Notes under the pieces: model-generated
What the model saw: only the letters and a program-made list of their open reading frames with translations
What the model was told of the DNA's origin: nothing
The model's database searches: none
In this document: positions 1 to 64,000 of the stretch, in pieces
Position numbering within the stretch: position 1 is the first letter of the stretch
Layout: the number at the start of each line of letters is the position of its first letter
DNA from: Ectothiorhodosinus mongolicus
Lineage (GTDB): Bacteria; Pseudomonadota; Gammaproteobacteria; Ectothiorhodospirales; Ectothiorhodospiraceae
Direction of reading: 5' to 3'
Assembly: GCF_022406875.1 (NCBI RefSeq)
Contig: NZ_CP023018.1
Coordinates: forward strand, 779,575-843,574
DNA length: 64,000 nucleotides
Translations under genes and position numbers: made by a program

Positions 1-309
1 ATTCTCACGGCCGCCAAGGCTGGAGATGATGCGCGAGAATTCACCGGCGGGATACTCATGCGTACCATTAAACATCATGTGTTCCAGCGCATGGGAAACC
101 CCGGTGATGCCGCCATGTTCATGGCTGGAGCCAACGCGATACCAGAGCATGGCAGAGATCACCGGCGCGCGGTGGTCTGGCTGGACCAGCACTTTAAGGC
201 CGTTATCTAGAGTGAACTCATGCACCCCTGCACTGCGGGGATCAGCAGAAACGGTGCCTGCCAAAAGCAGCACCATCAGCCAACCCCAAAAACCTGTCTT
301 ACCTCTCAT
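1..309 (-). CDS. M16 (insulinase/pitrilysin-like) zinc peptidase, N-terminal part
   Basis: This is the first 103 residues of a secreted M16-family metallopeptidase; the rest lies beyond position 1. The protein opens with a hydrophobic signal peptide (about residues 5-21, ending TVSA). The M16 core follows, with 'DNGLKVLVQPD', then the inverted zinc motif HALEH (HxxEH, His-His ligands and catalytic Glu) near residue 76 and the typical 'MMFNGT' after it. Such peptidases degrade peptides in the periplasm, often as a tandem pair. The gene diverges from ftsY, a common arrangement in gammaproteobacteria, with both promoters expected in the 62-base gap. The family call is secure; the substrate cannot be inferred. 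Confidence 0.9.
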   Translation of the reverse strand, partial: MRGKTGFWGWLMVLLLAGTVSADPRSAGVHEFTLDNGLKVLVQPDHRAPVISAMLWYRVGSSHEHGGITGVSHALEHMMFNGTHEYPAGEFSRIISSLGGREN

Positions 310-371
310 TTCGATGCACCTTGCCTAGTGGTAGGATGTGGGTCTTCGCTCAGCATAGACCTGAAATACCC

Positions 372-1508
372 ATGTTCGGTTTCCGAAAAAAGCAAAAATC
401 GACTTCCGAGACGACAGCTGCGCCGCCCGAATCGGCGCCAGAACAGCAGGAATCCCCTGCGGCTGCGCCACCTGGACCCACGCCAGAACAGCAGGAATCG
501 CCTTTAGCCGCGCCACCTGAAACCCTGGCAGAGCAGCCAGAAACGCTCTCGTCTGTTGAGGATAACCAGCCTCGAGAGACGAAGAAAGGCTTATTTGCGC
601 GCCTGCGTCAGGGTCTTTCCAAGACCTCATCCCAGCTTACCGACGGTATGGCTGGACTGGTGTTGGGCAAAAAAGCCATTGATGACGAGCTATTAGAAGA
701 GCTTGAGACGCGCCTGTTAATGGCAGATGTGGGCATTGAGGCCACGGAAACCATTTTGCGAAAGCTCACTCAGCAAGTCGCGCGCAAATCCTTGGATGAT
801 GCCGATGCCTTGGTGCAGGCTTTAAAGGCCAGCATGACCGAGGTGCTGCTGCCGGTGGAGAAGCCTTTAAATATTGATCGCCGCCACAAACCCATGGTGA
901 TCCTAGTCCTGGGTATTAACGGCTCAGGCAAAACCACCACCATTGGCAAACTCACGCATCGCCTCAAAGCCCAGGGCCTTTCGGTGATGTTGGCAGCGGG
1001 TGATACCTTTAGGGCAGCAGCGGTAGAACAGCTGCAAACTTGGGGTGCGCGCAATGGTGTCAGCGTGATTGCTCAGGGCCAGGGCGCTGACTCCGCCTCC
1101 GTCATCTTTGATGGGCTGCAAGCGGCTAAGGCCAGGGGCATGGATGTCTTGATTGCCGATACCGCGGGGCGGCTGCACACCCAAGACAATCTCATGGAGG
1201 AGCTGAAGAAAGTGAAGCGAGTCTTGCAGCGTCTGGATCCTGATGCCCCCCATGAAACGCTATTGGTGGTTGATGCCGGCACCGGACAAAACGCCTTGAA
1301 TCAGGCTCGGGAGTTTCATGCGGCCATGGGCCTCACCGGCATGGCGGTCACCAAGCTGGATGGAACCGCTAAGGGCGGTATTTTGTTTGCTATTGCTGAT
1401 CAAGTCGGTGTGCCGGTGCGCTTTATCGGTATTGGCGAGCGCATCGAGGATTTGCGGGAATTTCATGCAGAAGATTTCGTGCAGGCCCTTTTGGACACGC
1501 CACATTGA
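372..1508 (+). CDS. ftsY: Signal recognition particle receptor FtsY
   Basis: FtsY is the membrane-associated SRP receptor GTPase that docks ribosome-SRP complexes at SecYEG. I take the ATG at 372 (MFGFRKKQ), giving 378 residues; an upstream in-frame TTG at 321 is less likely because it would add an atypical leader. Residues 1-65 form a short acidic, Pro/Ala/Gln-rich A domain with an imperfect tandem repeat around 'PEQQESP'. The NG domain follows, with P-loop GINGSGKTTT (about residues 182-191), 'DTAGR' and the G4 element TKLDGTAKGG. It is first in the ftsY-ftsE-ftsX operon; its TGA overlaps the ftsE start codon by four bases. Confidence 0.97.
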   Translation: MFGFRKKQKSTSETTAAPPESAPEQQESPAAAPPGPTPEQQESPLAAPPETLAEQPETLSSVEDNQPRETKKGLFARLRQGLSKTSSQLTDGMAGLVLGKKAIDDELLEELETRLLMADVGIEATETILRKLTQQVARKSLDDADALVQALKASMTEVLLPVEKPLNIDRRHKPMVILVLGINGSGKTTTIGKLTHRLKAQGLSVMLAAGDTFRAAAVEQLQTWGARNGVSVIAQGQGADSASVIFDGLQAAKARGMDVLIADTAGRLHTQDNLMEELKKVKRVLQRLDPDAPHETLLVVDAGTGQNALNQAREFHAAMGLTGMAVTKLDGTAKGGILFAIADQVGVPVRFIGIGERIEDLREFHAEDFVQALLDTPH

Positions 1509-2173
1509 TCCAGTTGCGCAATATCACCAAGCGCTATGAGTCGGGCCAAGAGGCTTTATCGCGCATTAATTTAAAAGTCGATGCCGGGGCGATGGCGTTT
1601 CTCACCGGCCACTCGGGCGCGGGGAAAAGTACTCTATTAAAACTCATCGCCTTGATTGAGCGCCCCACCCGCGGGCAGCTAATGGTCAATGGCGCCGAAC
1701 TGACGCAAATGAAGCCGCGGCAAGTGCCTTATTTTCGGCGTCAAATCGGCATTATTTTTCAGGATCATCATCTGCTGCGCGATCGTACGGTGTTCGATAA
1801 CGTCGCTCTGCCGCTGCTGATTCAGGGCTATTCGCGCCAAGAAATTGGCCGACGCGTGCGCGCGGCATTGGACCGCGTAGGCTTGCTGCATAAAGAGCAA
1901 GCTGCGCCAATCACGCTGTCCACCGGGGAGCAGCAGCGCGTCGGTATCGCCCGCGCTGTGGTGCACAAACCCGCCATCTTGCTGGCCGATGAACCGACCG
2001 GCAATCTCGACCCTGAGTTGTCGCGGGATATCATGTCGTTATTCCTGCAATTCAACGAACTGGGCACCACGGTCTTAGTCGCCAGTCATGACTTGGATTT
2101 GATTCAGACCTTGGGCAAACCAGTGCTGCAATTGGCCAATGGCAGCTTGCAGCAAAGCGTGGTGGCTGACTGA
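1505..2173 (+). CDS. ftsE: Cell division ATP-binding protein FtsE
   Basis: FtsE is the cytoplasmic ATPase of the FtsEX complex, which couples the Z-ring to activation of septal murein hydrolases through periplasmic partners such as EnvC. The 222-residue protein is a complete ABC ATPase: Walker A GHSGAGKST (residues 35-43), signature LSTGEQQRV and Walker B 'ILLADEPTGNLD' followed by the SHD switch histidine. Translation starts at a TTG overlapping the ftsY stop (TTGA), which implies coupled translation. The signature reads LSTGEQQ rather than the usual LSGGEQQ, a mild substitution often seen in this family. Confidence 0.97.
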   Translation: MIQLRNITKRYESGQEALSRINLKVDAGAMAFLTGHSGAGKSTLLKLIALIERPTRGQLMVNGAELTQMKPRQVPYFRRQIGIIFQDHHLLRDRTVFDNVALPLLIQGYSRQEIGRRVRAALDRVGLLHKEQAAPITLSTGEQQRVGIARAVVHKPAILLADEPTGNLDPELSRDIMSLFLQFNELGTTVLVASHDLDLIQTLGKPVLQLANGSLQQSVVAD

Positions 2174-3111
2174 TGGCTAAGCCCGCGCTATATTCTCGCC
2201 TGCAGGCCTGGGGACTGCGCCATGTCGAGGCGCTGCAATTCAGCCTGCACAAACTCATCTCTGCGCCATTGGCCAGCGCCCTGACGCTGTTGGTGATTGG
2301 CATTGCTCTGACCCTGCCCGGCAGCCTGTATCTGCTATTAAGTAACGTGCAAACCCTCACGCCGCATTGGCAGGACAGCAGTCAGGTATCGGTATTCCTG
2401 CGCACCGATGCAGCCGCAGAGGAGTTGCCGCGCTTGGTGGCTGAACTGGGGCGTGATCCCCGGGTGGCGCAAATCCAAAGTATGACGCCGGAGCAAGCAT
2501 TGGCGGAGTTTCGTCGGCACTCTGGCTTCGGTGAGGCATTGGATGTACTCGGCGATAACCCTTTACCGGCCACCATCCTGGTCACGCCGACAGCCGATCA
2601 TCGCTCGCCCGAGGCCTTATCTGAATTGATCACCGATTGGCAGCGCCTCGACATCGTGGCCAGCGTCGAGGTTGACCTGTTATGGCTACAACGGCTGTCG
2701 GCGATTGCGCGCACACTGGAGCGCGGCACGCTATTGCTGGCTTTGCTGTTAGCGGCGGCGGTGCTACTGGTGATTGGTAACACCATTCGCTTAGACATCC
2801 AAAACCGTCGGGAAGAGATTGAGGTGGCGAAACTGGTGGGTGCCACCGATGGCTTTATTCGCCGCCCCTTCTTGTATGGCGGTTTGTGGCTGGGGCTGGG
2901 CGGTGCCCTGCTGGCGATCACCTTAAGCTTTATTCTGTTAATCGTGCTCAATGGCCCGATTCGCGAATTGGCCGGCCTTTATGGCAGTCCCTTTGGACTC
3001 TCCGGGCTGAGTCTTATTGAGATGCTCGGCTTGCTGTTTTTGGGCAGCGCATTGGGTCTTATTGGCGCTTGGCTGACTGTTGGACGCCATTTCAAGAACA
3101 TTGAGCCCTAG
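2173..3111 (+). CDS. ftsX: Cell division protein FtsX
   Basis: FtsX is the integral membrane partner of FtsE. The 312-residue sequence shows the expected plan: a cytoplasmic N-terminus, TM1 at about residues 30-56, a large periplasmic domain (about 57-175) that normally binds murein hydrolase activators, then three C-terminal membrane segments. The conserved 'NRREEIEVAKLVGAT' motif lies after TM2. Its ATG overlaps the ftsE stop by one base, so the pair is translationally coupled. The gap of 90 bases to rpoH holds a separate promoter and operator. Confidence 0.96.
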   Translation: MAKPALYSRLQAWGLRHVEALQFSLHKLISAPLASALTLLVIGIALTLPGSLYLLLSNVQTLTPHWQDSSQVSVFLRTDAAAEELPRLVAELGRDPRVAQIQSMTPEQALAEFRRHSGFGEALDVLGDNPLPATILVTPTADHRSPEALSELITDWQRLDIVASVEVDLLWLQRLSAIARTLERGTLLLALLLAAAVLLVIGNTIRLDIQNRREEIEVAKLVGATDGFIRRPFLYGGLWLGLGGALLAITLSFILLIVLNGPIRELAGLYGSPFGLSGLSLIEMLGLLFLGSALGLIGAWLTVGRHFKNIEP

Positions 3112-3135
3112 GACACTTGAGAACTTCCGGGGGTA

Positions 3136-3162
3136 TTAGCACTCTAAAGGTGACAGTGCTAA
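3136..3162. promoter_or_regulatory. CIRCE-type (HrcA) operator in the rpoH promoter region
   Basis: The left arm TTAGCACTC (3136-3144) and right arm CAGTGCTAA (3154-3162) are separated by exactly nine bases. This matches the CIRCE consensus TTAGCACTC-N9-GAGTGCTAA at 17 of 18 arm positions. A -10-like TAATAT (3160-3165) overlaps the right arm with a weak TTAGCA (3136-3141) 18 bases upstream, so a bound repressor would cover the promoter. The site is 40 bases before the rpoH start codon. HrcA is not encoded in this window. The element is seen; repression of rpoH by HrcA is inference. Confidence 0.85.
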
Positions 3163-3201
3163 TATCAGCCAAAACTCAGTTTTACCGGAGGACAAAACAC
3201 G

Positions 3202-4059
3202 ATGAATCAAGCGCTTGTGACCGCTCAAAGTCATTTGCTGGTGCCGGTTGGCAACCTGGATAGTTACATCCATGCCGTCAGCCAAATGCCTGTATTGGAT
3301 GCCGAGGATGAGAAGACTCTGGCACGACGCCTGCGCGACGATCAGGATTTGGAAGCAGCCCGCGCTTTGGTGGTGCATAACCTGCGCTTTGTCATTCATA
3401 TCGCCCGTGGCTACAACGGCTATGGTTTGAACCTGGCCGACCTGATTCAGGAAGGCAACATTGGCCTGATGAAGGCAGTGAAGCGCTTTGACCCGGAAAT
3501 GAATGTGCGCTTAATCTCGTTTGCGGTGCATTGGATTCGCGCTGAGATTCATGAGTTCGTGCTGCGCAACTGGCGCATTGTCAAAGTCGCCACCACCAAA
3601 GCCCAGCGCAAGCTGTTTTTTAATCTGCGCAGCGCCAAGAAACGCTTGGGCTGGTTTAGTGCCGACGAGGTGGCCAAAGTCGCCGAAGATCTAGGCGTGA
3701 GTACCAGTGATGTTTTAGAGATGGAATCTCGCTTGGCCGGACAAGACATGAGCTTTGATCCCATGCAGGCGGATGAAGACAGCGCCTATCTGAGCCCGGC
3801 TGAGTCGTTGATGGATACCGCTGAGGACCCCTCAGAACTGCTGGAACGCCATGACTGGGAAAGCCACTACCAAACCCGTCTGGCAGCTGCCATGGGGGAT
3901 TTGGATGAGCGCAGCCGGGAGATTTTGGCGCGGCGTTGGCTGGCGGATGAAAAAGCCACTCTGCATGAGCTGGCTGCGGAATATCAGGTCTCGGCGGAGC
4001 GCATTCGCCAGCTCGAGGCCAATGCGATGAAGAAATTGCGCGGCGTACTGGCGGCCTAA
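3202..4059 (+). CDS. rpoH: Heat-shock sigma factor RpoH (sigma-32)
   Basis: RpoH directs RNA polymerase to heat-shock promoters. The 285-residue protein has region 2 ('[20 protein letters not shown]'), the diagnostic RpoH box [13 protein letters not shown] just after 'VKVATTKA', and a C-terminal region 4.2 helix-turn-helix ('[15 protein letters not shown]'). A strong Shine-Dalgarno GGAGGA at 3187-3192 supports the ATG at 3202. The location downstream of ftsYEX is conserved in gammaproteobacteria. The CIRCE element upstream suggests a second layer of heat control, by HrcA. Control by mRNA structure and by DnaK/FtsH, as in the family, is possible but cannot be read from the sequence. Confidence 0.97.
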
Positions 4060-4067
4060 GGCCGCCA
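4049..4067. terminator. Perfect 8-bp GC hairpin with the rpoH stop codon as its loop
   Basis: TGGCGGCC (4049-4056) pairs perfectly with GGCCGCCA (4060-4067), and the three-base loop is the TAA stop codon of rpoH. It lies between convergent genes (rpoH and the small cco-linked ORF ending at 4076). There is no T-run on either side, so intrinsic termination would be weak; it may instead act as a 3'-end stabiliser. The hairpin is certain as sequence, its role is not. Confidence 0.45.
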
Positions 4068-4075
4068 CACCCTTA

Positions 4076-4204
4076 TCAGCCGAAGATCACGACCGACAAA
4101 AAGCTCAACCAAGAGAAGATAATCAGCAATACCACCAGGGTCATGGCGGCATTGTTGAAACTCCATAGCGACTCTTTGGGTTCTTGTTTGTTGGGGTTAC
4201 TCAT
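4076..4204 (-). CDS. 42-residue single-span membrane protein at the end of the cco operon
   Basis: The start ATG at 4204 overlaps the ccoS stop codon as ATGA, the same coupling seen through much of this operon, and the frame stays open for 42 codons to TGA at 4076-4078. The N-terminus is polar (MSNPNKQEPKESLWS) and is followed by one long hydrophobic stretch (about residues 20-41, 'MTLVVLLIIFSWLSFLSVVIF') ending almost at the C-terminus. That is the build of a small single-span subunit or assembly factor. I do not recognise a family. The context suggests a role in cbb3 oxidase assembly or stability, perhaps analogous to the small CcoM subunit of Pseudomonas stutzeri, but I see no sequence argument for homology. 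Confidence 0.7.
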   Translation of the reverse strand: MSNPNKQEPKESLWSFNNAAMTLVVLLIIFSWLSFLSVVIFG

Positions 4205-4395
4205 GATGACTTCTCCTGCTGCGCAGCGGGCTTTTGCCGCCGCGGAATTCTCGGATCATCGTCGTCCATGATGATGCGGTAAGGCGGTCCATCCATATCT
4301 TCATATTGTTCTTGGCGCACGGCCCAAAGAAAACCGGCCAGCAACAGGCCCATAAACACCACGCCCAGCAGCATCAGGACATACAGAATTTCCAT
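4201..4395 (-). CDS. ccoS: cbb3 oxidase maturation protein CcoS
   Basis: CcoS is a small membrane protein needed for cofactor insertion into cbb3-type cytochrome oxidase. The 64-residue sequence has one N-terminal transmembrane helix (residues 3-26) followed by the typical 'GFLWAVRQEQYEDMDGP' stretch and an acidic, polar tail. It overlaps the ccoI stop by one base and the downstream small ORF by four, so it is part of one transcript. Confidence 0.93.
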   Translation of the reverse strand: MEILYVLMLLGVVFMGLLLAGFLWAVRQEQYEDMDGPPYRIIMDDDDPRIPRRQKPAAQQEKSS

Positions 4396-6863
4396 CAGTG
4401 CACCTCCTCAATCACCGGTGCGGTTGCCGAATTTCGGGGCTCATCCCCGTCATCTTTCAGCCGCAAAGCATTGGCCACGACCAGTAGCGAACTCATGGAC
4501 ATACCCAAAGCCGCCAGCCAGGGTGTAATCACGCCCAGCGCAGCAATTGGTACTGCTAGACCATTATAACCAATAGCCCAACGTATATTCTGCCGAATGA
4601 TATGCATGGTGTCTTGAGCCCGCGCAATTCCATGCGTGAATTCTGTGAGTTGATTGCGATACAAAATCATATCGGCGCTTGCCTGGGCCAACTGCGTGCC
4701 ACTGGCCATGGCAATCGAGACATCCGCTGCGGCCAGCACCGGTGCATCATTAATGCCATCACCGAGCATCGCCACTTGCGCCCCCTGAGCCTGCAGCGCT
4801 TGCAGGGCCGCCAGCTTATCTGATGGACTCATGCCCCCCTGCCATTGGCTCACGCCGACCTGCTGGGCGACGGCGCCCACAGCCGCTGACGCATCTCCGG
4901 AGAAGACATGCACCTTAAGGCCGCGCTCCTGCAACGCCTGCACGGTGGCTAAAGAGTCGCTGCGCAGCTGATCCTCCAAGACAAACAAGGCCAGCAATTC
5001 CTGCTTAGAACCTAAGGCAACCAGACTGGCAGCCGGATAGTCAGCGCGCACCTTAGCTATGGGTTGCTCACAGCCGCCACAGTGCTCGCCCACAAAACTC
5101 GGGCTGCCGATGCGCAGCGACACACCATCGATATCACCCTGCACGCCGCGGCCGGGTTCCGCCTTTAAGCCATCAGCGGGCTTTGGCTGACTTTGATGGA
5201 ACACCTTAGCCATGGGGTGCTCCGAAGCCACCTCCAGCGCCGCCGCCCAATCCAATACCTGCTGCTGGGTTTGGCCGGCAAAGGGAATCACTCGCACCAA
5301 ACTGAGTTGGCCGCGGGTGAGCGTGCCGGTTTTATCAAAGACCACATCGGTGACTTGCGCCAAAGCCTCTAGGGCATCGCCATTGGTCGTCAACAGGCCA
5401 CGCTTTGCCATGGCGCCGGTTGAGGCGGTGATCGCGGTGGGCGTCGCCAGCGCCAAGGCACAGGGGCAACTCACCACCAACATGGCGATCACCACCCAAA
5501 AGGCGCGCGCCGGATCAATGAAAAACCACCATATACCGCCGGCCAAAGCGGCCAGCAACAATACCGCTAAGACGAACCAGCCCGTGCCGCGCTCGGCCAA
5601 GCGAGCGATGCGCGGGCGCTGGTTCTGAGCACGCTCCAATAGCCGCTGTATCGAAGACAACACGGTGTCTTGGCCAATGCGGGTGACCTGCATCATCAGC
5701 GGGCTTTCGATGTTGACTGTACCCCCCGTGAGCGCATCACCGACGCCGCGCCGTCTGGGTAGGCTCTCACCGCTTAACAAAGACTCATCGACACTGGATT
5801 GTCCGGACTCCACTTTGCCATCGGCAGGAACAACCTCGCCGGGCTTGACCCGCAGGCGATCACCGATGGCCAGCTCACTGACCGCCACCTGCTCATCGCC
5901 TTGGGGTGTGATGCGTGTGGCAATGGTGGGCAAGAGGCGCGCCAGTGATTCAGTGGCTTGTCCTGCACGCTGGCGAGCGCCCATCTCCAAATAACGCCCG
6001 GTGAGCAAAAAGAACACGAACATACAGACGGATTCGAAATAGACATGTTCGCTATAGCCCATGACGGTGGCCCAGCTGCTGGCGATAAAGGTCGAGCCAA
6101 TGGCCAGCGCCACCGGCACATCCATACCCAGCTGCCGCTTTTTCAGGTCGCGCCAAGCACTGGTAAAAAATCCCAGACCGGAATAAAACACCACCGGCAG
6201 CGTCACCAACATCGCCACCCAGCGAAATACTTGCATCAAATGCTCCTGCCCAGGGGCATCGTGACCCAGCCACAGGGCCACGGCTAACATCATCACTTGC
6301 ATAGTCCCCAAACCGGCCACCACCAAGCGTCGCAAGGCGGTGTTGCGCTCGCGCTTGTAAGCAGCCTCTTGGCGTCCCGGATCAAAGGGGTGGGCGTGAT
6401 AACCAATATCGGTGATAGCAGCGAGGACTTGGCTGAGATGGATTTGGCTGTCATCCCAGCGCAGCCGCGCCCTATGGGTGGAGTAATTGACATTAAATTC
6501 CTGCACACCGGGCAATGCTTTGACGTGGCGCTCATTGAGCCAGACACAGGCGGCGCAGGTAATACCCTCAAGCATTAATGAGGCTTCACGCAGAGTGTCA
6601 GACGCTACATGCACAAAACTGCGCTGCACCTGGGGCGCATCATAGAGCTGCAGCTGTTTTAGAGCCTCTAGCGGATCCGCTGGACGCGTGGGCAGCTCGG
6701 TCCGGTGGCGATAATAGTCCTCTAAACCAGCCTCGGAGATCGCCTTGGCCACGGCTTGGCAGCCCGGACAGCAAAAATGTCGAGTCTCACCGAGGATCTC
6801 ATGGATGTAAGACTGTTTCGCCGGTAACGGCAGGCCGCAATGGAAACAGCCTGACTGACTCAT
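4395..6863 (-). CDS. ccoI: Copper-transporting P1B-type ATPase CcoI (FixI)
   Basis: CcoI exports copper from the cytoplasm for insertion into the CuB site of cbb3 oxidase. The 822-residue protein has an N-terminal cysteine-rich metal-binding segment (C6/C9 and C31, C32, C35), an HMA domain with ITCAAC (101-106), and eight membrane helices. The CPC ion motif lies at 466-468, the phosphorylation motif DKTGT at 510-514 and 'GDGINDAP' in the hinge. The N-terminal cysteine cluster plus HMA is the hallmark of the FixI/CcoI branch. It sits between ccoH (4-base overlap) and ccoS (1-base overlap). Confidence 0.96.
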
Positions 6864-7687
6864 CCCTGACGCACGGCGGTATAGGAGCGCATCTCATGAA
6901 GTTCACTGCCGCGCACGACCTGCAATAATAAATCCCAGCGACCAGGCATAGTCAGGGTCAGCTCCACTTGATAAACACCGGGGCCGACCTCGCGCATTTG
7001 AAATTCCTGATCACGCCGCTCATCCGAAGGCCGCATAAACTCGCCCGAGACATAGGCACCGCGCACCGGGTCACCGTAGCGATCGACTACTTCTACCTGG
7101 AACACAGCCGGCTCATCGCGGCGCGGTACTTCTATCCAACCCTGGCGCACCTGCCAGCCGCGCTCAGCTTGGATTTGCGCTTGTTCTAGATACGTCACCG
7201 CTAGGGCCTGATTACGCGTAGAGATATGTGCGGCAAACCCCGGGAAGAACGAGGTGACTTCTTGGCCGCCGCTACGTGGCTCCGGCAGAATCCGCCCGAC
7301 CAGGTTACTGGGCATGCCCTGATGCGCTACCGTCAGCAAGATTCCGTTCACCGTCGCAATAACCATGAAAAATCCAATGATGGTGGCGGGTGCCCAATGA
7401 AAGCGAATGCGAAAACCAGGTTTTTCACCGCGGGCCTTTTGTGATTCCAGCTGCGACATGATCATGCCAAGGCCATAGGGGGTAATAAAATACAACGCAA
7501 AATGAATCGCAAAAACGTCCGCGCCCTGCCAAAAAACGATGGAGATGGGGATGTAGACCAACATCACGGCAACCAAAACGGTCACCGACACTTGATAGGC
7601 GCGCAGCTGAGTGAAGCGATAGAGAACAAAAAACAGCAGGGCCGCCGCAGCCACCCCCGAACTCAGACTCAAGACCAAAGAATCCAT
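6860..7687 (-). CDS. ccoH: CcoH/FixH-family cbb3 assembly protein with N-terminal membrane extension
   Basis: The C-terminal part (about residues 105-275) is a FixH domain: one membrane span (about 100-123), then a periplasmic beta-rich domain ending in '[21 protein letters not shown]', the typical FixH/YtkA-like finish. CcoH is required for assembly and stability of cbb3 oxidase. What differs is length: 275 residues against roughly 150-180 in classical CcoH. The additional N-terminal ~95 residues hold about three hydrophobic segments (near 7-26, 33-53 and 58-76). Position between ccoG and ccoI fits ccoH exactly. The role of the extension is unknown. Confidence 0.85.
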
Positions 7688-7710
7688 GACCGTTTTTTCC
7701 TCGAACTGAT

Positions 7711-9102
7711 TCAGTGACTAAATTGCGATGTAATGACCACCGGCTCCATGCCGCTTGGTGCAACGGGCACGATCTCAAAACTCAGTGGCCGCTGTTGTCC
7801 CACACCTGGCTGAGCAGGATAGCGCACCCGCGCTAGGAGTGTGGTGCTTTGCTGGGGGAGTAATTCAATGGTCTCAATGCGGCCAGTATCCAAAACCGCG
7901 CCCGGCAAGCCTGAAATGCGCAGCTCCAAGGTCACGGCTTGCTGAGCCTTATTATTGAGTTTGATTTGATAGCTATTTTGCACCGAGCCATCGCTGAGGG
8001 TCACAAATAACGGTTGACGCACCTGACTCACAGAGGCATCCAGCGGCGCCTGAGTGGCGATCGACCAGATCAGTACGCCGATAATCAGCAACAGCGGAAT
8101 GCCATAACCAAAGGTCTTGGGCTTTAACACCCGTGCCGGCTTGCCCGCCAGCGCATTTTCTGAGGTATAGCGAATCAGGCCGCGATCCCAGCCGAGTCGA
8201 TCCATGACATTGTCACAGGCATCAATGCATAGCGCGCAGTGGATGCACTGATATTGCAGGCCATCACGAATGTCGATGCCCACGGGGCACACCTGCACAC
8301 ACATACCACAGTCAATACAATCGCCAATGCCGTCAGCCAACCGAGCCTCATGATCACGCGGACCTTTGCCCATGAGGCGGCGGCCGGCAGCGGCTTCGCC
8401 GCGCTTTTGATCATAGGAGACAATCAGGGTGTCGCGATCGAACATCACGCTTTGGAAGCGCGAATAGGGGCACATATAAATACAGACCTGTTCGCGCAGA
8501 ATGCCGGCAAATACATAGGTAGTCAGTGTCAAAAAGCCGGCAGTGAAATAAGCCGCATAGGCGGCTTGCCCGGTGAAAAAACTCACCGTCAGCGTGGGCG
8601 CATCGCCCCAATAGACGATGAAGGTGAAGCCTGTCGCAAACGCAGCCACTAGGTACAGGAGGTGGGTGATCGTGCGCAGTGTCAGGCGTTTGAATGCCGG
8701 GCCATCACGATCTAAACGCATGCGCGCGGCGCGATCGCCTTGCATCCGGCGTTCGATCCACATGAACAAATCCGTCCACAGGGTTTGAAAACAAAAATAG
8801 CCGCAGAACACCCGGCCCGCCATCCCCGTCACCATGAACAACAACAATGCGGCGATGATTAATAGCCCGGCCAGCCAGAAGATATCTTGGGGATGGACCA
8901 GCAGATTAAACAGGTAAAAGCTGCGACCCGGAATGTCGAATAAGACCGCCTGATCGGGCCCATGGGGGCGCTCCCAGCGCAGCCATGGCAATAGAAAATA
9001 GACGGAGTAGGCCAAGCCCAGCACCGTCCATTTCAGATTGCGAAAGCGTCCTTTGACGGCGCGGGGGTAGATGGGAATCCGCGCTTCATAAACCTCATTC
9101 AT
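7711..9102 (-). CDS. ccoG: cbb3 oxidase accessory protein CcoG (RdxA/FixG)
   Basis: CcoG is a membrane-bound iron-sulfur cupric reductase that supports copper delivery to cbb3 oxidase. The 463-residue protein has a membrane domain with cysteine pairs (C100, C104 and 'CIYMCPYSRFQ' at 207-211) and then two adjacent 4Fe-4S motifs (CIDCGMCVQVCP at 262-273 and CIHCALCIDACD at 286-297). A further TM lies near residue 335, and the C-terminal periplasmic domain is Ig-like. Order and spacing with ccoP and ccoH are canonical. No anomaly seen. Confidence 0.96.
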   Translation of the reverse strand: MNEVYEARIPIYPRAVKGRFRNLKWTVLGLAYSVYFLLPWLRWERPHGPDQAVLFDIPGRSFYLFNLLVHPQDIFWLAGLLIIAALLLFMVTGMAGRVFCGYFCFQTLWTDLFMWIERRMQGDRAARMRLDRDGPAFKRLTLRTITHLLYLVAAFATGFTFIVYWGDAPTLTVSFFTGQAAYAAYFTAGFLTLTTYVFAGILREQVCIYMCPYSRFQSVMFDRDTLIVSYDQKRGEAAAGRRLMGKGPRDHEARLADGIGDCIDCGMCVQVCPVGIDIRDGLQYQCIHCALCIDACDNVMDRLGWDRGLIRYTSENALAGKPARVLKPKTFGYGIPLLLIIGVLIWSIATQAPLDASVSQVRQPLFVTLSDGSVQNSYQIKLNNKAQQAVTLELRISGLPGAVLDTGRIETIELLPQQSTTLLARVRYPAQPGVGQQRPLSFEIVPVAPSGMEPVVITSQFSH

Positions 9103-9128
9103 CTCAGCCTGCCTGGGGTGGCGGGCGG

Positions 9129-10067
9129 CTACTGGCCTCCGCCGAATTGGTGGACGTAAGTCGCCAGCACGCGGATCTCAGCTTCAGAGAGACGATCGCC
9201 GAATGCGGGCATTTGTCGATTCACCCCGCGGGCCACCATCTCGCTGACTCGCGTCAGGCGCTCTTCGTGACTGGCAGCCCCCAGAACATCCACATTCTGC
9301 CAGATATTGTTGCGCAGATCCGGCGCGCCCAAGGCGCGCAGACCCGCCCCATCCGGTCGGTGGCAAGCCACGCAGCCACCTTCCGGCCCCAAGTAAATGC
9401 TCTGACCGCGCGCAATCAGATCGGCATCGCCCTCATGTCCCGCAATATTCAGCACATACGCAGAGACCGCACGCAATTGGCCAGCGTCTAGCGTCTCACC
9501 GAAATCCGGCATGTAACCCATGCGGCCATGGCGGATGGAGTGCTCGATAGAGGCCAGATCGCCGCCCCAATGCCAGTTGTCATCGGCCAGATTGGGATAG
9601 AGTTCGATGATCCCGGCACCGCCGGTTTGATGGCAGGCGGCGCAATTATCACCAAACATGCCGCGACCATAAGAGTTCACAAAAGCCAGTTTGGTGGTAT
9701 CGGAAAGCACTTCATCAATAGAGCTGTCGGCCACGACACGCAGCATTTCCTGCTGGCGCAGGGCCATTTCACCGGACTGCATTTCACGCGCAAGTACGGC
9801 GCGGGTATTCCAGTGCGTGGTGCGCGGCTCACCCTCAACCTCAAAGGTCACCGTGGCAAAACCCTTGGTGAAGGTACTGGCGATTGGCCAGGCGGGATAC
9901 AGCAGCCAATAAACGATGGCGAAGATCACTGTGGCATAAAAGCCCCACAACCACCAACGCGGCAAGGGATTATTGTATTCGCACAGATCGTCATCCCAGA
10001 CATGACCGGTGGTTTCTACCTCGGTGCCCGGGGCTTTACCCGGTGTTTTTTTGTCGGATGCGCTCAT
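9129..10067 (-). CDS. ccoP: Cytochrome c oxidase cbb3-type subunit III, CcoP
   Basis: CcoP is the membrane-anchored diheme cytochrome c that passes electrons into the oxidase. The 312-residue protein has a cytoplasmic N-terminus with the conserved 'HVWDDDLCEYNNPLPRWW' motif, one TM at about 40-58, and two cytochrome c domains with heme-binding CAACH (142-146) and CVACH (232-236). Axial methionines are expected in 'GYMPDFG' and 'RQMPAFG'. It starts within the end of ccoQ (4-base overlap). Full length and apparently intact. Confidence 0.97.
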   Translation of the reverse strand: MSASDKKTPGKAPGTEVETTGHVWDDDLCEYNNPLPRWWLWGFYATVIFAIVYWLLYPAWPIASTFTKGFATVTFEVEGEPRTTHWNTRAVLAREMQSGEMALRQQEMLRVVADSSIDEVLSDTTKLAFVNSYGRGMFGDNCAACHQTGGAGIIELYPNLADDNWHWGGDLASIEHSIRHGRMGYMPDFGETLDAGQLRAVSAYVLNIAGHEGDADLIARGQSIYLGPEGGCVACHRPDGAGLRALGAPDLRNNIWQNVDVLGAASHEERLTRVSEMVARGVNRQMPAFGDRLSEAEIRVLATYVHQFGGGQ

Positions 10068-10267
10068 AACCGATCCTTTTTATCCTGCGAATGCTGCTCA
10101 TCAGCATCGTCGTCAAAGGGCATGTACTTATAGGATTCGAGGCGCTCGGAGCGGCCCCGGCTGGAGTACAGATAAATCAAAATGCCCACAAAAGTGCTGA
10201 AAAATAGGATCAGCGCAACCATCTTGCTGTTGCCCAAATCCGTTATCCATCCCCAAAACTCTGCCAC
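10064..10267 (-). CDS. ccoQ: cbb3 oxidase subunit CcoQ
   Basis: CcoQ is the small fourth subunit that stabilises the CcoNO-CcoP complex. The 67-residue protein has one transmembrane helix (about residues 15-33) and a charged tail with 'RGRSERLESYKYMPFDDD', the recognisable CcoQ/FixQ motif. It lies between ccoO and ccoP and overlaps ccoP by four bases. Confidence 0.92.
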   Translation of the reverse strand: MAEFWGWITDLGNSKMVALILFFSTFVGILIYLYSSRGRSERLESYKYMPFDDDADEQHSQDKKDRL

Positions 10268-10279
10268 GACGTCACCTGC

Positions 10280-11017
10280 CTAGCGGAATTCGACGAAGTA
10301 GCCTTCGTCGTATTGGGTGAAATCAACCATGGTGCCTAACACCTGAAGATAGGCGACCAAGGCATCCATTTCGGTAATGCGACTGGGATCGCCATCGTAG
10401 TTACCGGCACGAGCCTGCGCCTCAAGGTTTTCGCGGGCGCGCCGGATATCCAACATTGGCGCAACATCGGCACCGAAGCGCTCGATATTGGCCTGGAACT
10501 CTTCTTCGGTGCGCGAGTAAGGCACACCTACTCGACTCAGAGCAATCAGGCGGCGCTCAATGTCGTCGTACTGCAGATCATTGCGTGCCAACCAGGGGTA
10601 GCCCGGCATAATGGACTCGGGCACGACCGACTTGGGCGCAATGAGATGGCGCACATGCCACTCATTGGAGTACTTGCCACCAACCCGTGCTAGATCTGGC
10701 CCAGTGCGCTTGGAGCCCCATTGGAAGGGATGGCCAAACTGCGATTCGGCGGCCAATGAATAATGGCCATAGCGCAGCATCTCATCACGGAAGGGCCGCA
10801 CCATCTGAGAGTGACAGGTGTAGCAGCCTTCACGCACATAGATATCTCGACCACGCTGTTCTAATGGGGTGTAAGGACGCACGCCATGAACTTCTTCGAT
10901 GGTGTCATCGATGTAGAACAAAGGGACGATTTCCACCAGACCGCCGATGCTGATGACCACCAAGGTCAGGGCGATGAGGATACCGGCATTGGTTTCAATG
11001 GTTTCGTGTTTCATCAT
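10280..11017 (-). CDS. ccoO: Cytochrome c oxidase cbb3-type subunit II, CcoO
   Basis: CcoO is the membrane-anchored monoheme cytochrome c subunit. The 245-residue protein has an N-terminal TM (about 12-32), the heme motif CYTCH at 65-69 within 'REGCYTCHSQMVRPF', and the family's 'MPGYPWL' methionine region. It follows ccoN after 17 bases. Two consecutive ATG codons exist at the start (11017 and 11014); either could serve. Confidence 0.97.
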   Translation of the reverse strand: MMKHETIETNAGILIALTLVVISIGGLVEIVPLFYIDDTIEEVHGVRPYTPLEQRGRDIYVREGCYTCHSQMVRPFRDEMLRYGHYSLAAESQFGHPFQWGSKRTGPDLARVGGKYSNEWHVRHLIAPKSVVPESIMPGYPWLARNDLQYDDIERRLIALSRVGVPYSRTEEEFQANIERFGADVAPMLDIRRARENLEAQARAGNYDGDPSRITEMDALVAYLQVLGTMVDFTQYDEGYFVEFR

Positions 11018-11034
11018 GTCGGCTCTCTCCCTGA

Positions 11035-12519
11035 TCAGGCGCTCGTGGCCGCGGAGGCATCACCCGCGCGCGAACGCACTGGTTGAGCTTCACTTCGCGC
11101 CCCAAGAATAGTCATTGCCACGTTATAGGCCATGATCAGCATGCCGGTGAGGAACAAACCGCCACCAAGGGCACGCACCACATAGGGCTGATGCAAGAAC
11201 ACAACGGTTTCAATGAACGTGTAAGACAGGTTTCCAAACTCATCGAAGGCCCGCAGCATCAGACCCTGACCGATACCCGCCACCCACATGGCGACGATGT
11301 ACAGCACGATACCGATGGTGGCCAGGAAGAAGTGCACGTACACCAAACGGATACTGTACAGAGTCGTGTCATAGAGACGCGGAATCAGGTGATATAGAGC
11401 ACCAAAGCTGATCATCGCCACCCAACCCAAGGCGCCCGAGTGCACATGACCAACGGTCCAGTCAGTGTAATGCGACAAAGCATTGACACTCTTAAGCGAC
11501 ATCATCGGCCCTTCGAAGGTCGCCATCCCATAGAACGACAAGGAGGTAATCATGAACAGCATGATGGGATCGGTGCGCAGCTTGTGCCAGGCGCCCGAAA
11601 GCGTCATCACGCCGTTAATCATGCCGCCCCAGGAGGGCAGGAGCAGCAGAATTGAGAAGGTCGCCGCCAAGGTCGACACCCAGTCCGGCAATGCCGTCCA
11701 GTGCAGGTGATGCGCGCCCACCCACATGTACAAGAACACCAATGCCCAGAAATGGACAATGGACAAACGGTAGGAATAAATCGGACGCCCGGCCTGCTTG
11801 GGCACAAAGTAGTACATCATCCCTAGGAAGGCGGCGGTGAGGAAAAAGCCGACAGCGTTATGGCCATACCACCACTGGGTCATCGCGTCCTGCACCCCAG
11901 AGAATAAAGAGTAAGACTCTAGACTCCAAGGACTGATGGGCACGGCGAGGTTATTAAAGATATGCAAAATGGCGGTGGCGAGGATGAACGCCATAAAGAA
12001 CCAGTTGGCCACGTAAATATGTGGCTGAGTCCGGCGCAGCAACGTAATTAAATACACGAAGAAGTAGGCGACCCAGGTGACGGCGATGAGAATATCGATT
12101 TGCCAGGTGAACTCGGCGTACTCACGACCTTGGGTGTAACCCATCATATAGGTGACCACGCCCAGCAAAATGGCCAAGTTCCAGCCCCAGAAGGTGAATT
12201 CCGCCAATTTCGGGCTGAACAATCGCACCTGACAGGTTCGCTGCACCACGTAATATGAGGTCGCAAACAAGGCGTTACCGCCAAAGCCGAAGATCACCAG
12301 TGTGGTGTGCACCGGGCGGAAACGACCAAAACTGATTTGCGGGATATCGAAATTAAGAAACGGCCAAGCCAGCTGGGAGGCGATATAGACGCCAACACTC
12401 ATTCCCAAGACGCCCCAAACCACGGACATGATGGCGAACTTTTTGATGATCGCGTAGTTGTATTGCTCCCCAGGATGTACCTGAGCGCTGGAACCGACAG
12501 TTGCGGTACTGGTGGCCAT
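11035..12519 (-). CDS. ccoN: Cytochrome c oxidase cbb3-type subunit I, CcoN
   Basis: CcoN is the catalytic subunit, a 12-helix heme-copper oxidase holding heme b and the heme b3-CuB centre; it reduces oxygen to water with high affinity. The 494-residue protein has the class C histidine-rich segments, among them '[18 protein letters not shown]', '[13 protein letters not shown]' and '[14 protein letters not shown]'. It is the first gene of the cco operon. Its upstream region (12520-12660) carries an FNR/Anr-like box and a second palindrome, in keeping with induction under low oxygen. Confidence 0.97.
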
Positions 12520-12548
12520 AGGCTGTTCTCAATGGTTGCCGTACTGAA

Positions 12549-12562
12549 TTGCGAAATCGCAA
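12549..12562. promoter_or_regulatory. Perfect 14-bp palindrome in the ccoN leader
   Basis: TTGCGA-AA-TCGCAA is a perfect inverted repeat centred about 36 bases upstream of the ccoN start codon. Its outer TTGCG/CGCAA arms have the same spacing as an FNR-family site (TTGAT-N4-ATCAA) but differ in the inner bases. It could be a regulator site or a small 5'-UTR hairpin. No regulator can be named. Confidence 0.35.
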
Positions 12563-12648
12563 GAGAATTTTCCGACTTCGACTTTATTACAGCAAATCAG
12601 GCGCCGCCAGCAGAGTGTTTTTGGGAACCTATAAAAACGAATGATAAT

Positions 12649-12662
12649 TTGCTTATAATCAA
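12649..12662 (-). promoter_or_regulatory. FNR/Anr-like box upstream of ccoN
   Basis: Read on the minus strand the site is TTGATTATAAGCAA, matching TTGAT-N4-ATCAA at 9 of 10 defined positions. It lies about 130 bases before the ccoN start and overlaps the bioC stop codon. cbb3 operons are commonly activated by FNR/Anr/FixK proteins. A -10-like TTATAG at about 12630-12635 lies closer than the usual -41.5 arrangement, so the exact promoter is unsettled. Confidence 0.5.
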
Positions 12663-13501
12663 TTTTCGCTCCGAATGGGTATAAAGGGTCTTGACGTCCC
12701 CGGCGGTGGCGCATCCGGCACCCAAGCGTGGCCATAAATCACCTCATAACTGGCCGGCAGTCGCCGCTGCTCATCACGAAATCCCTCATAGGCCGCCTCA
12801 AGCGCCTTTAATTGGCGCGGCGTGGTCAGGCCACGGCGGCGCCCTTGGGTGGCATTCACCGCGCCAATGCCACGCAAATCTGCCAAGAGATCCCGCACTT
12901 GCTCATAGGTCAGCGTGATCATTTCTCGGTCCATCACCGGATCGGCAAAGCCAGCGCGCACTAGCGCATCACCGATATCGTGCATATCAATAAAAGTACT
13001 GACATGAGGATGCGCATCCACTTGGCGCCAGGCAGTGCGCAGCTCGCCCAAGGTATCTGGGCCTAATGTGGTGAACATCACCAAGCCTTCTGGGCGCAGC
13101 ACGCGGCGCATCTCCGCAAATGCGGCATCGGGCTGATTACACCACTGTAGAGTCAGATTAGAAAAAACCAGATCCACACTGGCTGGCGCCAGTGGCATTT
13201 GTTCTAGGTCGGCGCAGACCCGTGCGGGGCGGCGCCACCAACCGGCCGTGCGGCCAATGCGCGCCAACATCGCGGGCGCGCAATCCAAAGCCGTGACACG
13301 TGCCTTTTTAAAGCGTTTTACCAGCCCGGGAATAGCCTCTCCCGGACCGCTGCCGGCATCAAGAATGTGTTCGGGGTTAAGAAGAATCCACTGCAAGCGC
13401 TCGAGCAGCCGACGCCGCACCTCTGCCTGGAGGACGGCGCTCTGGACATAGCTGGCTGCAGCGGCATCAAACTGCGTGCGCACCCGGCGTTTATCCAACA
13501 T
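12659..13501 (-). CDS. bioC: Malonyl-ACP O-methyltransferase BioC
   Basis: BioC methylates the free carboxyl of malonyl-ACP, disguising it so that the fatty acid machinery can build the pimeloyl moiety of biotin. The 280-residue protein starts with the BioC-typical 'MLDKRRVRTQFDAAAASY'. A class I methyltransferase domain follows, with SAM motif ILDAGSGPGEA near residue 45, and 'FSNLTLQWC' in motif IV. I place the start at the ATG at 13501, seven bases after the bioH stop; a longer in-frame ORF to 13546 would overlap bioH. It follows bioH, its natural partner. Confidence 0.9.
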   Translation of the reverse strand: MLDKRRVRTQFDAAAASYVQSAVLQAEVRRRLLERLQWILLNPEHILDAGSGPGEAIPGLVKRFKKARVTALDCAPAMLARIGRTAGWWRRPARVCADLEQMPLAPASVDLVFSNLTLQWCNQPDAAFAEMRRVLRPEGLVMFTTLGPDTLGELRTAWRQVDAHPHVSTFIDMHDIGDALVRAGFADPVMDREMITLTYEQVRDLLADLRGIGAVNATQGRRRGLTTPRQLKALEAAYEGFRDEQRRLPASYEVIYGHAWVPDAPPPGTSRPFIPIRSEN

Positions 13502-13508
13502 CAGAGCT

Positions 13509-14303
13509 TCAAATTGCGTCACGCCAAGATCTCCAGATGGCCTCATACTGCGCGGCGAATGCCTGTGGCTGACTCAAAAACGGGGCATGCCCTAAGCCCG
13601 GGAAAATATGCACGTCAAGATCAGCCCGCAAGGCCTTTAGACTAGCGGCTACGGCACCCGGCACCAAGCGGTCATACTCGCCCAATAGCACCGCACACGG
13701 ACAGCTTAGCTCGGCAAAGCTTTGGCGCAGGTCACACTGGCGCAGTAACTGCAGCCCTTCGCGCAAGGCCTGAGGGGCGGGAGGCGAGGCCGCTAAGGTG
13801 GCGCGCAACTGACGCAGCAAGGGCGCAGAGCCCCCCATGCCCTGCGATTGCAGCGCTAAAAACCGCGCCAAAGTTGCACGGTAGTCCTGCTGCAGATTCT
13901 CAGCAAACTCCGACAATACCTCAGCATCCATGGCATGAGGCCATTGATCCCCGCGGGTAAAACGTGGCGTCGCTGCCACCAGAGTCAGGCTGGCGATGCG
14001 CTCAGGATGTCGACGAGCCAACTCGAGCCCCGGCAATGCGCCCATCGACCAAAGCAGCAAATGGGTCGGCTGAGGCGGCAAAAAGGACAAGAGGCGCTCG
14101 GTCAGTTCTTCCAGCCCACCCAGCCTAGCCTCGTCAGCCAAAGTGCCGTGCCCGGGCAGATCAACCGCCCAGCACTCAAATTCCTTCGCCAAGTGCGGTA
14201 GCAAGGGCGCCCAAACGCCCTGGCTCATACCCCATCCATGCACCAGCATTAGGGGCTCACCTTGCCCGGCCATCATTAAAGGCCATGCCGCCCGGCGCGT
14301 CAT
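13509..14303 (-). CDS. bioH: Pimeloyl-ACP methyl ester esterase BioH
   Basis: BioH removes the methyl group from pimeloyl-ACP methyl ester, ending the BioC-BioH route to the biotin precursor. The 264-residue alpha/beta-hydrolase has 'LVHGWGMSQGVW' (oxyanion region), nucleophile elbow WSMGA with Ser near residue 86, acid 'GEYDRLVP' and catalytic His in 'GLGHAPF'. The elbow has Leu instead of the first Gly of GxSxG, tolerated in some family members. Other bio genes (bioB, F, D, A) are not in the window. The gene diverges from plsY. Confidence 0.88.
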   Translation of the reverse strand: MTRRAAWPLMMAGQGEPLMLVHGWGMSQGVWAPLLPHLAKEFECWAVDLPGHGTLADEARLGGLEELTERLLSFLPPQPTHLLLWSMGALPGLELARRHPERIASLTLVAATPRFTRGDQWPHAMDAEVLSEFAENLQQDYRATLARFLALQSQGMGGSAPLLRQLRATLAASPPAPQALREGLQLLRQCDLRQSFAELSCPCAVLLGEYDRLVPGAVAASLKALRADLDVHIFPGLGHAPFLSQPQAFAAQYEAIWRSWRDAI

Positions 14304-14360
14304 ACCCCAATCTCAGGTATCATCGGCACACTCTTAGCCAATGTTGCGGAATACGGCTTC

Positions 14361-14951
14361 ATGTTGCTTGCCATCAGCCTTGTCATCCTCGCTTATTTGC
14401 TGGGCTCCGTGTCGACAGCCATTGTTGCCTGCCGTCTCTCGGGCCTACCTGATCCACGCACTCAAGGCTCAGGCAATCCCGGCGCCACCAATGTTCTACG
14501 CGCTGGCAGCAAGAAGGCCGCCATCATCACCCTGCTGGGCGATCTTCTCAAGGGGCTAGCGCCGGTGTTTCTGGCAAAAGCCTTGGGTTTGGATGGATTC
14601 GCTTTGGCAGCGGCGGCCCTGGCAGCGTTTCTCGGACATTTGTTTCCGCTGTACCACCAATTCAAAGGTGGCAAAGGCGTGGCCACCGCCTTGGGGGTTT
14701 TATTGGGCCTGAGCTGGATGGTGGGACTGCTGACGCTGCTAACCTGGCTGCTGGCCGCAGGCTTGACCCGCATCTCATCGGTGGGTGCCTTGGTGGCGGC
14801 CACCGCTGCGCCGATTTATGTGGCTGTCATTGTTGGCGATGCTTGGATTACCGGCATGAGCTGTTTATTGGCCTTATTGATTTATTGGCGCCATCGAGCC
14901 AACCTGCGGCGCATTCTCGCGGGTGAGGAATCGCGCATCGGCCGGCCCTAG
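14361..14951 (+). CDS. plsY: Acyl-phosphate:glycerol-3-phosphate acyltransferase PlsY
   Basis: PlsY transfers an acyl chain from acyl phosphate to glycerol-3-phosphate, the first committed step of phospholipid synthesis. The 196-residue integral membrane protein has about five TM segments and the three family motifs: '[14 protein letters not shown]', '[12 protein letters not shown]' (glycerol-3-phosphate binding) and '[17 protein letters not shown]'. I start at the ATG at 14361; an overlapping frame from 14341 is spurious. Its 3' end overlaps that of convergent tsaD by four bases. Confidence 0.95.
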
Positions 14952-16006
14952 GCAGGCATCGGCAAGGCGCTTAAATCCTCCAGCGTCCAGCGGGCACGCA
15001 CATCAATATGGCCAGCGTTTTCGGTATCACCTGCGGCTAAGCGCAGCGCTCCGGCCAGCGCGATCATCGCGCCATTATCAGTACAGAATTGTATGCGCGG
15101 ATAAAAAACGGCAGCCCCTTCGGCCTGACCCATCAGCGACAATTGCTCACGCAGGCGCTGATTAGCGCCCACGCCGCCGGAAATGATTAAGCGTTTTCGG
15201 CCCGTGACGCGCAGCGCGCGGCGGCACTTAATCACCATGGTATCGACCACGGCATCTTCGAAGGCGCGGGCGATGTCCGCCGCCAATGTCGCATCTTCGG
15301 GGGTTTCACGCAGAGTGGTCAGCGCATGGGTCTTGAGTCCCGAGAAACTGAAATCCAGGCCCGGGCGATCGGTCATAGGCCGAGGAAAGCGAAAACGCTG
15401 TGGATTGCCCTGCTGGGCCAAGCGGGCCAGCGCCGGGCCACCGGGATAACCCAGATGCAACAACTTGGCGGTTTTATCAAAGGCCTCGCCCGCGGCATCA
15501 TCCAAACTCTCACCCAAAACCTGATAATCGCCTAAGCCTTTGACGTCCACCAGCAGCGTATGACCGCCCGAGACCAGCAAGGCAATAAACGGAAACTCGG
15601 GCGCGGGATCCTCCAGCAAAGGCGCCAGCAAATGCCCTTCCATGTGATGCACAGCCACCGCTGGCACCTGCAGCGCCCAGGCCAAGGAGCGGCCAATCGC
15701 TGCACCCACGAGTAAGGCTCCGACTAAGCCAGGGCCGGCCGTGTAAGCCACCGCGTCAATGTCTTGACGTTGCGCCCCGGCCTGATGCAATACTTCATTG
15801 AGCAGGGGCAAAACCCGCTTGATATGGTCGCGCGAGGCCAATTCAGGCACCACGCCGCCATGGCGGGCATGCAAGTCCACCTGACTATGTAGAGCGTGCG
15901 CCAATAGGCCTTTCTGGCTGTGATACAGCGCCAATCCGGTCTCATCACAGGAGCTTTCAATACCTAATACGAGCTGCTGTGGGCTGTTTTGTGTGACCAC
16001 TGACAT
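14948..16006 (-). CDS. tsaD: tRNA N6-threonylcarbamoyladenosine transferase TsaD
   Basis: TsaD (Gcp/YgjD) transfers the threonylcarbamoyl group to A37 of ANN-decoding tRNAs, with TsaB, TsaE and TsaC. The 352-residue ASKHA-fold protein has '[13 protein letters not shown]', the metal-binding HHMEGH, 'LLVSGGHT', 'SFSGLKT' and the late '[12 protein letters not shown]' and '[10 protein letters not shown]' motifs. It diverges from rpsU, an arrangement conserved across gammaproteobacteria. Confidence 0.97.
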
Positions 16007-16025
16007 GGAATTTACGGTCTCGGGC

Positions 16026-16055
16026 TTGGGTTTTTGTCATCAAGGCCTCTATAAT
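16026..16055 (+). promoter_or_regulatory. Probable sigma-70 promoter of rpsU-yqeY-hemE
   Basis: A perfect -10 TATAAT (16050-16055) follows a -35-like TTGGGT (16026-16031) with an 18-base spacer. It lies 72 bases ahead of the rpsU start, in the gap between tsaD and rpsU. Two of six -35 bases deviate from consensus, so strength is uncertain. Confidence 0.55.
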
Positions 16056-16126
16056 GCGCGACTCTCTGCCTGAAGTGGAGAGATGAACACGAACAGCTCA
16101 GCAAATTTAAGGACGGTAATAAGCTC

Positions 16127-16342
16127 ATGCCTCATGTGCGAGTGAAAGAGAATGAACCTTTTGAAGTGGCATTGCGCCGCTTCAAGCGCACCTGCGAGAA
16201 AGCCGGTGTGCTGACCGAAGTGCGTCGTCGCGAATTTTATGAAAAGCCCACCGAAATGCGTAAGCGCAAAGCTGCTGCTGCGGTGAAGCGTCAGATGAAG
16301 CGCATGTCCAAAGAAATCGGTCGCCGCGAACGTTTGTACTAA
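16127..16342 (+). CDS. rpsU: Small ribosomal subunit protein bS21
   Basis: bS21 is a small basic 30S protein involved in initiation. The 71-residue protein matches the family throughout (starts [19 protein letters not shown], ends [10 protein letters not shown]) and is Lys/Arg-rich. It is classically the first gene of the macromolecular synthesis operon rpsU-dnaG-rpoD. Here dnaG and rpoD lie about 14 kb downstream, and the operon continues with yqeY and hemE. Confidence 0.98.
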
Positions 16343-16361
16343 GCTTTAGGGCTTACCCGAC

Positions 16362-16814
16362 ATGTCTGTTACCGAACTGAAGTCCCGGATTACCGAGGAT
16401 GTGAAGTCCGCTATGCGCAGCGGCGACAAGCCGCGCCTGGCGACTTTGCGCTTGGTGCAGGCAGCCATCAAACAAATTGAAGTCGACACCCGCGAGACTT
16501 TGGATGATGCCGGCGTGCTGGGCGTGCTGGAGAAAATGGTCAAACAGCGCCGCGAATCCATCAGTCAGTACGGCCAGGCGGGTCGCGATGATTTGGTGGC
16601 CGTAGAAGAAGCGGAATTGGCGATCATCCAAACCTACATGCCCGAAGCCTTAAGTGAGGCGGAAATCCAAGCTTTGGTGGATGCTGCTCTGGCCGAATCA
16701 GGCGCCAGCAGTGTTCGCGATATGGGCAAAGTCATGACCTTGCTCAAACCACAGATGCAAGGGCGTGCCGACATGGCCATGGTCAGTGGTATGGTCAAGG
16801 CCCGTTTGAACTAA
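16362..16814 (+). CDS. yqeY: GatB/YqeY domain-containing protein
   Basis: The 150-residue all-helical protein is a stand-alone version of the tRNA-binding tail domain of GatB. It shows '[23 protein letters not shown]' near the start and '[18 protein letters not shown]' near the end. Its role is not established, though tRNA binding is suspected. It normally sits between rpsU and dnaG; here it follows rpsU by 19 bases and is followed after 17 bases by hemE. Gene symbol follows the Bacillus name. Confidence 0.92.
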
Positions 16815-16831
16815 AACCACCGAGTTGTTGC

Positions 16832-17896
16832 ATGAATTCCCTGAAAAATGACCGCCTGCTGCGGGCCCTGCTGCGCCAGCCCGTGGATAGAACCCCTATT
16901 TGGATTATGCGTCAGGCGGGTCGCTACCTGCCGGAGTACCGGGCCACGCGTGCCAAAGCCGGGAACTTTATGGGCCTATGCACCAATCCGGAACTGGCTT
17001 GCGAAGTCACCATGCAGCCTTTGGAGCGCTTCCCCCTGGATGCGGCCATTTTGTTTTCCGACATTCTCACCATCCCCGATGCCATGGGCCTGGGACTGTA
17101 TTTCGCTGAGGGCGAAGGCCCGCGTTTTGAACGCCCGGTACAAGATGCCAAGGCCATCAAGGCGCTGGGTGTTCCGGATCCGGAAGATAGCCTGGGCTAT
17201 GTGATGGATGCCGTGCGCCTGATTCGTCGGGAGCTGGATGGGCGCGTGCCCTTAATTGGTTTTTCCGGCAGCCCCTGGACCTTGGCGACATACATGGTCG
17301 AGGGCGGCTCATCCAAGGATTTCGCGTTACTCAAAGGCATGTTATTTAATGACCCCGCCACGCTGCACCACCTCTTGGGTGTGTTGGCCGAGTCCGTGAC
17401 CAGCTATCTGAATGCACAGATTGCCGCCGGCGCCCAAGCAGTCATGGTATTTGATACTTGGGGCGGTTCATTGAGCCCAGAAAATTACCGTGAATTCTCA
17501 CTGCAATACATGCAGCGTATTGTCGATGGCGTCACGCGTGAAGCCGATGGCAGAAAAGTGCCCGTGGTGCTGTTCACCAAGGGCGGCTCGCAATGGCTGG
17601 AGACCATGGCTGATACCGGCTGTGATGCTCTGGGTTTGGATTGGACCATCAATATCGGCGAAGCCCGTCAGCGCGTGGGCAGTCGTGTAGCCCTGCAAGG
17701 CAACATGGATCCGGCGGTGCTCTACGCCTCACCAGAGCGCGTACGCGAAGAAGCCCGCAGGGTGTTAGCCAGCTTTGGGCATGGTGAAGGTCATGTCTTT
17801 AATCTGGGGCATGGCATTCATCCCAAGATCAATCCCGAGCATGTGGCGGCGCTGGTGGAGACGGTACACGCGGACAGTCAGCAGTATCACGCATAA
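16832..17896 (+). CDS. hemE: Uroporphyrinogen decarboxylase HemE
   Basis: HemE decarboxylates the four acetate side chains of uroporphyrinogen III to give coproporphyrinogen III in heme synthesis. The 354-residue TIM-barrel enzyme has the signature '[16 protein letters not shown]' (residues ~20-35), '[12 protein letters not shown]' with the catalytic Asp, and '[10 protein letters not shown]' near the end. Short spacing suggests it is co-transcribed with rpsU-yqeY. Its last 68 bases overlap the end of the convergent gene on the other strand. Confidence 0.97.
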
Positions 17897-18476
17897 GGGC
17901 TTCGACTTCGCGGGCGCTGGCGCGCTTCATCGGCTTGCCGTTAATTGGGCTGAGCGGTGCTTGGCGTAGGCCATCGATGGGAAACACCAAAACATCGATA
18001 TCCACATCCTCGGCACCAAACTCGATACACGGCGTGGGCTCATGACCGCGAGTACTGCGCACGCGGCGCTCGCTGACGCGATAACTGACACCGCAGTCTG
18101 CCAAGAAGAACATGACCTCTTCGACACTCTCCGCAAAGGCATGCAGGGTGATTTCTTGGCGACCATTATCAATACCCTGCAGCACCGAACCCACCAGGCG
18201 CGGCGAATAGCGCTCTAATAAATCCATGGCCTTGAGCGCGACAGCCTGTAAATGAGCGATGCGCAGGGGCGTTTCTTCATCTTCAAATAACCGCTGGCGC
18301 TCGATCACAGCGGCTTCAATCTCGGTATTCCTGGGCAGGTTGCGAGTTTGTACTGCGCCCAGGCGATCAGCTGCCTTGCGCTTGGCTAGATGATAATCCA
18401 GCACACCCTCGTCCAAGATAATGCGCGCTGCCTCTTCGGCAATCAGCTGCCGCATGCGCAGATCATTGACTGACAT
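17829..18476 (-). CDS. Nucleotidyltransferase-like protein of unknown function
   Basis: A 215-residue soluble protein. Residues 1-30 ('[18 protein letters not shown]...[14 protein letters not shown]') and the following helical section resemble a family often mislabelled in beta- and gammaproteobacteria as UDP-N-acetylmuramate-alanine ligase. It lacks any Mur ligase P-loop. The central part ('[22 protein letters not shown]...DIDVLVF') looks like a nucleotidyltransferase fold with GSVL in place of the usual GS motif and degraded acidic residues. It follows mrcA after 15 bases and overlaps hemE tail-to-tail by 68 bases. The family resemblance is from memory; no function is assigned. Confidence 0.72.
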
Positions 18477-18491
18477 AACGCCCTCGGGGAA

Positions 18492-20828
18492 CTAGAAAAT
18501 TTGTTCGGTAACGCCGCCTGCAGCCTCTCCAGAACGCTCCTCCGCCACTTCCAGGCGGCTAAATTGCTCTGCAGTCAGCGACTCAAACAAGGTGCGCTCG
18601 GCATCACGGCCCGCTCGGGCGCCGGTGGCAGCATCAATACGCACAGTGATCATGCCGTCAGGTTCATTCAGGGGTATTTGTGGCGCGCCCTGCAAGGCCG
18701 GCCCCATGAAATCAATCCAGATGGGCAATGCAGCACCGGCGCCGGTCTCGCGGGCGCCCAAGGGCAGGTTCTGATCAAAGCCCACCCAAGCGGTAGTCAC
18801 CAAACTCCCGCTATATCCGGCAAACCAAGCATCGCGCATGTCATTGGTGGTGCCGGTTTTGCCGGCTAAGTCATTGCGACCCAATGCGCGGGCACGACGC
18901 CCCGTTCCCTCACGAATCACATCACGCAGCATACTGGTCATTTGATAGGCATTTTGCTCACTGATGGTCCGCTCTGGCGGCATAAACTCTTCCCAACGAT
19001 AGAGCAAATTACCCTGTGCATCCTCGATGCGCTGAATCAACCACGGCTCCAGTAAACGACCGCCGCTGGCAAATACCCCATAGGCGCGCGTCATCTCCAA
19101 AGGCGTTGTTGAGCCCGTACCCAAAGCCAAGGATAGGGCCCGCGGATGCTGCGAGAGTGCCAAACCAAAATGACGTAAATAGGCGTGTGAATCACGCACG
19201 CCCACCTGATCCAAGAGTCGGATCGAGACCAGATTACGCGAATAAACCATGGCCTCACGCAAACGGGTTGGCCCATAGAACTGACCACTGAAATTGCGCG
19301 GGCGCCACTCGGCATCTAAAGACAAATCGGCGACCACCACAGGCGCATCATTGACGGTGGTAGCGGGTGAATAGCCGTGTTCAAAGGCCGCTGCATAAAT
19401 AAAGGGCTTAAACGCCGATCCGGGTTGGCGCTCGGCACTGGTGGCGCGATTAAAATTGCTGCGATGGAAATCATAACCGCCCACCAGCGCCTTTAACGCG
19501 CCGCTTTGCACATCCATCGCCACCAACGCTCCCTCGACAACCGGGACCTGAGACAGTCGCCAGGTATTCTCGGCATCGTGCTGCACGCGGATGACATCCC
19601 CCACGCTTAGCACTTGAGAGAGGGATCGTGGCGTCGGACCCGGCCCACGCTGAGGATCGGGATTATGCGGCCGCGCCCAACGCACGGCCTGCAAATCTAG
19701 ACTGATGAATTCATCACGACCGAGATAAACCTCAGCGTGGTTTTCCCCCAAGGCCGTCACCAATCCGGCACGCAGACTACCTGCCACGCGCGGGAAAGAT
19801 GAGAGGGCTCGATCCCACTGCGCTGGCTCGGTTAATTCGCTCAAGTCCAACTGGGCCTCAGGACCGCGATAGCCATGGCGGCGATCATAAGCATCTAGAC
19901 CTGCGCGCACGGCATGGGTGGCTGCGGTTTGCATGTGGCTATCGACCGTGGTGTAGACCCGAAAACCCTCGGTATAAGCCCGCTCACCATAACGAGCCAA
20001 CATCTCAAGGCGCACCATCTCCGCCACATGACCGGCACTCACCTGAACTTCTGGGGCATGTAAGCGGGCGGTGACTGGAGTCTCTAACGCCTCGGCATAA
20101 TCGCCGTCGGTGATGAAGCCCAACTCATGCATGCGCCGCAGCACATAGTTACGACGGGCTATGGCGCGGCTTGGATTGGCGATGGGGTTGGCGGCTGAAG
20201 GTGCCTGCGGCAGGCCAGCAATCATGGCGATCTGCGGCAAAGTGAGCTCTTGGGGTACGACCCCATAATAGACGCGAGAGGCCGCACCTACCCCATAGGC
20301 GCGCTGCCCAAGAAAAATCTTATTCACATACAGTTCGAAAATTTCTTCTTTGCTGAACTCGCGCTCCATGCGCAAAGCCAGGAAGATCTCGGTGAGCTTA
20401 CGGGTATAGGTTTTATCGCGTTGCAAGAAGTAATTGCGAGCCACCTGCATGGTGATGGTGCTACCGCCTTGGGTCTTCTCACCGGTGGAGATCAGATTAA
20501 TGCCGGCTCGTAGCAAACCCAGCGGGTCCACCCCAGGATGAGTCTCGAAACGGTCATCCTCAGCCGCCAAAAAGGCCAGACGCATGAGCTCTGGGACTTC
20601 GTCAAAGGCCATGGGTTCGCGCCGCTGTTCCCCAAATTCAGCTATCAATGCGCCATCTTCGCTAAAGACACGCAGCGGCACCTGCAGTCGCACATCACGA
20701 ATCGTCTCGCTGTCGGGCAACTGGGGAGCAACGTACACATAACCGGCACCCAGCATCAATACGCCCATGACCAGCGCTAAAAAAACGCCGGTGAGTAACA
20801 ACTTAACGGGGGCCAACAAAAGTCTCAT
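18492..20828 (-). CDS. mrcA: Penicillin-binding protein 1A (bifunctional transglycosylase/transpeptidase)
   Basis: PBP1A polymerises and cross-links peptidoglycan. The 778-residue protein has an N-terminal TM anchor (about 7-28), a GT51 domain with 'AAEDDRFETHPGVD' (catalytic Glu) and 'QGGSTITMQVARN', an OB-like insert, and a transpeptidase domain with SAFK (active Ser), YSRN and KTGTTND. I start at the ATG at 20828 (MRLLLAPVKLL); an in-frame GTG at 20852 would add eight residues. It diverges from pilM, as ponA does in Pseudomonas. Confidence 0.95.
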   Translation of the reverse strand: MRLLLAPVKLLLTGVFLALVMGVLMLGAGYVYVAPQLPDSETIRDVRLQVPLRVFSEDGALIAEFGEQRREPMAFDEVPELMRLAFLAAEDDRFETHPGVDPLGLLRAGINLISTGEKTQGGSTITMQVARNYFLQRDKTYTRKLTEIFLALRMEREFSKEEIFELYVNKIFLGQRAYGVGAASRVYYGVVPQELTLPQIAMIAGLPQAPSAANPIANPSRAIARRNYVLRRMHELGFITDGDYAEALETPVTARLHAPEVQVSAGHVAEMVRLEMLARYGERAYTEGFRVYTTVDSHMQTAATHAVRAGLDAYDRRHGYRGPEAQLDLSELTEPAQWDRALSSFPRVAGSLRAGLVTALGENHAEVYLGRDEFISLDLQAVRWARPHNPDPQRGPGPTPRSLSQVLSVGDVIRVQHDAENTWRLSQVPVVEGALVAMDVQSGALKALVGGYDFHRSNFNRATSAERQPGSAFKPFIYAAAFEHGYSPATTVNDAPVVVADLSLDAEWRPRNFSGQFYGPTRLREAMVYSRNLVSIRLLDQVGVRDSHAYLRHFGLALSQHPRALSLALGTGSTTPLEMTRAYGVFASGGRLLEPWLIQRIEDAQGNLLYRWEEFMPPERTISEQNAYQMTSMLRDVIREGTGRRARALGRNDLAGKTGTTNDMRDAWFAGYSGSLVTTAWVGFDQNLPLGARETGAGAALPIWIDFMGPALQGAPQIPLNEPDGMITVRIDAATGARAGRDAERTLFESLTAEQFSRLEVAEERSGEAAGGVTEQIF

Positions 20829-21011
20829 GTGTCTATCAAGGTGGCCGCCCACGGCGGCAGTTTATCGGCAGCTTTCTGCCACTGGTCGGTCTGACATGCC
20901 TAAAGCATAGCGTTGGGGCTGAAAAGCCATTAAACAAGGCTTTGAAGCAGCACACCAAGATGTCCGGATATTAAGTCTTCGGGCACAGTACCGCAATCAC
21001 AGGATGTGGCT

Positions 21012-21911
21012 ATGCGCACTTTGTGGAAGAAAAAACGCACCCAAGTCGGCATAGATCTCGAACGAAATCACCTGCGCCTAGCACTGATCGGCAAATATCC
21101 CCAAGGCAATGAGCTGATCGATCAATGTGAATGGGAACTAGATGACAATAACAGCCTTTTGAGTGGCGGCAACGATGCCCTAATCGCTGCTTTTACAGAA
21201 GTCCGCCGTTACTTGGGGCGCTCGGTGCGCGACGGTGTGTTGGGCCTGCCTGCCCATGATTATGCATGCCACGATGCAGCGATTCCTCGGGGCCTACCCG
21301 AGGCACAACTCAAGCGACTCATTCGTGAAGAGGCAGCTGCCTATCTCCCCTATCCGTTGGATGAGGCAGAACTGCGCTATCACCCCAGTCATCAACCCAG
21401 CATGGGCAGCAGCCAACAGCGTTATCTTTTTTGGGCCGTGCGGCGGGATCGCTTGGCATTGATTCAGGCGGCAGCGCGACAAGCGGGCCTGCGCTTGAGC
21501 TGTATCGAAGCCCGGGCGCATGGACTTTATCGAGCCTGCCGACCCACTGGCCCGGCCTCGGCGACTCTCATTGCCTGCGTGGAACCCACACAGCTGCAGC
21601 TGTGGGAGATCGGGCAAGGTGAACTGCGCTATCAAGAAGTGTCATTAGACTTAGCCGACGCATCGCCACTGGCTTGGCTTGGGTCGATCAGCGAGGCCAT
21701 GAATCTGCTGCTGCGGAGTGCCAGAACTACGCCAATCTGTTTGACTGGGCGCATTGCCAGCCCAGAGCTGCAAGAACATTTGCAAAAGACATTGCCGTCT
21801 CCCTGCCGGCTTTGGCGGGGCCCTTCTCATGGATTAATGGCTGAAAAAAGCAAGCCTATTGATCCCGCCTATGCCGCCGCTATCGGCCTGGCTTTGCGGG
21901 AGCCCAGCTGA
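21012..21911 (+). CDS. pilM: Type IV pilus assembly protein PilM
   Basis: PilM is the actin-like cytoplasmic ATP-binding protein that binds the N-terminus of PilN and links the alignment subcomplex to the pilus motor. The 299-residue protein begins with the ASKHA phosphate-1 strand 'VGIDLERNHLRLALIG' and has 'LIREEAAAYLPYPLDEAEL', typical of PilM. It is shorter than the roughly 350-residue family standard and poorly conserved in its C-terminal half. ATG at 21012 is preceded by AGGA; a GTG at 21006 is a less likely start. It overlaps pilN by one base. Confidence 0.87.
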   Translation: MRTLWKKKRTQVGIDLERNHLRLALIGKYPQGNELIDQCEWELDDNNSLLSGGNDALIAAFTEVRRYLGRSVRDGVLGLPAHDYACHDAAIPRGLPEAQLKRLIREEAAAYLPYPLDEAELRYHPSHQPSMGSSQQRYLFWAVRRDRLALIQAAARQAGLRLSCIEARAHGLYRACRPTGPASATLIACVEPTQLQLWEIGQGELRYQEVSLDLADASPLAWLGSISEAMNLLLRSARTTPICLTGRIASPELQEHLQKTLPSPCRLWRGPSHGLMAEKSKPIDPAYAAAIGLALREPS

Positions 21912-22444
21912 TGCAAGAGATTAATTTTCTTAACAAGCACCGGTTGGCTTGGTCATGGCGACATCGCCTGTCTGTGGGTTTGGCGGTGTTGTGCTTACTC
22001 ATAGGTTTGGGCATTGGCGTTTATTGGCAACCGCATCTGGCTGAATCTTTAAAACAAGCGCAGGCTGAACAGCATTGGCTGCAGGCACGTCATATCGCTG
22101 TCACCCGCCAGCTTCGCTGGTTTGGTGGGCTGACTGAGGACGCAGTGCAGCTGCACGAGCTCGGCGCGCGCATCGCTAATCTCCAAGACCAGCGCTGGCG
22201 GCCTCTGCAGGCTTTGGATGAGCTGACGGCCGTGAGCCTGACGGGGGTGCAACTGCATAGCGCCCAGGTAGATGCCCAGCGGTTGTTGCTCCACGGCCAT
22301 GCCCAAAACCACCAGCAGCTCAGCGCCTATCTCGATGCGCTGCATCAGCTTTCCTGCTGTAACTCGGTGCAGGTCCAGACTCGGCCGGTAGCGCCCGCCA
22401 GCACCACGCAGCCTTATTTCACGCTAAGCCTGGGCCTACGATGA
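21911..22444 (+). CDS. pilN: Type IV pilus assembly protein PilN
   Basis: PilN is a bitopic inner membrane protein that binds PilM through its short cytoplasmic N-terminus and PilO through its periplasmic domain. The 177-residue protein starts MQEINFLNKHRLAWSWRHR, close to the PilN consensus (INLLPWR). It has one TM (about 23-42), a coiled-coil stretch, and a ferredoxin-like periplasmic domain ('LTAVSLTGVQLHSAQVD', 'SAYLDALHQLSCCNSVQVQ'). It overlaps pilM by one base and the next gene by four. Confidence 0.9.
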   Translation: MQEINFLNKHRLAWSWRHRLSVGLAVLCLLIGLGIGVYWQPHLAESLKQAQAEQHWLQARHIAVTRQLRWFGGLTEDAVQLHELGARIANLQDQRWRPLQALDELTAVSLTGVQLHSAQVDAQRLLLHGHAQNHQQLSAYLDALHQLSCCNSVQVQTRPVAPASTTQPYFTLSLGLR

Positions 22445-24045
22445 AGAACGCTCTTCGCCATCCTGCTTGGGCCTTGCCGCCTTTGGTTTTAGCGCTGTTA
22501 GCCGGCGGCTATGGGCTTTGGATCCTTCCGCTGCAACAAGAGCATTCCGATGTGCGTGCTCAAAAACAGTACATCGAGCAACATTGGGCGCAAGCGCAGC
22601 CGAGACTGCTGCAGGCCTCCCATCACTTAGACGCTATGTATGGCGCGGAAACCCAGCTCTACTCGCTAATGCAAAAAGCGCAGGCTCGCCGCACACACTC
22701 TGCTTTGCTGGCTGATATTGAGGCCTTAGCGATCAGCAAAGCGCTGCAGATTCAAGATCTAAGTTGGCCCAGCAGCGATGGGCAAAGCCCGCTGGGCCAA
22801 CAAAGCTTTTCCTTGGTGGTCAATGGCGAGTTACCAGCACTGCAGGATTTTTGGCATTGGCTGGCCAGCCTGCCTTGGTTTTTACAAGTGAATCAGGCTG
22901 AGTTATCGCTTGGGGAAGACGGCTCATCTCTGACGCTAAATTTACAAATGAGTCTTTTTGATGCGCTGCGCAGCCCAGGAATAGCCGCCACCGCGCCACC
23001 GAAGTCCGCCGCCGCGAATCCGTTTCAAGCCTTGGCATCGATTGATGAGGCTGCAGACGCGTCGAGCCCCGCTGAAATACCGGTTTTACGGCCCGAAATC
23101 CGCATTATTCAGGTCAATCACGGCCGCGCAGAGGATTTGGCGGCTCTGATTCGCGGAGATTCCAGCGCCTGGATTTCACCTCAAGGCAGCCTGCAGGTGG
23201 ATCCGCGCAACAACACGCTGTTTGTACGGGACGTGCCAGAGCAGCTGGCGCAACTCCAGGATCTGGTGGCTCGGCTGGATCAACCCTTGCGCCAAGTCCT
23301 GATTGAAACCCGCATCGTCATTGCCGCCGATGACTTCGCGCGCGATCTGGGGGTGCGTCTGGGGGTTAGCGCTCGCTCCGAACGCGGCCGATCGGCAGTG
23401 GCCACGAGTGGTTCAGCTGCGGGCGCCGAAGCTATAGCGCAAGGTGAGCCCGTGCCGTTGGCCGATCGCCTAAGCATTAATCTACCCGCGGGTGGCAGCG
23501 CTGCAGGCCGCATCGGGCTGTCGATTTTGCGTCCGAATATTCTCTTGGATTTGGAATTATCGGCACTGCAGGCCGAAGGTCGCGGTGAGATTATCGCCAC
23601 CCCCCGAATCATCACAGCCAATGGCAAAACCGCCGTGATCAAGCAAGGCGAGCGCCTGCCTTATGAGGAATCCGCGGAATCGGGCAACACCACTATTCGC
23701 TTTATCGACGCAGTTTTAGCCACGGAAGTCACACCACACATCACCGCCGATGGCAGCATCATCTTGGATATACGCGTCAACAAGGACAATCCCGGCACGC
23801 GCGAGATTCAAGGTACCCCATCGATAGAAACCCGCGAGGTGCAAACCCGGGTGTTTGTACGCAATGGCGAGACCGTCGTACTGGGCGGCATCTATGAAAT
23901 GACGGATATGGAACAGATCCGAAAAATACCGTTTTTCGGCGACTTGCCGGGTCTGGGGCGGTTATTTCGTTCCGAAGGGCGACTGCGTTCCAAGGCCGAG
24001 CTGCTGGTGTTTGTTACCCCCCACATTATCGATAGCGATTTTTAA
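22441..24045 (+). CDS. PilO-PilQ fusion: inner-membrane PilO domain joined to an outer-membrane secretin
   Basis: One uninterrupted 534-residue frame joins two proteins that are normally separate. Residues 1-178 are PilO-like: TM at about 11-29, coiled coil, then the ferredoxin-like domain ('FSLVVNGELPALQDFWHWLASLPWFLQV'). A Pro/Ala-rich linker (179-216) contains 'NPFQA', possibly a trace of PilP. Residues 217-282 are a secretin N1 (NolW) domain, and 283-534 a full secretin core with 'PFFGDLPGLGRLF' and terminal 'ELLVFVTPHI'. Separate pilP, the N0 domain and the AMIN domains of PilQ are absent. A secretin tethered by an inner membrane helix is topologically odd; proteolytic separation or use of the helix as a signal peptide are possible. 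Order after pilMN fits both parts. Confidence 0.87.
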   Translation: MKNALRHPAWALPPLVLALLAGGYGLWILPLQQEHSDVRAQKQYIEQHWAQAQPRLLQASHHLDAMYGAETQLYSLMQKAQARRTHSALLADIEALAISKALQIQDLSWPSSDGQSPLGQQSFSLVVNGELPALQDFWHWLASLPWFLQVNQAELSLGEDGSSLTLNLQMSLFDALRSPGIAATAPPKSAAANPFQALASIDEAADASSPAEIPVLRPEIRIIQVNHGRAEDLAALIRGDSSAWISPQGSLQVDPRNNTLFVRDVPEQLAQLQDLVARLDQPLRQVLIETRIVIAADDFARDLGVRLGVSARSERGRSAVATSGSAAGAEAIAQGEPVPLADRLSINLPAGGSAAGRIGLSILRPNILLDLELSALQAEGRGEIIATPRIITANGKTAVIKQGERLPYEESAESGNTTIRFIDAVLATEVTPHITADGSIILDIRVNKDNPGTREIQGTPSIETREVQTRVFVRNGETVVLGGIYEMTDMEQIRKIPFFGDLPGLGRLFRSEGRLRSKAELLVFVTPHIIDSDF

Positions 24046-24070
24046 CCCACGAAGACTAGGAGTCAAAACG

Positions 24071-24484
24071 ATGCAACAAAAAGGATTTTCTCTCATGGAA
24101 CTGATGCTGGTGGTGGCCATCATCGGCGTCTTGGCGGCACTGGGCATTCCTCAGTACCAAAACTACATGGCGCGCGCCCAAGTCAGCGAAGCACTCACCC
24201 TAACCGCCGCTTTGCGCATGGACTTAGTGCAACAGCAAATCATGGGCGGCTCTGTGCCCAGCGGCGATCAAGAACTCAGTGGCCGCCATGTGGCCTCGGT
24301 CACCACCAATGAGGCCGGCAATACGGTCAATGTGGTGTTCAAAGGCACAGCCAATGGGCAAATCGCCAATGAAACTCTGGTGTTGGTTTTGACTGAAGCA
24401 AGCAGCGGGGGCGGCTGGACTTGCTCATGGGTAGGTAATGTTGCAGAGAATCTGTTGCCCAGCAGCTGTCTCACTGATGGCTAA
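24071..24484 (+). CDS. pilA: Type IV pilin (major pilin, PilA-like)
   Basis: A 137-residue prepilin. The leader MQQKG is followed by FSLMELMLVVAIIGVLAALG, a class III signal with Gly(-1), Phe(+1) and Glu(+5). The hydrophobic helix then leads into 'QYQNYMARAQVSEALTL', typical of type IVa major pilins. Two cysteines near the C-terminus (in 'TCSWVG' and 'SSCLTDG') would close the D-region loop. The start is the ATG at 24071; earlier in-frame codons belong to the preceding gene. It follows the secretin gene by 25 bases and meets the convergent minor pilin gene with a 4-base overlap. Confidence 0.9.
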   Translation: MQQKGFSLMELMLVVAIIGVLAALGIPQYQNYMARAQVSEALTLTAALRMDLVQQQIMGGSVPSGDQELSGRHVASVTTNEAGNTVNVVFKGTANGQIANETLVLVLTEASSGGGWTCSWVGNVAENLLPSSCLTDG

Positions 24485-24960
24485 TGAGCCAGATAGGCCG
24501 ACCACTGCAGCTTGGGGTCAGACCCCACCCATGTGGGGTCTGACCCCATCTCTGACCATCCGAAGATCAGGATGATCTGGCGTGAGACCAGAGCGTTGGG
24601 GGATTCGCCTTTTAGGGTGATATGCCACTGATCTGAGTTTAAGGCCACAGTCACGATCGACCATTGGCCATCGGCTAGCGGCTCTTGCTGGGTTTGATGC
24701 AAAAGATCCCGCAACGCATCGAGCGCTCCCTCGTGGGGGAGCGCTCGATCCTCTAGGGCATCGATTAGACGCGCAGCGCCGGATTGCACCGCCAATTCAG
24801 CCCGCAAAGCCTCTTGTTGATAGTGGGCAATGCGGTACTGATCTGAACCTAAATCCATGGCCGCCATGGCCAAAAAACTGGCCGTGGACAACAGCAAAGC
24901 CATCAGCAACAAGACAGCCCCGCGTTGTCTGCCATCCGTTATGGCGGGAATCCTGCTCAT
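24481..24960 (-). CDS. PilX-like minor pilin assembly protein
   Basis: The 159-residue protein has a short basic N-terminus ('RQRGAVLLLMALLLSTASFLAMAAMD') with a single hydrophobic helix and no Glu(+5), as in PilX proteins of the PilVWX set. The body is a small globular domain rich in Ala and Gln. The last ~22 residues ('MGSDPTWVGSDPKLQW' and what follows) are encoded across a REP-like palindrome pair, so the natural C-terminus may have been changed by insertion of that repeat. It is the last of three minor pilin genes read leftwards; its start overlaps the PilW-like gene by four bases. Confidence 0.7.
   Translation of the reverse strand: MSRIPAITDGRQRGAVLLLMALLLSTASFLAMAAMDLGSDQYRIAHYQQEALRAELAVQSGAARLIDALEDRALPHEGALDALRDLLHQTQQEPLADGQWSIVTVALNSDQWHITLKGESPNALVSRQIILIFGWSEMGSDPTWVGSDPKLQWSAYLAH
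24513..24548. repeat. REP-like pair of palindromes (GGGGTCAGACCCC family)
   Basis: Two 15-base palindromes, TGGGGTCAGACCCCA (24513-24527) and TGGGGTCTGACCCCA (24534-24548), flank a six-base spacer. The second is the reverse complement of the first, so the whole can form one long hairpin. Sequences of this type occur as dispersed REP elements in many proteobacteria, often linked to RAYT transposases. No transposase is present here. The repeat lies inside the coding sequence of the PilX-like gene. Confidence 0.75.
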
Positions 24961-25454
24961 GGCATGGGCCGCTGCGGCCGTCGCGGCGTGGCCGTCACCT
25001 CAATCGGGCTGGGATAAGACAGTGGTAGGCGGATGCGAACCCCATGCTCAAGGCCACCGGTTACCGCCTCTGCTTGCAGTCGCGAACGCGGTGCAAATCC
25101 CAGCAATAACTCTTGCGCCAGACGACTGCCGCGACAACGCAGCCCCTCGCCCTGCATAAAATAGGTGATGGGGCGTGGCTCTGTTGCTGCCGGCTGTGCG
25201 CACCACTCAGTAAAACGCTGGCGACTGATGATGAGGGCATTATTCCCTGTCTCCAAGGCGGAAGCCGAGCGCACCTCACGCAGCAACACATCAACGCTAA
25301 AGGCCAGTACCTCTTGCGCCTCAGCCAAATCATGCAACTCATTTTGTGCCGCGCGTAGAGCCGTGAATAACTGCAGTGCTCCGGCAAGCAAAAAAGCCGC
25401 CAGCAACAAACTGATCAACATCTCCACCAGCGAAAAGCCAGCTTGATCACGCAT
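24957..25454 (-). CDS. PilW-like minor pilin
   Basis: The 165-residue protein starts MRDQAGFSLVEMLISLLLAAFLL, a class III signal peptide cleaved before Phe with Glu at +5, followed by one hydrophobic helix. The body ('EAQEVLAFSVDVLLREVRSAS...') resembles PilW, a priming minor pilin of type IVa pili. It is shorter than typical PilW proteins (about 270 residues), so parts of the C-terminal domain are reduced. I use the ATG at 25454, which overlaps the stop of the upstream gene by one base; a longer frame would run through that gene. Confidence 0.78.
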   Translation of the reverse strand: MRDQAGFSLVEMLISLLLAAFLLAGALQLFTALRAAQNELHDLAEAQEVLAFSVDVLLREVRSASALETGNNALIISRQRFTEWCAQPAATEPRPITYFMQGEGLRCRGSRLAQELLLGFAPRSRLQAEAVTGGLEHGVRIRLPLSYPSPIEVTATPRRPQRPMP

Positions 25455-25837
25455 CACTGAGCCAGACGGGGCAGCTGTACCCAGTAGTCTTGTGAGACTG
25501 AGGAACTGCGCATTTGAATATGACATAAACGCTGCGGCGTGCAGTGGATCTCGTGGTCGCCTTCCATAAAAAAATCTGACCAATGCTGCTGCCACTCATG
25601 GCTGAGAGATTCGGGCTGCCACGGGCCGTGTAAGCTCGCCATCCACAAGCGCTCAGCAGCGTCAGCGGCCATCACTTGGGCCAGTGTCTGTTGGTAGGCT
25701 TTGTGCGCCGCTCCGTTGGCTACGGCATGCCACTGCAACAAACCTAGCGCAGCGACGCTAAGCAACACCAGACTCAGCAACACTTCCACCAAAGTGAATC
25801 CAGCGGCCAAATGGCGGCACTTATCCTGCATGTGCAT
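25454..25837 (-). CDS. PilV-like minor pilin
   Basis: The 127-residue protein starts MHMQDKCRHLAAGFTLVEVLLSLVLLS: a leader ending in Gly, then FTLVEVLLS with Glu(+5), and a membrane helix. 'LSVAALGLLQWH' after the helix is typical of PilV/GspI-type minor pilins. Short soluble domain with two cysteines in 'IHCTPQRLCHI'. First of three minor pilin genes (V, W, X order) transcribed leftwards, divergent from aroK. The name rests on gene order and N-terminal type rather than on full-length similarity. Confidence 0.75.
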   Translation of the reverse strand: MHMQDKCRHLAAGFTLVEVLLSLVLLSVAALGLLQWHAVANGAAHKAYQQTLAQVMAADAAERLWMASLHGPWQPESLSHEWQQHWSDFFMEGDHEIHCTPQRLCHIQMRSSSVSQDYWVQLPRLAQ

Positions 25838-25933
25838 AGTGCTAGTTTGATTCGTTAAGAAGACAGTAACGCACCACTAATCAGCACAGAAATGCCGGTC
25901 ATCGGAACGGATGCATTACACTGTCGCCTCTTC

Positions 25934-26482
25934 ATGATCAATCCAGCTTTGAATGTGAGCAAGCAAGCGAACATCGTTTTAATTGGTCCCATGGGCGCCG
26001 GCAAAACCACGGTTGGCCGCCAGCTCGCGCAGCAGTTGCGCCTGTCTTTTGTCGATAGCGACCAAGAGATTGAAAAGCGCACTGGAGTGGACATCTCCAC
26101 CATCTTTGAATTTGAGGGTGAGGACGGCTTTCGCCAGCGCGAGGCGGCCATGATGGCAGAGCTGGGTGCACACGAGGGCATCGTCTTGGCCACGGGTGGG
26201 GGCTCGGTGATTCGTGCTGAGAATCGCGCTTGCCTGCAGCAAGCAGGGTTTGTGGTTTACCTATACACACCCGTCTCGGTACAGCTGCGGCGCACAGCGC
26301 GCGATCGCAAGCGTCCCCTGCTGCAAACTGAAAACCCCAAAGAGCGCCTACAAGCCTTATTCAGCGAGCGTGACCCGCTGTATCGAGAGATCGCCGATCT
26401 GGTGGTCGATACCAGCGGAGAGCATCTGCGTGGCACCGTTCGTCAGATTATCAAAGGCTTTAAGGCACAAACAGCTATGTAG
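25934..26482 (+). CDS. aroK: Shikimate kinase AroK
   Basis: AroK phosphorylates shikimate at the 3-hydroxyl in the chorismate pathway. The 182-residue P-loop kinase has [11 protein letters not shown] (Walker A), '[16 protein letters not shown]' with the shikimate-binding Asp, 'FRQREAAMM', 'ATGGGSVI' and the lid 'RDRKRPLL'. I choose the ATG at 25934 (MINPALNV); an upstream ATG would extend into the promoter region shared with the minor pilin genes. It stands directly before aroB, as in most gammaproteobacteria. Confidence 0.95.
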
Positions 26483-26513
26483 CTTACCGAGCCTTGCGGG
26501 TATCATTGACCCT

Positions 26514-27605
26514 ATGGAAACCCTCACCGTCGAATTGGGCGATCGCAGCTATCCGATTCACATCGGCCGCGGCTTGCGCCATGCCAGCGAATATTTGGCA
26601 CCGCTACTGCAAGGGCGGCGCGCCGTCATCATCACCAATGAAACGGTGGGGCCCTTATATCTGGATGATTTGCGCAATACCCTGATGCCGCTACAAGACC
26701 AGCCCGTGGCTGCGCTGCAATTGGCCGATGGTGAGCAGTACAAAAACCTCAGCTCACTGGAGCAGATTTATACGTTTTTGCTGGAGCAACGCCTGGAGCG
26801 CAATGATTTACTGATCGCTTTGGGCGGCGGCGTGATTGGCGATATCGCGGGCTTTGCCGCCGCGAGCTATCAGCGCGGCATCGATTTTATTCAAGTGCCC
26901 ACCACCCTGTTGTCTCAGGTGGATTCCTCGGTGGGCGGTAAAACCGGCATTAATCACCCCCTAGGCAAGAACATGATTGGGGCTTTCCATCAGCCGCGCT
27001 TGGTTTTAATTGATACCGATACGCTGAACACCCTACCGGATAGAGAGCTGAGCGCCGGTTTGGCGGAAGTCATCAAATATGGTCTGATTGATGATCCTGA
27101 GTTTTTTGCCTGGTTGGAAAAACACATCGATGCGTTGCGGGCGCGTGACCCCCAAGCGCTGGCTTTTGCCATTGCCCGCTCCTGCGCCGACAAAGCGCGC
27201 GTGGTGGCCGAGGATGAACGCGAAGCCGGTCGCCGTGCTTTGTTAAACCTCGGACATACCTTCGGTCATGCCATTGAAACCGGCATGGGTTATGGCGCTT
27301 GGCTGCATGGTGAGGCCATTGCTGCGGGCATGATGATGGCAGCAGACCTATCACAGCGCCTGGGCTGGATTGATACCGATAGCGTCTCACGCATGCGTGA
27401 CCTCTTCTCGGCAGCCGGCCTGCCAGTGACGCCCCCCGCTGGTCTGTCGCCCGCGCGTTTTCGCGACATCATGGCCGTGGATAAAAAGGTGCAACGAGGG
27501 CGGCTGCGTTTGGTGCTGCTGCACAGCATTGGCGCTGCCACCGTCACCGCTGATTTTGATGCGCAGTGCTTAGAGCAAACGCTGGAGGCTTTGACCGCAG
27601 CATGA
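26514..27605 (+). CDS. aroB: 3-dehydroquinate synthase AroB
   Basis: AroB converts DAHP to 3-dehydroquinate using NAD+ and a divalent metal. The 363-residue protein starts at [18 protein letters not shown]; the open frame upstream to 26214 overlaps aroK and is not used. Motifs include '[19 protein letters not shown]' (NAD binding), '[19 protein letters not shown]', '[12 protein letters not shown]' and '[10 protein letters not shown]' holding metal ligands. It is followed by dgt with ATGA coupling. Confidence 0.97.
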
Positions 27606-28756
27606 GTCACCCCCTAGCCGTTTATGCAGCGCAGGAAAGCAATAGCCGCGGACGACGCCATTGCGAGCCCGCCCCGGTGTATCGCAGCGAGTTTCAACGC
27701 GACCGCGATCGGATTATTCACTCCAGCGCTTTTCGCCGCTTGGAATACAAAACCCAAGTGTTTGTGAATCATGAGGGTGATTTATTTCGCACGCGCCTAA
27801 CCCATAGCTTAGAGGTTGCACAAATCGCCCGCGGCATCGCCCGTGTGCTGCACCTGCATGAAGATCTGAGTGAGGCTATCGCCTTATCGCATGATCTGGG
27901 CCACACACCTTTTGGTCATGCCGGACAAGATATGTTGAATGCGTGCATGCGCGACTATGGCGGCTTTGAACACAATTTACAGTCGCTGCGGGTAGTCGAC
28001 AAACTGGAATCCAAATATGCCGAGTTTGATGGTCTGAATCTGACCTTCGAGACCCGCGAGGGCATTTTGAAACACTGCAATCGGCGCAATGCCGAGCGTC
28101 TAGGTGAATTGGGTCAACGCTTCTTAAATGACCAGCAACCGGGGCTTGAGGCGCAGCTCACTAACTTGGCGGATGAGATCGCTTATAACAATCACGATGT
28201 CGATGATGGCCTGCGCTCAGGACTGATTACTTTGGAACAGATCCTGGAGATCCGTTTATTTCGCGAAGCCCATGACGCAGTGCAAACAGCCTATTCCGGT
28301 CTGGAAGAAAAACGCCTGCGCCATGAGATTATCCGCCGCATGATCAATCGTTTGTTCACCGATCTCGTCGAGTACAGTGCGGCGCAAATCAAAAGCGCGA
28401 ACCCACAAACCATTGATGCGGTGCGTAGCCTGCCCAAACCGCTGATTGGCTTTAGCCCGGAAGTGAAGGCCATGAACCAGGAACTCAAACAATTTCTGCA
28501 TCGATATTTATACCAACATTATCGAGTGCGGCGCATGACTGGCAAAGCAGAGCGGCTGCTTAAGGCTTTATTCGAGGCTTACATGAATGATCCAAGTCTG
28601 CTGCCGACCGCTCATGCGCAAACCCTTATTCAAGCGCGCGCTGAGTCGGGTGATGCCGGCCAGGCTCGGGTGATTGTCGATTATCTGGCGGGCATGACGG
28701 ATCGTTTCGCCATTGCTGAATATGATCGTTTATTTGATCCCGCCACCCTGTGCTGA
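27602..28756 (+). CDS. dGTP triphosphohydrolase-like protein (HD domain)
   Basis: The 384-residue protein belongs to the Dgt-like HD phosphohydrolases that cleave dNTPs to nucleosides and triphosphate. It has '[17 protein letters not shown]' and the HD motif in '[14 protein letters not shown]'. It belongs to the shorter type-2 subgroup, not the long E. coli Dgt. The start ATG at 27602 overlaps the aroB stop (ATGA); an open frame from 27566 lies inside aroB and is discarded. Nucleotide specificity cannot be read from sequence. Confidence 0.93.
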
Positions 28757-28771
28757 TCCGGAGTCTATTTG

Positions 28772-30220
28772 ATGAATGAAGAAACCCTTTCGTCAGAATC
28801 CTTGGATCGCCTTGGCCTGTTGCAACAGCCCTTCGCGGTGACTATGGGTGAGCAATTCCTCTTTGTCGATCCCGGTATCGATATGGGTGTGAATGTGGTG
28901 TTGCAACATCTGCGCGGCCCACAGAACCTGGTGGTGCTGCGCGGAGAGACGGGCTCAGGGAAAAGCACGCAGCTGCTGCGTATTCTTGCCAGCGGTGAGG
29001 CGGACTTGGATTTTTGTGCGTTTCGCGCGCGAACCGATACGACATTGGCCGCCATCGAAACTGCAGTTTCCTCATTTTGGCAAGAAAAGCTGGCCGCAGC
29101 TCAGGCGGATGAACTGGCCAGCGGTAGCCTCGGCTTACAGCTCACGCAGTTGATGCAAGATGGGCTGAAACCGGTCTTGGCGATTGATGATGCGGATCGG
29201 CTGCCTGCCGATGTGATTGCTGAATTACTGGATATCCGGCAACAAATCCTGCAGCGTTTCTCGAACAGCTTTGGCCTGTTATTGGTTGGCAGCCCCCGTA
29301 TTGAAGAGCGGCTCAACAGTATCTGTGACGACAGCGACATGCTGTTGGCACCCATGATTATTCAGCAGCGCCCGCTCAATAGTGAACAGACCCGGGCCTA
29401 TTTAACGCATCGCTTGCGCGCCGCGGGATTGCGCGATATGGACTTACTCGATGATGCAGCCATGCAGGATATCCATCGCCGCAGCGGCGGACTTCCAGGA
29501 CAAATCAATCAACTGGCCAGTCAAACCCTGCGCGCCATCGCCGACTCAATGGCGGGCGATCAACTAGGCTCCAGCCTAGGCATCAAAAAACTGGCCTTTG
29601 GCGGCATGCCCGCCCAGCCTTTGCGCACGTGGTTGGGAGCCGCAGCCAGTGTGGTGATTTTGGGCGGTGGCGCTTTACTGATTGGCTTAGCGACGCGTCC
29701 ATCGGTGCCTGTGGAGGATCCGCTCAGTCGGCCTTTGGTCTTACCTGAACGTCCTGCTGAAGTCACTGTACAACCCGAAGCAGCGCCCGAGGTCAGTGCC
29801 GAGCCCAGTATGGCACCTGTTGAGCCGGCCACCGCCGAGACGCGCGAGACTGCGCCCGCTCCCGAGGCGCCTACTGCGCCACCTCCCTCCGCAGCCGCCA
29901 CACCCCCAATGGCTGAGACCACAGGCGTCTTGGGCGCTGACTGGCTGAGGCAACAAGACCCCAGTCAGTTCACCCTACAATTCATCTCAGGCAGTGACGC
30001 CGAGGCGTTGCGCGCTTATGCCCAGCGCGTTGATCTGCCGGGCGAGGTCGCCATATTTAGCGTACGGCGCAATGACCAAGTCAGTTATGCCTTGGTCTAC
30101 GGCGTTTACTCAAGCGCTGCGGCGGCGCGCAGTGCGATTGTGGCCTTGCCTGCTGCGGTGCGCCGCAACCAGCCTTTTGCCCGCAGTTTTGCCTCGATCA
30201 ACGAGGCTATGGCTGATTAA
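28772..30220 (+). CDS. DamX-like protein: AAA ATPase domain, TM helix and SPOR domain
   Basis: The 482-residue protein has an ExeA/GspA-type AAA domain (Walker A GETGSGKST near residue 58, Walker B LAIDDADRL near 137). A single TM follows (about 288-308), then a Pro/Ala/Glu-rich periplasmic linker (about 310-390) and a C-terminal SPOR domain (about 400-475). SPOR domains bind denuded septal glycans. E. coli DamX has the same anchor-linker-SPOR plan and likewise lies near aroKB. A ribosome-binding site (GGAG near 28760) supports the ATG at 28772. dnaG follows after 14 bases. Confidence 0.87.
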   Translation: MNEETLSSESLDRLGLLQQPFAVTMGEQFLFVDPGIDMGVNVVLQHLRGPQNLVVLRGETGSGKSTQLLRILASGEADLDFCAFRARTDTTLAAIETAVSSFWQEKLAAAQADELASGSLGLQLTQLMQDGLKPVLAIDDADRLPADVIAELLDIRQQILQRFSNSFGLLLVGSPRIEERLNSICDDSDMLLAPMIIQQRPLNSEQTRAYLTHRLRAAGLRDMDLLDDAAMQDIHRRSGGLPGQINQLASQTLRAIADSMAGDQLGSSLGIKKLAFGGMPAQPLRTWLGAAASVVILGGGALLIGLATRPSVPVEDPLSRPLVLPERPAEVTVQPEAAPEVSAEPSMAPVEPATAETRETAPAPEAPTAPPPSAAATPPMAETTGVLGADWLRQQDPSQFTLQFISGSDAEALRAYAQRVDLPGEVAIFSVRRNDQVSYALVYGVYSSAAAARSAIVALPAAVRRNQPFARSFASINEAMAD

Positions 30221-30234
30221 GCCTTGCCCCAGCG

Positions 30235-31989
30235 ATGCCGCGTATCCCCCAATCTTTCATCGATGAGCTCATTAGCCGCAGCGACATTGTTGAACTCATC
30301 GGCTCGCGCCTAGAGCTGAAGAAAAAGGGTCGCGAGTACACGGCCTGCTGCCCGTTTCATGGCGAAAAAACGCCCTCGTTCACGGTCAGCCAGAACAAAC
30401 AGTTCTATCACTGCTTCGGTTGCGGTGCGCATGGCACGGTGATCAGCTTTCTCATGGAGTATGACAATCTGGGATTTGTTGAAGCCATCGAGGAACTGGC
30501 GCAACGGGCTGGCCTGGAGGTACCCCAAGAAGTCGGTCAAGCAGATCGCAGCGACACCAACCAGCGCCTTTATTTGGCGCAGCAGATGGCCGCTGAACAC
30601 TTTGCTGAGAATCTTAGGCGCAGCCCGGAGGCCATCGACTACCTCAAAAACCGCGGCCTCACGGGCAATATTGCGCGCGACTATCAACTGGGTTTTGCGC
30701 TGGATCGGTTTGATGACCTGATGCCGGCACTGCTGCGCCAGTTTAGTGAGAAAGAGCTGCTCACAGCGGGTCTATTGACCCGCAAAGATGGAGGTAAACC
30801 CTATGATCGCTTTCGTGGGCGCATCATGTTTCCCATCCGCGACACCCGGGGTCGGGTGGTCGGCTTTGGCGGGCGGGTTTTGGCCCAGCAAGAACCCAAG
30901 TATCTCAACACCGCCGAAACTCCCATCTTCCACAAGGGTCGGCAACTCTATGGGCTATATGAAGCGCGCAAGGCTTCGCCGCGGCTGGAGAGCCTGCTGG
31001 TGGTGGAAGGCTATATGGATGTCATCGCCCTAGCTCAATACGGCATCAAAAATGCCGTGGCCACCTTGGGCACAGCAACCACGCACGAACATGTGGAGCG
31101 GCTGTTACGGGTGGTACCCAAAATCGTCTTTTGTTTTGATGGCGACCGTGCCGGCAAAGAGGCGGCGTGGCGGGCGCTAGAACAAGCCCTACCCAGCATT
31201 CGCGATGGGGTGGAACTGCGGTTCTTGCTGCTTCCGGAGGGCGAAGACCCCGATACACTGGTACGGCAGCTGGGCACCGAGGCTTTTGTGCAGCAGGTTC
31301 AAGCCGCCACCCCCTTGTCGGATATGTTGATTCAAGGCTTGGGCGAGCGCTTTGACCAAAGCTCCCGTGAGGGACGAGCCGCTTTGGGATTAGAAGCCGT
31401 GCGTCTTTTGCGACTGATGCCCGAGGGCTTGCTGCGTAGTCAGATCATCAGTGATATCGCGCCTTTAGCGGGGGTGAGCTCTGCGGAATTGAACGAGCGG
31501 CTGGGCAAAGCTGAGAGCCGCCCAGCAACCACGCCAGCACCACCCAAGCGGCCTTCAGGGCAACGCCGCTCTGGTCTGAGCATGAATCCCGTGCGCATGG
31601 CGATCACCTTACTTTTAGAAGACCCCGGCCTGGCCAAAGCAGTGAAGGATTTTGCTTGGTTGGCCGAGATAGAACTGCCCGGTGTGGATATTTTGTTGGC
31701 TTTGCTTGAAACCTTAAGCAAAGAACCCCATCTAAACACTGCGCAGTTATTGGAGCGCTGGCGCGAGCATGAATGGAGTGTTCACCTGCATAAACTGGCA
31801 GAAAAGTCCTTACCCGGCGTCGCCGAAGAGGATAGACCGGTGATTTTACGTGACGCTTTGGGCAGGCTGACTGAACAAGCTGACTCTCAGCAAGCGAATG
31901 AGTTGTTGAATGTGGCTCAGACCCGCAGCTTGAGTGCAGAAGAAAAACAGACGCTGCAAGCGATTTTGTCTCGCAGGGGACATAAATAA
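30235..31989 (+). CDS. dnaG: DNA primase DnaG
   Basis: DnaG makes RNA primers at the replication fork. The 584-residue protein has an N-terminal CHC2 zinc finger ('CCPFHGEKTPSF' and 'YHCFGCG', residues ~40-65), the RNA polymerase core, a TOPRIM domain with 'LLVVEGYMDVIALAQYG' and 'FCFDGDRAGKEAA', and a C-terminal DnaB-binding helical domain from about residue 440. It lies between the DamX-like gene and rpoD, away from rpsU. Confidence 0.97.
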   Translation: MPRIPQSFIDELISRSDIVELIGSRLELKKKGREYTACCPFHGEKTPSFTVSQNKQFYHCFGCGAHGTVISFLMEYDNLGFVEAIEELAQRAGLEVPQEVGQADRSDTNQRLYLAQQMAAEHFAENLRRSPEAIDYLKNRGLTGNIARDYQLGFALDRFDDLMPALLRQFSEKELLTAGLLTRKDGGKPYDRFRGRIMFPIRDTRGRVVGFGGRVLAQQEPKYLNTAETPIFHKGRQLYGLYEARKASPRLESLLVVEGYMDVIALAQYGIKNAVATLGTATTHEHVERLLRVVPKIVFCFDGDRAGKEAAWRALEQALPSIRDGVELRFLLLPEGEDPDTLVRQLGTEAFVQQVQAATPLSDMLIQGLGERFDQSSREGRAALGLEAVRLLRLMPEGLLRSQIISDIAPLAGVSSAELNERLGKAESRPATTPAPPKRPSGQRRSGLSMNPVRMAITLLLEDPGLAKAVKDFAWLAEIELPGVDILLALLETLSKEPHLNTAQLLERWREHEWSVHLHKLAEKSLPGVAEEDRPVILRDALGRLTEQADSQQANELLNVAQTRSLSAEEKQTLQAILSRRGHK

Positions 31990-32035
31990 CTGCTATTATT
32001 AACGGTTTGCGTATTTCGGGGCTGGGCGGCGTTTC

Positions 32036-33904
32036 ATGAATCACGACGAGCAACAATCACGGCTCAAAGAGCTGATTGCCAAAGGCAAGGAACAGGGCTA
32101 CCTGACCTATGCCGAGGTCAATGACCACCTGCCTGACACCATTGTGGATCCGGAGCAGATCGAAGACATCATTGCGATGATCAATGATATGGGGATCACC
32201 GTTCATGAACAGGCCCCCGATGCCGATACCCTGATCCTCTCGGATAACTCGGTCTCAACCGACGAGGATGCCGCAGAAGAAGCGGCCGCCGCGCTGGCCT
32301 CAGTGGACGGCGATTTTGGCCGCACCACGGATCCCGTGCGCATGTACATGCGCGAGATGGGTACGGTTGAGCTGCTCACCCGCGAAGGTGAAATCAGCAT
32401 CGCCAAGCGCATCGAAGAAGGCTTGGCGCAGGTGCTGTTTGCCCTGGCCCACTCGCCTAAAGTCATTGCATTGCTGCTCTCGGAATACGGCCAAGTGGAA
32501 GCCGGAAACGTCAAACTGACTGATGTTTTGGTGGGCTTTTTGGGCCCTGATGGTGAGCCGGAAACCCCGCAGGCTCAGGCCGATAATGATTCCAATAACA
32601 ACAACAGCGATAACGCCAACGATGATGATGGCAATGGCGACGATGACAGCGACGATGATGATGATTCAGAAAACGCCGCCCCCGAAGACACGGGACCGGA
32701 TCCAGAGGAAGCCCGTCAGCGCTTTGAGCAATTGGAAGTCATTTATGAGCGCGCCATGGAGTATGCGGCCCAGGGTGATCAGGACAAATATCGTGAAACC
32801 CGCGTCGAGATGGCGCAATTTTTCATGGAATTTAAGCTGATTCCGCGCCTGGTTGACCGTCTCACCGCTGACCTTCATGAGATGGTGGCCCGCATTCGCG
32901 CTCAGGAGGATTTCCTCATTCGCCTGTGTGTAGAAACCAGTGGCATGCCCCGCAAAGAATTCATCCGCAGCTTCCCCAAGAATGCCACCAACCTGAAATG
33001 GGTCGACGAGCTGCTTGAAGGCAAGGCCGCGCGTTACAAGGAAGCTTTGGCTGAACAGCGCGATGACATCGTCAAAGCCCAGAAACGTTTGCTGGCGATT
33101 GAAGATGAGGCCACGCTGACCATTGGCGAGATCAAAGATATTAACCGCCGCATGTCGATTGGTGAGGCCAAAGCGCGCCGCGCCAAGAAAGAAATGGTGG
33201 AGGCAAACCTGCGCTTGGTGATTTCTATTGCCAAGAAGTACACGAATCGTGGCCTGCAGTTCCTGGACCTGATTCAGGAAGGCAACATCGGCCTGATGAA
33301 AGCCGTGGACAAGTTTGAATACCGGCGCGGTTATAAGTTCTCGACCTACGCCACTTGGTGGATTCGCCAGGCGATCACCCGCTCGATCGCCGACCAAGCC
33401 CGCACCATCCGTATTCCGGTACATATGATTGAGACCATCAACAAACTCAATCGCATCAGCCGGCAGATGCTGCAGGAAATGGGCCGCGAAGCGACGCCAG
33501 AAGAACTGTCCGAGCGCATGGAAATGCCCGAAGACAAGGTGCGCAAGGTGCTGAAGATCGCCAAAGAGCCTATCTCCATGGAGACGCCCATCGGTGATGA
33601 CGAAGACTCGCATTTGGGTGATTTCATTGAAGATCAGAACGTGCAATCACCGATTGAGTCGGCAACCCGCGAAAGTCTCTCGGAAACCACCCGCGAGGTG
33701 TTGGCCAGCCTGACGCCGCGCGAGGCTAAAGTACTGCGCATGCGCTTTGGCATCGATATGAATACCGACCACACGCTCGAGGAAGTCGGTAAACAGTTTG
33801 ATGTCACGCGTGAACGTATTCGCCAGATCGAGGCCAAGGCCCTGCGCAAGCTACGCCACCCCAGCCGCTCCGAGCTGCTGCGCAGCTTCCTCGACAGCGA
33901 GTAA
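32036..33904 (+). CDS. rpoD: Primary sigma factor RpoD (sigma-70)
   Basis: Housekeeping sigma factor, 622 residues. Region 1.1 is at the N-terminus ('[20 protein letters not shown]'). Region 1.2 is '[11 protein letters not shown]', followed by a non-conserved region containing a run of Asp/Asn (about residues 183-216). Region 2 contains '[20 protein letters not shown]' and '[15 protein letters not shown]'. Region 3 follows, and region 4.2 is '[20 protein letters not shown]'. The Asp/Asn tract is longer and more repetitive than usual but falls where gammaproteobacterial sigma-70 proteins vary. A tRNA gene begins seven bases after the stop. Confidence 0.98.
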
Positions 33905-33911
33905 GTGTTAC

Positions 33912-33988
<77 letters not shown>

Positions 33989-34053
33989 CCTCACTACCCC
34001 AGCGAAATCGTGATATCGTCCTGTACAGAGCAACAAGCGAATACAGGCAGAGT

Positions 34054-35805
34054 ATGAGCAAACCGCCATCTGAAGACGCGAATATCCTCTACGCTGTTGA
34101 CGATAAACCGCCTCATCTGCTCTCTGCCCTTTTGGGCTTTCAAGTTGTTGCCCTGATTCTCGCCTTTATTGTGCTGATCCCAGTGATCGCGCTGGATGCT
34201 GGCGGCATGGATGACAATGCCAAAGCTTGGGCGGTGTTTGCGACGCTGATGGTGAGTGGTTCGGTCACCATTCTGCAAGCCAAAGCAATAGGACCCATTG
34301 GGGCGGGTTATGTGCTGTTCATGGGCACATCTGGGGCATTTATTGCGGTCTCCGTTTCAGCGCTTCAAGCGGGCGGGCTTCCACTCTTAGCCTCACTGAT
34401 CATCGCCTCCTCGCTGGTGCAATTTTTATTCGCCAACCGCTTGGGCTTGCTGCGGAAAATCATCACGCCGACGGTGGGTGGCACAGTTGTTGCCTTGATT
34501 GCCGTCGCTGTCATCCCGATTGCTTTAAACATGTTGAACGTGCGTCCGGAAAATTATGCGGGCACAGATTCAGCGGCCGCATGGACCGCAGCGCTGACGC
34601 TGGTGGTGATCCTGGGACTCTCTTTTTTCGGCAACAAGAAATGGCGCTTGTGGGGACCTGTCATTGGCGTCGTCACTGGCTCGATATTTGCGCATTTCAT
34701 GGGCTTAACCGATTTGCGCGCATTGGCTGAAGCGGATTTTATTGGCCTTCCACCGGCGAGCTGGCCGGGGATTGATTTAAGTTTTAGCACGGCTTTTTGG
34801 GTGTTGTTGCCGGGCTTTATCATCGTCACTGTCATTGGGGCGCTCGAAACCTATGGCGATGGTATCGCCATCCAAGAGGTATCCAGACGCGGACGCAACC
34901 CAACCGATTACAAAGCCGTCCAAGGCGCAGTGTCTGCGGATGGCATGGGGAATTTACTGTCAGGCCTGAGTGGCACGCTGCCTAATACGACCTACTCCAC
35001 CAGCGTTTCAGTGGTCGATTTAACGGGCGTTGCCGCCAGGCGGGTGGGTATTTATGGCGGCATTATTCTCATGTTGCTGGCTTTTTCCCCGAAAGTTTCA
35101 GCCTTGCTACAGTCGATACCAGGTCCCGTTGGCGGCGTGTTTTTGTTTTTCTTGATTGTCCTGTTATTTGCCCACGGTATCCGACTGATTGTGAGCGACG
35201 GCCTGTCTTTTGATAGCGGCATCATCTTCGGTGTGTCTTTGTGGATGGGTTATGGCTTTCAGGCCCAGGGGGTGTTCCACGAGCTGATGCCGCCAATGAT
35301 GGCCCAACTCCTGGATAATGGCATGACCACCGGCGGCCTCACCGCTATCGCCTTATCCCTATTGCTGACGCTCAAGCGCTCCAAAGCGCACCGCCTGACC
35401 GTGCCCGCGAAAGCTTCCGCCCTACCACAAATCATGAGTTTCGCGCGTGAAAAAGCCGAGCAAGCAGATTGGCGCGGGGATGATGTCATGCGCCTAGAAT
35501 TAGCGCTCGAAGAGGCTTTTTTGTATCAAGTCGAGAAAGCCGGTGAAGATAATGACTTTAAGATTCGCTTATCACTGCGCAAACTCGATCATAAACTCGA
35601 GGTGGAGTTTGTCAGCGCCCCCGCTGAGGATAATCTCGAAGCGGTCATTCAAAATATGCAAACGGATTCTGATTTTTCGGCCGATGATCTGCGCCTGCGT
35701 CTTTTGGCGGGAATGGTGGAAAAACTCTCGCATGAGCAGTTTAATCAGCAGGACTATCTGTCGCTGGTCATCGCGCAAAAACGCGAAGTACAGCGCCTAA
35801 GCTAA
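34054..35805 (+). CDS. NCS2-family nucleobase permease fused to an RsbW-like (degenerate HATPase) domain
   Basis: The 583-residue protein starts at the ATG at 34054; the open frame upstream runs through the tRNA. Residues 20-440 are an NCS2 (uracil/xanthine permease) membrane domain of about 12-14 spans, with ALETYGDG (262-270), holding the TM8 acidic substrate residue, and GTLPNTTYSTS (307-317) in TM10. In TM10 the Glu or Asn that usually follows TTY/NTF is replaced. Residues 455-583 are cytoplasmic and resemble an anti-sigma kinase fold ('RLELALEEAFLYQVEKAG', 'LRLRLLAGMVEKL'). The N-box Asn is Tyr and no DxG or GxGL ATP motifs remain, so kinase activity is unlikely. It overlaps the next gene by one base. 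Confidence 0.8.
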   Translation: MSKPPSEDANILYAVDDKPPHLLSALLGFQVVALILAFIVLIPVIALDAGGMDDNAKAWAVFATLMVSGSVTILQAKAIGPIGAGYVLFMGTSGAFIAVSVSALQAGGLPLLASLIIASSLVQFLFANRLGLLRKIITPTVGGTVVALIAVAVIPIALNMLNVRPENYAGTDSAAAWTAALTLVVILGLSFFGNKKWRLWGPVIGVVTGSIFAHFMGLTDLRALAEADFIGLPPASWPGIDLSFSTAFWVLLPGFIIVTVIGALETYGDGIAIQEVSRRGRNPTDYKAVQGAVSADGMGNLLSGLSGTLPNTTYSTSVSVVDLTGVAARRVGIYGGIILMLLAFSPKVSALLQSIPGPVGGVFLFFLIVLLFAHGIRLIVSDGLSFDSGIIFGVSLWMGYGFQAQGVFHELMPPMMAQLLDNGMTTGGLTAIALSLLLTLKRSKAHRLTVPAKASALPQIMSFAREKAEQADWRGDDVMRLELALEEAFLYQVEKAGEDNDFKIRLSLRKLDHKLEVEFVSAPAEDNLEAVIQNMQTDSDFSADDLRLRLLAGMVEKLSHEQFNQQDYLSLVIAQKREVQRLS

Positions 35806-37532
35806 TGGAGGCGAATACGTGGCAACTCGTTCCGGGCAGCGACCGAGTTGAGATCTATCCGATCATCTCTAAGCCAAGCATCCTATCCTCGAACTGCTAT
35901 CTACTCTCAGCGCCGAATGCACTCATTGTTATTGATCCGGGCGCAAACCCAACACAAACGGCTATCATCAACGCGGTACTGAATGAAGCATTGTCAGCCA
36001 AGCCGCGGCCGGTGCTGAGCTTTTTGACGCACTGCCACCAAGATCACTCTCAAGAACTGGGCTCAATAGCCCTGCCTGAGGGGATCGAGATCAAGCACTT
36101 TGCCCATGAGGCGGGCGTTGATGCTTTAGCCAGGGGTGATAAACAACTCACCGTGGCCTATCTTTATCCGTGGGAGCCGCCCGTGTGCACTGCGCCTTTT
36201 GCAGGCTGCTTGTTTGACGCACGCCACTGGAAGAACCCCAAGATCATCTCGTATGCGAATGGCGATACATTCGAACTGCGAGGAAAGCTGCTGAACTTGC
36301 CCAATGGCACACTGCTCAAGCAGCAATCGATATCGCTGGGCGAGGGTGAAATGCTAGAGCTTTACCACACCCCCGGACACACACCCTGCAGTATTTCACT
36401 GCGCGTTGCCCGTTTGCTGTTATCAGGCGATATCTCTTTTGCAGCTAATCCCGGACTGTGCGGGCTCGACGGGTGGAGTCATGCAGACCTCATGGATACC
36501 TTAGGCAAGGTCGACTGGCTGTTGCAGCAGCATGACATCGAAGTGTGCTGCACCGGCCATGGCTTTTGCGTACCTGCACCGCAGATGCAGCAAAAGCTGC
36601 GCCAAGTCGAAGAAGATGCTCGCGGGCTGGTCGAGGTTGATTCGCTGAATGCCGATCGAATCCGATCACTCAAACTGTATGTTGACGAGTTATTGGAGGA
36701 AATGTCCGTTCTGTTCACGATACTGTCGGGACGGCTATATACGGCGTCATTTTATCTATCAGAGCTTGAGGAGGAGGACGCCGCTCAGGAGATTCTGAAC
36801 CAGAGCGATCTGGATAAAATCGACCGCATACTCTCCGAGTTTAGACGTTTTATCGAGGCATTTAATGCCAGCGAAACGCCCGAATTAACCTTGGTCTTAA
36901 AGGGCGTGCAAGTGGCAGGTTCATTGCAAAATCTGCTCGACGGGTCAGTATTGAGTGACTTGTTGGACTCTTCACTAGTGGCACGTGCTCGGCGACTTCT
37001 AACCGACTATTTAGGGGCTGTGCGCGGCCTGAAATTTGTGAACAGCGAGAGCTCAGGCAATGTTCATGAACTCCTGAAGAATCTGCAGAAGCGCACCCAA
37101 GCGCTGGCGGATCGCGCTGCGCAGGATTTATTGGAATCAGCAGACAGTGAGCAATCCTTTATATCCGCCCTAGCGCGGCGACTATCGAGTCAATCTCCCT
37201 TGCGGCACGCCGAACTCACCCTCGTGACCGAAGCGCAATCAGGTGATATTGCATTCAGCATTGAACGTTTGGATGACATATTGAGCAATCTCATTGAGAG
37301 CACGATCGCGCGCGGCGCTCGGCACATTCAGATTAGAACGGAGTCTCTGGCAGATCACATACTGATCAGTCTCTCAGCTCAGCCGGCGGTTGCACCGACA
37401 TCATTCTCCCCGCGGCGCCTGAGTCTGTACTGCCGCATGTTAGGTTGGTTATCGGGAAGCTTAGAATGGGTCGAGGTCGATGGCGGAACGGAATTTCTCT
37501 TACATGTTCCGACCCAAATGACCAAGCTATAA
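35805..37532 (+). CDS. Metallo-beta-lactamase-fold hydrolase fused to a histidine-kinase-like region
   Basis: A 575-residue soluble protein. Residues 15-260 are an MBL-fold hydrolase with a full set of metal ligands: H76, H78, D80, H81 (HCHQDH), H192 (GHT), D209 (SGD) and H252. Residues 265-445 are long helices, probably coiled-coil and dimerising. Residues 450-575 resemble the ATPase domain of a sensor kinase ('LDDILSNLIEST', 'GWLSGSLEWVEVDGGTEFLLHVP'), but the second N-box Asn, the DxGxG motif and the GLGL motif are missing and no H-box histidine is evident. So the hydrolase looks active and the kinase part does not. It overlaps the permease gene by one base, forming a two-gene unit. Substrate unknown. 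Confidence 0.78.
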   Translation: MEANTWQLVPGSDRVEIYPIISKPSILSSNCYLLSAPNALIVIDPGANPTQTAIINAVLNEALSAKPRPVLSFLTHCHQDHSQELGSIALPEGIEIKHFAHEAGVDALARGDKQLTVAYLYPWEPPVCTAPFAGCLFDARHWKNPKIISYANGDTFELRGKLLNLPNGTLLKQQSISLGEGEMLELYHTPGHTPCSISLRVARLLLSGDISFAANPGLCGLDGWSHADLMDTLGKVDWLLQQHDIEVCCTGHGFCVPAPQMQQKLRQVEEDARGLVEVDSLNADRIRSLKLYVDELLEEMSVLFTILSGRLYTASFYLSELEEEDAAQEILNQSDLDKIDRILSEFRRFIEAFNASETPELTLVLKGVQVAGSLQNLLDGSVLSDLLDSSLVARARRLLTDYLGAVRGLKFVNSESSGNVHELLKNLQKRTQALADRAAQDLLESADSEQSFISALARRLSSQSPLRHAELTLVTEAQSGDIAFSIERLDDILSNLIESTIARGARHIQIRTESLADHILISLSAQPAVAPTSFSPRRLSLYCRMLGWLSGSLEWVEVDGGTEFLLHVPTQMTKL

Positions 37533-37557
37533 AGAAGATGACAGGCGACTAAAGCAG

Positions 37558-37710
37558 GTGTCATTTCGCGGCAACAAAAGCTATCTACCGAGCAAACCCT
37601 GCGTGGTTTGCGGCCGCACCATGACTTGGCGAAAGTCGTGGGCCAAAAACTGGGAAAGCGTTAAGTATTGCTCCGAAGCTTGCAAGCGCAAGAAACCGCG
37701 ATCGAGTTAG
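37558..37710 (+). CDS. DUF2256 small zinc-ribbon-like protein
   Basis: A 50-residue protein starting at GTG (no in-frame ATG upstream before a stop). It contains 'LPSKPCVVCGRTMTWRKSW' and 'VKYCSEACKRKK', the two Cys pairs (CxxC and CxxxC) and the central Trp-rich motif of DUF2256. Function unknown; the spacing suggests a single zinc site. It lies 25 bases after the MBL-kinase-like gene and 3 bases before the next gene. Highly basic. Confidence 0.85.
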   Translation: MSFRGNKSYLPSKPCVVCGRTMTWRKSWAKNWESVKYCSEACKRKKPRSS

Positions 37711-37713
37711 CGT

Positions 37714-38220
37714 ATGCTGGCTCTCATGAAGCGATCTTCCAAAGTCAGAGCAGCCGCATGGATCGTATTGGCCGCAGCGCTATGCGCCTTTGCGGTAGGT
37801 GCACAGGCCGAAACCGCAGAGGGCTTAATGTCCTGTGAACTCACTAATCCCGAGCACGGACAGGTCAGCCAAGTAGATATTCGATACTCTTTTACGTCTT
37901 GCGGGCGCCTGAGTGTCGACGTCCAAGAAAATAGCCAGCTCTTATTTAGTACCCACACCCGTCTGGATGTGTTGGAGTCTGATGACGGAGTATGGCGTTT
38001 TGAAGGCGCTCTGTCGCAAAACGCACTGATTCGTGAGAAGCGATTTCAAACGACGATGGGTTTGCATGGGCAGCAAGTCGTTCTTAACCATATCCGCGAT
38101 ACCCGATGGGAAGGGCAGTTACAAAACCCGCGCGTATCGCAGGGTTCGGGCACGCTAATTTGCGAGCACTCGTGGGATGCTTTGGCGACCGTGTTCGCTT
38201 GGGCAGAGCAGCTGCGCTAA
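37714..38220 (+). CDS. Secreted protein of unknown function
   Basis: The 168-residue protein has a clear signal peptide ('KVRAAAWIVLAAALCAFAVGAQA', cleavage after AQA near residue 32). The mature domain of about 135 residues is beta-rich and contains three cysteines. I recognise no family. Start at the ATG at 37714 or the in-frame ATG at 37726, which gives a more compact signal peptide. It lies 3 bases after the DUF2256 gene and may be co-transcribed; katG downstream has its own promoter. Confidence 0.75.
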   Translation: MLALMKRSSKVRAAAWIVLAAALCAFAVGAQAETAEGLMSCELTNPEHGQVSQVDIRYSFTSCGRLSVDVQENSQLLFSTHTRLDVLESDDGVWRFEGALSQNALIREKRFQTTMGLHGQQVVLNHIRDTRWEGQLQNPRVSQGSGTLICEHSWDALATVFAWAEQLR

Positions 38221-38256
38221 ACCGTGTGTTCTGGACGTCAAATCCTCGGTAACGCT

Positions 38257-40514
<2,258 letters not shown>

Positions 40515-40537
40515 TTAAGCTTCACAGGCAGTACCGG

Positions 40538-40564
40538 CGGCGTCCTTCGGGGCGCCGTTTTTTT
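40538..40564 (+). terminator. Rho-independent terminator of katG
   Basis: CGGCGTCC (40538-40545) pairs with GGGCGCCG (40550-40557) around a TTCG tetraloop with one G-T pair, followed by seven T residues (40558-40564). It lies 24 bases after the katG stop and ends just before the stop of the convergent exporter gene. Confidence 0.9.
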
Positions 40565-40566
40565 GT

Positions 40567-41478
40567 CTAGGTGTTTTTCGTCCTCAAAAAACTGGCGAGC
40601 ATGATGCCGGTCGCAATTAGCAGGGCGCCAATACCATGAAACGGTTGCAGGCGCTCCCCCAGAAAAATAATCGCCATCGCCGCGCCAAAGAGCGGCATGA
40701 GGTGGATATACTGCCCAGTGCGATTGGGGCCCAACTCTTGCACCGCGCGATTCCAAAAAACGTAAGCCAGGACCGAAGGAAAAACAGCCACATAGGCGAT
40801 GACGCTAATATTGGCCGCGTTCATGGCCAGGCGATTTCCCCACCACAAGACATCAACCGCGTACAAGGGAATTAAAGGAATCACGCCGATGGCGATGATC
40901 GCTCCCAAAAAAGCCCCGGGACTGATATCGGCGGGGCGCCAACGTAGAAAAACCGAATACAAAGCCCAATCAAGACTGGCGGCCAACAGCCACAAATCGC
41001 CGCGATTCCAAGTCATATCGGTGAGCAGCGTCGGCCTGCCCTCGGTGAGGATCACCAGCACCCCCGCTAATGACAACACAATCCCTAAAAGCTGAAGGCG
41101 ACTCAGGCGCACTTGAAAAATCAGAAACGATAGGGCGAGAATAATCAGCGGGATGGCTGAGGCCAGCAAAACACCATTGGTTGCCGGAGAGGTCTGCAGG
41201 CCGAAATAGGCAAAGGTGTTGTAATTGGTGATCCCCAACACCGCGAACAGCGTCAGTACCGCCCAGTGCTGCCGGATCAGGGCGCGCTGGGTCCACATCG
41301 CCTTGTACACAAAGGGCAGAATCACCAACAGCGCCAGGCTCCAGCGCCAAAAAGACAGGGCCGCGGGTGAAATCTCAGCGTGCATGGCACGCGCCAAAAC
41401 AAAATTGCCCGCCCAAAATAAGGGAGGCAGTATGGCCAACAGGCTGACCGGCACCACGAGGCGCCGGCTCAACTGCAT
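40567..41478 (-). CDS. EamA-family (DMT superfamily) transporter
   Basis: The 303-residue inner membrane protein has ten predicted membrane helices in two EamA repeats (first starting 'FWAGNFVLARAMHAEISPAALSFWRWSLA', second near 'LGAIIAIGVIPLIPLYAV' with 'YVFWNRAVQELGPNRTGQYIHLMPLFG'). Such carriers export metabolites or amino acids; substrate cannot be predicted. The start codon directly abuts the stop of the short pirin gene upstream, so the two form an operon. Confidence 0.9.
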   Translation of the reverse strand: MQLSRRLVVPVSLLAILPPLFWAGNFVLARAMHAEISPAALSFWRWSLALLVILPFVYKAMWTQRALIRQHWAVLTLFAVLGITNYNTFAYFGLQTSPATNGVLLASAIPLIILALSFLIFQVRLSRLQLLGIVLSLAGVLVILTEGRPTLLTDMTWNRGDLWLLAASLDWALYSVFLRWRPADISPGAFLGAIIAIGVIPLIPLYAVDVLWWGNRLAMNAANISVIAYVAVFPSVLAYVFWNRAVQELGPNRTGQYIHLMPLFGAAMAIIFLGERLQPFHGIGALLIATGIMLASFLRTKNT

Positions 41479-41823
41479 CTAGGCCTCCGGCCGCAAATCA
41501 AACACCAATAGTTCAGCGTCTTGCCCCTGACTGATTTCCAAATGCTCAGGATAGCGTAATTTAAGCGCGTCCCCAGCATGCAGAGTGTGTTCATTAATGC
41601 ACAGTGCTCCGCGAGCCAGATGCACATAGGTAAAAATCTCCATGTCGCGGTGGCCATGCATGTCAAAGCCGCAGGCAGGTTGCACGTAGTCGTCATTAAT
41701 GACACGCAGATCCGAAAAGCCCATGTGTTCTGGATCGTAATAGCGCCCGAAAGAGAAGCTGTGGCGCGAGCTCAGCCATCCATGCTCAGCCAGCCCCCGA
41801 TCATTAGCCAAACGCAATTCCAT
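41479..41823 (-). CDS. Shortened pirin-like cupin protein
   Basis: A 114-residue protein. Residues 1-66 match the N-terminus of pirin closely ('RHSFSFGRYYDPEHMGF', 'DLRVINDDYVQP', 'HGHRDMEIFTYV'), including the first two metal-binding histidines. Pirins are normally 230-290 residues with two cupin domains. Here the sequence passes at once to a stretch that looks like the end of the second cupin ('GALCINEHTLHAGDAL...', 'AELLVFDL'). So about half the protein appears deleted in frame, including the second His and Glu ligands ('RHSE'). It may be a single-cupin variant or a decayed gene. It is co-directional with and adjacent to the exporter gene. Confidence 0.8.
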   Translation of the reverse strand: MELRLANDRGLAEHGWLSSRHSFSFGRYYDPEHMGFSDLRVINDDYVQPACGFDMHGHRDMEIFTYVHLARGALCINEHTLHAGDALKLRYPEHLEISQGQDAELLVFDLRPEA

Positions 41824-41912
41824 TACTCTCCACGCCTCCGCAGATCAATCAACAAGCAACGCCTAGGTTAGCTTGGTCAATCAACGCAAAAAATGCGTTA
41901 ATCTGCAAAAAT

Positions 41913-41933
41913 TTATTGCTTAAAAAGCAATAA
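41913..41933. promoter_or_regulatory. Perfect 21-bp palindrome upstream of the pirin-exporter operon
   Basis: TTATTGCTT (41913-41921), AAA, AAGCAATAA (41925-41933): a perfect 9-bp inverted repeat in the 135-base AT-rich gap between the CinA-like gene and the pirin gene. A second repeat, AACGCA-AAAAA-TGCGTT (41883-41899), lies 13 bases closer to the pirin gene. Both are upstream of a minus-strand operon and downstream of another. Either a repressor or activator site, or a weak terminator of the CinA-like gene, is possible. Confidence 0.45.
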
Positions 41934-41958
41934 TCAAGTTCGCCGCAGGGCGCCCCAC

Positions 41959-42702
41959 TCAATCCAACTCTTTCCAGGCGACTCCTAGAGCACTGAGCGC
42001 ATGCATGAGCTCTTCCATCGCTTCTGCCACCTCTGTAGCCGCGCCTCTTAACCCTAACTCCACCTCACGACACCCGGGCTTGCCCGAGGGCAAACTGGAG
42101 ACCCGAAGCGCGGGGTAAGCAGCAGTAATCGACTCCATCACTGGAATAAGCTCTGACTCGGGGGTGTTTTCGATCAGCACGCGTTGCTCTATTTGCGGGG
42201 CCGCATGATGTAAATGTGGGTAGAGGGTATCCAAGACCCATTCAATCATTGGCCAGGCCATATTCGGAAAACCCGGCACACAATGATGATGTGCGTAACT
42301 AAAGCCGGGGATTTCATTGACTGGGTTAGGGATGAGGGTGGCCCCTTGAGGAAACTCGGTCATGCGAATGCGGTGTGGATAAGCCTCTTCACCGAAGCGG
42401 CGCTCAAGAATGGCTGCGGCCTCAGGATGTTGCTCCAAGCTTGCGCCGGCGGCCATGGCGAGACATTGACGGGTTCGATCATCGGGGGTGGCGCCGATAC
42501 CGCCAAAGCTCAGCACCACGGAACGGCTCGCCATGGTCGACACGAAAGTTTGCGTTAGAAGCTCGGGATCATCGCCAACAAAATGCACGAACGACAATTC
42601 CATACCGCGCGCGTCAAGCGCATCAATAAGAAAAGCCATATGCCGATCTTGACGCTTGCCGGAGAGCAACTCATCACCAATGATGACGGCACCGACGCGC
42701 AT
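41959..42702 (-). CDS. CinA-like molybdopterin-binding-domain protein
   Basis: The 247-residue protein has a MoaB/Mog/CinA-type N-terminal domain starting 'VGAVIIGDELLSGKRQDRH' with 'SFGGIGATPDDRTRQCLA' for phosphate binding. It corresponds to the N-terminal (COG1058) part of CinA and lacks the C-terminal nicotinamide-nucleotide amidase domain. Members hydrolyse pyrophosphate bonds in nucleotides (for example ADP-ribose) or are uncharacterised. It follows hemH after 11 bases. Confidence 0.85.
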   Translation of the reverse strand: MRVGAVIIGDELLSGKRQDRHMAFLIDALDARGMELSFVHFVGDDPELLTQTFVSTMASRSVVLSFGGIGATPDDRTRQCLAMAAGASLEQHPEAAAILERRFGEEAYPHRIRMTEFPQGATLIPNPVNEIPGFSYAHHHCVPGFPNMAWPMIEWVLDTLYPHLHHAAPQIEQRVLIENTPESELIPVMESITAAYPALRVSSLPSGKPGCREVELGLRGAATEVAEAMEELMHALSALGVAWKELD

Positions 42703-42713
42703 TAGAGCAGCGC

Positions 42714-43829
42714 TCAGTTCTTCGAGCCGATAGCCAGCGCCCGCTCGCGCGCCCGCTCGCCCTCTTGGCGCAGCGACTCTCCGTCATAGTCCGACTGGGC
42801 CTCGGGCCAGCCTTGAATATGTTGCTGGATGACAGCGGCCACGGCATCCATGTGGTCATCACGGGCGTTCAGCGCAGGAATGTAGCCGAACTTCTCGCCA
42901 CCGGCATGCAGAAAATCCTCCTCACCCTCATCGGCGATTTCTTCTAGGGTCTCCAAGCAATCAGCTGAGAAGCCCGGACAAACCACATGCAGGCTTTTCA
43001 CGCCCTTGGCAGGCAGGCCCTTAATGGTCTCTTGGGTATAAGGGGTAAGCCACTGCGCCTTGCCAAAGCGCGATTGAAAGCACACAGACCAGCGATCTGA
43101 GTCATTGGCCATCCCTAGTTTTTCGGTGACCAAGCGCGCCGTGGCACGACAGAAACAATGGTAGGGATCACCCTCTTCCAGATACTTTTGCGGGATCCCA
43201 TGAAATGAAAACAATAGATGATCAGCTTCGCCATGTTCGGCCCAATACTCACGAATACTGTTGGCCACCGACTGGATGTAATGCGGATCCGTGTGGTAGC
43301 TCATCACGAAGCGTACCTCAGGTACCCAACGCCATTGACGCAGCGTATTGGTGACCTCATCGAACGTCGATGCCGTGGTTGAGGCAGCATACTGCGGATA
43401 CATGGGCAGAATCAGAATGCGACGTGCGCCAGCTCGACGAAGTTCGTCTAAACCCGCAGCTATCGAGGGGTTGCCATAGCGCATGGCAATGGCCACCTTA
43501 ACCGGGCCAGGCACACTGGCGCTCAGACGCTCTTGTAAGCCCTCTTGCTGGCGCTTTGTAATGACCAGAAGGGGCGAGCCCTCTTCCCACCAAATAGAGG
43601 CATACTTGGCCGCGCTTTTTTGCGGTCGGGTGTTGAGAATAATGCCGTTAAGTATGACCCACCATAGCGGTCGCGGGGCGTCCACAACGCGCGGATCCCA
43701 CAGGAACTGTTTCAGATAGCGCCGCAGGGCCGAGCGGGTCGGCGCGTCCGGTGTGCCAAGATTGGTTACCAGAATACCGAGGGTCTGAGGTGTCCCGTGA
43801 CGATAGTCTGGCTCTCCGAGATAATTCAT
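42714..43829 (-). CDS. hemH: Ferrochelatase HemH
   Basis: HemH inserts Fe2+ into protoporphyrin IX, the last step of protoheme synthesis. The 371-residue protein has 'GILVTNLGTPDAPT', 'PMYPQYAASTTASTFDEV' and the catalytic His in 'LLFSFHGIPQKYL', followed by 'VCFQSRFGKAQWLTPYT' and 'VVCPGFSADCLETLEEI' with the conserved Glu. Supply of heme b matches the cbb3 oxidase and KatG encoded nearby. Second heme gene in the window after hemE. Confidence 0.97.
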   Translation of the reverse strand: MNYLGEPDYRHGTPQTLGILVTNLGTPDAPTRSALRRYLKQFLWDPRVVDAPRPLWWVILNGIILNTRPQKSAAKYASIWWEEGSPLLVITKRQQEGLQERLSASVPGPVKVAIAMRYGNPSIAAGLDELRRAGARRILILPMYPQYAASTTASTFDEVTNTLRQWRWVPEVRFVMSYHTDPHYIQSVANSIREYWAEHGEADHLLFSFHGIPQKYLEEGDPYHCFCRATARLVTEKLGMANDSDRWSVCFQSRFGKAQWLTPYTQETIKGLPAKGVKSLHVVCPGFSADCLETLEEIADEGEEDFLHAGGEKFGYIPALNARDDHMDAVAAVIQQHIQGWPEAQSDYDGESLRQEGERARERALAIGSKN

Positions 43830-43918
43830 ATTCTGTGGTTTTGAAATCAGCTTAAAAGGCGTGACTGTAAACTGACCGGGCGCTTTAGGCCAGCTTTTGC
43901 TGTCATTGAAGGAAAAAA

Positions 43919-44503
43919 TTATTGCTTTAAACGGGTGCGCAAGGGGCTAGAGCGCGGGAAATGCGCCTGCAGGAACTCCATTTGATCGGCCAGAACGCGT
44001 CGACCCTGCAGATAAATGTATTCCGCATGCGTCGGCACGAAAGGCACGGCCAGCAGCTGCATATGGGCCTGTTCGGGCGTACGCCCGGCTTTGTGATTGT
44101 TGCAGCGCTTACAAGCGGTGACCACATTCGCCCACTCATCATTGCCACCTTGGCTGATCGGCGTGACGTGGTCGCGAGACAGCTCATGGTGGTGAAACGG
44201 ATTGCCGCAATACAGGCATAGATGCGCATCGCGTTTGAATAGAGCGGGATTATTAAGGGGCGGGGTGTAGGCGTGGTGGAGGGCGCGGTTGGTGCCGTAC
44301 GTGGCGATAATGCTGTTAACCTCAACCTCGCTGCGCAGACCGCTGCGGGCGTTGACACCGCCACGCAGGCGGTACAGCAAGGTTCCGCAGGTGTAAGCGA
44401 CCTGGCCGGCATGGTAGAGTCGCACCGCCTGCTGGTAGTTGATCCACTCCATCGGCATGCCCGAGGCGTCAGTACGGAGTACCTGCTGGGTAATTTCGTA
44501 CAC
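43919..44503 (-). CDS. HNH endonuclease family protein
   Basis: The 194-residue protein has a C-terminal HNH domain: zinc cysteines in CLYCG and CKRCN, 'LSRDHVTPISQGGNDEWANVV' with the catalytic His and Asn. The N-terminal part ('VLRTDASGMPMEWINYQQAVRLY') is the usual lead-in of a stand-alone cellular HNH family common in proteobacteria. I place the start at the GTG at 44503 because a perfect AGGAGG lies seven bases upstream; a longer frame to 44605 would run into the promoter region. Physiological target unknown. Confidence 0.85.
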   Translation of the reverse strand: MYEITQQVLRTDASGMPMEWINYQQAVRLYHAGQVAYTCGTLLYRLRGGVNARSGLRSEVEVNSIIATYGTNRALHHAYTPPLNNPALFKRDAHLCLYCGNPFHHHELSRDHVTPISQGGNDEWANVVTACKRCNNHKAGRTPEQAHMQLLAVPFVPTHAEYIYLQGRRVLADQMEFLQAHFPRSSPLRTRLKQ

Positions 44504-44676
44504 CCTAAAACCTCCTGAGGTCAAGGACTCGCAAAGAATGTGCCGCATTTGCGCGATGAAAGCAACGCTAAGGCAAACCTGTGCAGACGTTTTAAGCCTA
44601 GCCAAAGTCGGTTAATATGGACCGCTTTTCAACGCCTGCGTTCAATTTCGCCGCTGTGCACCCCTGGAGTCTGTGA

Positions 44677-45810
44677 ATGCCAATAAAGATTGCTGTCCCG
44701 AAAGAGCATGCGCCGGGCGAGAAACGTGTCGCCCTCGATCCCTCAGTGTGCGCCCGCTTCGCCAAAATGGGCCTAGAGGTTCTGCTGGAAAAAGAGGCCG
44801 GTAGTGCCGCGCAGTTTTCTGACAGTGCTTACGCTGATGCGCGCATCGTCAATGATGCCAAATCCTTGTTCGGTGAGGCCGACATCGTCGTCAAGGTCGC
44901 TCCGCCCAGTGCGGATGAAGTGAAAAAAATGCGTGAGGGCGCGGTGCTGCTGGGCTTTTTCCATGCCCACAAGAACGTCGATATGGTCAAGGCGCTGCAA
45001 GCCAAGAAGATCACCGCCTTCGCCATGGAACTGGTACCGCGTATCTCGCGCGCCCAAAGCATGGACGCCCTGTCCTCACAGGCAGCCATCGGCGGCTATA
45101 AGGCCGCCATCATGGGTGCGGATCTGGCCTGCCGCTTCTTCCCAATGTTGACCACTGCAGCGGGAACCATTCGCCCATCCAAAGTCATTGTGATCGGCGC
45201 TGGGGTCGCGGGGCTGCAAGCCATTGCCACAGCGCGACGCTTGGGTGCCATGGTCGAAGCCTATGACGTACGCTCAGCCACCAAGGAGCAGGTGGAGTCC
45301 CTGGGCGCAAAGTTTTTGGATTTGGGCGTTTCTGCTGAAGGTGAAGGTGGATATGCGCGCGAACTGACGGCTGAAGAAAAACAACAGCAACAAGATGCGC
45401 TGGCCAAATACATCGGTCAGGCCGATGTGTTGATCACCACCGCCGCTATTCCGGGACGCGATGCGCCCAAGCTAATCCCCCAAAGCATGGTGGATGGTAT
45501 GAAGCCCGGCGCGGTAATTATTGATCTGGCTGCCGAAGGCGGTGGCAACTGCGAACTTACCCAGCCGGGCAAGACCATTACCCATGGCCATGTGGTGATT
45601 CACGGCCCACTCAATGTGCCCAGCCAAGTGGCTCTGCATGCCAGCGAGATGTATGCCAAAAACCTGCTGAATTTTCTCACTCCCGTGATCAAGGAAGGTG
45701 CTTTAGCGCTGGATTGGGAGGATGAAGTGATCGCCAAGAGCTGTCTGACCCATGAGGGCCAGATCAAGCATGAAGCCACGCGCAGTCTGATTGAAGGAGC
45801 CCAGTCATGA
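44677..45810 (+). CDS. pntAA: NAD(P) transhydrogenase subunit alpha part 1
   Basis: Soluble NAD(H)-binding domain I of the proton-translocating transhydrogenase, which uses the proton gradient to reduce NADP+ with NADH. The 377-residue protein has 'AVPKEHAPGEKRVALDP', 'SSQAAIGGYKAAIMGAD', the Rossmann motif VIGAGVAGLQA and 'VDGMKPGAVIIDLAAEGGGNCE'. The alpha subunit is split into two genes (three-gene form), unlike the two-gene E. coli system. Four-base overlap with the next gene. Confidence 0.96.
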   Translation: MPIKIAVPKEHAPGEKRVALDPSVCARFAKMGLEVLLEKEAGSAAQFSDSAYADARIVNDAKSLFGEADIVVKVAPPSADEVKKMREGAVLLGFFHAHKNVDMVKALQAKKITAFAMELVPRISRAQSMDALSSQAAIGGYKAAIMGADLACRFFPMLTTAAGTIRPSKVIVIGAGVAGLQAIATARRLGAMVEAYDVRSATKEQVESLGAKFLDLGVSAEGEGGYARELTAEEKQQQQDALAKYIGQADVLITTAAIPGRDAPKLIPQSMVDGMKPGAVIIDLAAEGGGNCELTQPGKTITHGHVVIHGPLNVPSQVALHASEMYAKNLLNFLTPVIKEGALALDWEDEVIAKSCLTHEGQIKHEATRSLIEGAQS

Positions 45811-46097
45811 TCGAGGGTTTTGTTGCACTCTACATTTTTATGCTCGCCGCCTTCACCGGCTACGAGGTGATTTCCAAGGTGCCGGTGATTTTGCACACGC
45901 CGCTGATGTCGGGCTCCAACTTCGTGCATGGCATTGTCTTGGTGGGCACCATGGTGGCTCTGGGACATGCTGAGACCGGCATGCAACAGTTGATTGGCTT
46001 TATCGCCGTGATTCTCGCCGCGGGTAATGCCGTGGGCGGCTATGTGGTCACCGAACGCATGCTTGAAATGTTCAAATCCAGCAAGGGGGCCAAATAA
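45807..46097 (+). CDS. pntAB: NAD(P) transhydrogenase subunit alpha part 2
   Basis: The 96-residue membrane protein has three hydrophobic helices ('FVALYIFMLAAFTGYEVISKVP', 'MSGSNFVHGIVLVGTMVALG', and the C-terminal pair) and forms part of proton-conducting domain II. ATGA overlap with pntAA and one-base overlap with pntB show translational coupling of all three genes. Confidence 0.95.
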   Translation: MIEGFVALYIFMLAAFTGYEVISKVPVILHTPLMSGSNFVHGIVLVGTMVALGHAETGMQQLIGFIAVILAAGNAVGGYVVTERMLEMFKSSKGAK

Positions 46098-47482
46098 TGA
46101 GCTTTATCGTTAATCTGGCCTATTTTGCGGCTGCTGTTCTTTTCATTATCGGTCTGAAACAGATGGCCTCGCCGGTGACGGCGCGACGCGGCATTATCTG
46201 GGCCGGCTATGGCATGGTGTTGGCCACCGCAGTGACCTTCCTGCATCCCGATGTCATTGGCTTTGTGAATTACCTGCTGATTATCTTGGGCATTGGCATT
46301 GGCGGTGGACTGGCTTGGTACACCGGTAAGCGGGTGGCCATGACCGACATGCCACAAATGATCGCACTCTATAACGGCATGGGCGGTGGCGCCGCGGCCG
46401 GCATCGGCATTGTCGCATTAATGGGCAGCTACCCCTTGGGTTGGACCATCCAATTCATCGCGGTGGTCGGTATTATCATCGGCGCTGTGGCTTTCTCCGG
46501 CTCACTAATCGCTTACGGCAAGCTGCAAGGCTTGATCAAGAAATCCTTCCGCTTTGACATGCAGCAAAAGGTCAATCTAGGCGTCTTGGCAGCCACCGTC
46601 GTATTGGGCCTGGTCGTCTGGTTCTCAGGAGCCAATGTCAACGGCACTATCCTGCTGCTGTTTGTTGCCTTGGCCCTGTTGTTTGGTGTTCTCATGACCT
46701 TACCGATCGGCGGTGCGGATATGCCGGTGGTGATCTCTTTGTACAACGCCCTGACCGGACTGGCTGTGGGCCTCAAAGGCTTGGTGCTGGATAATGCGGC
46801 ACTGATGATTGCTGGGATTGTGGTGGGCGCTGCCGGTACGCTGCTGACCCAGCTGATGGCCAAAGCCATGAACCGCCCTATCACCAATGTGTTGTTCTCG
46901 CACTTCGGTGAGGGCTCTGGCACCGGCGCTGAGGAAGAAGTCAGCGGCTCGATGAAAGAGATCGAAGCCTCCGATGCCGGTGTGATGATGGCCTTTGCCG
47001 ACAAAGTGATCATTATTCCGGGTTATGGCATGGCGGTGGCTCAGGCGCAGCACAAGATTTGGGAACTCACACAGCTACTCCAGGAACGCGGCGTCGCCGT
47101 GAAGTTTGCGATTCATCCAGTGGCGGGTCGCATGCCCGGGCACATGAATGTCCTGCTGGCGGAAGCTGGTGTGCCTTACGACATCATCTATGACCTCGAT
47201 GAAATCAATAATGAGTTCAAGACGGCCGATGTGGCGATAGTCATTGGCGCCAATGATGTGGTCAATCCGGTGGCTCGCAGCAATCCAGAAAGCCCCATTT
47301 ATGGCATGCCCATTCTCAATGCCGATGAAGCCAAAAACGTCATCGTCATTAAACGTGGCAAGGGTGCCGGCTTCTCCGGAGTGGAAAACCATCTGTTCTA
47401 CGCCGACAACACGCGTATGTTGTATGCCGATGGTCAGAAAGCCGCCAGCGATCTGATCAGCGCCATCAAAGAGATTGGCTAA
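46097..47482 (+). CDS. pntB: NAD(P) transhydrogenase subunit beta
   Basis: The 461-residue subunit has eight or nine N-terminal membrane helices (rest of domain II, about residues 1-265). The NADP(H)-binding domain III is C-terminal, with 'IIPGYGMAVAQAQHKIWEL', 'KFAIHPVAGRMPGHMNVLLAEA' and 'VIGANDVVNPVAR'. Complete and canonical. It ends 18 bases before the stop of convergent priA. Confidence 0.97.
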   Translation: MSFIVNLAYFAAAVLFIIGLKQMASPVTARRGIIWAGYGMVLATAVTFLHPDVIGFVNYLLIILGIGIGGGLAWYTGKRVAMTDMPQMIALYNGMGGGAAAGIGIVALMGSYPLGWTIQFIAVVGIIIGAVAFSGSLIAYGKLQGLIKKSFRFDMQQKVNLGVLAATVVLGLVVWFSGANVNGTILLLFVALALLFGVLMTLPIGGADMPVVISLYNALTGLAVGLKGLVLDNAALMIAGIVVGAAGTLLTQLMAKAMNRPITNVLFSHFGEGSGTGAEEEVSGSMKEIEASDAGVMMAFADKVIIIPGYGMAVAQAQHKIWELTQLLQERGVAVKFAIHPVAGRMPGHMNVLLAEAGVPYDIIYDLDEINNEFKTADVAIVIGANDVVNPVARSNPESPIYGMPILNADEAKNVIVIKRGKGAGFSGVENHLFYADNTRMLYADGQKAASDLISAIKEIG

Positions 47483-47500
47483 GTGGGGTCCGGCGGCCTG

Positions 47501-49528
47501 CTAGTGCAGGTCTGCCGGGTCGACATCCAGCGACCAACGAACACGGCGCGCCGTCTCTAAAGTCCCCAGTTGCGGCAAACATTGGCGCAACACGGCCTGT
47601 AAAGGCGCACGCTGCTCAGCTTGGATCAAGAGCTGCGCTCGATAGCGGCCAGCGCGGCGCTCCATGGGCGCAGGAGCAGGGCCCCAGAGCTGCACCCGCG
47701 CATCACCCTGAGCCGCCAACAACTGATAGGCTTCTGATAAAAATGCCTGAGGCCAGTGCGCCTCAGTCGCTTCGGCGCGCAACAACGCCAAGCTAGCATA
47801 GGGGGGAAGCTGCGCCATGCGGCGCTCCTCCAGCAGGACTTCGGCAAAGCGAGCATAACCACCGGCAATCAAACTGCGCAGCAAGGGATGATCGGGCTGA
47901 TGGGTTTGTACCATCACCTCCCCACGCCGTTCACCCCGACCGGCACGACCAGCGACTTGCACGATGGTCTGCGCCAAACGCTCAATCGCGCGAAAATCGC
48001 TGCTGAATAAACCTTGATCGGCGTCCAACACGGCAGCCAAGGTGACATCCGGAAAATCATGCCCCTTGGCGAGCATTTGCGTGCCCACCAAAATCCGGTA
48101 ATGGCCGCTGCGTATCTCCGCCAACGCATCCTCTAAGGAACCTTTACGGGACGTGCTGTCACGATCAATGCGTACCACGGGATAATCCGGAAAATGTCGT
48201 TGTAGGGCCGCTTCGATGCGTTGCGTACCCTCGCCTTGTGGCGCTAAAGCACTATCACAAGCCGGGCAGCGAGGCGGCGGCGAGCACTCATAACCACAAT
48301 GGTGACAGCGCAGACGCGCTGCGCGTGCATGCCAGGTCATGCGTGCATCACAGCGGCGACAATCGGCCACCCAGCCACAGTCATGACACAGCAGCGCCGG
48401 CGCAAAACCGCGGCGATTGAGAAACAGCAGCACTTGCCCCTGTTGCTGCAGATGCTTTTGCATGCGTTCCAACAAAGGCTCCGCCAAACCCTCATCCAAA
48501 AAGCGGCGGCGCAAATCCAGTAGCTCGATACGCGGCAGTTCCGCGCCACCGGCACGAGCCGGCAGCCGCACGCGTTGATATTGGCCACGCTGGACATTGG
48601 CCAAAGACTCTAACGACGGTGTGGCTGAGCCCAATAAAACGGGCACTGATTCTCTATGCCCACGCAGCATGGCCAGATCACGGGCATGATAGCGAAAGCC
48701 CTCGTGCTGTTTCAGTGAGGGATCGTGTTCTTCATCCACAATAATCAAGCCGGGCCGGGCCCAAGGAACAAACACGGCCGAGCGGGTGCCGATAATCACA
48801 CCCGCTTCCCCACTGCGTGCCAATAGCCAGGCACAATGGCGATCGCCATCACTGAGCGCTGAATGCATAACCGCCACTGGCGTCGGCAGGCGCTCACGAA
48901 ACCGCGCCACCAGCTGGGGAGTCAAAGCAATCTCTGGCACCAAGACCAGCACCTGTTTACCCTGCGCGAGTGCTGCTTGAGCCAGATGCAGGTACACCTC
49001 CGTCTTACCACTGCCGGTAATGCCCTCGAGCAAAAACCCCTGAAACCGCCCCCAATGGCTGCTCACGGCAGCCACGGCCTGCTGTTGCTCGGCATTGAGG
49101 GCCGGCCCAGACCCTAAGCTTTCGCATGGCGCTGGTAGGCCACGATGACGCGGTTTTAATTCAGCGGGCTGACCTTGGCGCAGGGTTTTGGGTAAGGCGC
49201 TGGCAATGACTTCCCCCAAAGGATACTGGTAGTAGTCAGCTGCCCATTGCAAAAGTCCGAGCAAAGAAGCATCGATCAGCGGGCTTGAGTCTAAAACCTC
49301 GAGTATCGGCTTGATGCGACTTTGTGGCAGCTCACTGCCACGTCCATGAGTCATCACCATGCCTACCAGCTTGCGCCGACCAAACATCACTCGAACACGT
49401 GCACCTACCACCGGTACTGGCGCATCGGCTAGGGCCAGATAATCAAAACAGCCAGGCAGAGGCACGGGCACCGCAACCTGCAGGATGGGCAGGGTGTCTG
49501 AGTTTTGAGATGTGGGCTGACTCGTCAT
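47501..49528 (-). CDS. priA: Primosomal protein N', helicase PriA
   Basis: PriA reloads DnaB at repaired forks. The 675-residue protein has an N-terminal 3'-DNA-binding domain, Walker A GITGSGKTEVYL, the DEEHD box, a zinc-binding insertion with eight cysteines ('CHDCGWVADCRRCDARM', 'CHHCGYECSPPPRCPACD') and C-terminal helicase motifs ('GTQMLAKGHDFPDV', 'QVAGRAGRG'). I start at the ATG at 49528 (MTSQPTSQNS); the longer frame to 49687 runs into the gap and hrpA. Confidence 0.96.
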   Translation of the reverse strand: MTSQPTSQNSDTLPILQVAVPVPLPGCFDYLALADAPVPVVGARVRVMFGRRKLVGMVMTHGRGSELPQSRIKPILEVLDSSPLIDASLLGLLQWAADYYQYPLGEVIASALPKTLRQGQPAELKPRHRGLPAPCESLGSGPALNAEQQQAVAAVSSHWGRFQGFLLEGITGSGKTEVYLHLAQAALAQGKQVLVLVPEIALTPQLVARFRERLPTPVAVMHSALSDGDRHCAWLLARSGEAGVIIGTRSAVFVPWARPGLIIVDEEHDPSLKQHEGFRYHARDLAMLRGHRESVPVLLGSATPSLESLANVQRGQYQRVRLPARAGGAELPRIELLDLRRRFLDEGLAEPLLERMQKHLQQQGQVLLFLNRRGFAPALLCHDCGWVADCRRCDARMTWHARAARLRCHHCGYECSPPPRCPACDSALAPQGEGTQRIEAALQRHFPDYPVVRIDRDSTSRKGSLEDALAEIRSGHYRILVGTQMLAKGHDFPDVTLAAVLDADQGLFSSDFRAIERLAQTIVQVAGRAGRGERRGEVMVQTHQPDHPLLRSLIAGGYARFAEVLLEERRMAQLPPYASLALLRAEATEAHWPQAFLSEAYQLLAAQGDARVQLWGPAPAPMERRAGRYRAQLLIQAEQRAPLQAVLRQCLPQLGTLETARRVRWSLDVDPADLH

Positions 49529-49569
49529 GATCCCACATTGTAAACCCGCGGCCATGCTGTCGGGGCGAG

Positions 49570-52500
49570 TCATTTCGCTGCTTGCGATAAGGCCTGACGG
49601 TCTGCTTCCAAGCGCTTTAGGGACACCTTTTCTTGGGTGCCCAGCTCCTGAGCAAAAACAGAGACCCGCAGCTCTTCTAAGCGCCAACGATAGGCGATAA
49701 GCGCTGCCTGTTGCGCATCTTGCTCATCCAGCACATCGTCCTTGTAGGCCGCCAAGCGATGTTTACAGTCCTCCCACAGAGGCAATAGCTCTACCCGCAG
49801 GCGTCGATCGCGATCGGGAGCAGCCTCAGCTTTTTCCAAACGGCGGCTCATGGCCTGCAAATAACGGGGATACTGCTGCAACCAGTGTGCCGGAGTCTGC
49901 AATAAAAAGCCCGGATACAACAGATGAGCAAGCTGATCTTGAACATCTGCTGCTGCCTCAATCAATGACAGCGGCAGCGATCCTTTTAACTGCGCGCGCA
50001 GCTGAGTGTAAGCCTCAAACACTCGATCTAAGAGCGCACAAACCTCTCCAGTGACCGCAACCAGTTCGCCGCGACCAGCGTCCAGCCTGGCATGAAAAGA
50101 ATCGGCATCAACAGGCCATGGCTGGACCATAAACACCTGTTCCACGGCACGAAAAATAATCTCCTCTTTCAACACCTCACAGCGATCAATCGGCGCATAG
50201 CGCAGGCACAGCTGTTGGATATTGGGCAATTGTCGGCTCAAGTATTTCACCGGCTCGCGGGCGCCCAGCATAAACAGCCGGCGCAGCCCGCCGCGATGCA
50301 GTTGTTGGGCTTTTTCAGGGCTATCCGCCAGCACCAAGCTCACTGAACTCTGCTTATCCACCAAAGCCGGGTAAGCCCTCAAAGTCGCGCCATGACGATC
50401 GAAATCCACCCACGGCTTTAGGGTCCCAAAATCCCATTCGCTGATCTCATCTCGCTCCCAATTCGACGGCCGCTGCTCGGCAAAGCTGGCCTGAGCCTGC
50501 CCGGATAACTGGGCTTTGAGCGCTGCTAAATCCCGACCGCTAGCCAGAGGTTTGCCCTCATGACTGAGCACCTCAAAACGCATCCGCAAATGCGGCTCAA
50601 GTTGTTCAGGACGCCATTGATCCGCGGCTACGGCGGTGCCGGTGATGGCATCTAATACTTGGCTCAGTGCCGGCAGCAGGGCGCCTTCGGGCTTACCCAA
50701 ACGCCCCAATGCCGCTTTCGCAAACTCTGGAGCGGGAACGAATTGCTTGCGTATGGCTTTGGGCAGACTCTTGATCAGCGCTGTGAGTTTTTCCTCCAAC
50801 AACCCTGGCACCAACCAATCACCGACATCATCTGGCAGGCCGTTGAGCGCCGCCAAGGGAATCTGCAGAGTGACTCCATCAGCGTTGTGACCCGGCTCAA
50901 AACGATAAGAAAGCGGTAAGCGCAGACCGGCGATTTCCAGCACATCGGGGAAGTCACGTTGACTATCTACAGGAGCCTCGGTTTGCAACAAAGCATCGCG
51001 CTGCAAAATCAAAAACTGTGGCTGGTCCCGTTCGATGCGTTTGCGCCAAGCCTCGAAATGCGCCGCGTCGACGATCGAGTCTGGTAGGCGAGCGTCATAG
51101 AAATCATAAAGCACTTGTTCATCCACCAGCAGGTCACGGCGGCGACCTTTAGCCTCTAAATCAGCGATGGATTCAATCAGCGCCTGATTATGTTTTAAAG
51201 CCTTTGAGTCACTGCGCAACCGCCCGGCGACCAAGCCCTCGCGAATAAATACCCGGCGTGATTCTTGAGGATCAACCGTGGCGAAATTAATGCGCTTTTT
51301 GGGATGCACCACCAGGCCGTGCAGGGTAATTCGATCAAAGCCTCCCACCGTGCCGCGGCGCGGCTGAAAATGCGGTTCAAAGTAGTGATGTTTGAGTAAG
51401 TGCGGCGCCACCGATTCGATCCACTCAGGACGAATGGCCGCGCACTCCCGAGCATAAACCCGGGTAGTCTCCGCGATCTCGGCCGCCATCAGCCAAGCTG
51501 GATTGGATTTAAAAAGACCTGACCCGGGGTGGATCGCAAAGCGACGATTACGCGCACCCAGATAATCGCCTTTTTCGGTTTTTACCCCGACCTGATTAAT
51601 CAGGCCGGTCAGCAAAGCTTTATGAATGGCTGCGGGCTCTGCCGGTTGGGTATTTTCTTTCAAACCCAGCTCGCCATGATAGCGCCGCAACTGCCCCAGA
51701 AGATCCTGCCAATCCCGCATGCGCAAGAAAGACAAATAATGGCTTTTGCACCAGTCACGCAGCTTCCGCTGAGAAAGATGTCGCGACTGCTCCTGCCATG
51801 CCTCCCAAAGGCTGAGATAGGACAAAAAGTCTGAGCCGGGCACGCGCCATTGAGCATGCGCTTCATCGGCTGCTTGGCGTTTTTCAGCGGGGCGCTCACG
51901 CGGATCTTGGATGGCCAACAAGGCAACAATACGGCTCACCTCGGCCAATGCTTGTTGTTCATCCGCTGCCAATAACATAGCCGCCAAGCTGGGATCCAGC
52001 GGCAGACGGGCCAAACGCCTTCCATGCCGGGTGATGCGGTGTTGCGCATCCACAGCGCGCAGGGTCTCTAGCAGTTTAAACGCATCACGAATCAGTCGCG
52101 GATCGGGTGCATCAATAAAGGGGAATTGTTGTGGGTCTCCCAAGTCCAGATGCGCCATTTGTAGAACCACCGATGTCAGATTCGAACGCAGGATTTCCGG
52201 ATCGGTGTGCATGGGCCGTAGATCAAAATCCTCTTCTGCGTAGAGACGGATACAGATTCCTGGGCCCAGGCGGCCACAGCGGCCAGCCCGCTGCTGCGCG
52301 GATGCCTGAGAAATCGGTTCCAGTGATAAACGTTGCAGCCGCGAGCGCCACGCATAGCGAGCCAGCCGTGCCAGACCTGAATCAATAACATAGCGAATCC
52401 CCGGCACGGTTAAGGCGGTTTCCGCCACATTGGTCGCCAGCACCACGCGGCGACCCACATGACGGGTGAAAATTCGCTGCTGTTCTGCACTCGACAAGCG

Positions 52501-53289
52501 CGCATATAACGGTAGAATTTCTGTGTGACGCGGATGGTGCTTGCGCAGAGCCTCTGCTGCCTCGCGAATCTCTCGTTCACCCGGCAAAAATACCAAGACA
52601 TCGCCCTCGCCTTCGGCCGCGAGTTCATCAACCGCATCGATAATGGCTTGATTTAAATCCCGGTCTGGCTGTGCTTCGGCTTCACCTTGAACCGACCGAT
52701 AACGAACCTCCACGGGATAGCTGCGACCCGGCACCTCATAAATAGGAGCTTGGCCAAAATGGGCAGCGATACGCTCGGGGTCAAGGGTTGCCGAGGTGAT
52801 AATCAGTTTGAGATCAGGACGCTTGGGCAATAAGCGCTTGAGATAACCCAGCAGGAAATCGATATTCAGACTGCGCTCATGCGCTTCATCGATGATCAGG
52901 GTGCCGTAAGCGCGCAACTTCGGATCAGCGCGCAGCTCCGCCAGCAATATGCCATCGGTCATCAGCTTGATCTGGCAATCCGCACCCACATGGTCGGCGA
53001 AACGCATTTTGAAGCCAACCCGTCCACCTAGCCGGACTTTTAGCTCCTCAGCAATACGCGTAGCAACCGAGCGCGCGGCAATGCGGCGAGGCTGTGTATG
53101 ACCGATCAGACCATTCTGGCCACGGCCTAAACTCAAACAAATCTTAGGTAGCTGCGTGGTCTTGCCTGAACCGGTCTCGCCACATAGGACAAGCACCTGA
53201 TGGGCAGCGATCAGATCGGCAATCTCCTGCCGATGCTGACTAACAGGCAGGTCTTCCGGAAATGTAATCGCTGACGGATGCTCAGGCAT
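49570..53289 (-). CDS. hrpA: ATP-dependent RNA helicase HrpA
   Basis: A 1239-residue DEAH-box helicase. It has Walker A GETGSGKTTQLPK, DEAHERS, 'SATLDPERIAAHF', 'TNVAETALTVPGIRYVIDSG' and 'QRAGRCGRLGPGICIRLY', followed by the HA2 and OB domains and the long C-terminal DUF3418 region. This is the domain plan of E. coli HrpA (about 1300 residues), which acts on mRNA processing and stalled ribosomes. Its start codon lies eight bases inside the end of the SPOR-protein gene. Confidence 0.95.
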   Translation of the reverse strand: MPEHPSAITFPEDLPVSQHRQEIADLIAAHQVLVLCGETGSGKTTQLPKICLSLGRGQNGLIGHTQPRRIAARSVATRIAEELKVRLGGRVGFKMRFADHVGADCQIKLMTDGILLAELRADPKLRAYGTLIIDEAHERSLNIDFLLGYLKRLLPKRPDLKLIITSATLDPERIAAHFGQAPIYEVPGRSYPVEVRYRSVQGEAEAQPDRDLNQAIIDAVDELAAEGEGDVLVFLPGEREIREAAEALRKHHPRHTEILPLYARLSSAEQQRIFTRHVGRRVVLATNVAETALTVPGIRYVIDSGLARLARYAWRSRLQRLSLEPISQASAQQRAGRCGRLGPGICIRLYAEEDFDLRPMHTDPEILRSNLTSVVLQMAHLDLGDPQQFPFIDAPDPRLIRDAFKLLETLRAVDAQHRITRHGRRLARLPLDPSLAAMLLAADEQQALAEVSRIVALLAIQDPRERPAEKRQAADEAHAQWRVPGSDFLSYLSLWEAWQEQSRHLSQRKLRDWCKSHYLSFLRMRDWQDLLGQLRRYHGELGLKENTQPAEPAAIHKALLTGLINQVGVKTEKGDYLGARNRRFAIHPGSGLFKSNPAWLMAAEIAETTRVYARECAAIRPEWIESVAPHLLKHHYFEPHFQPRRGTVGGFDRITLHGLVVHPKKRINFATVDPQESRRVFIREGLVAGRLRSDSKALKHNQALIESIADLEAKGRRRDLLVDEQVLYDFYDARLPDSIVDAAHFEAWRKRIERDQPQFLILQRDALLQTEAPVDSQRDFPDVLEIAGLRLPLSYRFEPGHNADGVTLQIPLAALNGLPDDVGDWLVPGLLEEKLTALIKSLPKAIRKQFVPAPEFAKAALGRLGKPEGALLPALSQVLDAITGTAVAADQWRPEQLEPHLRMRFEVLSHEGKPLASGRDLAALKAQLSGQAQASFAEQRPSNWERDEISEWDFGTLKPWVDFDRHGATLRAYPALVDKQSSVSLVLADSPEKAQQLHRGGLRRLFMLGAREPVKYLSRQLPNIQQLCLRYAPIDRCEVLKEEIIFRAVEQVFMVQPWPVDADSFHARLDAGRGELVAVTGEVCALLDRVFEAYTQLRAQLKGSLPLSLIEAAADVQDQLAHLLYPGFLLQTPAHWLQQYPRYLQAMSRRLEKAEAAPDRDRRLRVELLPLWEDCKHRLAAYKDDVLDEQDAQQAALIAYRWRLEELRVSVFAQELGTQEKVSLKRLEADRQALSQAAK

Positions 53290-53836
53290 CCGTAGCCAGA
53301 CGGACCATCAAGGTTTGAATATCATGACGATGCAAACGATCGCGCATCTGGTTCAGCTCGCCCAAATCAGTAAAGGGTCCAATCCGCACCCGATGCCATG
53401 TGTCAGTATCGACTGTGACGGCCTGCACATTGGATTGCACACCCAGCAAAGCAAGGCTGGCCCGCATCCTATCGGCTTCTTCGGTGGAGCGAAAAGAACC
53501 GGCCTGAAGAATATAGGTGCCGGGACGTTCCACCGCAGCAGGAGGGGCCGGCGGCTCATTGGCTGCGCGTGGGCGCGTGGGAACCTCGGGCACGACCACT
53601 TCAAGCTCCGGCAACAGGGTATAAAATTCAAAGCGAGGACGCACCGCACCCTCAGCAGGGGCTAGCTCAGCGGCATCCTGCGCCCCCGTCAATTCAGCGC
53701 CCCCCTGACTGTCCACAAACATCCATGCAGTGATCAGCACACCGCACAACAGCCCGCCCAAGCCCCAAAGCCAACCGGGTAAGGGCTGACTGGGCTGGCT
53801 TTGTCGACGCCGACTGGCCTGACGGGGCGGTGACAC
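53282..53836 (-). CDS. SPOR domain protein (FtsN-like)
   Basis: The 184-residue protein has a basic cytoplasmic N-terminus ('PPRQASRRRQ'), one TM (about 21-40), a Pro/Glu/Ala-rich periplasmic linker with 'FEFYTLLPELEVVVPE' and a C-terminal SPOR domain ('TYILQAGSFRSTEEADRMRASLALLG...WHRVRIGPF'). This plan and the location after argS match FtsN-like septal proteins of gammaproteobacteria. Start is a GTG at 53836 whose first base is the last base of the argS TAG, with GGAGGA just upstream; the longer ATG frame lies inside argS. Confidence 0.87.
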   Translation of the reverse strand: MSPPRQASRRRQSQPSQPLPGWLWGLGGLLCGVLITAWMFVDSQGGAELTGAQDAAELAPAEGAVRPRFEFYTLLPELEVVVPEVPTRPRAANEPPAPPAAVERPGTYILQAGSFRSTEEADRMRASLALLGVQSNVQAVTVDTDTWHRVRIGPFTDLGELNQMRDRLHRHDIQTLMVRLATDA

Positions 53837-55626
53837 TACATTTCCTCCGGCGCTGACACACCCAACAGATGCAAGCCATTGGCCAGAACCTGCCGTACCG
53901 CGCAGATGAGACACAGGCGGGCATCTCGCAGGTCCGCCTCTTCCACCAAGAACTGATGCGCGTTGTAGTAGGTATGAAACTCATTGGCCAACTCACGTAA
54001 GAAATTCGCGATTTGGTGCGGCTCCTCAGCCAGGGCAGCGGCCTCAACCACCTCGGGATAGCGCGCCAAACTGGCCAGCAGCGCTGCTTCGTGGTCTTCA
54101 CTGAGGCCCTGCAGCTGCTGTAACCCGCGCTGAGAATCATGCGTTAAACCCTTGGCGGGCAGTTGCCTGAGCACACTACAGACCCGGGCGTGGGCATACT
54201 GGATGTAATACACGGGATTATCGGCAGACTCCGATTTAGCCAAGTCCAAATCAAAGTCCAAATGCTGTTCACAACGGCGCATCACATAAAAAAACCGCGC
54301 CGCATCTTTGCCTACCTCATCACGCAGTTCACGCAGGGTGACAAAGCTGCCCGAGCGGGTGGACATCTGCACACGCTCACCACCCCGGTAAAGAATCGCA
54401 AACTGCACCAACAGCACATCGAGCTTGGCCGGATCCTGTCCCAGCGCGCTCAGCGCCGCTTTTACCCGCGGCACATAACCGTGGTGATCCGCGCCCCAGA
54501 CATCGATCACGCGCTCATAACCGCGCTCGAACTTCTCCCAATGATAGGCGATGTCCGAGGCGAAATACGTGGTCTGGCCATTGTCACGCTGCACCACTCG
54601 ATCTTTCTCATCGCCAAAATCACTGGAGCGAAACCACAGCGCGCCGTCTTGCTCATAGATATGGCCATGACCGCGCAGTAACTCAAGGGCGCGGTTCACC
54701 GAACCCTTTTCCGTCAAGCCGCGCTCGGAGTACCAAGTGTCATAGGTCACACCGAACTCGGCCAAATCATCACGAATATCGTCAAGAATGGTATTCAAGC
54801 CTAGCTGGAACACATAGCGATAGCGGTTCTCGCCCAGCAAGTTCTGGGCGCGCTCGATCAGAGCATCGATATAAATTTCTTTGTCCCCACCCTCAGGCTC
54901 ATCGTCCGGCAAACCGTCCAGAAGTGCCTCGTTGGTCACCGCATAGTCGCTGCCATGTTCTTGATGCAAAACAGCGGAGATATCGCGCACATAGTCACCG
55001 CGGTAGGCATTGGTGGGGAAAGGAAATACCACGCCACAGGCCTCGAGGTAACGCAGCCAGACGCTGGTTGCCAAGATATCCATCTGGCGACCAGCATCAT
55101 TCACGTAGTACTCACGATGCACATCAAAACCCACGGCCTCCAAAAGGTCCGCCACTGCCGCACCATAGGCAGCTCCGCGGCCGTGGCCGACGTGCAGCGG
55201 GCCAGTGGGATTGGCGGATACAAATTCCACTTGAATGCGGCGGCCCTGGCCCATTTGGCTTTTGCCATAATCCTTCCCGGAGGCAAGAACCGCGGGGACA
55301 ACGGCTAGTCTGGCGATCTCACTCAAAAACACATTGATAAACCCGGGCCCGGCAATCTCTACCCGGGTGAGATTGTCATTCTCGGGAAGCAGCTCGCTGA
55401 TGCGCGTAGCGATATCACGGGGTTTAGCGCGCAGAGGCTTGGCCAATTGCATGGCGATATTACAGGCAAAATCACCATGCGCCGGATCGCGGCTGCGGGT
55501 CAGCTGCACCGGGATACCGTGATCGGCGGACAAATCACCGGCTTCTACCAATGCCTGTAAGGCCTGCTCAAAAAGTGCTTGAATCTGCTGTTTCAAAATT
55601 CTGGGGTCCCGGCTTGTCGCCGCCAT
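53836..55626 (-). CDS. argS: Arginyl-tRNA synthetase ArgS
   Basis: ArgS charges tRNA-Arg. The 596-residue class I synthetase has an N-terminal Add1 domain, the HIGH-like HVGHGRG motif in '[18 protein letters not shown]', and MSTRSG in the KMSKS position (KMSKS is weak in many ArgRS). The C-terminal anticodon-binding domain is DALR, with '[17 protein letters not shown]'. A tRNA-Arg gene lies 4 kb upstream. The SPOR gene follows with a one-base overlap. Confidence 0.96.
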
Positions 55627-55680
55627 GTTCTTGGAGCGAAGATTCTACCGACAATAGCGCCCGGGGTGTAGGCGCAGGCA

Positions 55681-56394
55681 TTAAACCAGGCTGGCGAAAC
55701 GCGTAAGCAGCTGCTGGCTTTGCGGTCCCGGCATGACCCCCTTAAGTAGCTCATCGGCAAACACACCCTGATCTGCAAGCCGCGCGCGATAGTATTCGAT
55801 GAAATGCGGAATCATTGTTTCGTCAAATTCGGGATGAAACTGGATCCCCCAAGCTCGCTCGCCCCAACGAAAGCCGTGATGCTTCTCCAGCGCGCTCTCT
55901 GCGAGGTGAACCGCGCCTGGAGGCAACTCGATCACCGACTGACTGTGGCTGACTTGGGCAACAAACTGCGGCGAAAAAGCAGCGAATAGTGCGTCGTTAT
56001 GCGCGGCTGGCAAACAAGACAAAGAAACACTACCTACCTCAATCCCGCGTGGGTTGTAGTCCACTTGGCCTCCCAAGGCATGCGCTAGGATTTGATGACC
56101 AAAACATATCCCCAAACAGGGCAAGCCACTGGGGACGGCTTGTTTTAGCCACTGCGCCGTGCTGTTCATCCAATCGGCCTGCTCGGTCACCATCGAACCC
56201 GAGCCCGTAATCACCACTCCAGCGATGTCACGATAATCCGGCAGACGCGCATCCAGCTGCACATCGGCAACCCGCACCTCAGACCAAGGCCAACCCATAC
56301 CTTGCGCAATCCAGTGTTCGTAATCTCCGGCATGATCGGCCAAAGAGTCGATGCGTTTTCCGGTTTTGATAATCAGCAGGGGTTTTCTGGCCAT
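55681..56394 (-). CDS. Class I glutamine amidotransferase (GMP synthase-like)
   Basis: The 237-residue protein is a stand-alone class I GATase. The nucleophile Cys is in CLGICFGHQILAHALGG and the catalytic His-Glu in 'QFHPEFDETM'. It belongs to the GuaA-like GATase group used on small molecules and has no synthase domain. The acceptor substrate cannot be predicted. The start is the ATG at 56394, three bases after the DUF1841 stop; a longer in-frame ATG at 56415 would overlap that gene. Confidence 0.87.
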   Translation of the reverse strand: MARKPLLIIKTGKRIDSLADHAGDYEHWIAQGMGWPWSEVRVADVQLDARLPDYRDIAGVVITGSGSMVTEQADWMNSTAQWLKQAVPSGLPCLGICFGHQILAHALGGQVDYNPRGIEVGSVSLSCLPAAHNDALFAAFSPQFVAQVSHSQSVIELPPGAVHLAESALEKHHGFRWGERAWGIQFHPEFDETMIPHFIEYYRARLADQGVFADELLKGVMPGPQSQQLLTRFASLV

Positions 56395-56396
56395 GA

Positions 56397-56816
56397 TCAC
56401 AGCTTTTTCAGGCATTCCAGATAGGCCATCTCATCGGGCATCCGACCCGATCGACCGGCTTCCCAGAGCACTGGACCGAGGCATTCCATCATCGCATGCT
56501 CGGCTTCCAAGTCCCCCAGACGTCTCACTAAAGCTTGATAGATGGCGGCGATGCCAGCAGGGCGATCCATACCCACTTGATCGCGTATAGCCAGATGCAT
56601 CCCCATGTGCAAAAAGGGATTATGCACATCACCACTGGAGAGCTCCTCACGCAGCGCCTCGGCATCCCCCTCCAGCAGGCCATGATACTCAGGATGCACA
56701 GCGACCAACTGAGCAATCTGCTGCTCTAGGGGTTCGAGGGATTCTCCGGCTTGGTATTTACGCCAAGCGGTCACATACAGACCGCGCAGTCGCTCGCGAC
56801 CCATGTCATCAAACAT
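56397..56816 (-). CDS. DUF1841 family protein
   Basis: A 139-residue helical protein matching DUF1841: 'LRGLYVTAWRKYQAGESLEPLEQQI', 'VHPEYHGLLE', 'NPFLHMGMHLAIRDQ' and 'AEHAMMECLGPVLWEA'. The repeated His and Glu pattern (HMGMH, AEHAMMECL) recalls DinB-like or metal-binding helical bundles, but no function is known. Found mainly in beta- and gammaproteobacteria. Probably co-transcribed with the amidotransferase gene downstream. Confidence 0.88.
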   Translation of the reverse strand: MFDDMGRERLRGLYVTAWRKYQAGESLEPLEQQIAQLVAVHPEYHGLLEGDAEALREELSSGDVHNPFLHMGMHLAIRDQVGMDRPAGIAAIYQALVRRLGDLEAEHAMMECLGPVLWEAGRSGRMPDEMAYLECLKKL

Positions 56817-56849
56817 GAAGACCTCCGGTTAATGCGCCATAAACCGCAT

Positions 56850-57782
56850 TCAAACCGTAAAGCGGCCCTCGCGCAACATTTGCGCATCCATATTTTCCAG
56901 CTCACGCGCCCCAGACACGACGATTTTCGGGTCGGGTACGAAATCCAGCTTGGGATCGGCACGCGGGTAATCCACTGAGTTGAGAATCACCTTCATGGCA
57001 TTTAAGCGTGCTCTGGCTTTGTCATTGGAACGAATGATGCTCCACGGCGCCCATGAGGTATGGGTCCGGCGCAGCATTTCATATTTCTGATGCGTGAAGT
57101 CGTCCCAACGATCCTGGGCCTGAACATCAATTTCCGAGAGCTTCCATTGACGCAGTGGATCCGTTTTACGACGCTCGAATCGACGCGCTTGTTCCTCTTT
57201 CGTCACACTGAAATACAGTTTGATGAGGATAGTCCCCTGACGCACCAAGTCTTTTTCAAAACCGACCACGCCATGCATGAAGTTCTCATATTCCTCGGGC
57301 GTACAAAAACCAAAGACAGGCTCCACCATCGCGCGGTTATACCAGCTGCGATCAAATAAGACCTGCTCACCGCCAGTTGGAAACTGTTCAACATAGCGCT
57401 GGAAAAACCATTGCGAACGCTGTTGATCTGAAGGTTTACCTAAGGCCACCACCCGATAATTCTTTTCGTTCATGTAACGCGTCACACGCCGAATCGTGCC
57501 GCCTTTACCTGCTGCATCTCGGCCTTCGAATAAGATAATCATGCGCTGATTGGTCTCTTCGAGGTGCTTTTGCATACGAATCAGCTCAGCCTGGTAGGGC
57601 TTTAGGGCCTGTTCAGCACGACGCTTTAATACAGCCTGATCATCGGATTTCTTGAGCGCTTGAAGCTCGGCCTCCAAGGCTGCTTTTTCCTGCTGCCATT
57701 GATTCGATGGGTTTCTTTTCGTAACACGTTTGGCGGAGGTTTCTATTTTGCTTTCCTCTACCTTGTCGACTTTTTCAGTCAC
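56850..57782 (-). CDS. ppk2: Polyphosphate kinase 2 (PPK2)
   Basis: PPK2 uses polyphosphate to phosphorylate nucleoside di- or monophosphates. The 310-residue protein has a basic/acidic helical N-terminus (1-80), Walker A FEGRDAAGKGG (85-95), the DRSWYNRA Walker B segment (144-151) and lid 'EQARRFERRKTDPLRQWKLS'. Single-domain type, probably class I (NDP-phosphorylating); class assignment from sequence alone is tentative. The 121-base gap to the prepilin peptidase gene holds no further gene. Confidence 0.93.
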   Translation of the reverse strand: MTEKVDKVEESKIETSAKRVTKRNPSNQWQQEKAALEAELQALKKSDDQAVLKRRAEQALKPYQAELIRMQKHLEETNQRMIILFEGRDAAGKGGTIRRVTRYMNEKNYRVVALGKPSDQQRSQWFFQRYVEQFPTGGEQVLFDRSWYNRAMVEPVFGFCTPEEYENFMHGVVGFEKDLVRQGTILIKLYFSVTKEEQARRFERRKTDPLRQWKLSEIDVQAQDRWDDFTHQKYEMLRRTHTSWAPWSIIRSNDKARARLNAMKVILNSVDYPRADPKLDFVPDPKIVVSGARELENMDAQMLREGRFTV

Positions 57783-57903
57783 AGCTCGGCTCCCTAAAGG
57801 TGAACGATCTTAGGTTCTGTTTTCGCTGAGAAAGCCTGAGCTGTAAAGGAAAAAACCGTGCTCCTATGCCTTATATCAGGCTTATCGCAAGGCCGGGCTT
57901 TTT

Positions 57904-58572
57904 TTAAGCTGTCAACAACAGCTGTATGACACCAGCCAAAGCCAGAAACACGCCAAAGGGCAAAGGCTGCTCCTGACCCATGCGTCCCACCCAGCGCAGA
58001 GCCAAACCCACTACCACGCCGCTCAAAGCGGCGATTAGCAACAGTTGGGGAAGAACCTGCCAGCCCAGCCAAGCGCCCAGCATGGCGAGCATTTTGAAGT
58101 CTCCATGCCCCATGCCTGCCTTGCCAGTGAGACGCAAAAAAATGTGATAGACCGCCCAGAGGCTGAGATATCCGGCGACCGTTCCTACGACCGCGCTGGC
58201 AAGATCGGTGAATACTCCGAAGAGATTCACAACCAAACCCAACCAAAGCAGCGGCAAGGTGATCAGGTCAGGCAGCAAATAATAGCGGTAATCGATCAGC
58301 GCCAGCGTGACCAGCGTGGTCAACAAAATAACCGCAGCAAAAAAAGTAGGCGTAGCGCCCCACCAAGACAATAGAGCTAGGGTTAGTGCGATCGCCAAGC
58401 CTTCGGGCCATAGCTTGGGTAGGCGAATGGATTCCACCGCCTGCTCAGAACCGACCGCCTCAGGCTCGCCCATCAACGTTGTTAGACGAATCAGCGCCAA
58501 ACGCAAACCCACACCGCTGAGCAAGCCCATCGATAAGCCAATCACCCAGAACTGCCATGAGGTCGGGCTCAC
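57904..58572 (-). CDS. A24 prepilin peptidase, PilD-like but without the methyltransferase insert
   Basis: The 222-residue inner membrane protein has the two catalytic aspartates of A24 aspartic peptidases: 'LIDYRYYLLPD' and 'GMGHGDFKMLAMLGAWLG'. The N-terminal helix ('WQFWVIGLSMGLLSGVGLRLALIRL') corresponds to PilD TM1. The cytoplasmic N-methyltransferase segment with four zinc-binding cysteines is missing; the protein has no cysteine at all. It should cleave prepilins but may not methylate them. GTG at 58572 follows AAAGGA; a TTG at 58596 is an alternative start. It likely serves the pilins at 24-26 kb. Confidence 0.83.
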   Translation of the reverse strand: MSPTSWQFWVIGLSMGLLSGVGLRLALIRLTTLMGEPEAVGSEQAVESIRLPKLWPEGLAIALTLALLSWWGATPTFFAAVILLTTLVTLALIDYRYYLLPDLITLPLLWLGLVVNLFGVFTDLASAVVGTVAGYLSLWAVYHIFLRLTGKAGMGHGDFKMLAMLGAWLGWQVLPQLLLIAALSGVVVGLALRWVGRMGQEQPLPFGVFLALAGVIQLLLTA

Positions 58573-58602
58573 GAACGCAGTCCTTTCTTCAAGCAAAGGG
58601 AC

Positions 58603-59226
58603 TCAACGAATGGGCGTGATGGTCCGAGCATCAAACAGGAAACGTTCCTGACCTTCATCGACATAAATGGCCCTATCGGGCCAGCGCAGATCAGTGATGA
58701 AATAGCGGACACCGTGGGTAGACGCTCCGTAAGGACCACATTGCGGCTCGGGGACCTGACCATCCTCTGTGGGCGCAAATGCCTGAGGATCACAGGGCAT
58801 GAACTGGTAAAACATCATGGTACGAGGCGCGGGTCGCAGAGCAATAGGTGTTAGCGCACAGTCGGTCGCATTATTGAGATAACCGGCTGCAACGAGGCGC
58901 GTAGGCAAACCAGCGAGCCCCAAAGGTTCGTGTAAAAAGAAGACCTGCACCACAATGTCTTGAGCAACGCCATCGTGCAGCATAAGGAATGCTTGCTGGG
59001 TTTCATCCCACTCTAACTCCCAGCGCCCGGTGTTGAGTTCACATACTTCGGACCACAAACCCAGCAGATCATTTTCCTGCCAAACCCAATGACACGCGGC
59101 GGCATCCGTTTGCCAATCAGGCTCTGGCGGGCCATCTTGAGAAACGGGTGTGAGTGAAGCGCAGCCGCTTAATAGCAAGCCCAACAGCACGATCAGCGCT
59201 TTCAATGCGCCCACCAGCCCTCCCAT
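58603..59226 (-). CDS. Putative lipoprotein of unknown function
   Basis: The 207-residue protein has a lipoprotein signal peptide with lipobox LSGC (Cys at about residue 22). The mature part contains several cysteines and Trp-rich patches and ends 'RFLFDARTITPIR'. I recognise no family. The start ATG at 59226 lies 25 bases inside the preceding LprI-like gene; a GTG at 59214 is possible. Probably an outer or inner membrane lipoprotein co-transcribed with its neighbour. Confidence 0.75.
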   Translation of the reverse strand: MGGLVGALKALIVLLGLLLSGCASLTPVSQDGPPEPDWQTDAAACHWVWQENDLLGLWSEVCELNTGRWELEWDETQQAFLMLHDGVAQDIVVQVFFLHEPLGLAGLPTRLVAAGYLNNATDCALTPIALRPAPRTMMFYQFMPCDPQAFAPTEDGQVPEPQCGPYGASTHGVRYFITDLRWPDRAIYVDEGQERFLFDARTITPIR

Positions 59227-59723
59227 TTGAGAGTTTGACGCGCCGTCTCGTGCAAGTAACAGGCAAGAGTAGCCGGTCCACCGCCACTACCGCCAAACCA
59301 TTGCGCTTGTTCATACAGGCAAGCTGCTTCGCGAAATGCCAGCCAAGAGTCATAGGTGGCTTGCAAAGTCTGTTGCAAAGAGAGAGCTGTGCCGCGCAAG
59401 TTCAGACCTTCCCCTTCCTGAGCTTTCGCCATAGCCAAACGGGCCACGTAGGCTGTCTCCAGCCGCTCATTCCAATACTCCAGCTCCGCATCCAGACATG
59501 CCATCATGCCGAGGGTCGAACCACCGCTGGGGGTCATCATACAAGCCTGCGCTGAACGGCCCACACACGCCAAAACAGCATGGTCACCCAAGTTGAGAGA
59601 TTGGGCAGTGGCCTGAGCCACGCAATCTTCGGTATCTTGAGAAGAAAACGGCGGCTCTGCATCTGAGGCTGCGGCCAAGCACATACCGCTCATAGCGAGT
59701 AATGTGATGAGAAGTATCTTCAT
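59202..59723 (-). CDS. Secreted LprI/DUF1311-like protein
   Basis: The 173-residue protein has a signal peptide (residues 1-24, '[18 protein letters not shown]'). The cysteine-bearing helical domain has '[10 protein letters not shown]', '[19 protein letters not shown]' and '[24 protein letters not shown]', the pattern of lysozyme-inhibitor LprI-like N-terminal (DUF1311) domains. Such proteins may protect the wall from lysozyme but this is unproven here. I use the ATG at 59723 rather than 59741. Confidence 0.78.
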
Positions 59724-59782
59724 GGGCAAGGAAGCTAGCATACTTAGGTCAGCCAGACCATTGCGCCTATCCGGTGCGAGAA

Positions 59783-59859
59783 TGGCGCGCCCGACTGGAT
59801 TCGAACCAGTGACCCCTGCCTTCGGAGGGCAGTACTCTATCCAGCTGAGCTACGGGCGC
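59783..59859 (-). tRNA. tRNA-Arg (CCG anticodon)
   Basis: A 77-base cloverleaf on the minus strand with encoded CCA. The acceptor stem GCGCCCG pairs with CGGGCGC, the D-arm is GCTCAGCTGGATAGAGT, the anticodon loop CTCCGAA (anticodon CCG, reading CGG) and the T-arm ACTGGTTCGAATCCAGT. It stands alone between the LprI-like gene and the bolA-like gene. Confidence 0.96.
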
Positions 59860-59996
59860 TAAGGCGCGCAGTTTAACACGCGCTCAGCGCTGCCTCCAGC
59901 AAAGCAAAACCCCACAGACTGTGCTCATGACGCGCAGGGCAATGATCCGTTATGATCCTTCTCACAGTGAGACGATAACAGCGAGTGGCGAAACGG

Positions 59997-60227
59997 ATGA
60001 ATGCGGATTTGATTCAAGAAATGATTGCAGCAGGACTGCCGGATGCTGAAGTGGTGGTGACCGGCTCTGATGGCCATTTTCATGCTGAAATCATCAGCGA
60101 GTCCTTCGTCGGGCAAAGCCGAATCAAGCGTCACCAGATGGTCAATGCCACGGTGCAAGAACATATCGCCAGTGGTGCTTTGCACGCCCTATCGATGCGC
60201 ACCCGAACCCCTGAGGAGGCAGCATGA
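59997..60227 (+). CDS. BolA family protein (IbaG-like)
   Basis: The 76-residue protein has the BolA fold signature: '[34 protein letters not shown]' followed by '[16 protein letters not shown]'. It resembles IbaG/YrbA, a partner of monothiol glutaredoxin Grx4 in Fe-S handling. The adjacent lipA encodes an Fe-S enzyme, which fits. ATG at 59997 gives the usual short N-terminus; an in-frame GTG at 59985 is the alternative. Overlaps lipA by four bases. Confidence 0.88.
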
Positions 60228-61177
60228 CCGCCACGCGGCGTCCAGAACGGGGGGAGAAGTTAAGAGCGGCAGAAAAAGTCGCGCGTATCCCGGTAAAGAT
60301 TGCCCCAACCGAACAACCATTGCGCAAGCCCCACTGGATTCGGGCACGTACCCATGGCAGCCCTGAGGTACAGCGCCTCAAGCGCATCCTGCGTGAAAAT
60401 CAGCTGCATACCGTCTGTGAAGAGGCGGCCTGCCCGAATCTGGGTGAGTGCTTTGGCCATGGCACAGCCACCTTCATGATCATGGGCGACATCTGTACTC
60501 GACGTTGCCCCTTTTGTGATGTCGCTCATGGGCGGCCTAACCCTCTGGATCCCCAAGAGCCGATTAATTTGGCGCGCACCATTGCTGCCATGGTCCTGAA
60601 CTATGTGGTGATTACCTCAGTAGACCGAGATGATCTGCGCGATGGCGGAGCCCAACACTTTGTGGACTGCATCCGCGAAACCCGTGAGAAGAGCCCAGGG
60701 ATTCGTATCGAGACCTTGGTACCGGACTTCCGCGGCCGCATGCAGGTAGCCTTGGATATTCTCGAACAGGCTCCCCCCGACGTGTTTAATCACAATTTGG
60801 AGACCGTTCCGCGGCTTTATCGCAAGGCCCGACCGGGAGCCGACTACGACTGGTCCTTGGATTTACTGCAGCAGTTCAAACAACGCCATCCTGGGGTACC
60901 CAGCAAATCTGGCATCATGCTGGGTCTGGGCGAAACCAATGACGAAGTGGTTGAAGTCTTGAAGGATTTGCGCGCCCATGATTGTGAAATGCTGACCTTG
61001 GGGCAGTATCTGCAACCGTCTCGGCATCATCTGCCAGTGGAACGTTTCGTTACTCCAGAAGAGTTTGACGAACTGGCTCGCATTGCTGAGGAACTAGGCT
61101 TCTCCCAAGTGGCCAGCGGGCCCATGGTGCGCTCGTCGTATCACGCCGATCAGCAAGCCGCCAAACTGGTCAGTTAA
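60224..61177 (+). CDS. lipA: Lipoyl synthase LipA
   Basis: LipA is a radical-SAM enzyme inserting two sulfur atoms into octanoyl groups on lipoyl domains. The 317-residue protein has the auxiliary cluster cysteines in '[12 protein letters not shown]', the radical-SAM motif CTRRCPFC, '[15 protein letters not shown]', '[11 protein letters not shown]' and the terminal RSSYHAD serine region that ligates the auxiliary cluster. lipB is not in the window. ATG at 60224 overlaps the BolA-like gene (ATGA). Confidence 0.97.
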
Positions 61178-61210
61178 CCGACTTTTTGGAGCAGCAAGAG
61201 GGCAAGCACC

Positions 61211-61966
61211 TTGGACGATGATGCGCTGCTGCGCTACAGCCGACAGATACTCCTGCCACAAGTGGGCATTGAGGGTCAGGAAAAGCTTGGTGCGAGCCAC
61301 GCATTGATCCTGGGAGTGGGTGGACTGGGTAGCCCTACAGCGCTATATCTTGCTGCCGCCGGTGTGGGGCGCCTGACCCTAGTGGATTTTGATGCGGTGG
61401 AGCTGTCCAATCTGCAGCGACAAATCATTCATAGCACCGACCGCATCGGCCAGCCCAAGGTAGACTCGGGCGCTCAGGCCTTAAGGGCCATTAATCCGCT
61501 GATTGAGATACGCACGCTAGACCAACAGCTGGATCTAGCTCAGCTGCAAAATCACTTGGCGGATGTGGATATTGTGTTGGACTGCAGTGACAATTTTGCC
61601 ACGCGCTTTATGGTCAATCGCGCGTGCTTTGCGACTGGCACGGCGCTGGCATCGGCCGCTGTGATTCGTTTTGAAGGACAGCTGAGTCTATTCGACCCGA
61701 CGCAAGCCGACAGCCCCTGTTATCACTGCCTCTACGACGAGGGAGAGGCCGAAGCTGAGACCTGCTCCCAAACCGGCGTGCTGGCTAGCCTGCCCGGGGT
61801 CATGGGTAGCCTTCAGGCCACTGAAGCCTTGAAGTGGCTATTGGGCCTGCCGACGGTCTGTGGGCAACTGATGGTGTTGGATGCGCTGCGCATGGATTGG
61901 CGCAGCTTGCGGGTCAAAAAAGACCCGCATTGCCCGGTTTGCGCTAGCCCTGCAGTTTCTTCTTAA
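61211..61966 (+). CDS. MoeB/ThiF-family adenylyltransferase
   Basis: E1-like enzyme that adenylates the C-terminal Gly-Gly of a sulfur carrier (MoaD or ThiS). The 251-residue protein has the nucleotide-binding '[21 protein letters not shown]', '[14 protein letters not shown]', '[13 protein letters not shown]' and zinc cysteines in 'CYHCLY' and 'CPVC'. MoeB and ThiF cannot be separated from sequence and no moa or thi genes are near. Start is TTG at 61211 with AGAGG upstream; no in-frame ATG precedes the conserved core. It overlaps gatB tail-to-tail by 23 bases. Confidence 0.9.
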
Positions 61967-63380
61967 GCAGCTCGTTAACCTGAGCGGGATTGGCCTTACC
62001 AGCGGTCGCTTTCATGACCTGACCGACAAAAAAGCCAAACAGCTTGTCTTTACCGCTACGGTACTGCTCCAGCTGACTGGGATTGGCAGCGATCACTTCA
62101 TCGATCATTTGTTCGATCGCGCCTGTATCCGTGATTTGTTTTAAACCACGCGCTTGGATAATGTCATCGGCACTGCCTTCGCCGGCCCACATGGCCTCGA
62201 ATACTTCTTTGGCGATCTTGCCCGAAATGGTTTCATCATGGATGCGGCTTAAAAGCCCGCCCAAGCCAGTGGCCGACACTGGACTGGCGCCAATGTCCAA
62301 GCCGTCTTTGTTCAATGCCCCGGAGAACTCACCCATCACCCAGTTAGCCGCCAACTTGGCCTGGCCCGCCGCAGTTTTCACCACGACTTCGTAGTAATCG
62401 GCCATCTCACGGCTGGCGGTTAGCACCCCAGCATCGTAGGCGGATAAACCATAATGGGTCATGAATCGATGTTTTTTCTCATCGGGTAACTCCGGCAAGC
62501 TAGCGCGCACGGATTCTACGAAGCCCGAGTCGATATCCAAAGGCAGCAAATCTGGATCGGGGAAATAGCGATAATCATTGGCTTCTTCTTTAGAGCGCAT
62601 CGAGCGCGTCTCGCCCTTGTCGGGATCATACAAACGGGTCTCTTGCACCACCGAACCGCCGCCTTCGATCACATCAATCTGGCGCTCGACTTCATACTCA
62701 ATGGCTTTTTCGACAAAGCGAAAGGAATTGAGGTTTTTGATTTCGGTGCGCGTACCAAATTCAGTGGACCCCGCGCGCCGAATCGAGACATTGGCATCGC
62801 AGCGGAATGAACCCTCCTGCATATTGCCATCGCAAATCCCCAGATAACGCACCAGAGAATGCAGCTTTTTCATGTAAGCCACCGCTTCTTTGGCCGAGCG
62901 CAAATCCGGCTCAGAAACGATTTCTAACAAAGGCGTGCCGGCGCGATTCAAATCGATACCGCTCATGCCATGAAAATCTTCATGCAAGCTCTTACCGGCA
63001 TCCTCTTCCAAATGCGCGCGGGTAATGCCAATACGCTTGGTCTGCCCATCTTCCAGCTCGATCTCGATCTCGCCACTGGAAACTACCGGCAACTCATACT
63101 GTGATATCTGGTAACCCTTGGGGAGGTCCGGATAAAAATAGTTCTTGCGGGCGAACACCGAGCGCGGCGCGATTTCGGCGCCTATGGCCAGGCCCAACTT
63201 AACCGCCATCTGCACCGCCTCACCATTGAGCACCGGCAACACCCCGGGCAACCCCAGATCCACGGCACAAGCCTGGGTATTGGGCGCTGCGCCGTAAGCG
63301 GTGGCAGCGGCAGAGAAAATCTTTGAGCGCGTGGCCAGCTGCGCATGGATCTCAAGGCCAATCACAGTTTCCCAGGTCAT
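61944..63380 (-). CDS. gatB: Aspartyl/glutamyl-tRNA amidotransferase subunit B, GatB
   Basis: GatB is the kinase-like subunit of GatCAB, which activates mischarged Glu-tRNA-Gln and Asp-tRNA-Asn for amidation. The 478-residue protein starts '[15 protein letters not shown]' and has '[12 protein letters not shown]', '[17 protein letters not shown]', '[12 protein letters not shown]' and the C-terminal YqeY-type tRNA-binding domain ('[20 protein letters not shown]'). I use the ATG at 63380, six bases after the gatA stop. Confidence 0.97.
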
Positions 63381-63385
63381 GGTGA

Positions 63386-64000
63386 TCAAGCTCCAAAGCC
63401 CGCTGGCAGGCGCTGATGCCAGTCGGTTTGCTGTTGGTATTGGTGCGCCGCCCCTAACAGGCGCGACTCATCGAAATAGTTACCGATCAATTGCATACCC
63501 ACCGGCAGCTCATCGACAAATCCAGCCGGCAACGACATCGCCGGCAGACCCGCCAGATTCACAGCGATAGTGTAGATATCCGAGAGATACATAGTGATCG
63601 GGTCATCGGTTTTCTCGCCGAGGCGAAACGCCGGGGTGGGCGTGGTCGGCGCGAAAATCAAATCCACAGACTCGAAAGCCCGGGCGAAATCATCAGCGAT
63701 CAGGCGACGAATCTTTTGCGCCTTGAGGTAATAGGCATCGAAATAACCTGCGGATAACGCATAGGTCCCAATCATGATGCGACGTTTCACCTCTTCACCA
63801 AAGCCCTCGCCTCGGGAACGCGTGTACAAATCCATCAAGTCCTTGGGATCTTCGCAGCGATAGCCGTAACGCACGCCATCCAAGCGGGCCAGATTCGAGG
63901 AGCACTCAGCTGGAGCCACAACATAATACGCCGGCGCTGCCAGTCCCGAGTTCGGCAAATCCACTTCGGTAAACGTCACGCCCAAATCCCGATACACGGC
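63386..64000 (-). CDS. gatA: Glutamyl-tRNA(Gln) amidotransferase subunit A, GatA (C-terminal part)
   Basis: The last 204 residues of GatA; the start lies beyond the window. GatA is the glutaminase that supplies ammonia to GatB. Visible family motifs are '[26 protein letters not shown]', '[26 protein letters not shown]', '[14 protein letters not shown]' and '[12 protein letters not shown]'. The amidase Ser-Ser-Lys triad lies in the missing part. The order gatA-gatB agrees with the usual gatCAB operon. Confidence 0.96.

Follow-up and report, generated by a model that had tools for sequence, protein, structure and literature searches.

A single reading frame joins PilO to the PilQ secretin core in a pil locus of Ectothiorhodosinus mongolicus

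Enterobacterial HofMNOPQ and Pasteurellaceae ComA-E have short secretins, HofQ and ComE, which keep N0 and a signal peptide. The PilP counterpart there is HofP or ComD, and Haemophilus is not known to have PilT. In type IVa pilus machines, the PilMNOP complex meets the secretin where PilP HR contacts PilQ N0 (PMC5285504), and AMIN-less secretins occur in other T4aP systems (PMC7545093). In the type II secretion system, GspA-GspB fusions are found, and OutB is an inner-membrane protein that holds the secretin (PMC9239104).

The locus described here shares with the type IVa PilMNOPQ systems of Pseudomonas aeruginosa and Vibrio cholerae the gene order between mrcA and aroKB, the PilO fold, an N1-secretin core, PilF, PilB, PilC and pilins. 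It differs from them in that PilO and PilQ form one chain, that PilP, AMIN, N0 and PilT/PilU are absent, and that PilB is without its N-terminal region. An AMIN-less secretin, a short PilB-like ATPase, ComEC and the absence of PilT are shared with HofMNOPQ and ComA-E, but HofQ and ComE are separate proteins. As with GspA-GspB and OutB, neighbours in an envelope complex are naturally fused and a protein links the inner membrane to the secretin, although the secretin itself stays outside those fusions.

The locus lies in a window of 64,000 nucleotides, which is the whole stretch of DNA analysed, and the genome, 99.95% complete, consists of one contig of 1,995,095 bases. The features, in window coordinates, are as follows.

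21006-21911, + strand: pilM, diverged, 301 aa against 353 in relatives (PF11104, 39 bits; hhalign E 9.6e-9)
21911-22444, + strand: pilN, diverged, 177 aa (PF05137, 18 bits, below cut-off; hhalign E 1e-5)
22441-24045, + strand: pilO-pilQ fused ORF, 534 aa
22441-22962, + strand: PilO-like part, residues 1-174 (PF04350, hhalign, fold match to 2rjz, 5uvr and 3jc8)
22963-23094, + strand: linker, residues about 175-218 (model pLDDT, alignment, in-frame codon usage)
23101-23295, + strand: Secretin_N (N1) domain, residues 221-285 (PF03958, 57 bits)
23563-24033, + strand: Secretin domain, residues 375-531 (PF00263, 163 bits; PilQ structures 6w6m and 6ve2)
24071-24484, + strand: major-pilin-like gene with a prepilin N terminus (PF00114, 58 bits; PF07963)
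24481-24960, - strand: PilX-like ORF, no family match (position and N-terminal hydrophobic segment)
24957-25595, - strand: minor pilin in the PilW position, prepilin motif (PF07963, 31.7 bits)
25454-25837, - strand: minor pilin, PilV-like (TIGR02523, 36.7 bits, below cut-off)

The fused ORF occupies the pilO position of the pilMNO(P)Q locus, and its start codon and the stop of pilN share a 4-bp ATGA, the same type of overlap as at the pilO start of a relative (L043). Its 534 codons run without an internal stop, and Pfam places PilO, Secretin_N and Secretin in this order, the PilO match covering residues 40-170 at 22.5 bits, barely above the cut-off of 22. With a codon-usage model trained on six neighbouring genes, the annotated frame scores +0.19 in the PilO part, +0.14 across the junction and +0.26 in the secretin part, and the other frames of the same three stretches score lower. 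The sequence-only reading had claimed a single ORF joining PilO to the PilQ secretin, and had named a frameshift at the junction as what would undo it; no frameshift is present in the sequence, and Pfam matches both halves. The fused ORF is confirmed as real, with a PilO-like anchor followed by a linker and then by the N1 and secretin domains of PilQ.

Because the Pfam score of the PilO half is marginal, its identity was checked in three further ways. A profile of the relatives' PilO aligns with residues 17-173 by hhalign (E 1.9e-7, probability 93.7%). A model built with PilO relatives shows one long N-terminal helix, then alpha-beta-beta-alpha-beta-beta, and its top PDB matches by Foldseek are 3jc8 (PilO in a type IVa machine model) and 2rjz and 5uvr (P. 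aeruginosa PilO); its pLDDT averages only 64, though most of the ferredoxin core reaches about 78-88. A full-length model built without PilO rows again matches 2rjz, at 2.9 Å over 86 columns. PilO and PilQ rows were aligned separately. The layout is a short N terminus, a TM helix at about residues 11-29, a coiled coil and a ferredoxin-like alpha-beta-beta-alpha-beta-beta fold, so that TM helix, coiled coil and fold of PilO are all present. Residues 11-29 are the only N-terminal hydrophobic stretch in the fused protein, and they align with the PilO anchor of relatives.

The C-terminal half carries a secretin domain of PilQ type, and in the full-length model it matches PilQ 6w6m and 6ve2. TIGR02515 (PilQ, NCBIfam) matches residues 219-530 at 328 bits against a cut-off of 284, covering model positions 98-427 only; HofQ (NCBIfam, 231.7 bits against 554) and GspD (TIGR02517, 180 bits against 351) stay below their cut-offs. 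The N1 domain goes under the name 'N3' in the paper on V. cholerae PilQ. N0 is absent, as there is no Pfam STN match and the TIGR02515 match begins at position 98, and so is AMIN, which is variable in the PilQ family. Family relatives share 50-62% identity with the secretin core, and in the tree the secretin half nests with family PilQ (support 98/96); its branch measures 0.85, whereas none in the nearest group exceeds 0.3.

The linker of about 45 residues is mostly low-confidence or disordered in the model. Its end, AEIPVLRPE, aligns with AELAPLRAE, the connector after N0 in the PilQ of relatives, which places the cut in PilQ between N0 and N1. A PilP remnant inside the linker was looked for by hhalign and none was found.

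A genome-wide profile search found no PilP, with the limit that a highly diverged PilP could escape it; the only match, of 12.9 bits, lies antisense within trkA and was rejected. Cyanobacterial PilP was long thought absent and later located elsewhere (PMC12288463). With the AMIN and N0 part of a same-genus PilQ as query, no match was obtained anywhere in the genome, while in seven other loci of the family the same query gives matches with E from 1e-94 to 1e-162. The sequence-only reading, which had held PilP, N0 and AMIN all to be missing, thus bears up, and an intact pilOPQ elsewhere, which it had feared would make the fused ORF a relic, is not there, the only other secretin being RcpA/CpaC in a Tad locus.

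That reading had mentioned neither the strong divergence of PilM, PilN and PilO nor the loss of PilT/PilU and of the N-terminal part of PilB. No PilT or PilU was found in the genome, where the T2SSE domain occurs only in PilB and the Tad CpaF; in each of the nine same-genus genomes, by contrast, several genes score above the PilT-family cut-off. PilB has 425 aa, its TIGR02538 match starts only at position 157, the N-terminal region being gone, and at 603 bits it stays under the equivalog cut-off of 676. Among the parts of a type IVa machine, then, a PilP-containing pilMNOPQ set (a diverged PilP could be missed) and the PilT/PilU retraction ATPases are absent, and PilB, PilC, prepilin peptidase, PilF and type IVa pilins are present.

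PilC, the PilB core and ComEC are retained. The PilF-like pilotin has 186 aa and a lipobox, stands in the order rlmN-pilF-rodZ, and scores 130 bits against a cut-off of 154. A reading of pilF as broken by two stops was rejected, since the stops lie at or past the end of the intact 186-aa gene. A single prepilin peptidase was found, at about 58003-58329 (- strand) of the window, and it may serve both the type IVa and the Tad system. The Tad locus (L048) of this genome has CpaB, RcpA, TadE/F-like genes, CpaE, CpaF, TadB and TadC. Incidentally, paired REP-like palindromes (TGGGGTCnGACCCCA) occur at window positions 24513-24548 and also at 20251-20265, with several pairs in L048; many of these palindromes are inside ORFs, one pair being in the 3' end of the ORF in the PilX position. 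The window holds 7 matches against 0.12 expected.

In the family, 11 complete pil loci were examined, and each one encodes pilM, pilN and pilO as separate genes, contains pilP sequence and has a long pilQ; two same-genus contigs (L035 and L042) break within pilQ and stand outside these 11. One relative (L041) seemed to be missing pilP, which was rejected, as pilP sequence is present with one assembly frameshift. This frameshift (L041:5668-6239, genome G007) reflects either an error in sequencing or a gene that broke recently. When 58 genomes were searched with the fused protein, PilQ-type matches were obtained in 57, and the N-terminal half matched only its own genome. PilM, PilN and PilO of relatives are mostly 45-95% identical to one another, and those of this genome about 20%. 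Because the secretin half groups with the family while PilM, PilN and PilO have diverged, we conclude that the secretin core descended vertically and that all parts on its inner-membrane side changed fast.

Other fusions of PilO to a secretin, the search for which the sequence-only reading had proposed, were sought more widely. PF04350 was run over 370 gammaproteobacterial genomes and matched 293; frame lengths were examined for about 150 of the best PilO matches and 79 weaker ones, the fused protein served as query against 33 genomes in which PilO was weak or absent, and 57 relatives were added. No further PilO-secretin ORF was found among about 290 other gammaproteobacterial genomes, a count that is a sample, as about 60 genomes with mid-range PilO were left out and a fusion whose PilO part is unrecognisable would go unseen. 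A scan of genome contigs gave only a Planctomycetota secretin. In the open literature searched, no natural PilO-PilQ or PilO-PilP fusion was found. Long frames in genomes G037 and G179 were candidates for the same fusion and were rejected, being second-copy PilN-PilO chains behind a lipoprotein-like N terminus (L092:1302-3143, L094:990-3044, L095:1606-3039), of which the L092 chain additionally includes PilP; none of them contains a secretin, and they come from a fourth family. A 310-aa secretin without recognisable N0 lies 3' of two short ORFs at L084:759-1691 (G059), in another reduced pilus locus.

PilO-PilP single ORFs, which the sequence-only reading had not mentioned either, were found in three small genomes, each from a different gammaproteobacterial family.

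L083:4885-5790: PilO-PilP fusion in G374 (genome 2.06 Mb)
L096:2753-3595, - strand: PilO-PilP fusion in G360
L097:3404-4204: PilO-PilP fusion in G172

As in the present locus, neighbouring parts of the alignment complex share one ORF in a small genome, and these three cases, together with the PilN-PilO(-PilP) chains and the GspA-GspB fusions, argue that the joining of neighbouring parts recurs. In G374, PilQ (L083:5794-6915, 373 aa) is also without AMIN and recognisable N0. Unlike the present fusion, all three keep the PilP domain, join on the inner-membrane side and leave the secretin separate.

Our preferred reading of the locus, to which we give a probability of roughly 0.6, is a streamlined type IVa pilus whose PilP-N0 contact has given way to a covalent tether between PilO and PilQ. 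On this reading pilP was lost in frame together with the stretch of pilQ that encodes AMIN and N0, and PilO and the N1-secretin core thereby became one polypeptide. The PilO helix would anchor the chain in the inner membrane, its coiled coil and ferredoxin domain would pair with PilN, and the flexible linker would cross the periplasm; at 3.4 Å per residue its 45 or so residues could stretch to roughly 150 Å, enough to offset PilP HR and N0. The C-terminal half would form the outer-membrane ring aided by the retained pilotin, and since PilF is kept, the ring is suggested still to reach the outer membrane. Because both partners of the PilP HR-N0 contact are missing, a covalent bond as their substitute is the simplest reading, and it would force a 1:1 ratio of PilO to PilQ.

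Absence of cleavage, insertion into both membranes and function of the chain are what we infer, and the sequence-only reading, which had an inner membrane anchor continuous with an outer membrane channel, is thus supported in part. A streamlined pilus with this chain is probably functional. Left uncleaved, the chain would work as a secretin reaching from membrane to membrane, with its anchor in the inner membrane, a ring of PilO in the periplasm and a channel in the outer membrane, at 1:1 PilO:PilQ; this version is put at slightly less than even odds. That ComEC is kept although PilT/PilU are lost points to DNA uptake, not to twitching. This possible role is the weakest step, because in type IVa systems transformation is usually poor in PilT mutants, whereas com systems have no PilT (PMC6370729).

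The tether is favoured by the fusion at a domain boundary, the joint loss of PilP and N0, and the retention of PilF, PilB core, PilC, pilins, peptidase and ComEC. It is weakened by coming from one genome and one assembly. Collapse of about 2 kb (pilP and the 5' part of pilQ) during assembly could have joined two genes in frame, but this is very improbable: PilP and AMIN/N0 sequence occurs nowhere else in the contig, the join keeps the frame and falls on a domain boundary, and a local collapse would not explain why PilM, PilN and the ATPase set are also altered. If instead genome reduction took PilT/PilU, PilP and the PilQ N terminus, the fused ORF could be the unbroken remnant of a decaying system. 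The genome, at 2.0 Mb against 2.6-3.8 Mb in the genus, is small, PilT/PilU are lost, and the long secretin branch and the approximately 20% identity of PilM, PilN and PilO are as compatible with relaxed constraint or decay as with remodelling; Coxiella has no pilP, and decay is the accepted view of its pil genes (PMC3882888). Yet none of the pil ORFs examined is interrupted and their codon usage is native, the deletion follows domain limits precisely, and the pilotin, the PilB core, PilC, the pilins and the peptidase remain, which makes decay rather unlikely.

Post-translational cutting of the product, by signal peptidase or a periplasmic protease, is somewhat less improbable than decay, though still unlikely, and would leave no continuous membrane-to-membrane chain. 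The linker is long and disordered, secretins normally bear cleaved signal peptides whereas the fused secretin half has none of its own, and the sequence offers a candidate signal-peptidase-like site, A-G-G, at residues 21-23. On the other hand, the hydrophobic stretch there aligns with the relatives' PilO anchor, and with PilP and N0 gone, cutting would leave no known link between the halves.

If the covalent tether holds and the PilP-N0 contact has been replaced by a peptide bond, the essential job of PilP would be tethering. It would also raise how a secretin reaches the outer membrane with its N terminus held in the inner membrane, and the fused protein would be a ready-made single chain for structural studies.

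Follow-up and report, generated by a model that had tools for sequence, protein, structure and literature searches.

A permease with a degenerate RsbW-type tail and a companion metallo-beta-lactamase-fold hydrolase: a candidate input to partner switching in Ectothiorhodosinus mongolicus

Introduction

What is the role of a permease that ends in a degenerate RsbW-type domain, when its gene overlaps that of a hydrolase whose own C-terminal end resembles a histidine kinase? To our knowledge, the input signal of partner switching is unknown in many bacteria that carry such genes, and concrete, testable candidates for it would be a receptor derived from a permease and an enzyme that cleaves a metabolite. 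Here, we describe two genes, A and B, that raise this question in a window of 64,000 nucleotides from Ectothiorhodosinus mongolicus (NCBI RefSeq assembly GCF_022406875.1, contig NZ_CP023018.1, positions 779,575 to 843,574 of the forward strand), together with their relatives in other bacteria. Features and coordinates are listed in Table 1.

Table 1. Features of the A-B locus (window positions) and of the partner-switching cassette of the same genome.
Feature	Position	Strand	Details
tRNA-Met	33912-33988	+	Just 5' of gene A; context, outside the A-B unit
Gene A, NCS2-type permease with C-terminal pseudo-RsbW domain	34054-35805	+	583 aa; start ATG at 34054; Pfam
Permease domain of gene A	34126-35259	+	aa 25-402; Pfam Xan_ur_permease 1.1e-52
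Pseudo-RsbW (HATPase_c_2-like) domain of gene A	35401-35736	+	aa 450-561; N-box Asn replaced by Tyr; DxG and GGLG lost
Stop/start overlap of genes A and B	35803-35807	+	TAATG, one base shared
Gene B, metallo-beta-lactamase-fold hydrolase with C-terminal pseudo-histidine-kinase region	35805-37532	+	575 aa
Metallo-beta-lactamase (MBL) domain of gene B	35886-36575	+	aa 28-257; Pfam Lactamase_B 1.1e-13
Helical bundle of gene B, DHp-like	36651-37124	+	aa 283-440; no conserved His; AlphaFold (moderate to low confidence), Foldseek
GHKL/CA-like C-terminal end of gene B	37200-37511	+	aa 466-569; short ATP-lid loop, no N-box Asn; AlphaFold, Foldseek
Cassette: RsbW, STAS, NMT1/THI5 binding protein, dCache-HAMP-PP2C	1.871 Mb		~1.06 Mb from A-B
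RsbW of the window genome	C1:1871197
STAS of the window genome	C1:1871691 and C1:1695550
PP2C of the window genome	C1:1874303

Results

The coordinates confirm the one-base overlap between the permease-RsbW gene and the MBL-kinase-like gene reported in the initial annotation: the final A of gene A's TAA is also the A of gene B's ATG, which implies that the two genes are likely co-expressed. The same annotation stated that no sigma factor gene is adjacent, which is not literally so, as an ORF at 32036-33904 encodes RpoD by sequence, presumably the housekeeping sigma factor, and is separated from gene A by the tRNA-Met gene; nothing was found that ties this RpoD to the A-B pair. Within the window, the locus has no adjoining PP2C-STAS-RsbW genes. 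Both genes belong to families with relatives in other bacteria. A contig search with gene B as a single sequence returned no relative, and one with a two-row alignment returned a Binatia contig.

Profile comparison firmly places the tail of gene A in a degenerate GHKL fold of the RsbW type. By itself, the window protein yields a Pfam HATPase_c_2 match of 4.4e-4, under the Pfam gathering cut-off, and the tail of one relative (L022) reaches 1.4e-9. The A family divides into two separate clades, type I and type II (split support 100/100), and the tail profile of type II (10 proteins), the subtype of the window, matches canonical RsbW with an hhalign probability of 98.1 (E 7.5e-14, 130 columns), with a probability of 97.7 for type I tails. 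The RsbW-type signalling fold is retained over more than 100 residues in 33 tails, yet the ATP-binding residues are lost. The N-box Asn is missing in all 33 comparable tails (the N-box Glu is present in 30), no type II protein and almost no type I protein has the first two G2-box glycines, the DxG motif is missing in type II, and type I lacks most of the ATP-binding residues; four canonical RsbW controls retain theirs (N-box Asn, DxG, GGLG). An AlphaFold model of gene A from a two-row alignment has a pLDDT of 35.

The permease domain is recognized by NCBIfam pbuX and ncs2 as well, both under their cut-offs. In UapA, E356 and N409 are irreplaceable for function, and the substitution E356D improves xanthine binding and abolishes transport (PMC3405029). 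Aligned to UapA, gene A places E265 at E356, keeping the TM8 Glu, and T316 and S317 at Q408 and N409 in TM10, so that, of the residues that contact substrate in NCS2/NAT proteins (a Glu in TM8, a Gln or Glu and an Asn in TM10), the window's protein has the first and lacks the two of TM10, N409 included. Among type I proteins, 19 of 23 carry Lys or Arg in place of the TM8 Glu. Such remodelling of the UapA-type purine-binding residues fits a receptor better than it fits an ordinary symporter.

Gene B encodes a glyoxalase II-type, metal-dependent hydrolase that is apparently active, judging from seven metal ligands (H76, H78, D80, H81, H192, D209 and H252; HxHxDH, H, D, H) that are invariant in 10/10 homologues. 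Its AlphaFold model (mean pLDDT 66) was searched with Foldseek against the PDB and gave the GloB and beta-lactamase matches expected for the MBL part, along with the DHp-CA domains of DesK, SrrB and CpxA (E 4e-6 to 6.5e-6); the modelled C-terminal end (470-569) has the order beta-alpha-beta-beta-alpha-beta-beta. Lactamase_B is the sole Pfam match of gene B, no HisKA or HATPase match is found in any of the ten family members, and in their alignment no phospho-accepting His is invariant at aa 283-460 and the N-box Asn is absent from all ten. The C-terminal region of gene B is thus modelled, with moderate confidence, as a dead histidine-kinase core with a degenerate GHKL fold. That both proteins end in such folds, as initially annotated, is firm for gene A from the profile match, and is of moderate strength for gene B, where it comes from AlphaFold and Foldseek and not from sequence. 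The earlier description of a two-gene unit of signalling type is supported, both kinase-like ends being without ATP-binding residues.

The genomic association of each family with partner-switching genes was established from neighbourhoods of relatives. Adjacency was defined as a PP2C, STAS or RsbW gene within 1.5 kb of an A locus, and 32 plain NCS2 permease loci served as the control. An earlier control with full-length PP2C queries gave 7/32 A loci and 3/32 plain permease loci (p 0.15, not significant). The queries were then trimmed to the PP2C, STAS and RsbW domains because the sensor and kinase parts of full-length queries were suspected of matching unrelated proteins, and the counts became 7/32 for A loci and 0/32 for plain permeases, with a Fisher p of 0.005 that should be read as indicative because the trimmed-query test was picked after seeing the first result and the rows are related. 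No partner-switch gene lies within 1.5 kb of the other 25 A loci, which include the window pair, its four close relatives from genus g3 and the second copy of A in the window genome.

Where such neighbours exist, gene A can lie within a complete PP2C-STAS-RsbW operon, as in G747, with the gene order Bmp/PnrA lipoprotein, A, NMT1 protein, PP2C, STAS, RsbW; the last four of these proteins share 36-40% identity with the four proteins of the window genome's own cassette. Further gene orders are HAMP-PP2C, STAS, A (G471), A, PP2C, STAS (G728), STAS, A, PP2C (G403), A-PP2C (G053), and A followed by STAS-RsbW (G876), and one Binatia contig (L030) carries GAF-PP2C, STAS, B, TIR, STAS and A consecutively. 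Gene B adjoins PP2C at four loci drawn from few lineages; it is followed by PAS-PP2C in G053 and L031, and in L033 a GAF-PP2C gene lies 5' of a truncated B. No PP2C or STAS gene lies next to any of seven B homologues that come from the phylum of G402, and two of the seven are near a GAF-histidine-kinase-like gene, one of which is confirmed by Pfam. Two 'PP2C' genes found near B by phmmer were rejected: Pfam identifies the L087 gene as a GAF-HisKA-HATPase kinase, and the L088 gene resembles it in match and relative position.

The STAS neighbours of relatives bear the usual SSAGLR motif, and the neighbouring RsbW kinases are intact. Signalling without phosphorylation, as first proposed for this locus, is doubtful because relatives of A and B adjoin these STAS and RsbW genes and PP2C phosphatases.

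Discussion

Because their relatives lie beside phosphatase and STAS genes, A and B most likely feed nutrient or metabolite signals into partner switching, and we give roughly even chances to the proposal that the pair forms an input branch of an RsbU/RsbV/RsbW-type system. Gene A would be a permease-derived membrane receptor, or transceptor, whose cytoplasmic tail has lost its ATP-binding residues and kept the RsbW fold, and so is most likely a docking site for a STAS protein, for an RsbW kinase or for a PP2C phosphatase. Docking would depend on the ligand or transport state of the permease. The dead histidine-kinase core of gene B would serve as a docking or dimerisation scaffold, through which the presence or turnover of the hydrolase's substrate may alter the same switch, and in the window genome this switch would be the cassette at 1.871 Mb. 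We infer the docking to STAS, RsbW or PP2C, as well as the direction of the signal, the ligand, the catalytic activity of B and the sigma factor or other output that would be controlled.

A first alternative, which we consider unlikely, is that no signalling takes place: the tail of gene A would do no more than tune transport or dimerisation of a permease, ordinary or specialised, gene B would be an ordinary metabolic hydrolase, and the shared operon would serve to salvage a compound. The complete metal site of B is consistent with this, as are putative molybdopterin-type dehydrogenase genes, so read from their ORFs, beside A relatives in L083 and L084, and the Bmp nucleoside-binding lipoprotein beside another. 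It is opposed by the long retention of a specific signalling fold in the 33 tails, the replacement of positions essential for NCS2 transport, and partner-switch genes that adjoin some A loci and none of the plain permeases sampled.

The initial annotation took the two dead folds as partners of one another, such that A's RsbW-like fold binds B's kinase-like fold at the membrane and the ligand of the permease controls the hydrolase directly, free of phosphorylation. Co-expression from the overlap would suit this, and the proposed check of co-occurrence was borne out in part: full-length A is found in 5/8 B genomes and 16/387 other genomes, beyond chance (Fisher p 1.3e-5, relatedness ignored), and the two genes are clustered twice, in the window and on the Binatia contig. 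They are nevertheless mostly apart, as A occurs largely in genomes without B and the two genes are unlinked in six of eight genomes in which both are full length. The A proteins of other B-carrying genomes are type I, in contrast to the type II protein that adjoins B in the window, and among the genomes examined type II was found together with B nowhere else. Profile comparison of the A tail and the B end gave no direct homology (hhalign probability below 3), and PP2C and STAS genes are better attested as neighbours of both families. Mutual binding of the two ends is accordingly a poor prospect.

That A and B feed a two-component pathway, with B as the dead partner of an active histidine kinase in mixed dimers, is improbable: the resemblance of the B end to DesK, SrrB and CpxA and the kinase gene near B in L087, with a similar gene in L088 by phmmer only, are countered by the small number of such neighbours, just two and in divergent orientation, and by the RsbW-type fold of A, which is foreign to two-component kinases. 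Atypical nucleotide binding that leaves the tails as kinases, with A in the role of RsbW as the kinase of a STAS protein, would accord with the widely retained N-box Glu and is highly improbable given the loss of the N-box Asn in all 33 A tails and all ten B proteins, the further missing ATP-binding residues of types I and II, the degeneracy of the A family across large distances and the lack of a conserved His in the B bundle.

An input to partner switching is the reading we favour for A and B. In its general form, an ATP-dead RsbW domain would be the means by which a family of NCS2-derived membrane receptors, largely former transporters, controls partner switching, and the dead histidine-kinase core would belong to a companion hydrolase that gives the same switch a second, enzymatic input. 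We advance this claim tentatively and hold it at somewhat less than even odds. If true, the RsbU/V/W pathway would have an input derived from a transporter, and dead GHKL domains, borne by both a permease and an enzyme, would have a regulatory use, showing that such domains can persist as signalling connectors. A few proteins from a single 2 Mb genome would suffice to test the claim.

Like the NCS2/NAT permeases UraA and UapA, gene A has a full permease domain and sequence similarity to them, and it differs in its replaced TM8/TM10 key substrate residues and in an extra C-terminal domain of 140 residues. Gene B shares the fold and all seven dimetal ligands of glyoxalase II (GloB)-type MBL-fold hydrolases and departs from them in ~300 extra residues that form the kinase-like end. 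In the phosphotransferases Spo0B and ChpT, a DHp bundle is joined to a degenerate CA domain; by sequence and model, gene B likewise appears to have a GHKL end without ATP binding after a DHp-like bundle, but it lacks their conserved phospho-accepting His and is fused to an enzyme. The RsbU/RsbV/RsbW (SpoIIE/SpoIIAA/SpoIIAB) systems, including RbaV/RbaW/RbaY of Rhodobacter (PMC3999984), have the RsbW fold of the A tail, and their PP2C, STAS and RsbW components adjoin relatives; their known inputs come from stressosomes or from sensor domains that the phosphatase carries, unlike a dead RsbW domain borne by a permease. No permease with a dead RsbW domain, permease-RsbW or MBL-kinase fusion, or transporter-linked partner switch was found in the open-licence papers searched. 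A related architecture is that of the SLC5-STAC histidine kinases CbrA and CrbS of Pseudomonas and Vibrio, which also join a transporter and a GHKL-type signalling end in one polypeptide; the literature counts CbrA among the rare transceptors (PMC13022988, PMC7096432). By Pfam, gene A has none of the CbrA-type features (SLC5 domain, STAC linker, active kinase). It is instead an NCS2 protein with an RsbW-type end that lacks ATP-binding residues, and the genes beside its relatives encode PP2C and STAS proteins, in contrast to the response regulators of the CbrA/CrbS type.

Description

The initial annotation had reported two overlapping genes with degenerate GHKL-type C-terminal folds, and this observation is confirmed as one instance of two protein families: an NCS2 permease with an RsbW-like tail (gene A) and a metallo-beta-lactamase (MBL)-fold hydrolase with a kinase-like end (gene B), sharing a single base (TAATG). 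In Pfam, the C-terminal end of gene A gave a weak HATPase_c_2 match (4.4e-4, under the cut-off), and no family matched the C-terminal half of gene B.

Features of the window and of related loci
Feature	Coordinates	Strand	Description
RpoD ORF	32036-33904		upstream of gene A; identified by sequence
tRNA-Met	33912-33988		upstream of gene A
Gene A	34054-35805	+	583 aa; NCS2-family permease (Pfam, 1.1e-52)
Gene B	35805-37532	+	575 aa; metallo-beta-lactamase-fold protein (Pfam, 1.1e-13)
Small ORF			downstream of gene B; no match in Pfam search
Catalase-peroxidase-like ORF	38328-40514		downstream of gene B; by sequence
Second gene A copy, window genome	G000:C1:1606750-1608477 (L026:5980-7707)		type I
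Partner-switch cassette, window genome	G000:C1:1871173-1874896 (L053:6674-10397)		complete: RsbW, STAS, NMT1/THI5-like binding protein, dCache-HAMP-PP2C
CobN/magnesium-chelatase subunit gene	L053:2730-6617		adjoins cassette
Gene A operon, genome G747	L163, G747:C2:206500-219000		Bmp/PnrA nucleoside-binding lipoprotein, A, NMT1/THI5 protein, PP2C, STAS, RsbW
Type II gene A neighbours, genome G409	L165:4268-5081		GHKL ATPase, then DUF4325 STAS-like gene, directly downstream of A
TIR-domain gene, Binatia contig	L030:4124-4918		between gene B and STAS gene
STAS-kinase fusion, genome G053	L012:180-1370		near gene B; aminoglycoside-phosphotransferase-type kinase

Comparable gene A tails (n=33) fall into two types: 23 proteins carrying FDEFNLD and WGAR motifs form type I, and the window's protein is one of the ten of type II. 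A tree of 34 proteins separates the two with 100/100 support. Profile comparison with canonical RsbW gave probabilities of 97.7 (type I) and 98.1 (type II). The N-box Asn and G2 glycines, always kept in four canonical RsbW controls, are degraded: the Asn is gone from 33/33 tails and the first two glycines from every type II tail and almost every type I tail, with the N-box Glu retained in 30/33. By these residues the tail is a dead RsbW, and a fold kept without its nucleotide site suggests a binding role.

Alignment to UapA shows the purine-contacting TM8 Glu (E356) replaced by Lys/Arg in 19/23 type I proteins. At the position of the TM10 Gln (Q408), type II proteins mostly have Glu/Asp, and type I proteins have Ser, Ala, Gly or Thr; the window protein retains the TM8 Glu and has Thr for Q408 and Ser for N409. 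UapA tolerates no replacement at E356 or N409, and its E356D variant binds xanthine 18-fold better with transport abolished (PMC3405029). The gene A permease may thus be receptor-like.

Across ten gene B homologues, ligands H76, H78, D80, H81, H192, D209 and H252 are invariant, the bundle has no conserved His, and the N-box Asn is absent from all ten. In an AlphaFold model (four-row alignment, mean pLDDT 66), the MBL domain is followed by helices bundled at 283-440 and by a GHKL-like fold at 470-569; the model's best Foldseek match is GloB (8e-8), followed by DHp-CA domains of DesK, SrrB and CpxA (4e-6 to 6.5e-6). Gene B therefore seems to combine an active hydrolase with a histidine-kinase core that is dead; certainty about the kinase assignment is moderate.

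Partner-switch-type genes (PP2C phosphatase, STAS, RsbW kinase) lie within 1.5 kb of 7/32 gene A loci versus 0/32 plain-permease loci (p 0.005 with trimmed queries; 0.15 in an earlier version with untrimmed queries). Gene orders include HAMP-PP2C, STAS, A (G471); A, PP2C, STAS (G728); STAS, A, PP2C (G403); A, PP2C (G053); and A then STAS-RsbW (G876). In the G747 operon, binding proteins and permease would be wired to a partner switch. The operon's NMT1/THI5 protein, PP2C, STAS and RsbW share 36-40% identity with the four proteins of the window genome's cassette, whose dCache-HAMP-PP2C is that genome's only SpoIIE-type phosphatase; another STAS gene stands alone at 1.696 Mb. The CobN/magnesium-chelatase subunit gene beside the cassette hints at a phototrophic host.

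For gene B, the orders are GAF-PP2C, STAS, B, TIR, STAS, A on Binatia contig L030; B, PAS-PP2C in G053 and L031; and GAF-PP2C upstream of a truncated B in L033. G402 is the source of L030; the seven other genomes of its phylum that carry gene B have no such neighbours.

Full-length gene B occurs in only the window genome and G053 (39% identity) among 58 relatives, and in 2/369 genomes of the window genome's class. Scanning ~85,000 species genomes yielded L030 (50% identity), L031 (a near copy of the G053 gene) and L033 (the truncated copy, from a deltaproteobacterial bin). Gene B and PP2C of L031 (CAMAXE010000003.1) are nearly the same as in gammaproteobacterial MAG L032, and its title, Klebsiella pneumoniae MAG, is probably wrong. 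In the phylum of G402, B occurs in 8/395 genomes and full-length tailed A, the commoner, in 21/395 (counting G640); genus g3 has full-length A in four genomes. Among 399 genomes of the window's phylum, full-length A occurs in G000 (the window genome), G1094, G876 and G921, the remaining matches stopping near residue 440 and resembling plain permeases. Both genes were probably gained in the window genome's lineage, since full-length A or B is absent from all nine sampled congeners.

The initial annotation further proposed that the two dead folds pair with each other, signalling without phosphorylation. Only part of this mechanism is supported. In the phylum of G402, full-length A is present in 5/8 B genomes versus 16/387 others (p 1.3e-5, uncorrected for relatedness). 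By subtype, B is present there in 5/12 genomes with type I A versus 0/8 with type II alone (p 0.051). The window's close linkage is unusual because the adjacent A is type II; the second copy, of the subtype accompanying gene B elsewhere, overlaps a GDSL-lipase gene. Linkage is confined to the window and, loosely, L030. The pattern speaks for A and B as separate inputs to the same kind of pathway rather than as a pair dedicated to each other. In the best-supported reading, in which we infer each interaction step and whose chances we consider even, A as transceptor and B as enzyme-sensor would each feed a partner switch. In the literature searched, neither family is described and no permease with a dead RsbW domain turned up; partner switches (PMC3999984) are already known, as are fusions of a transporter to a signalling part, CbrA being one example (PMC13022988).
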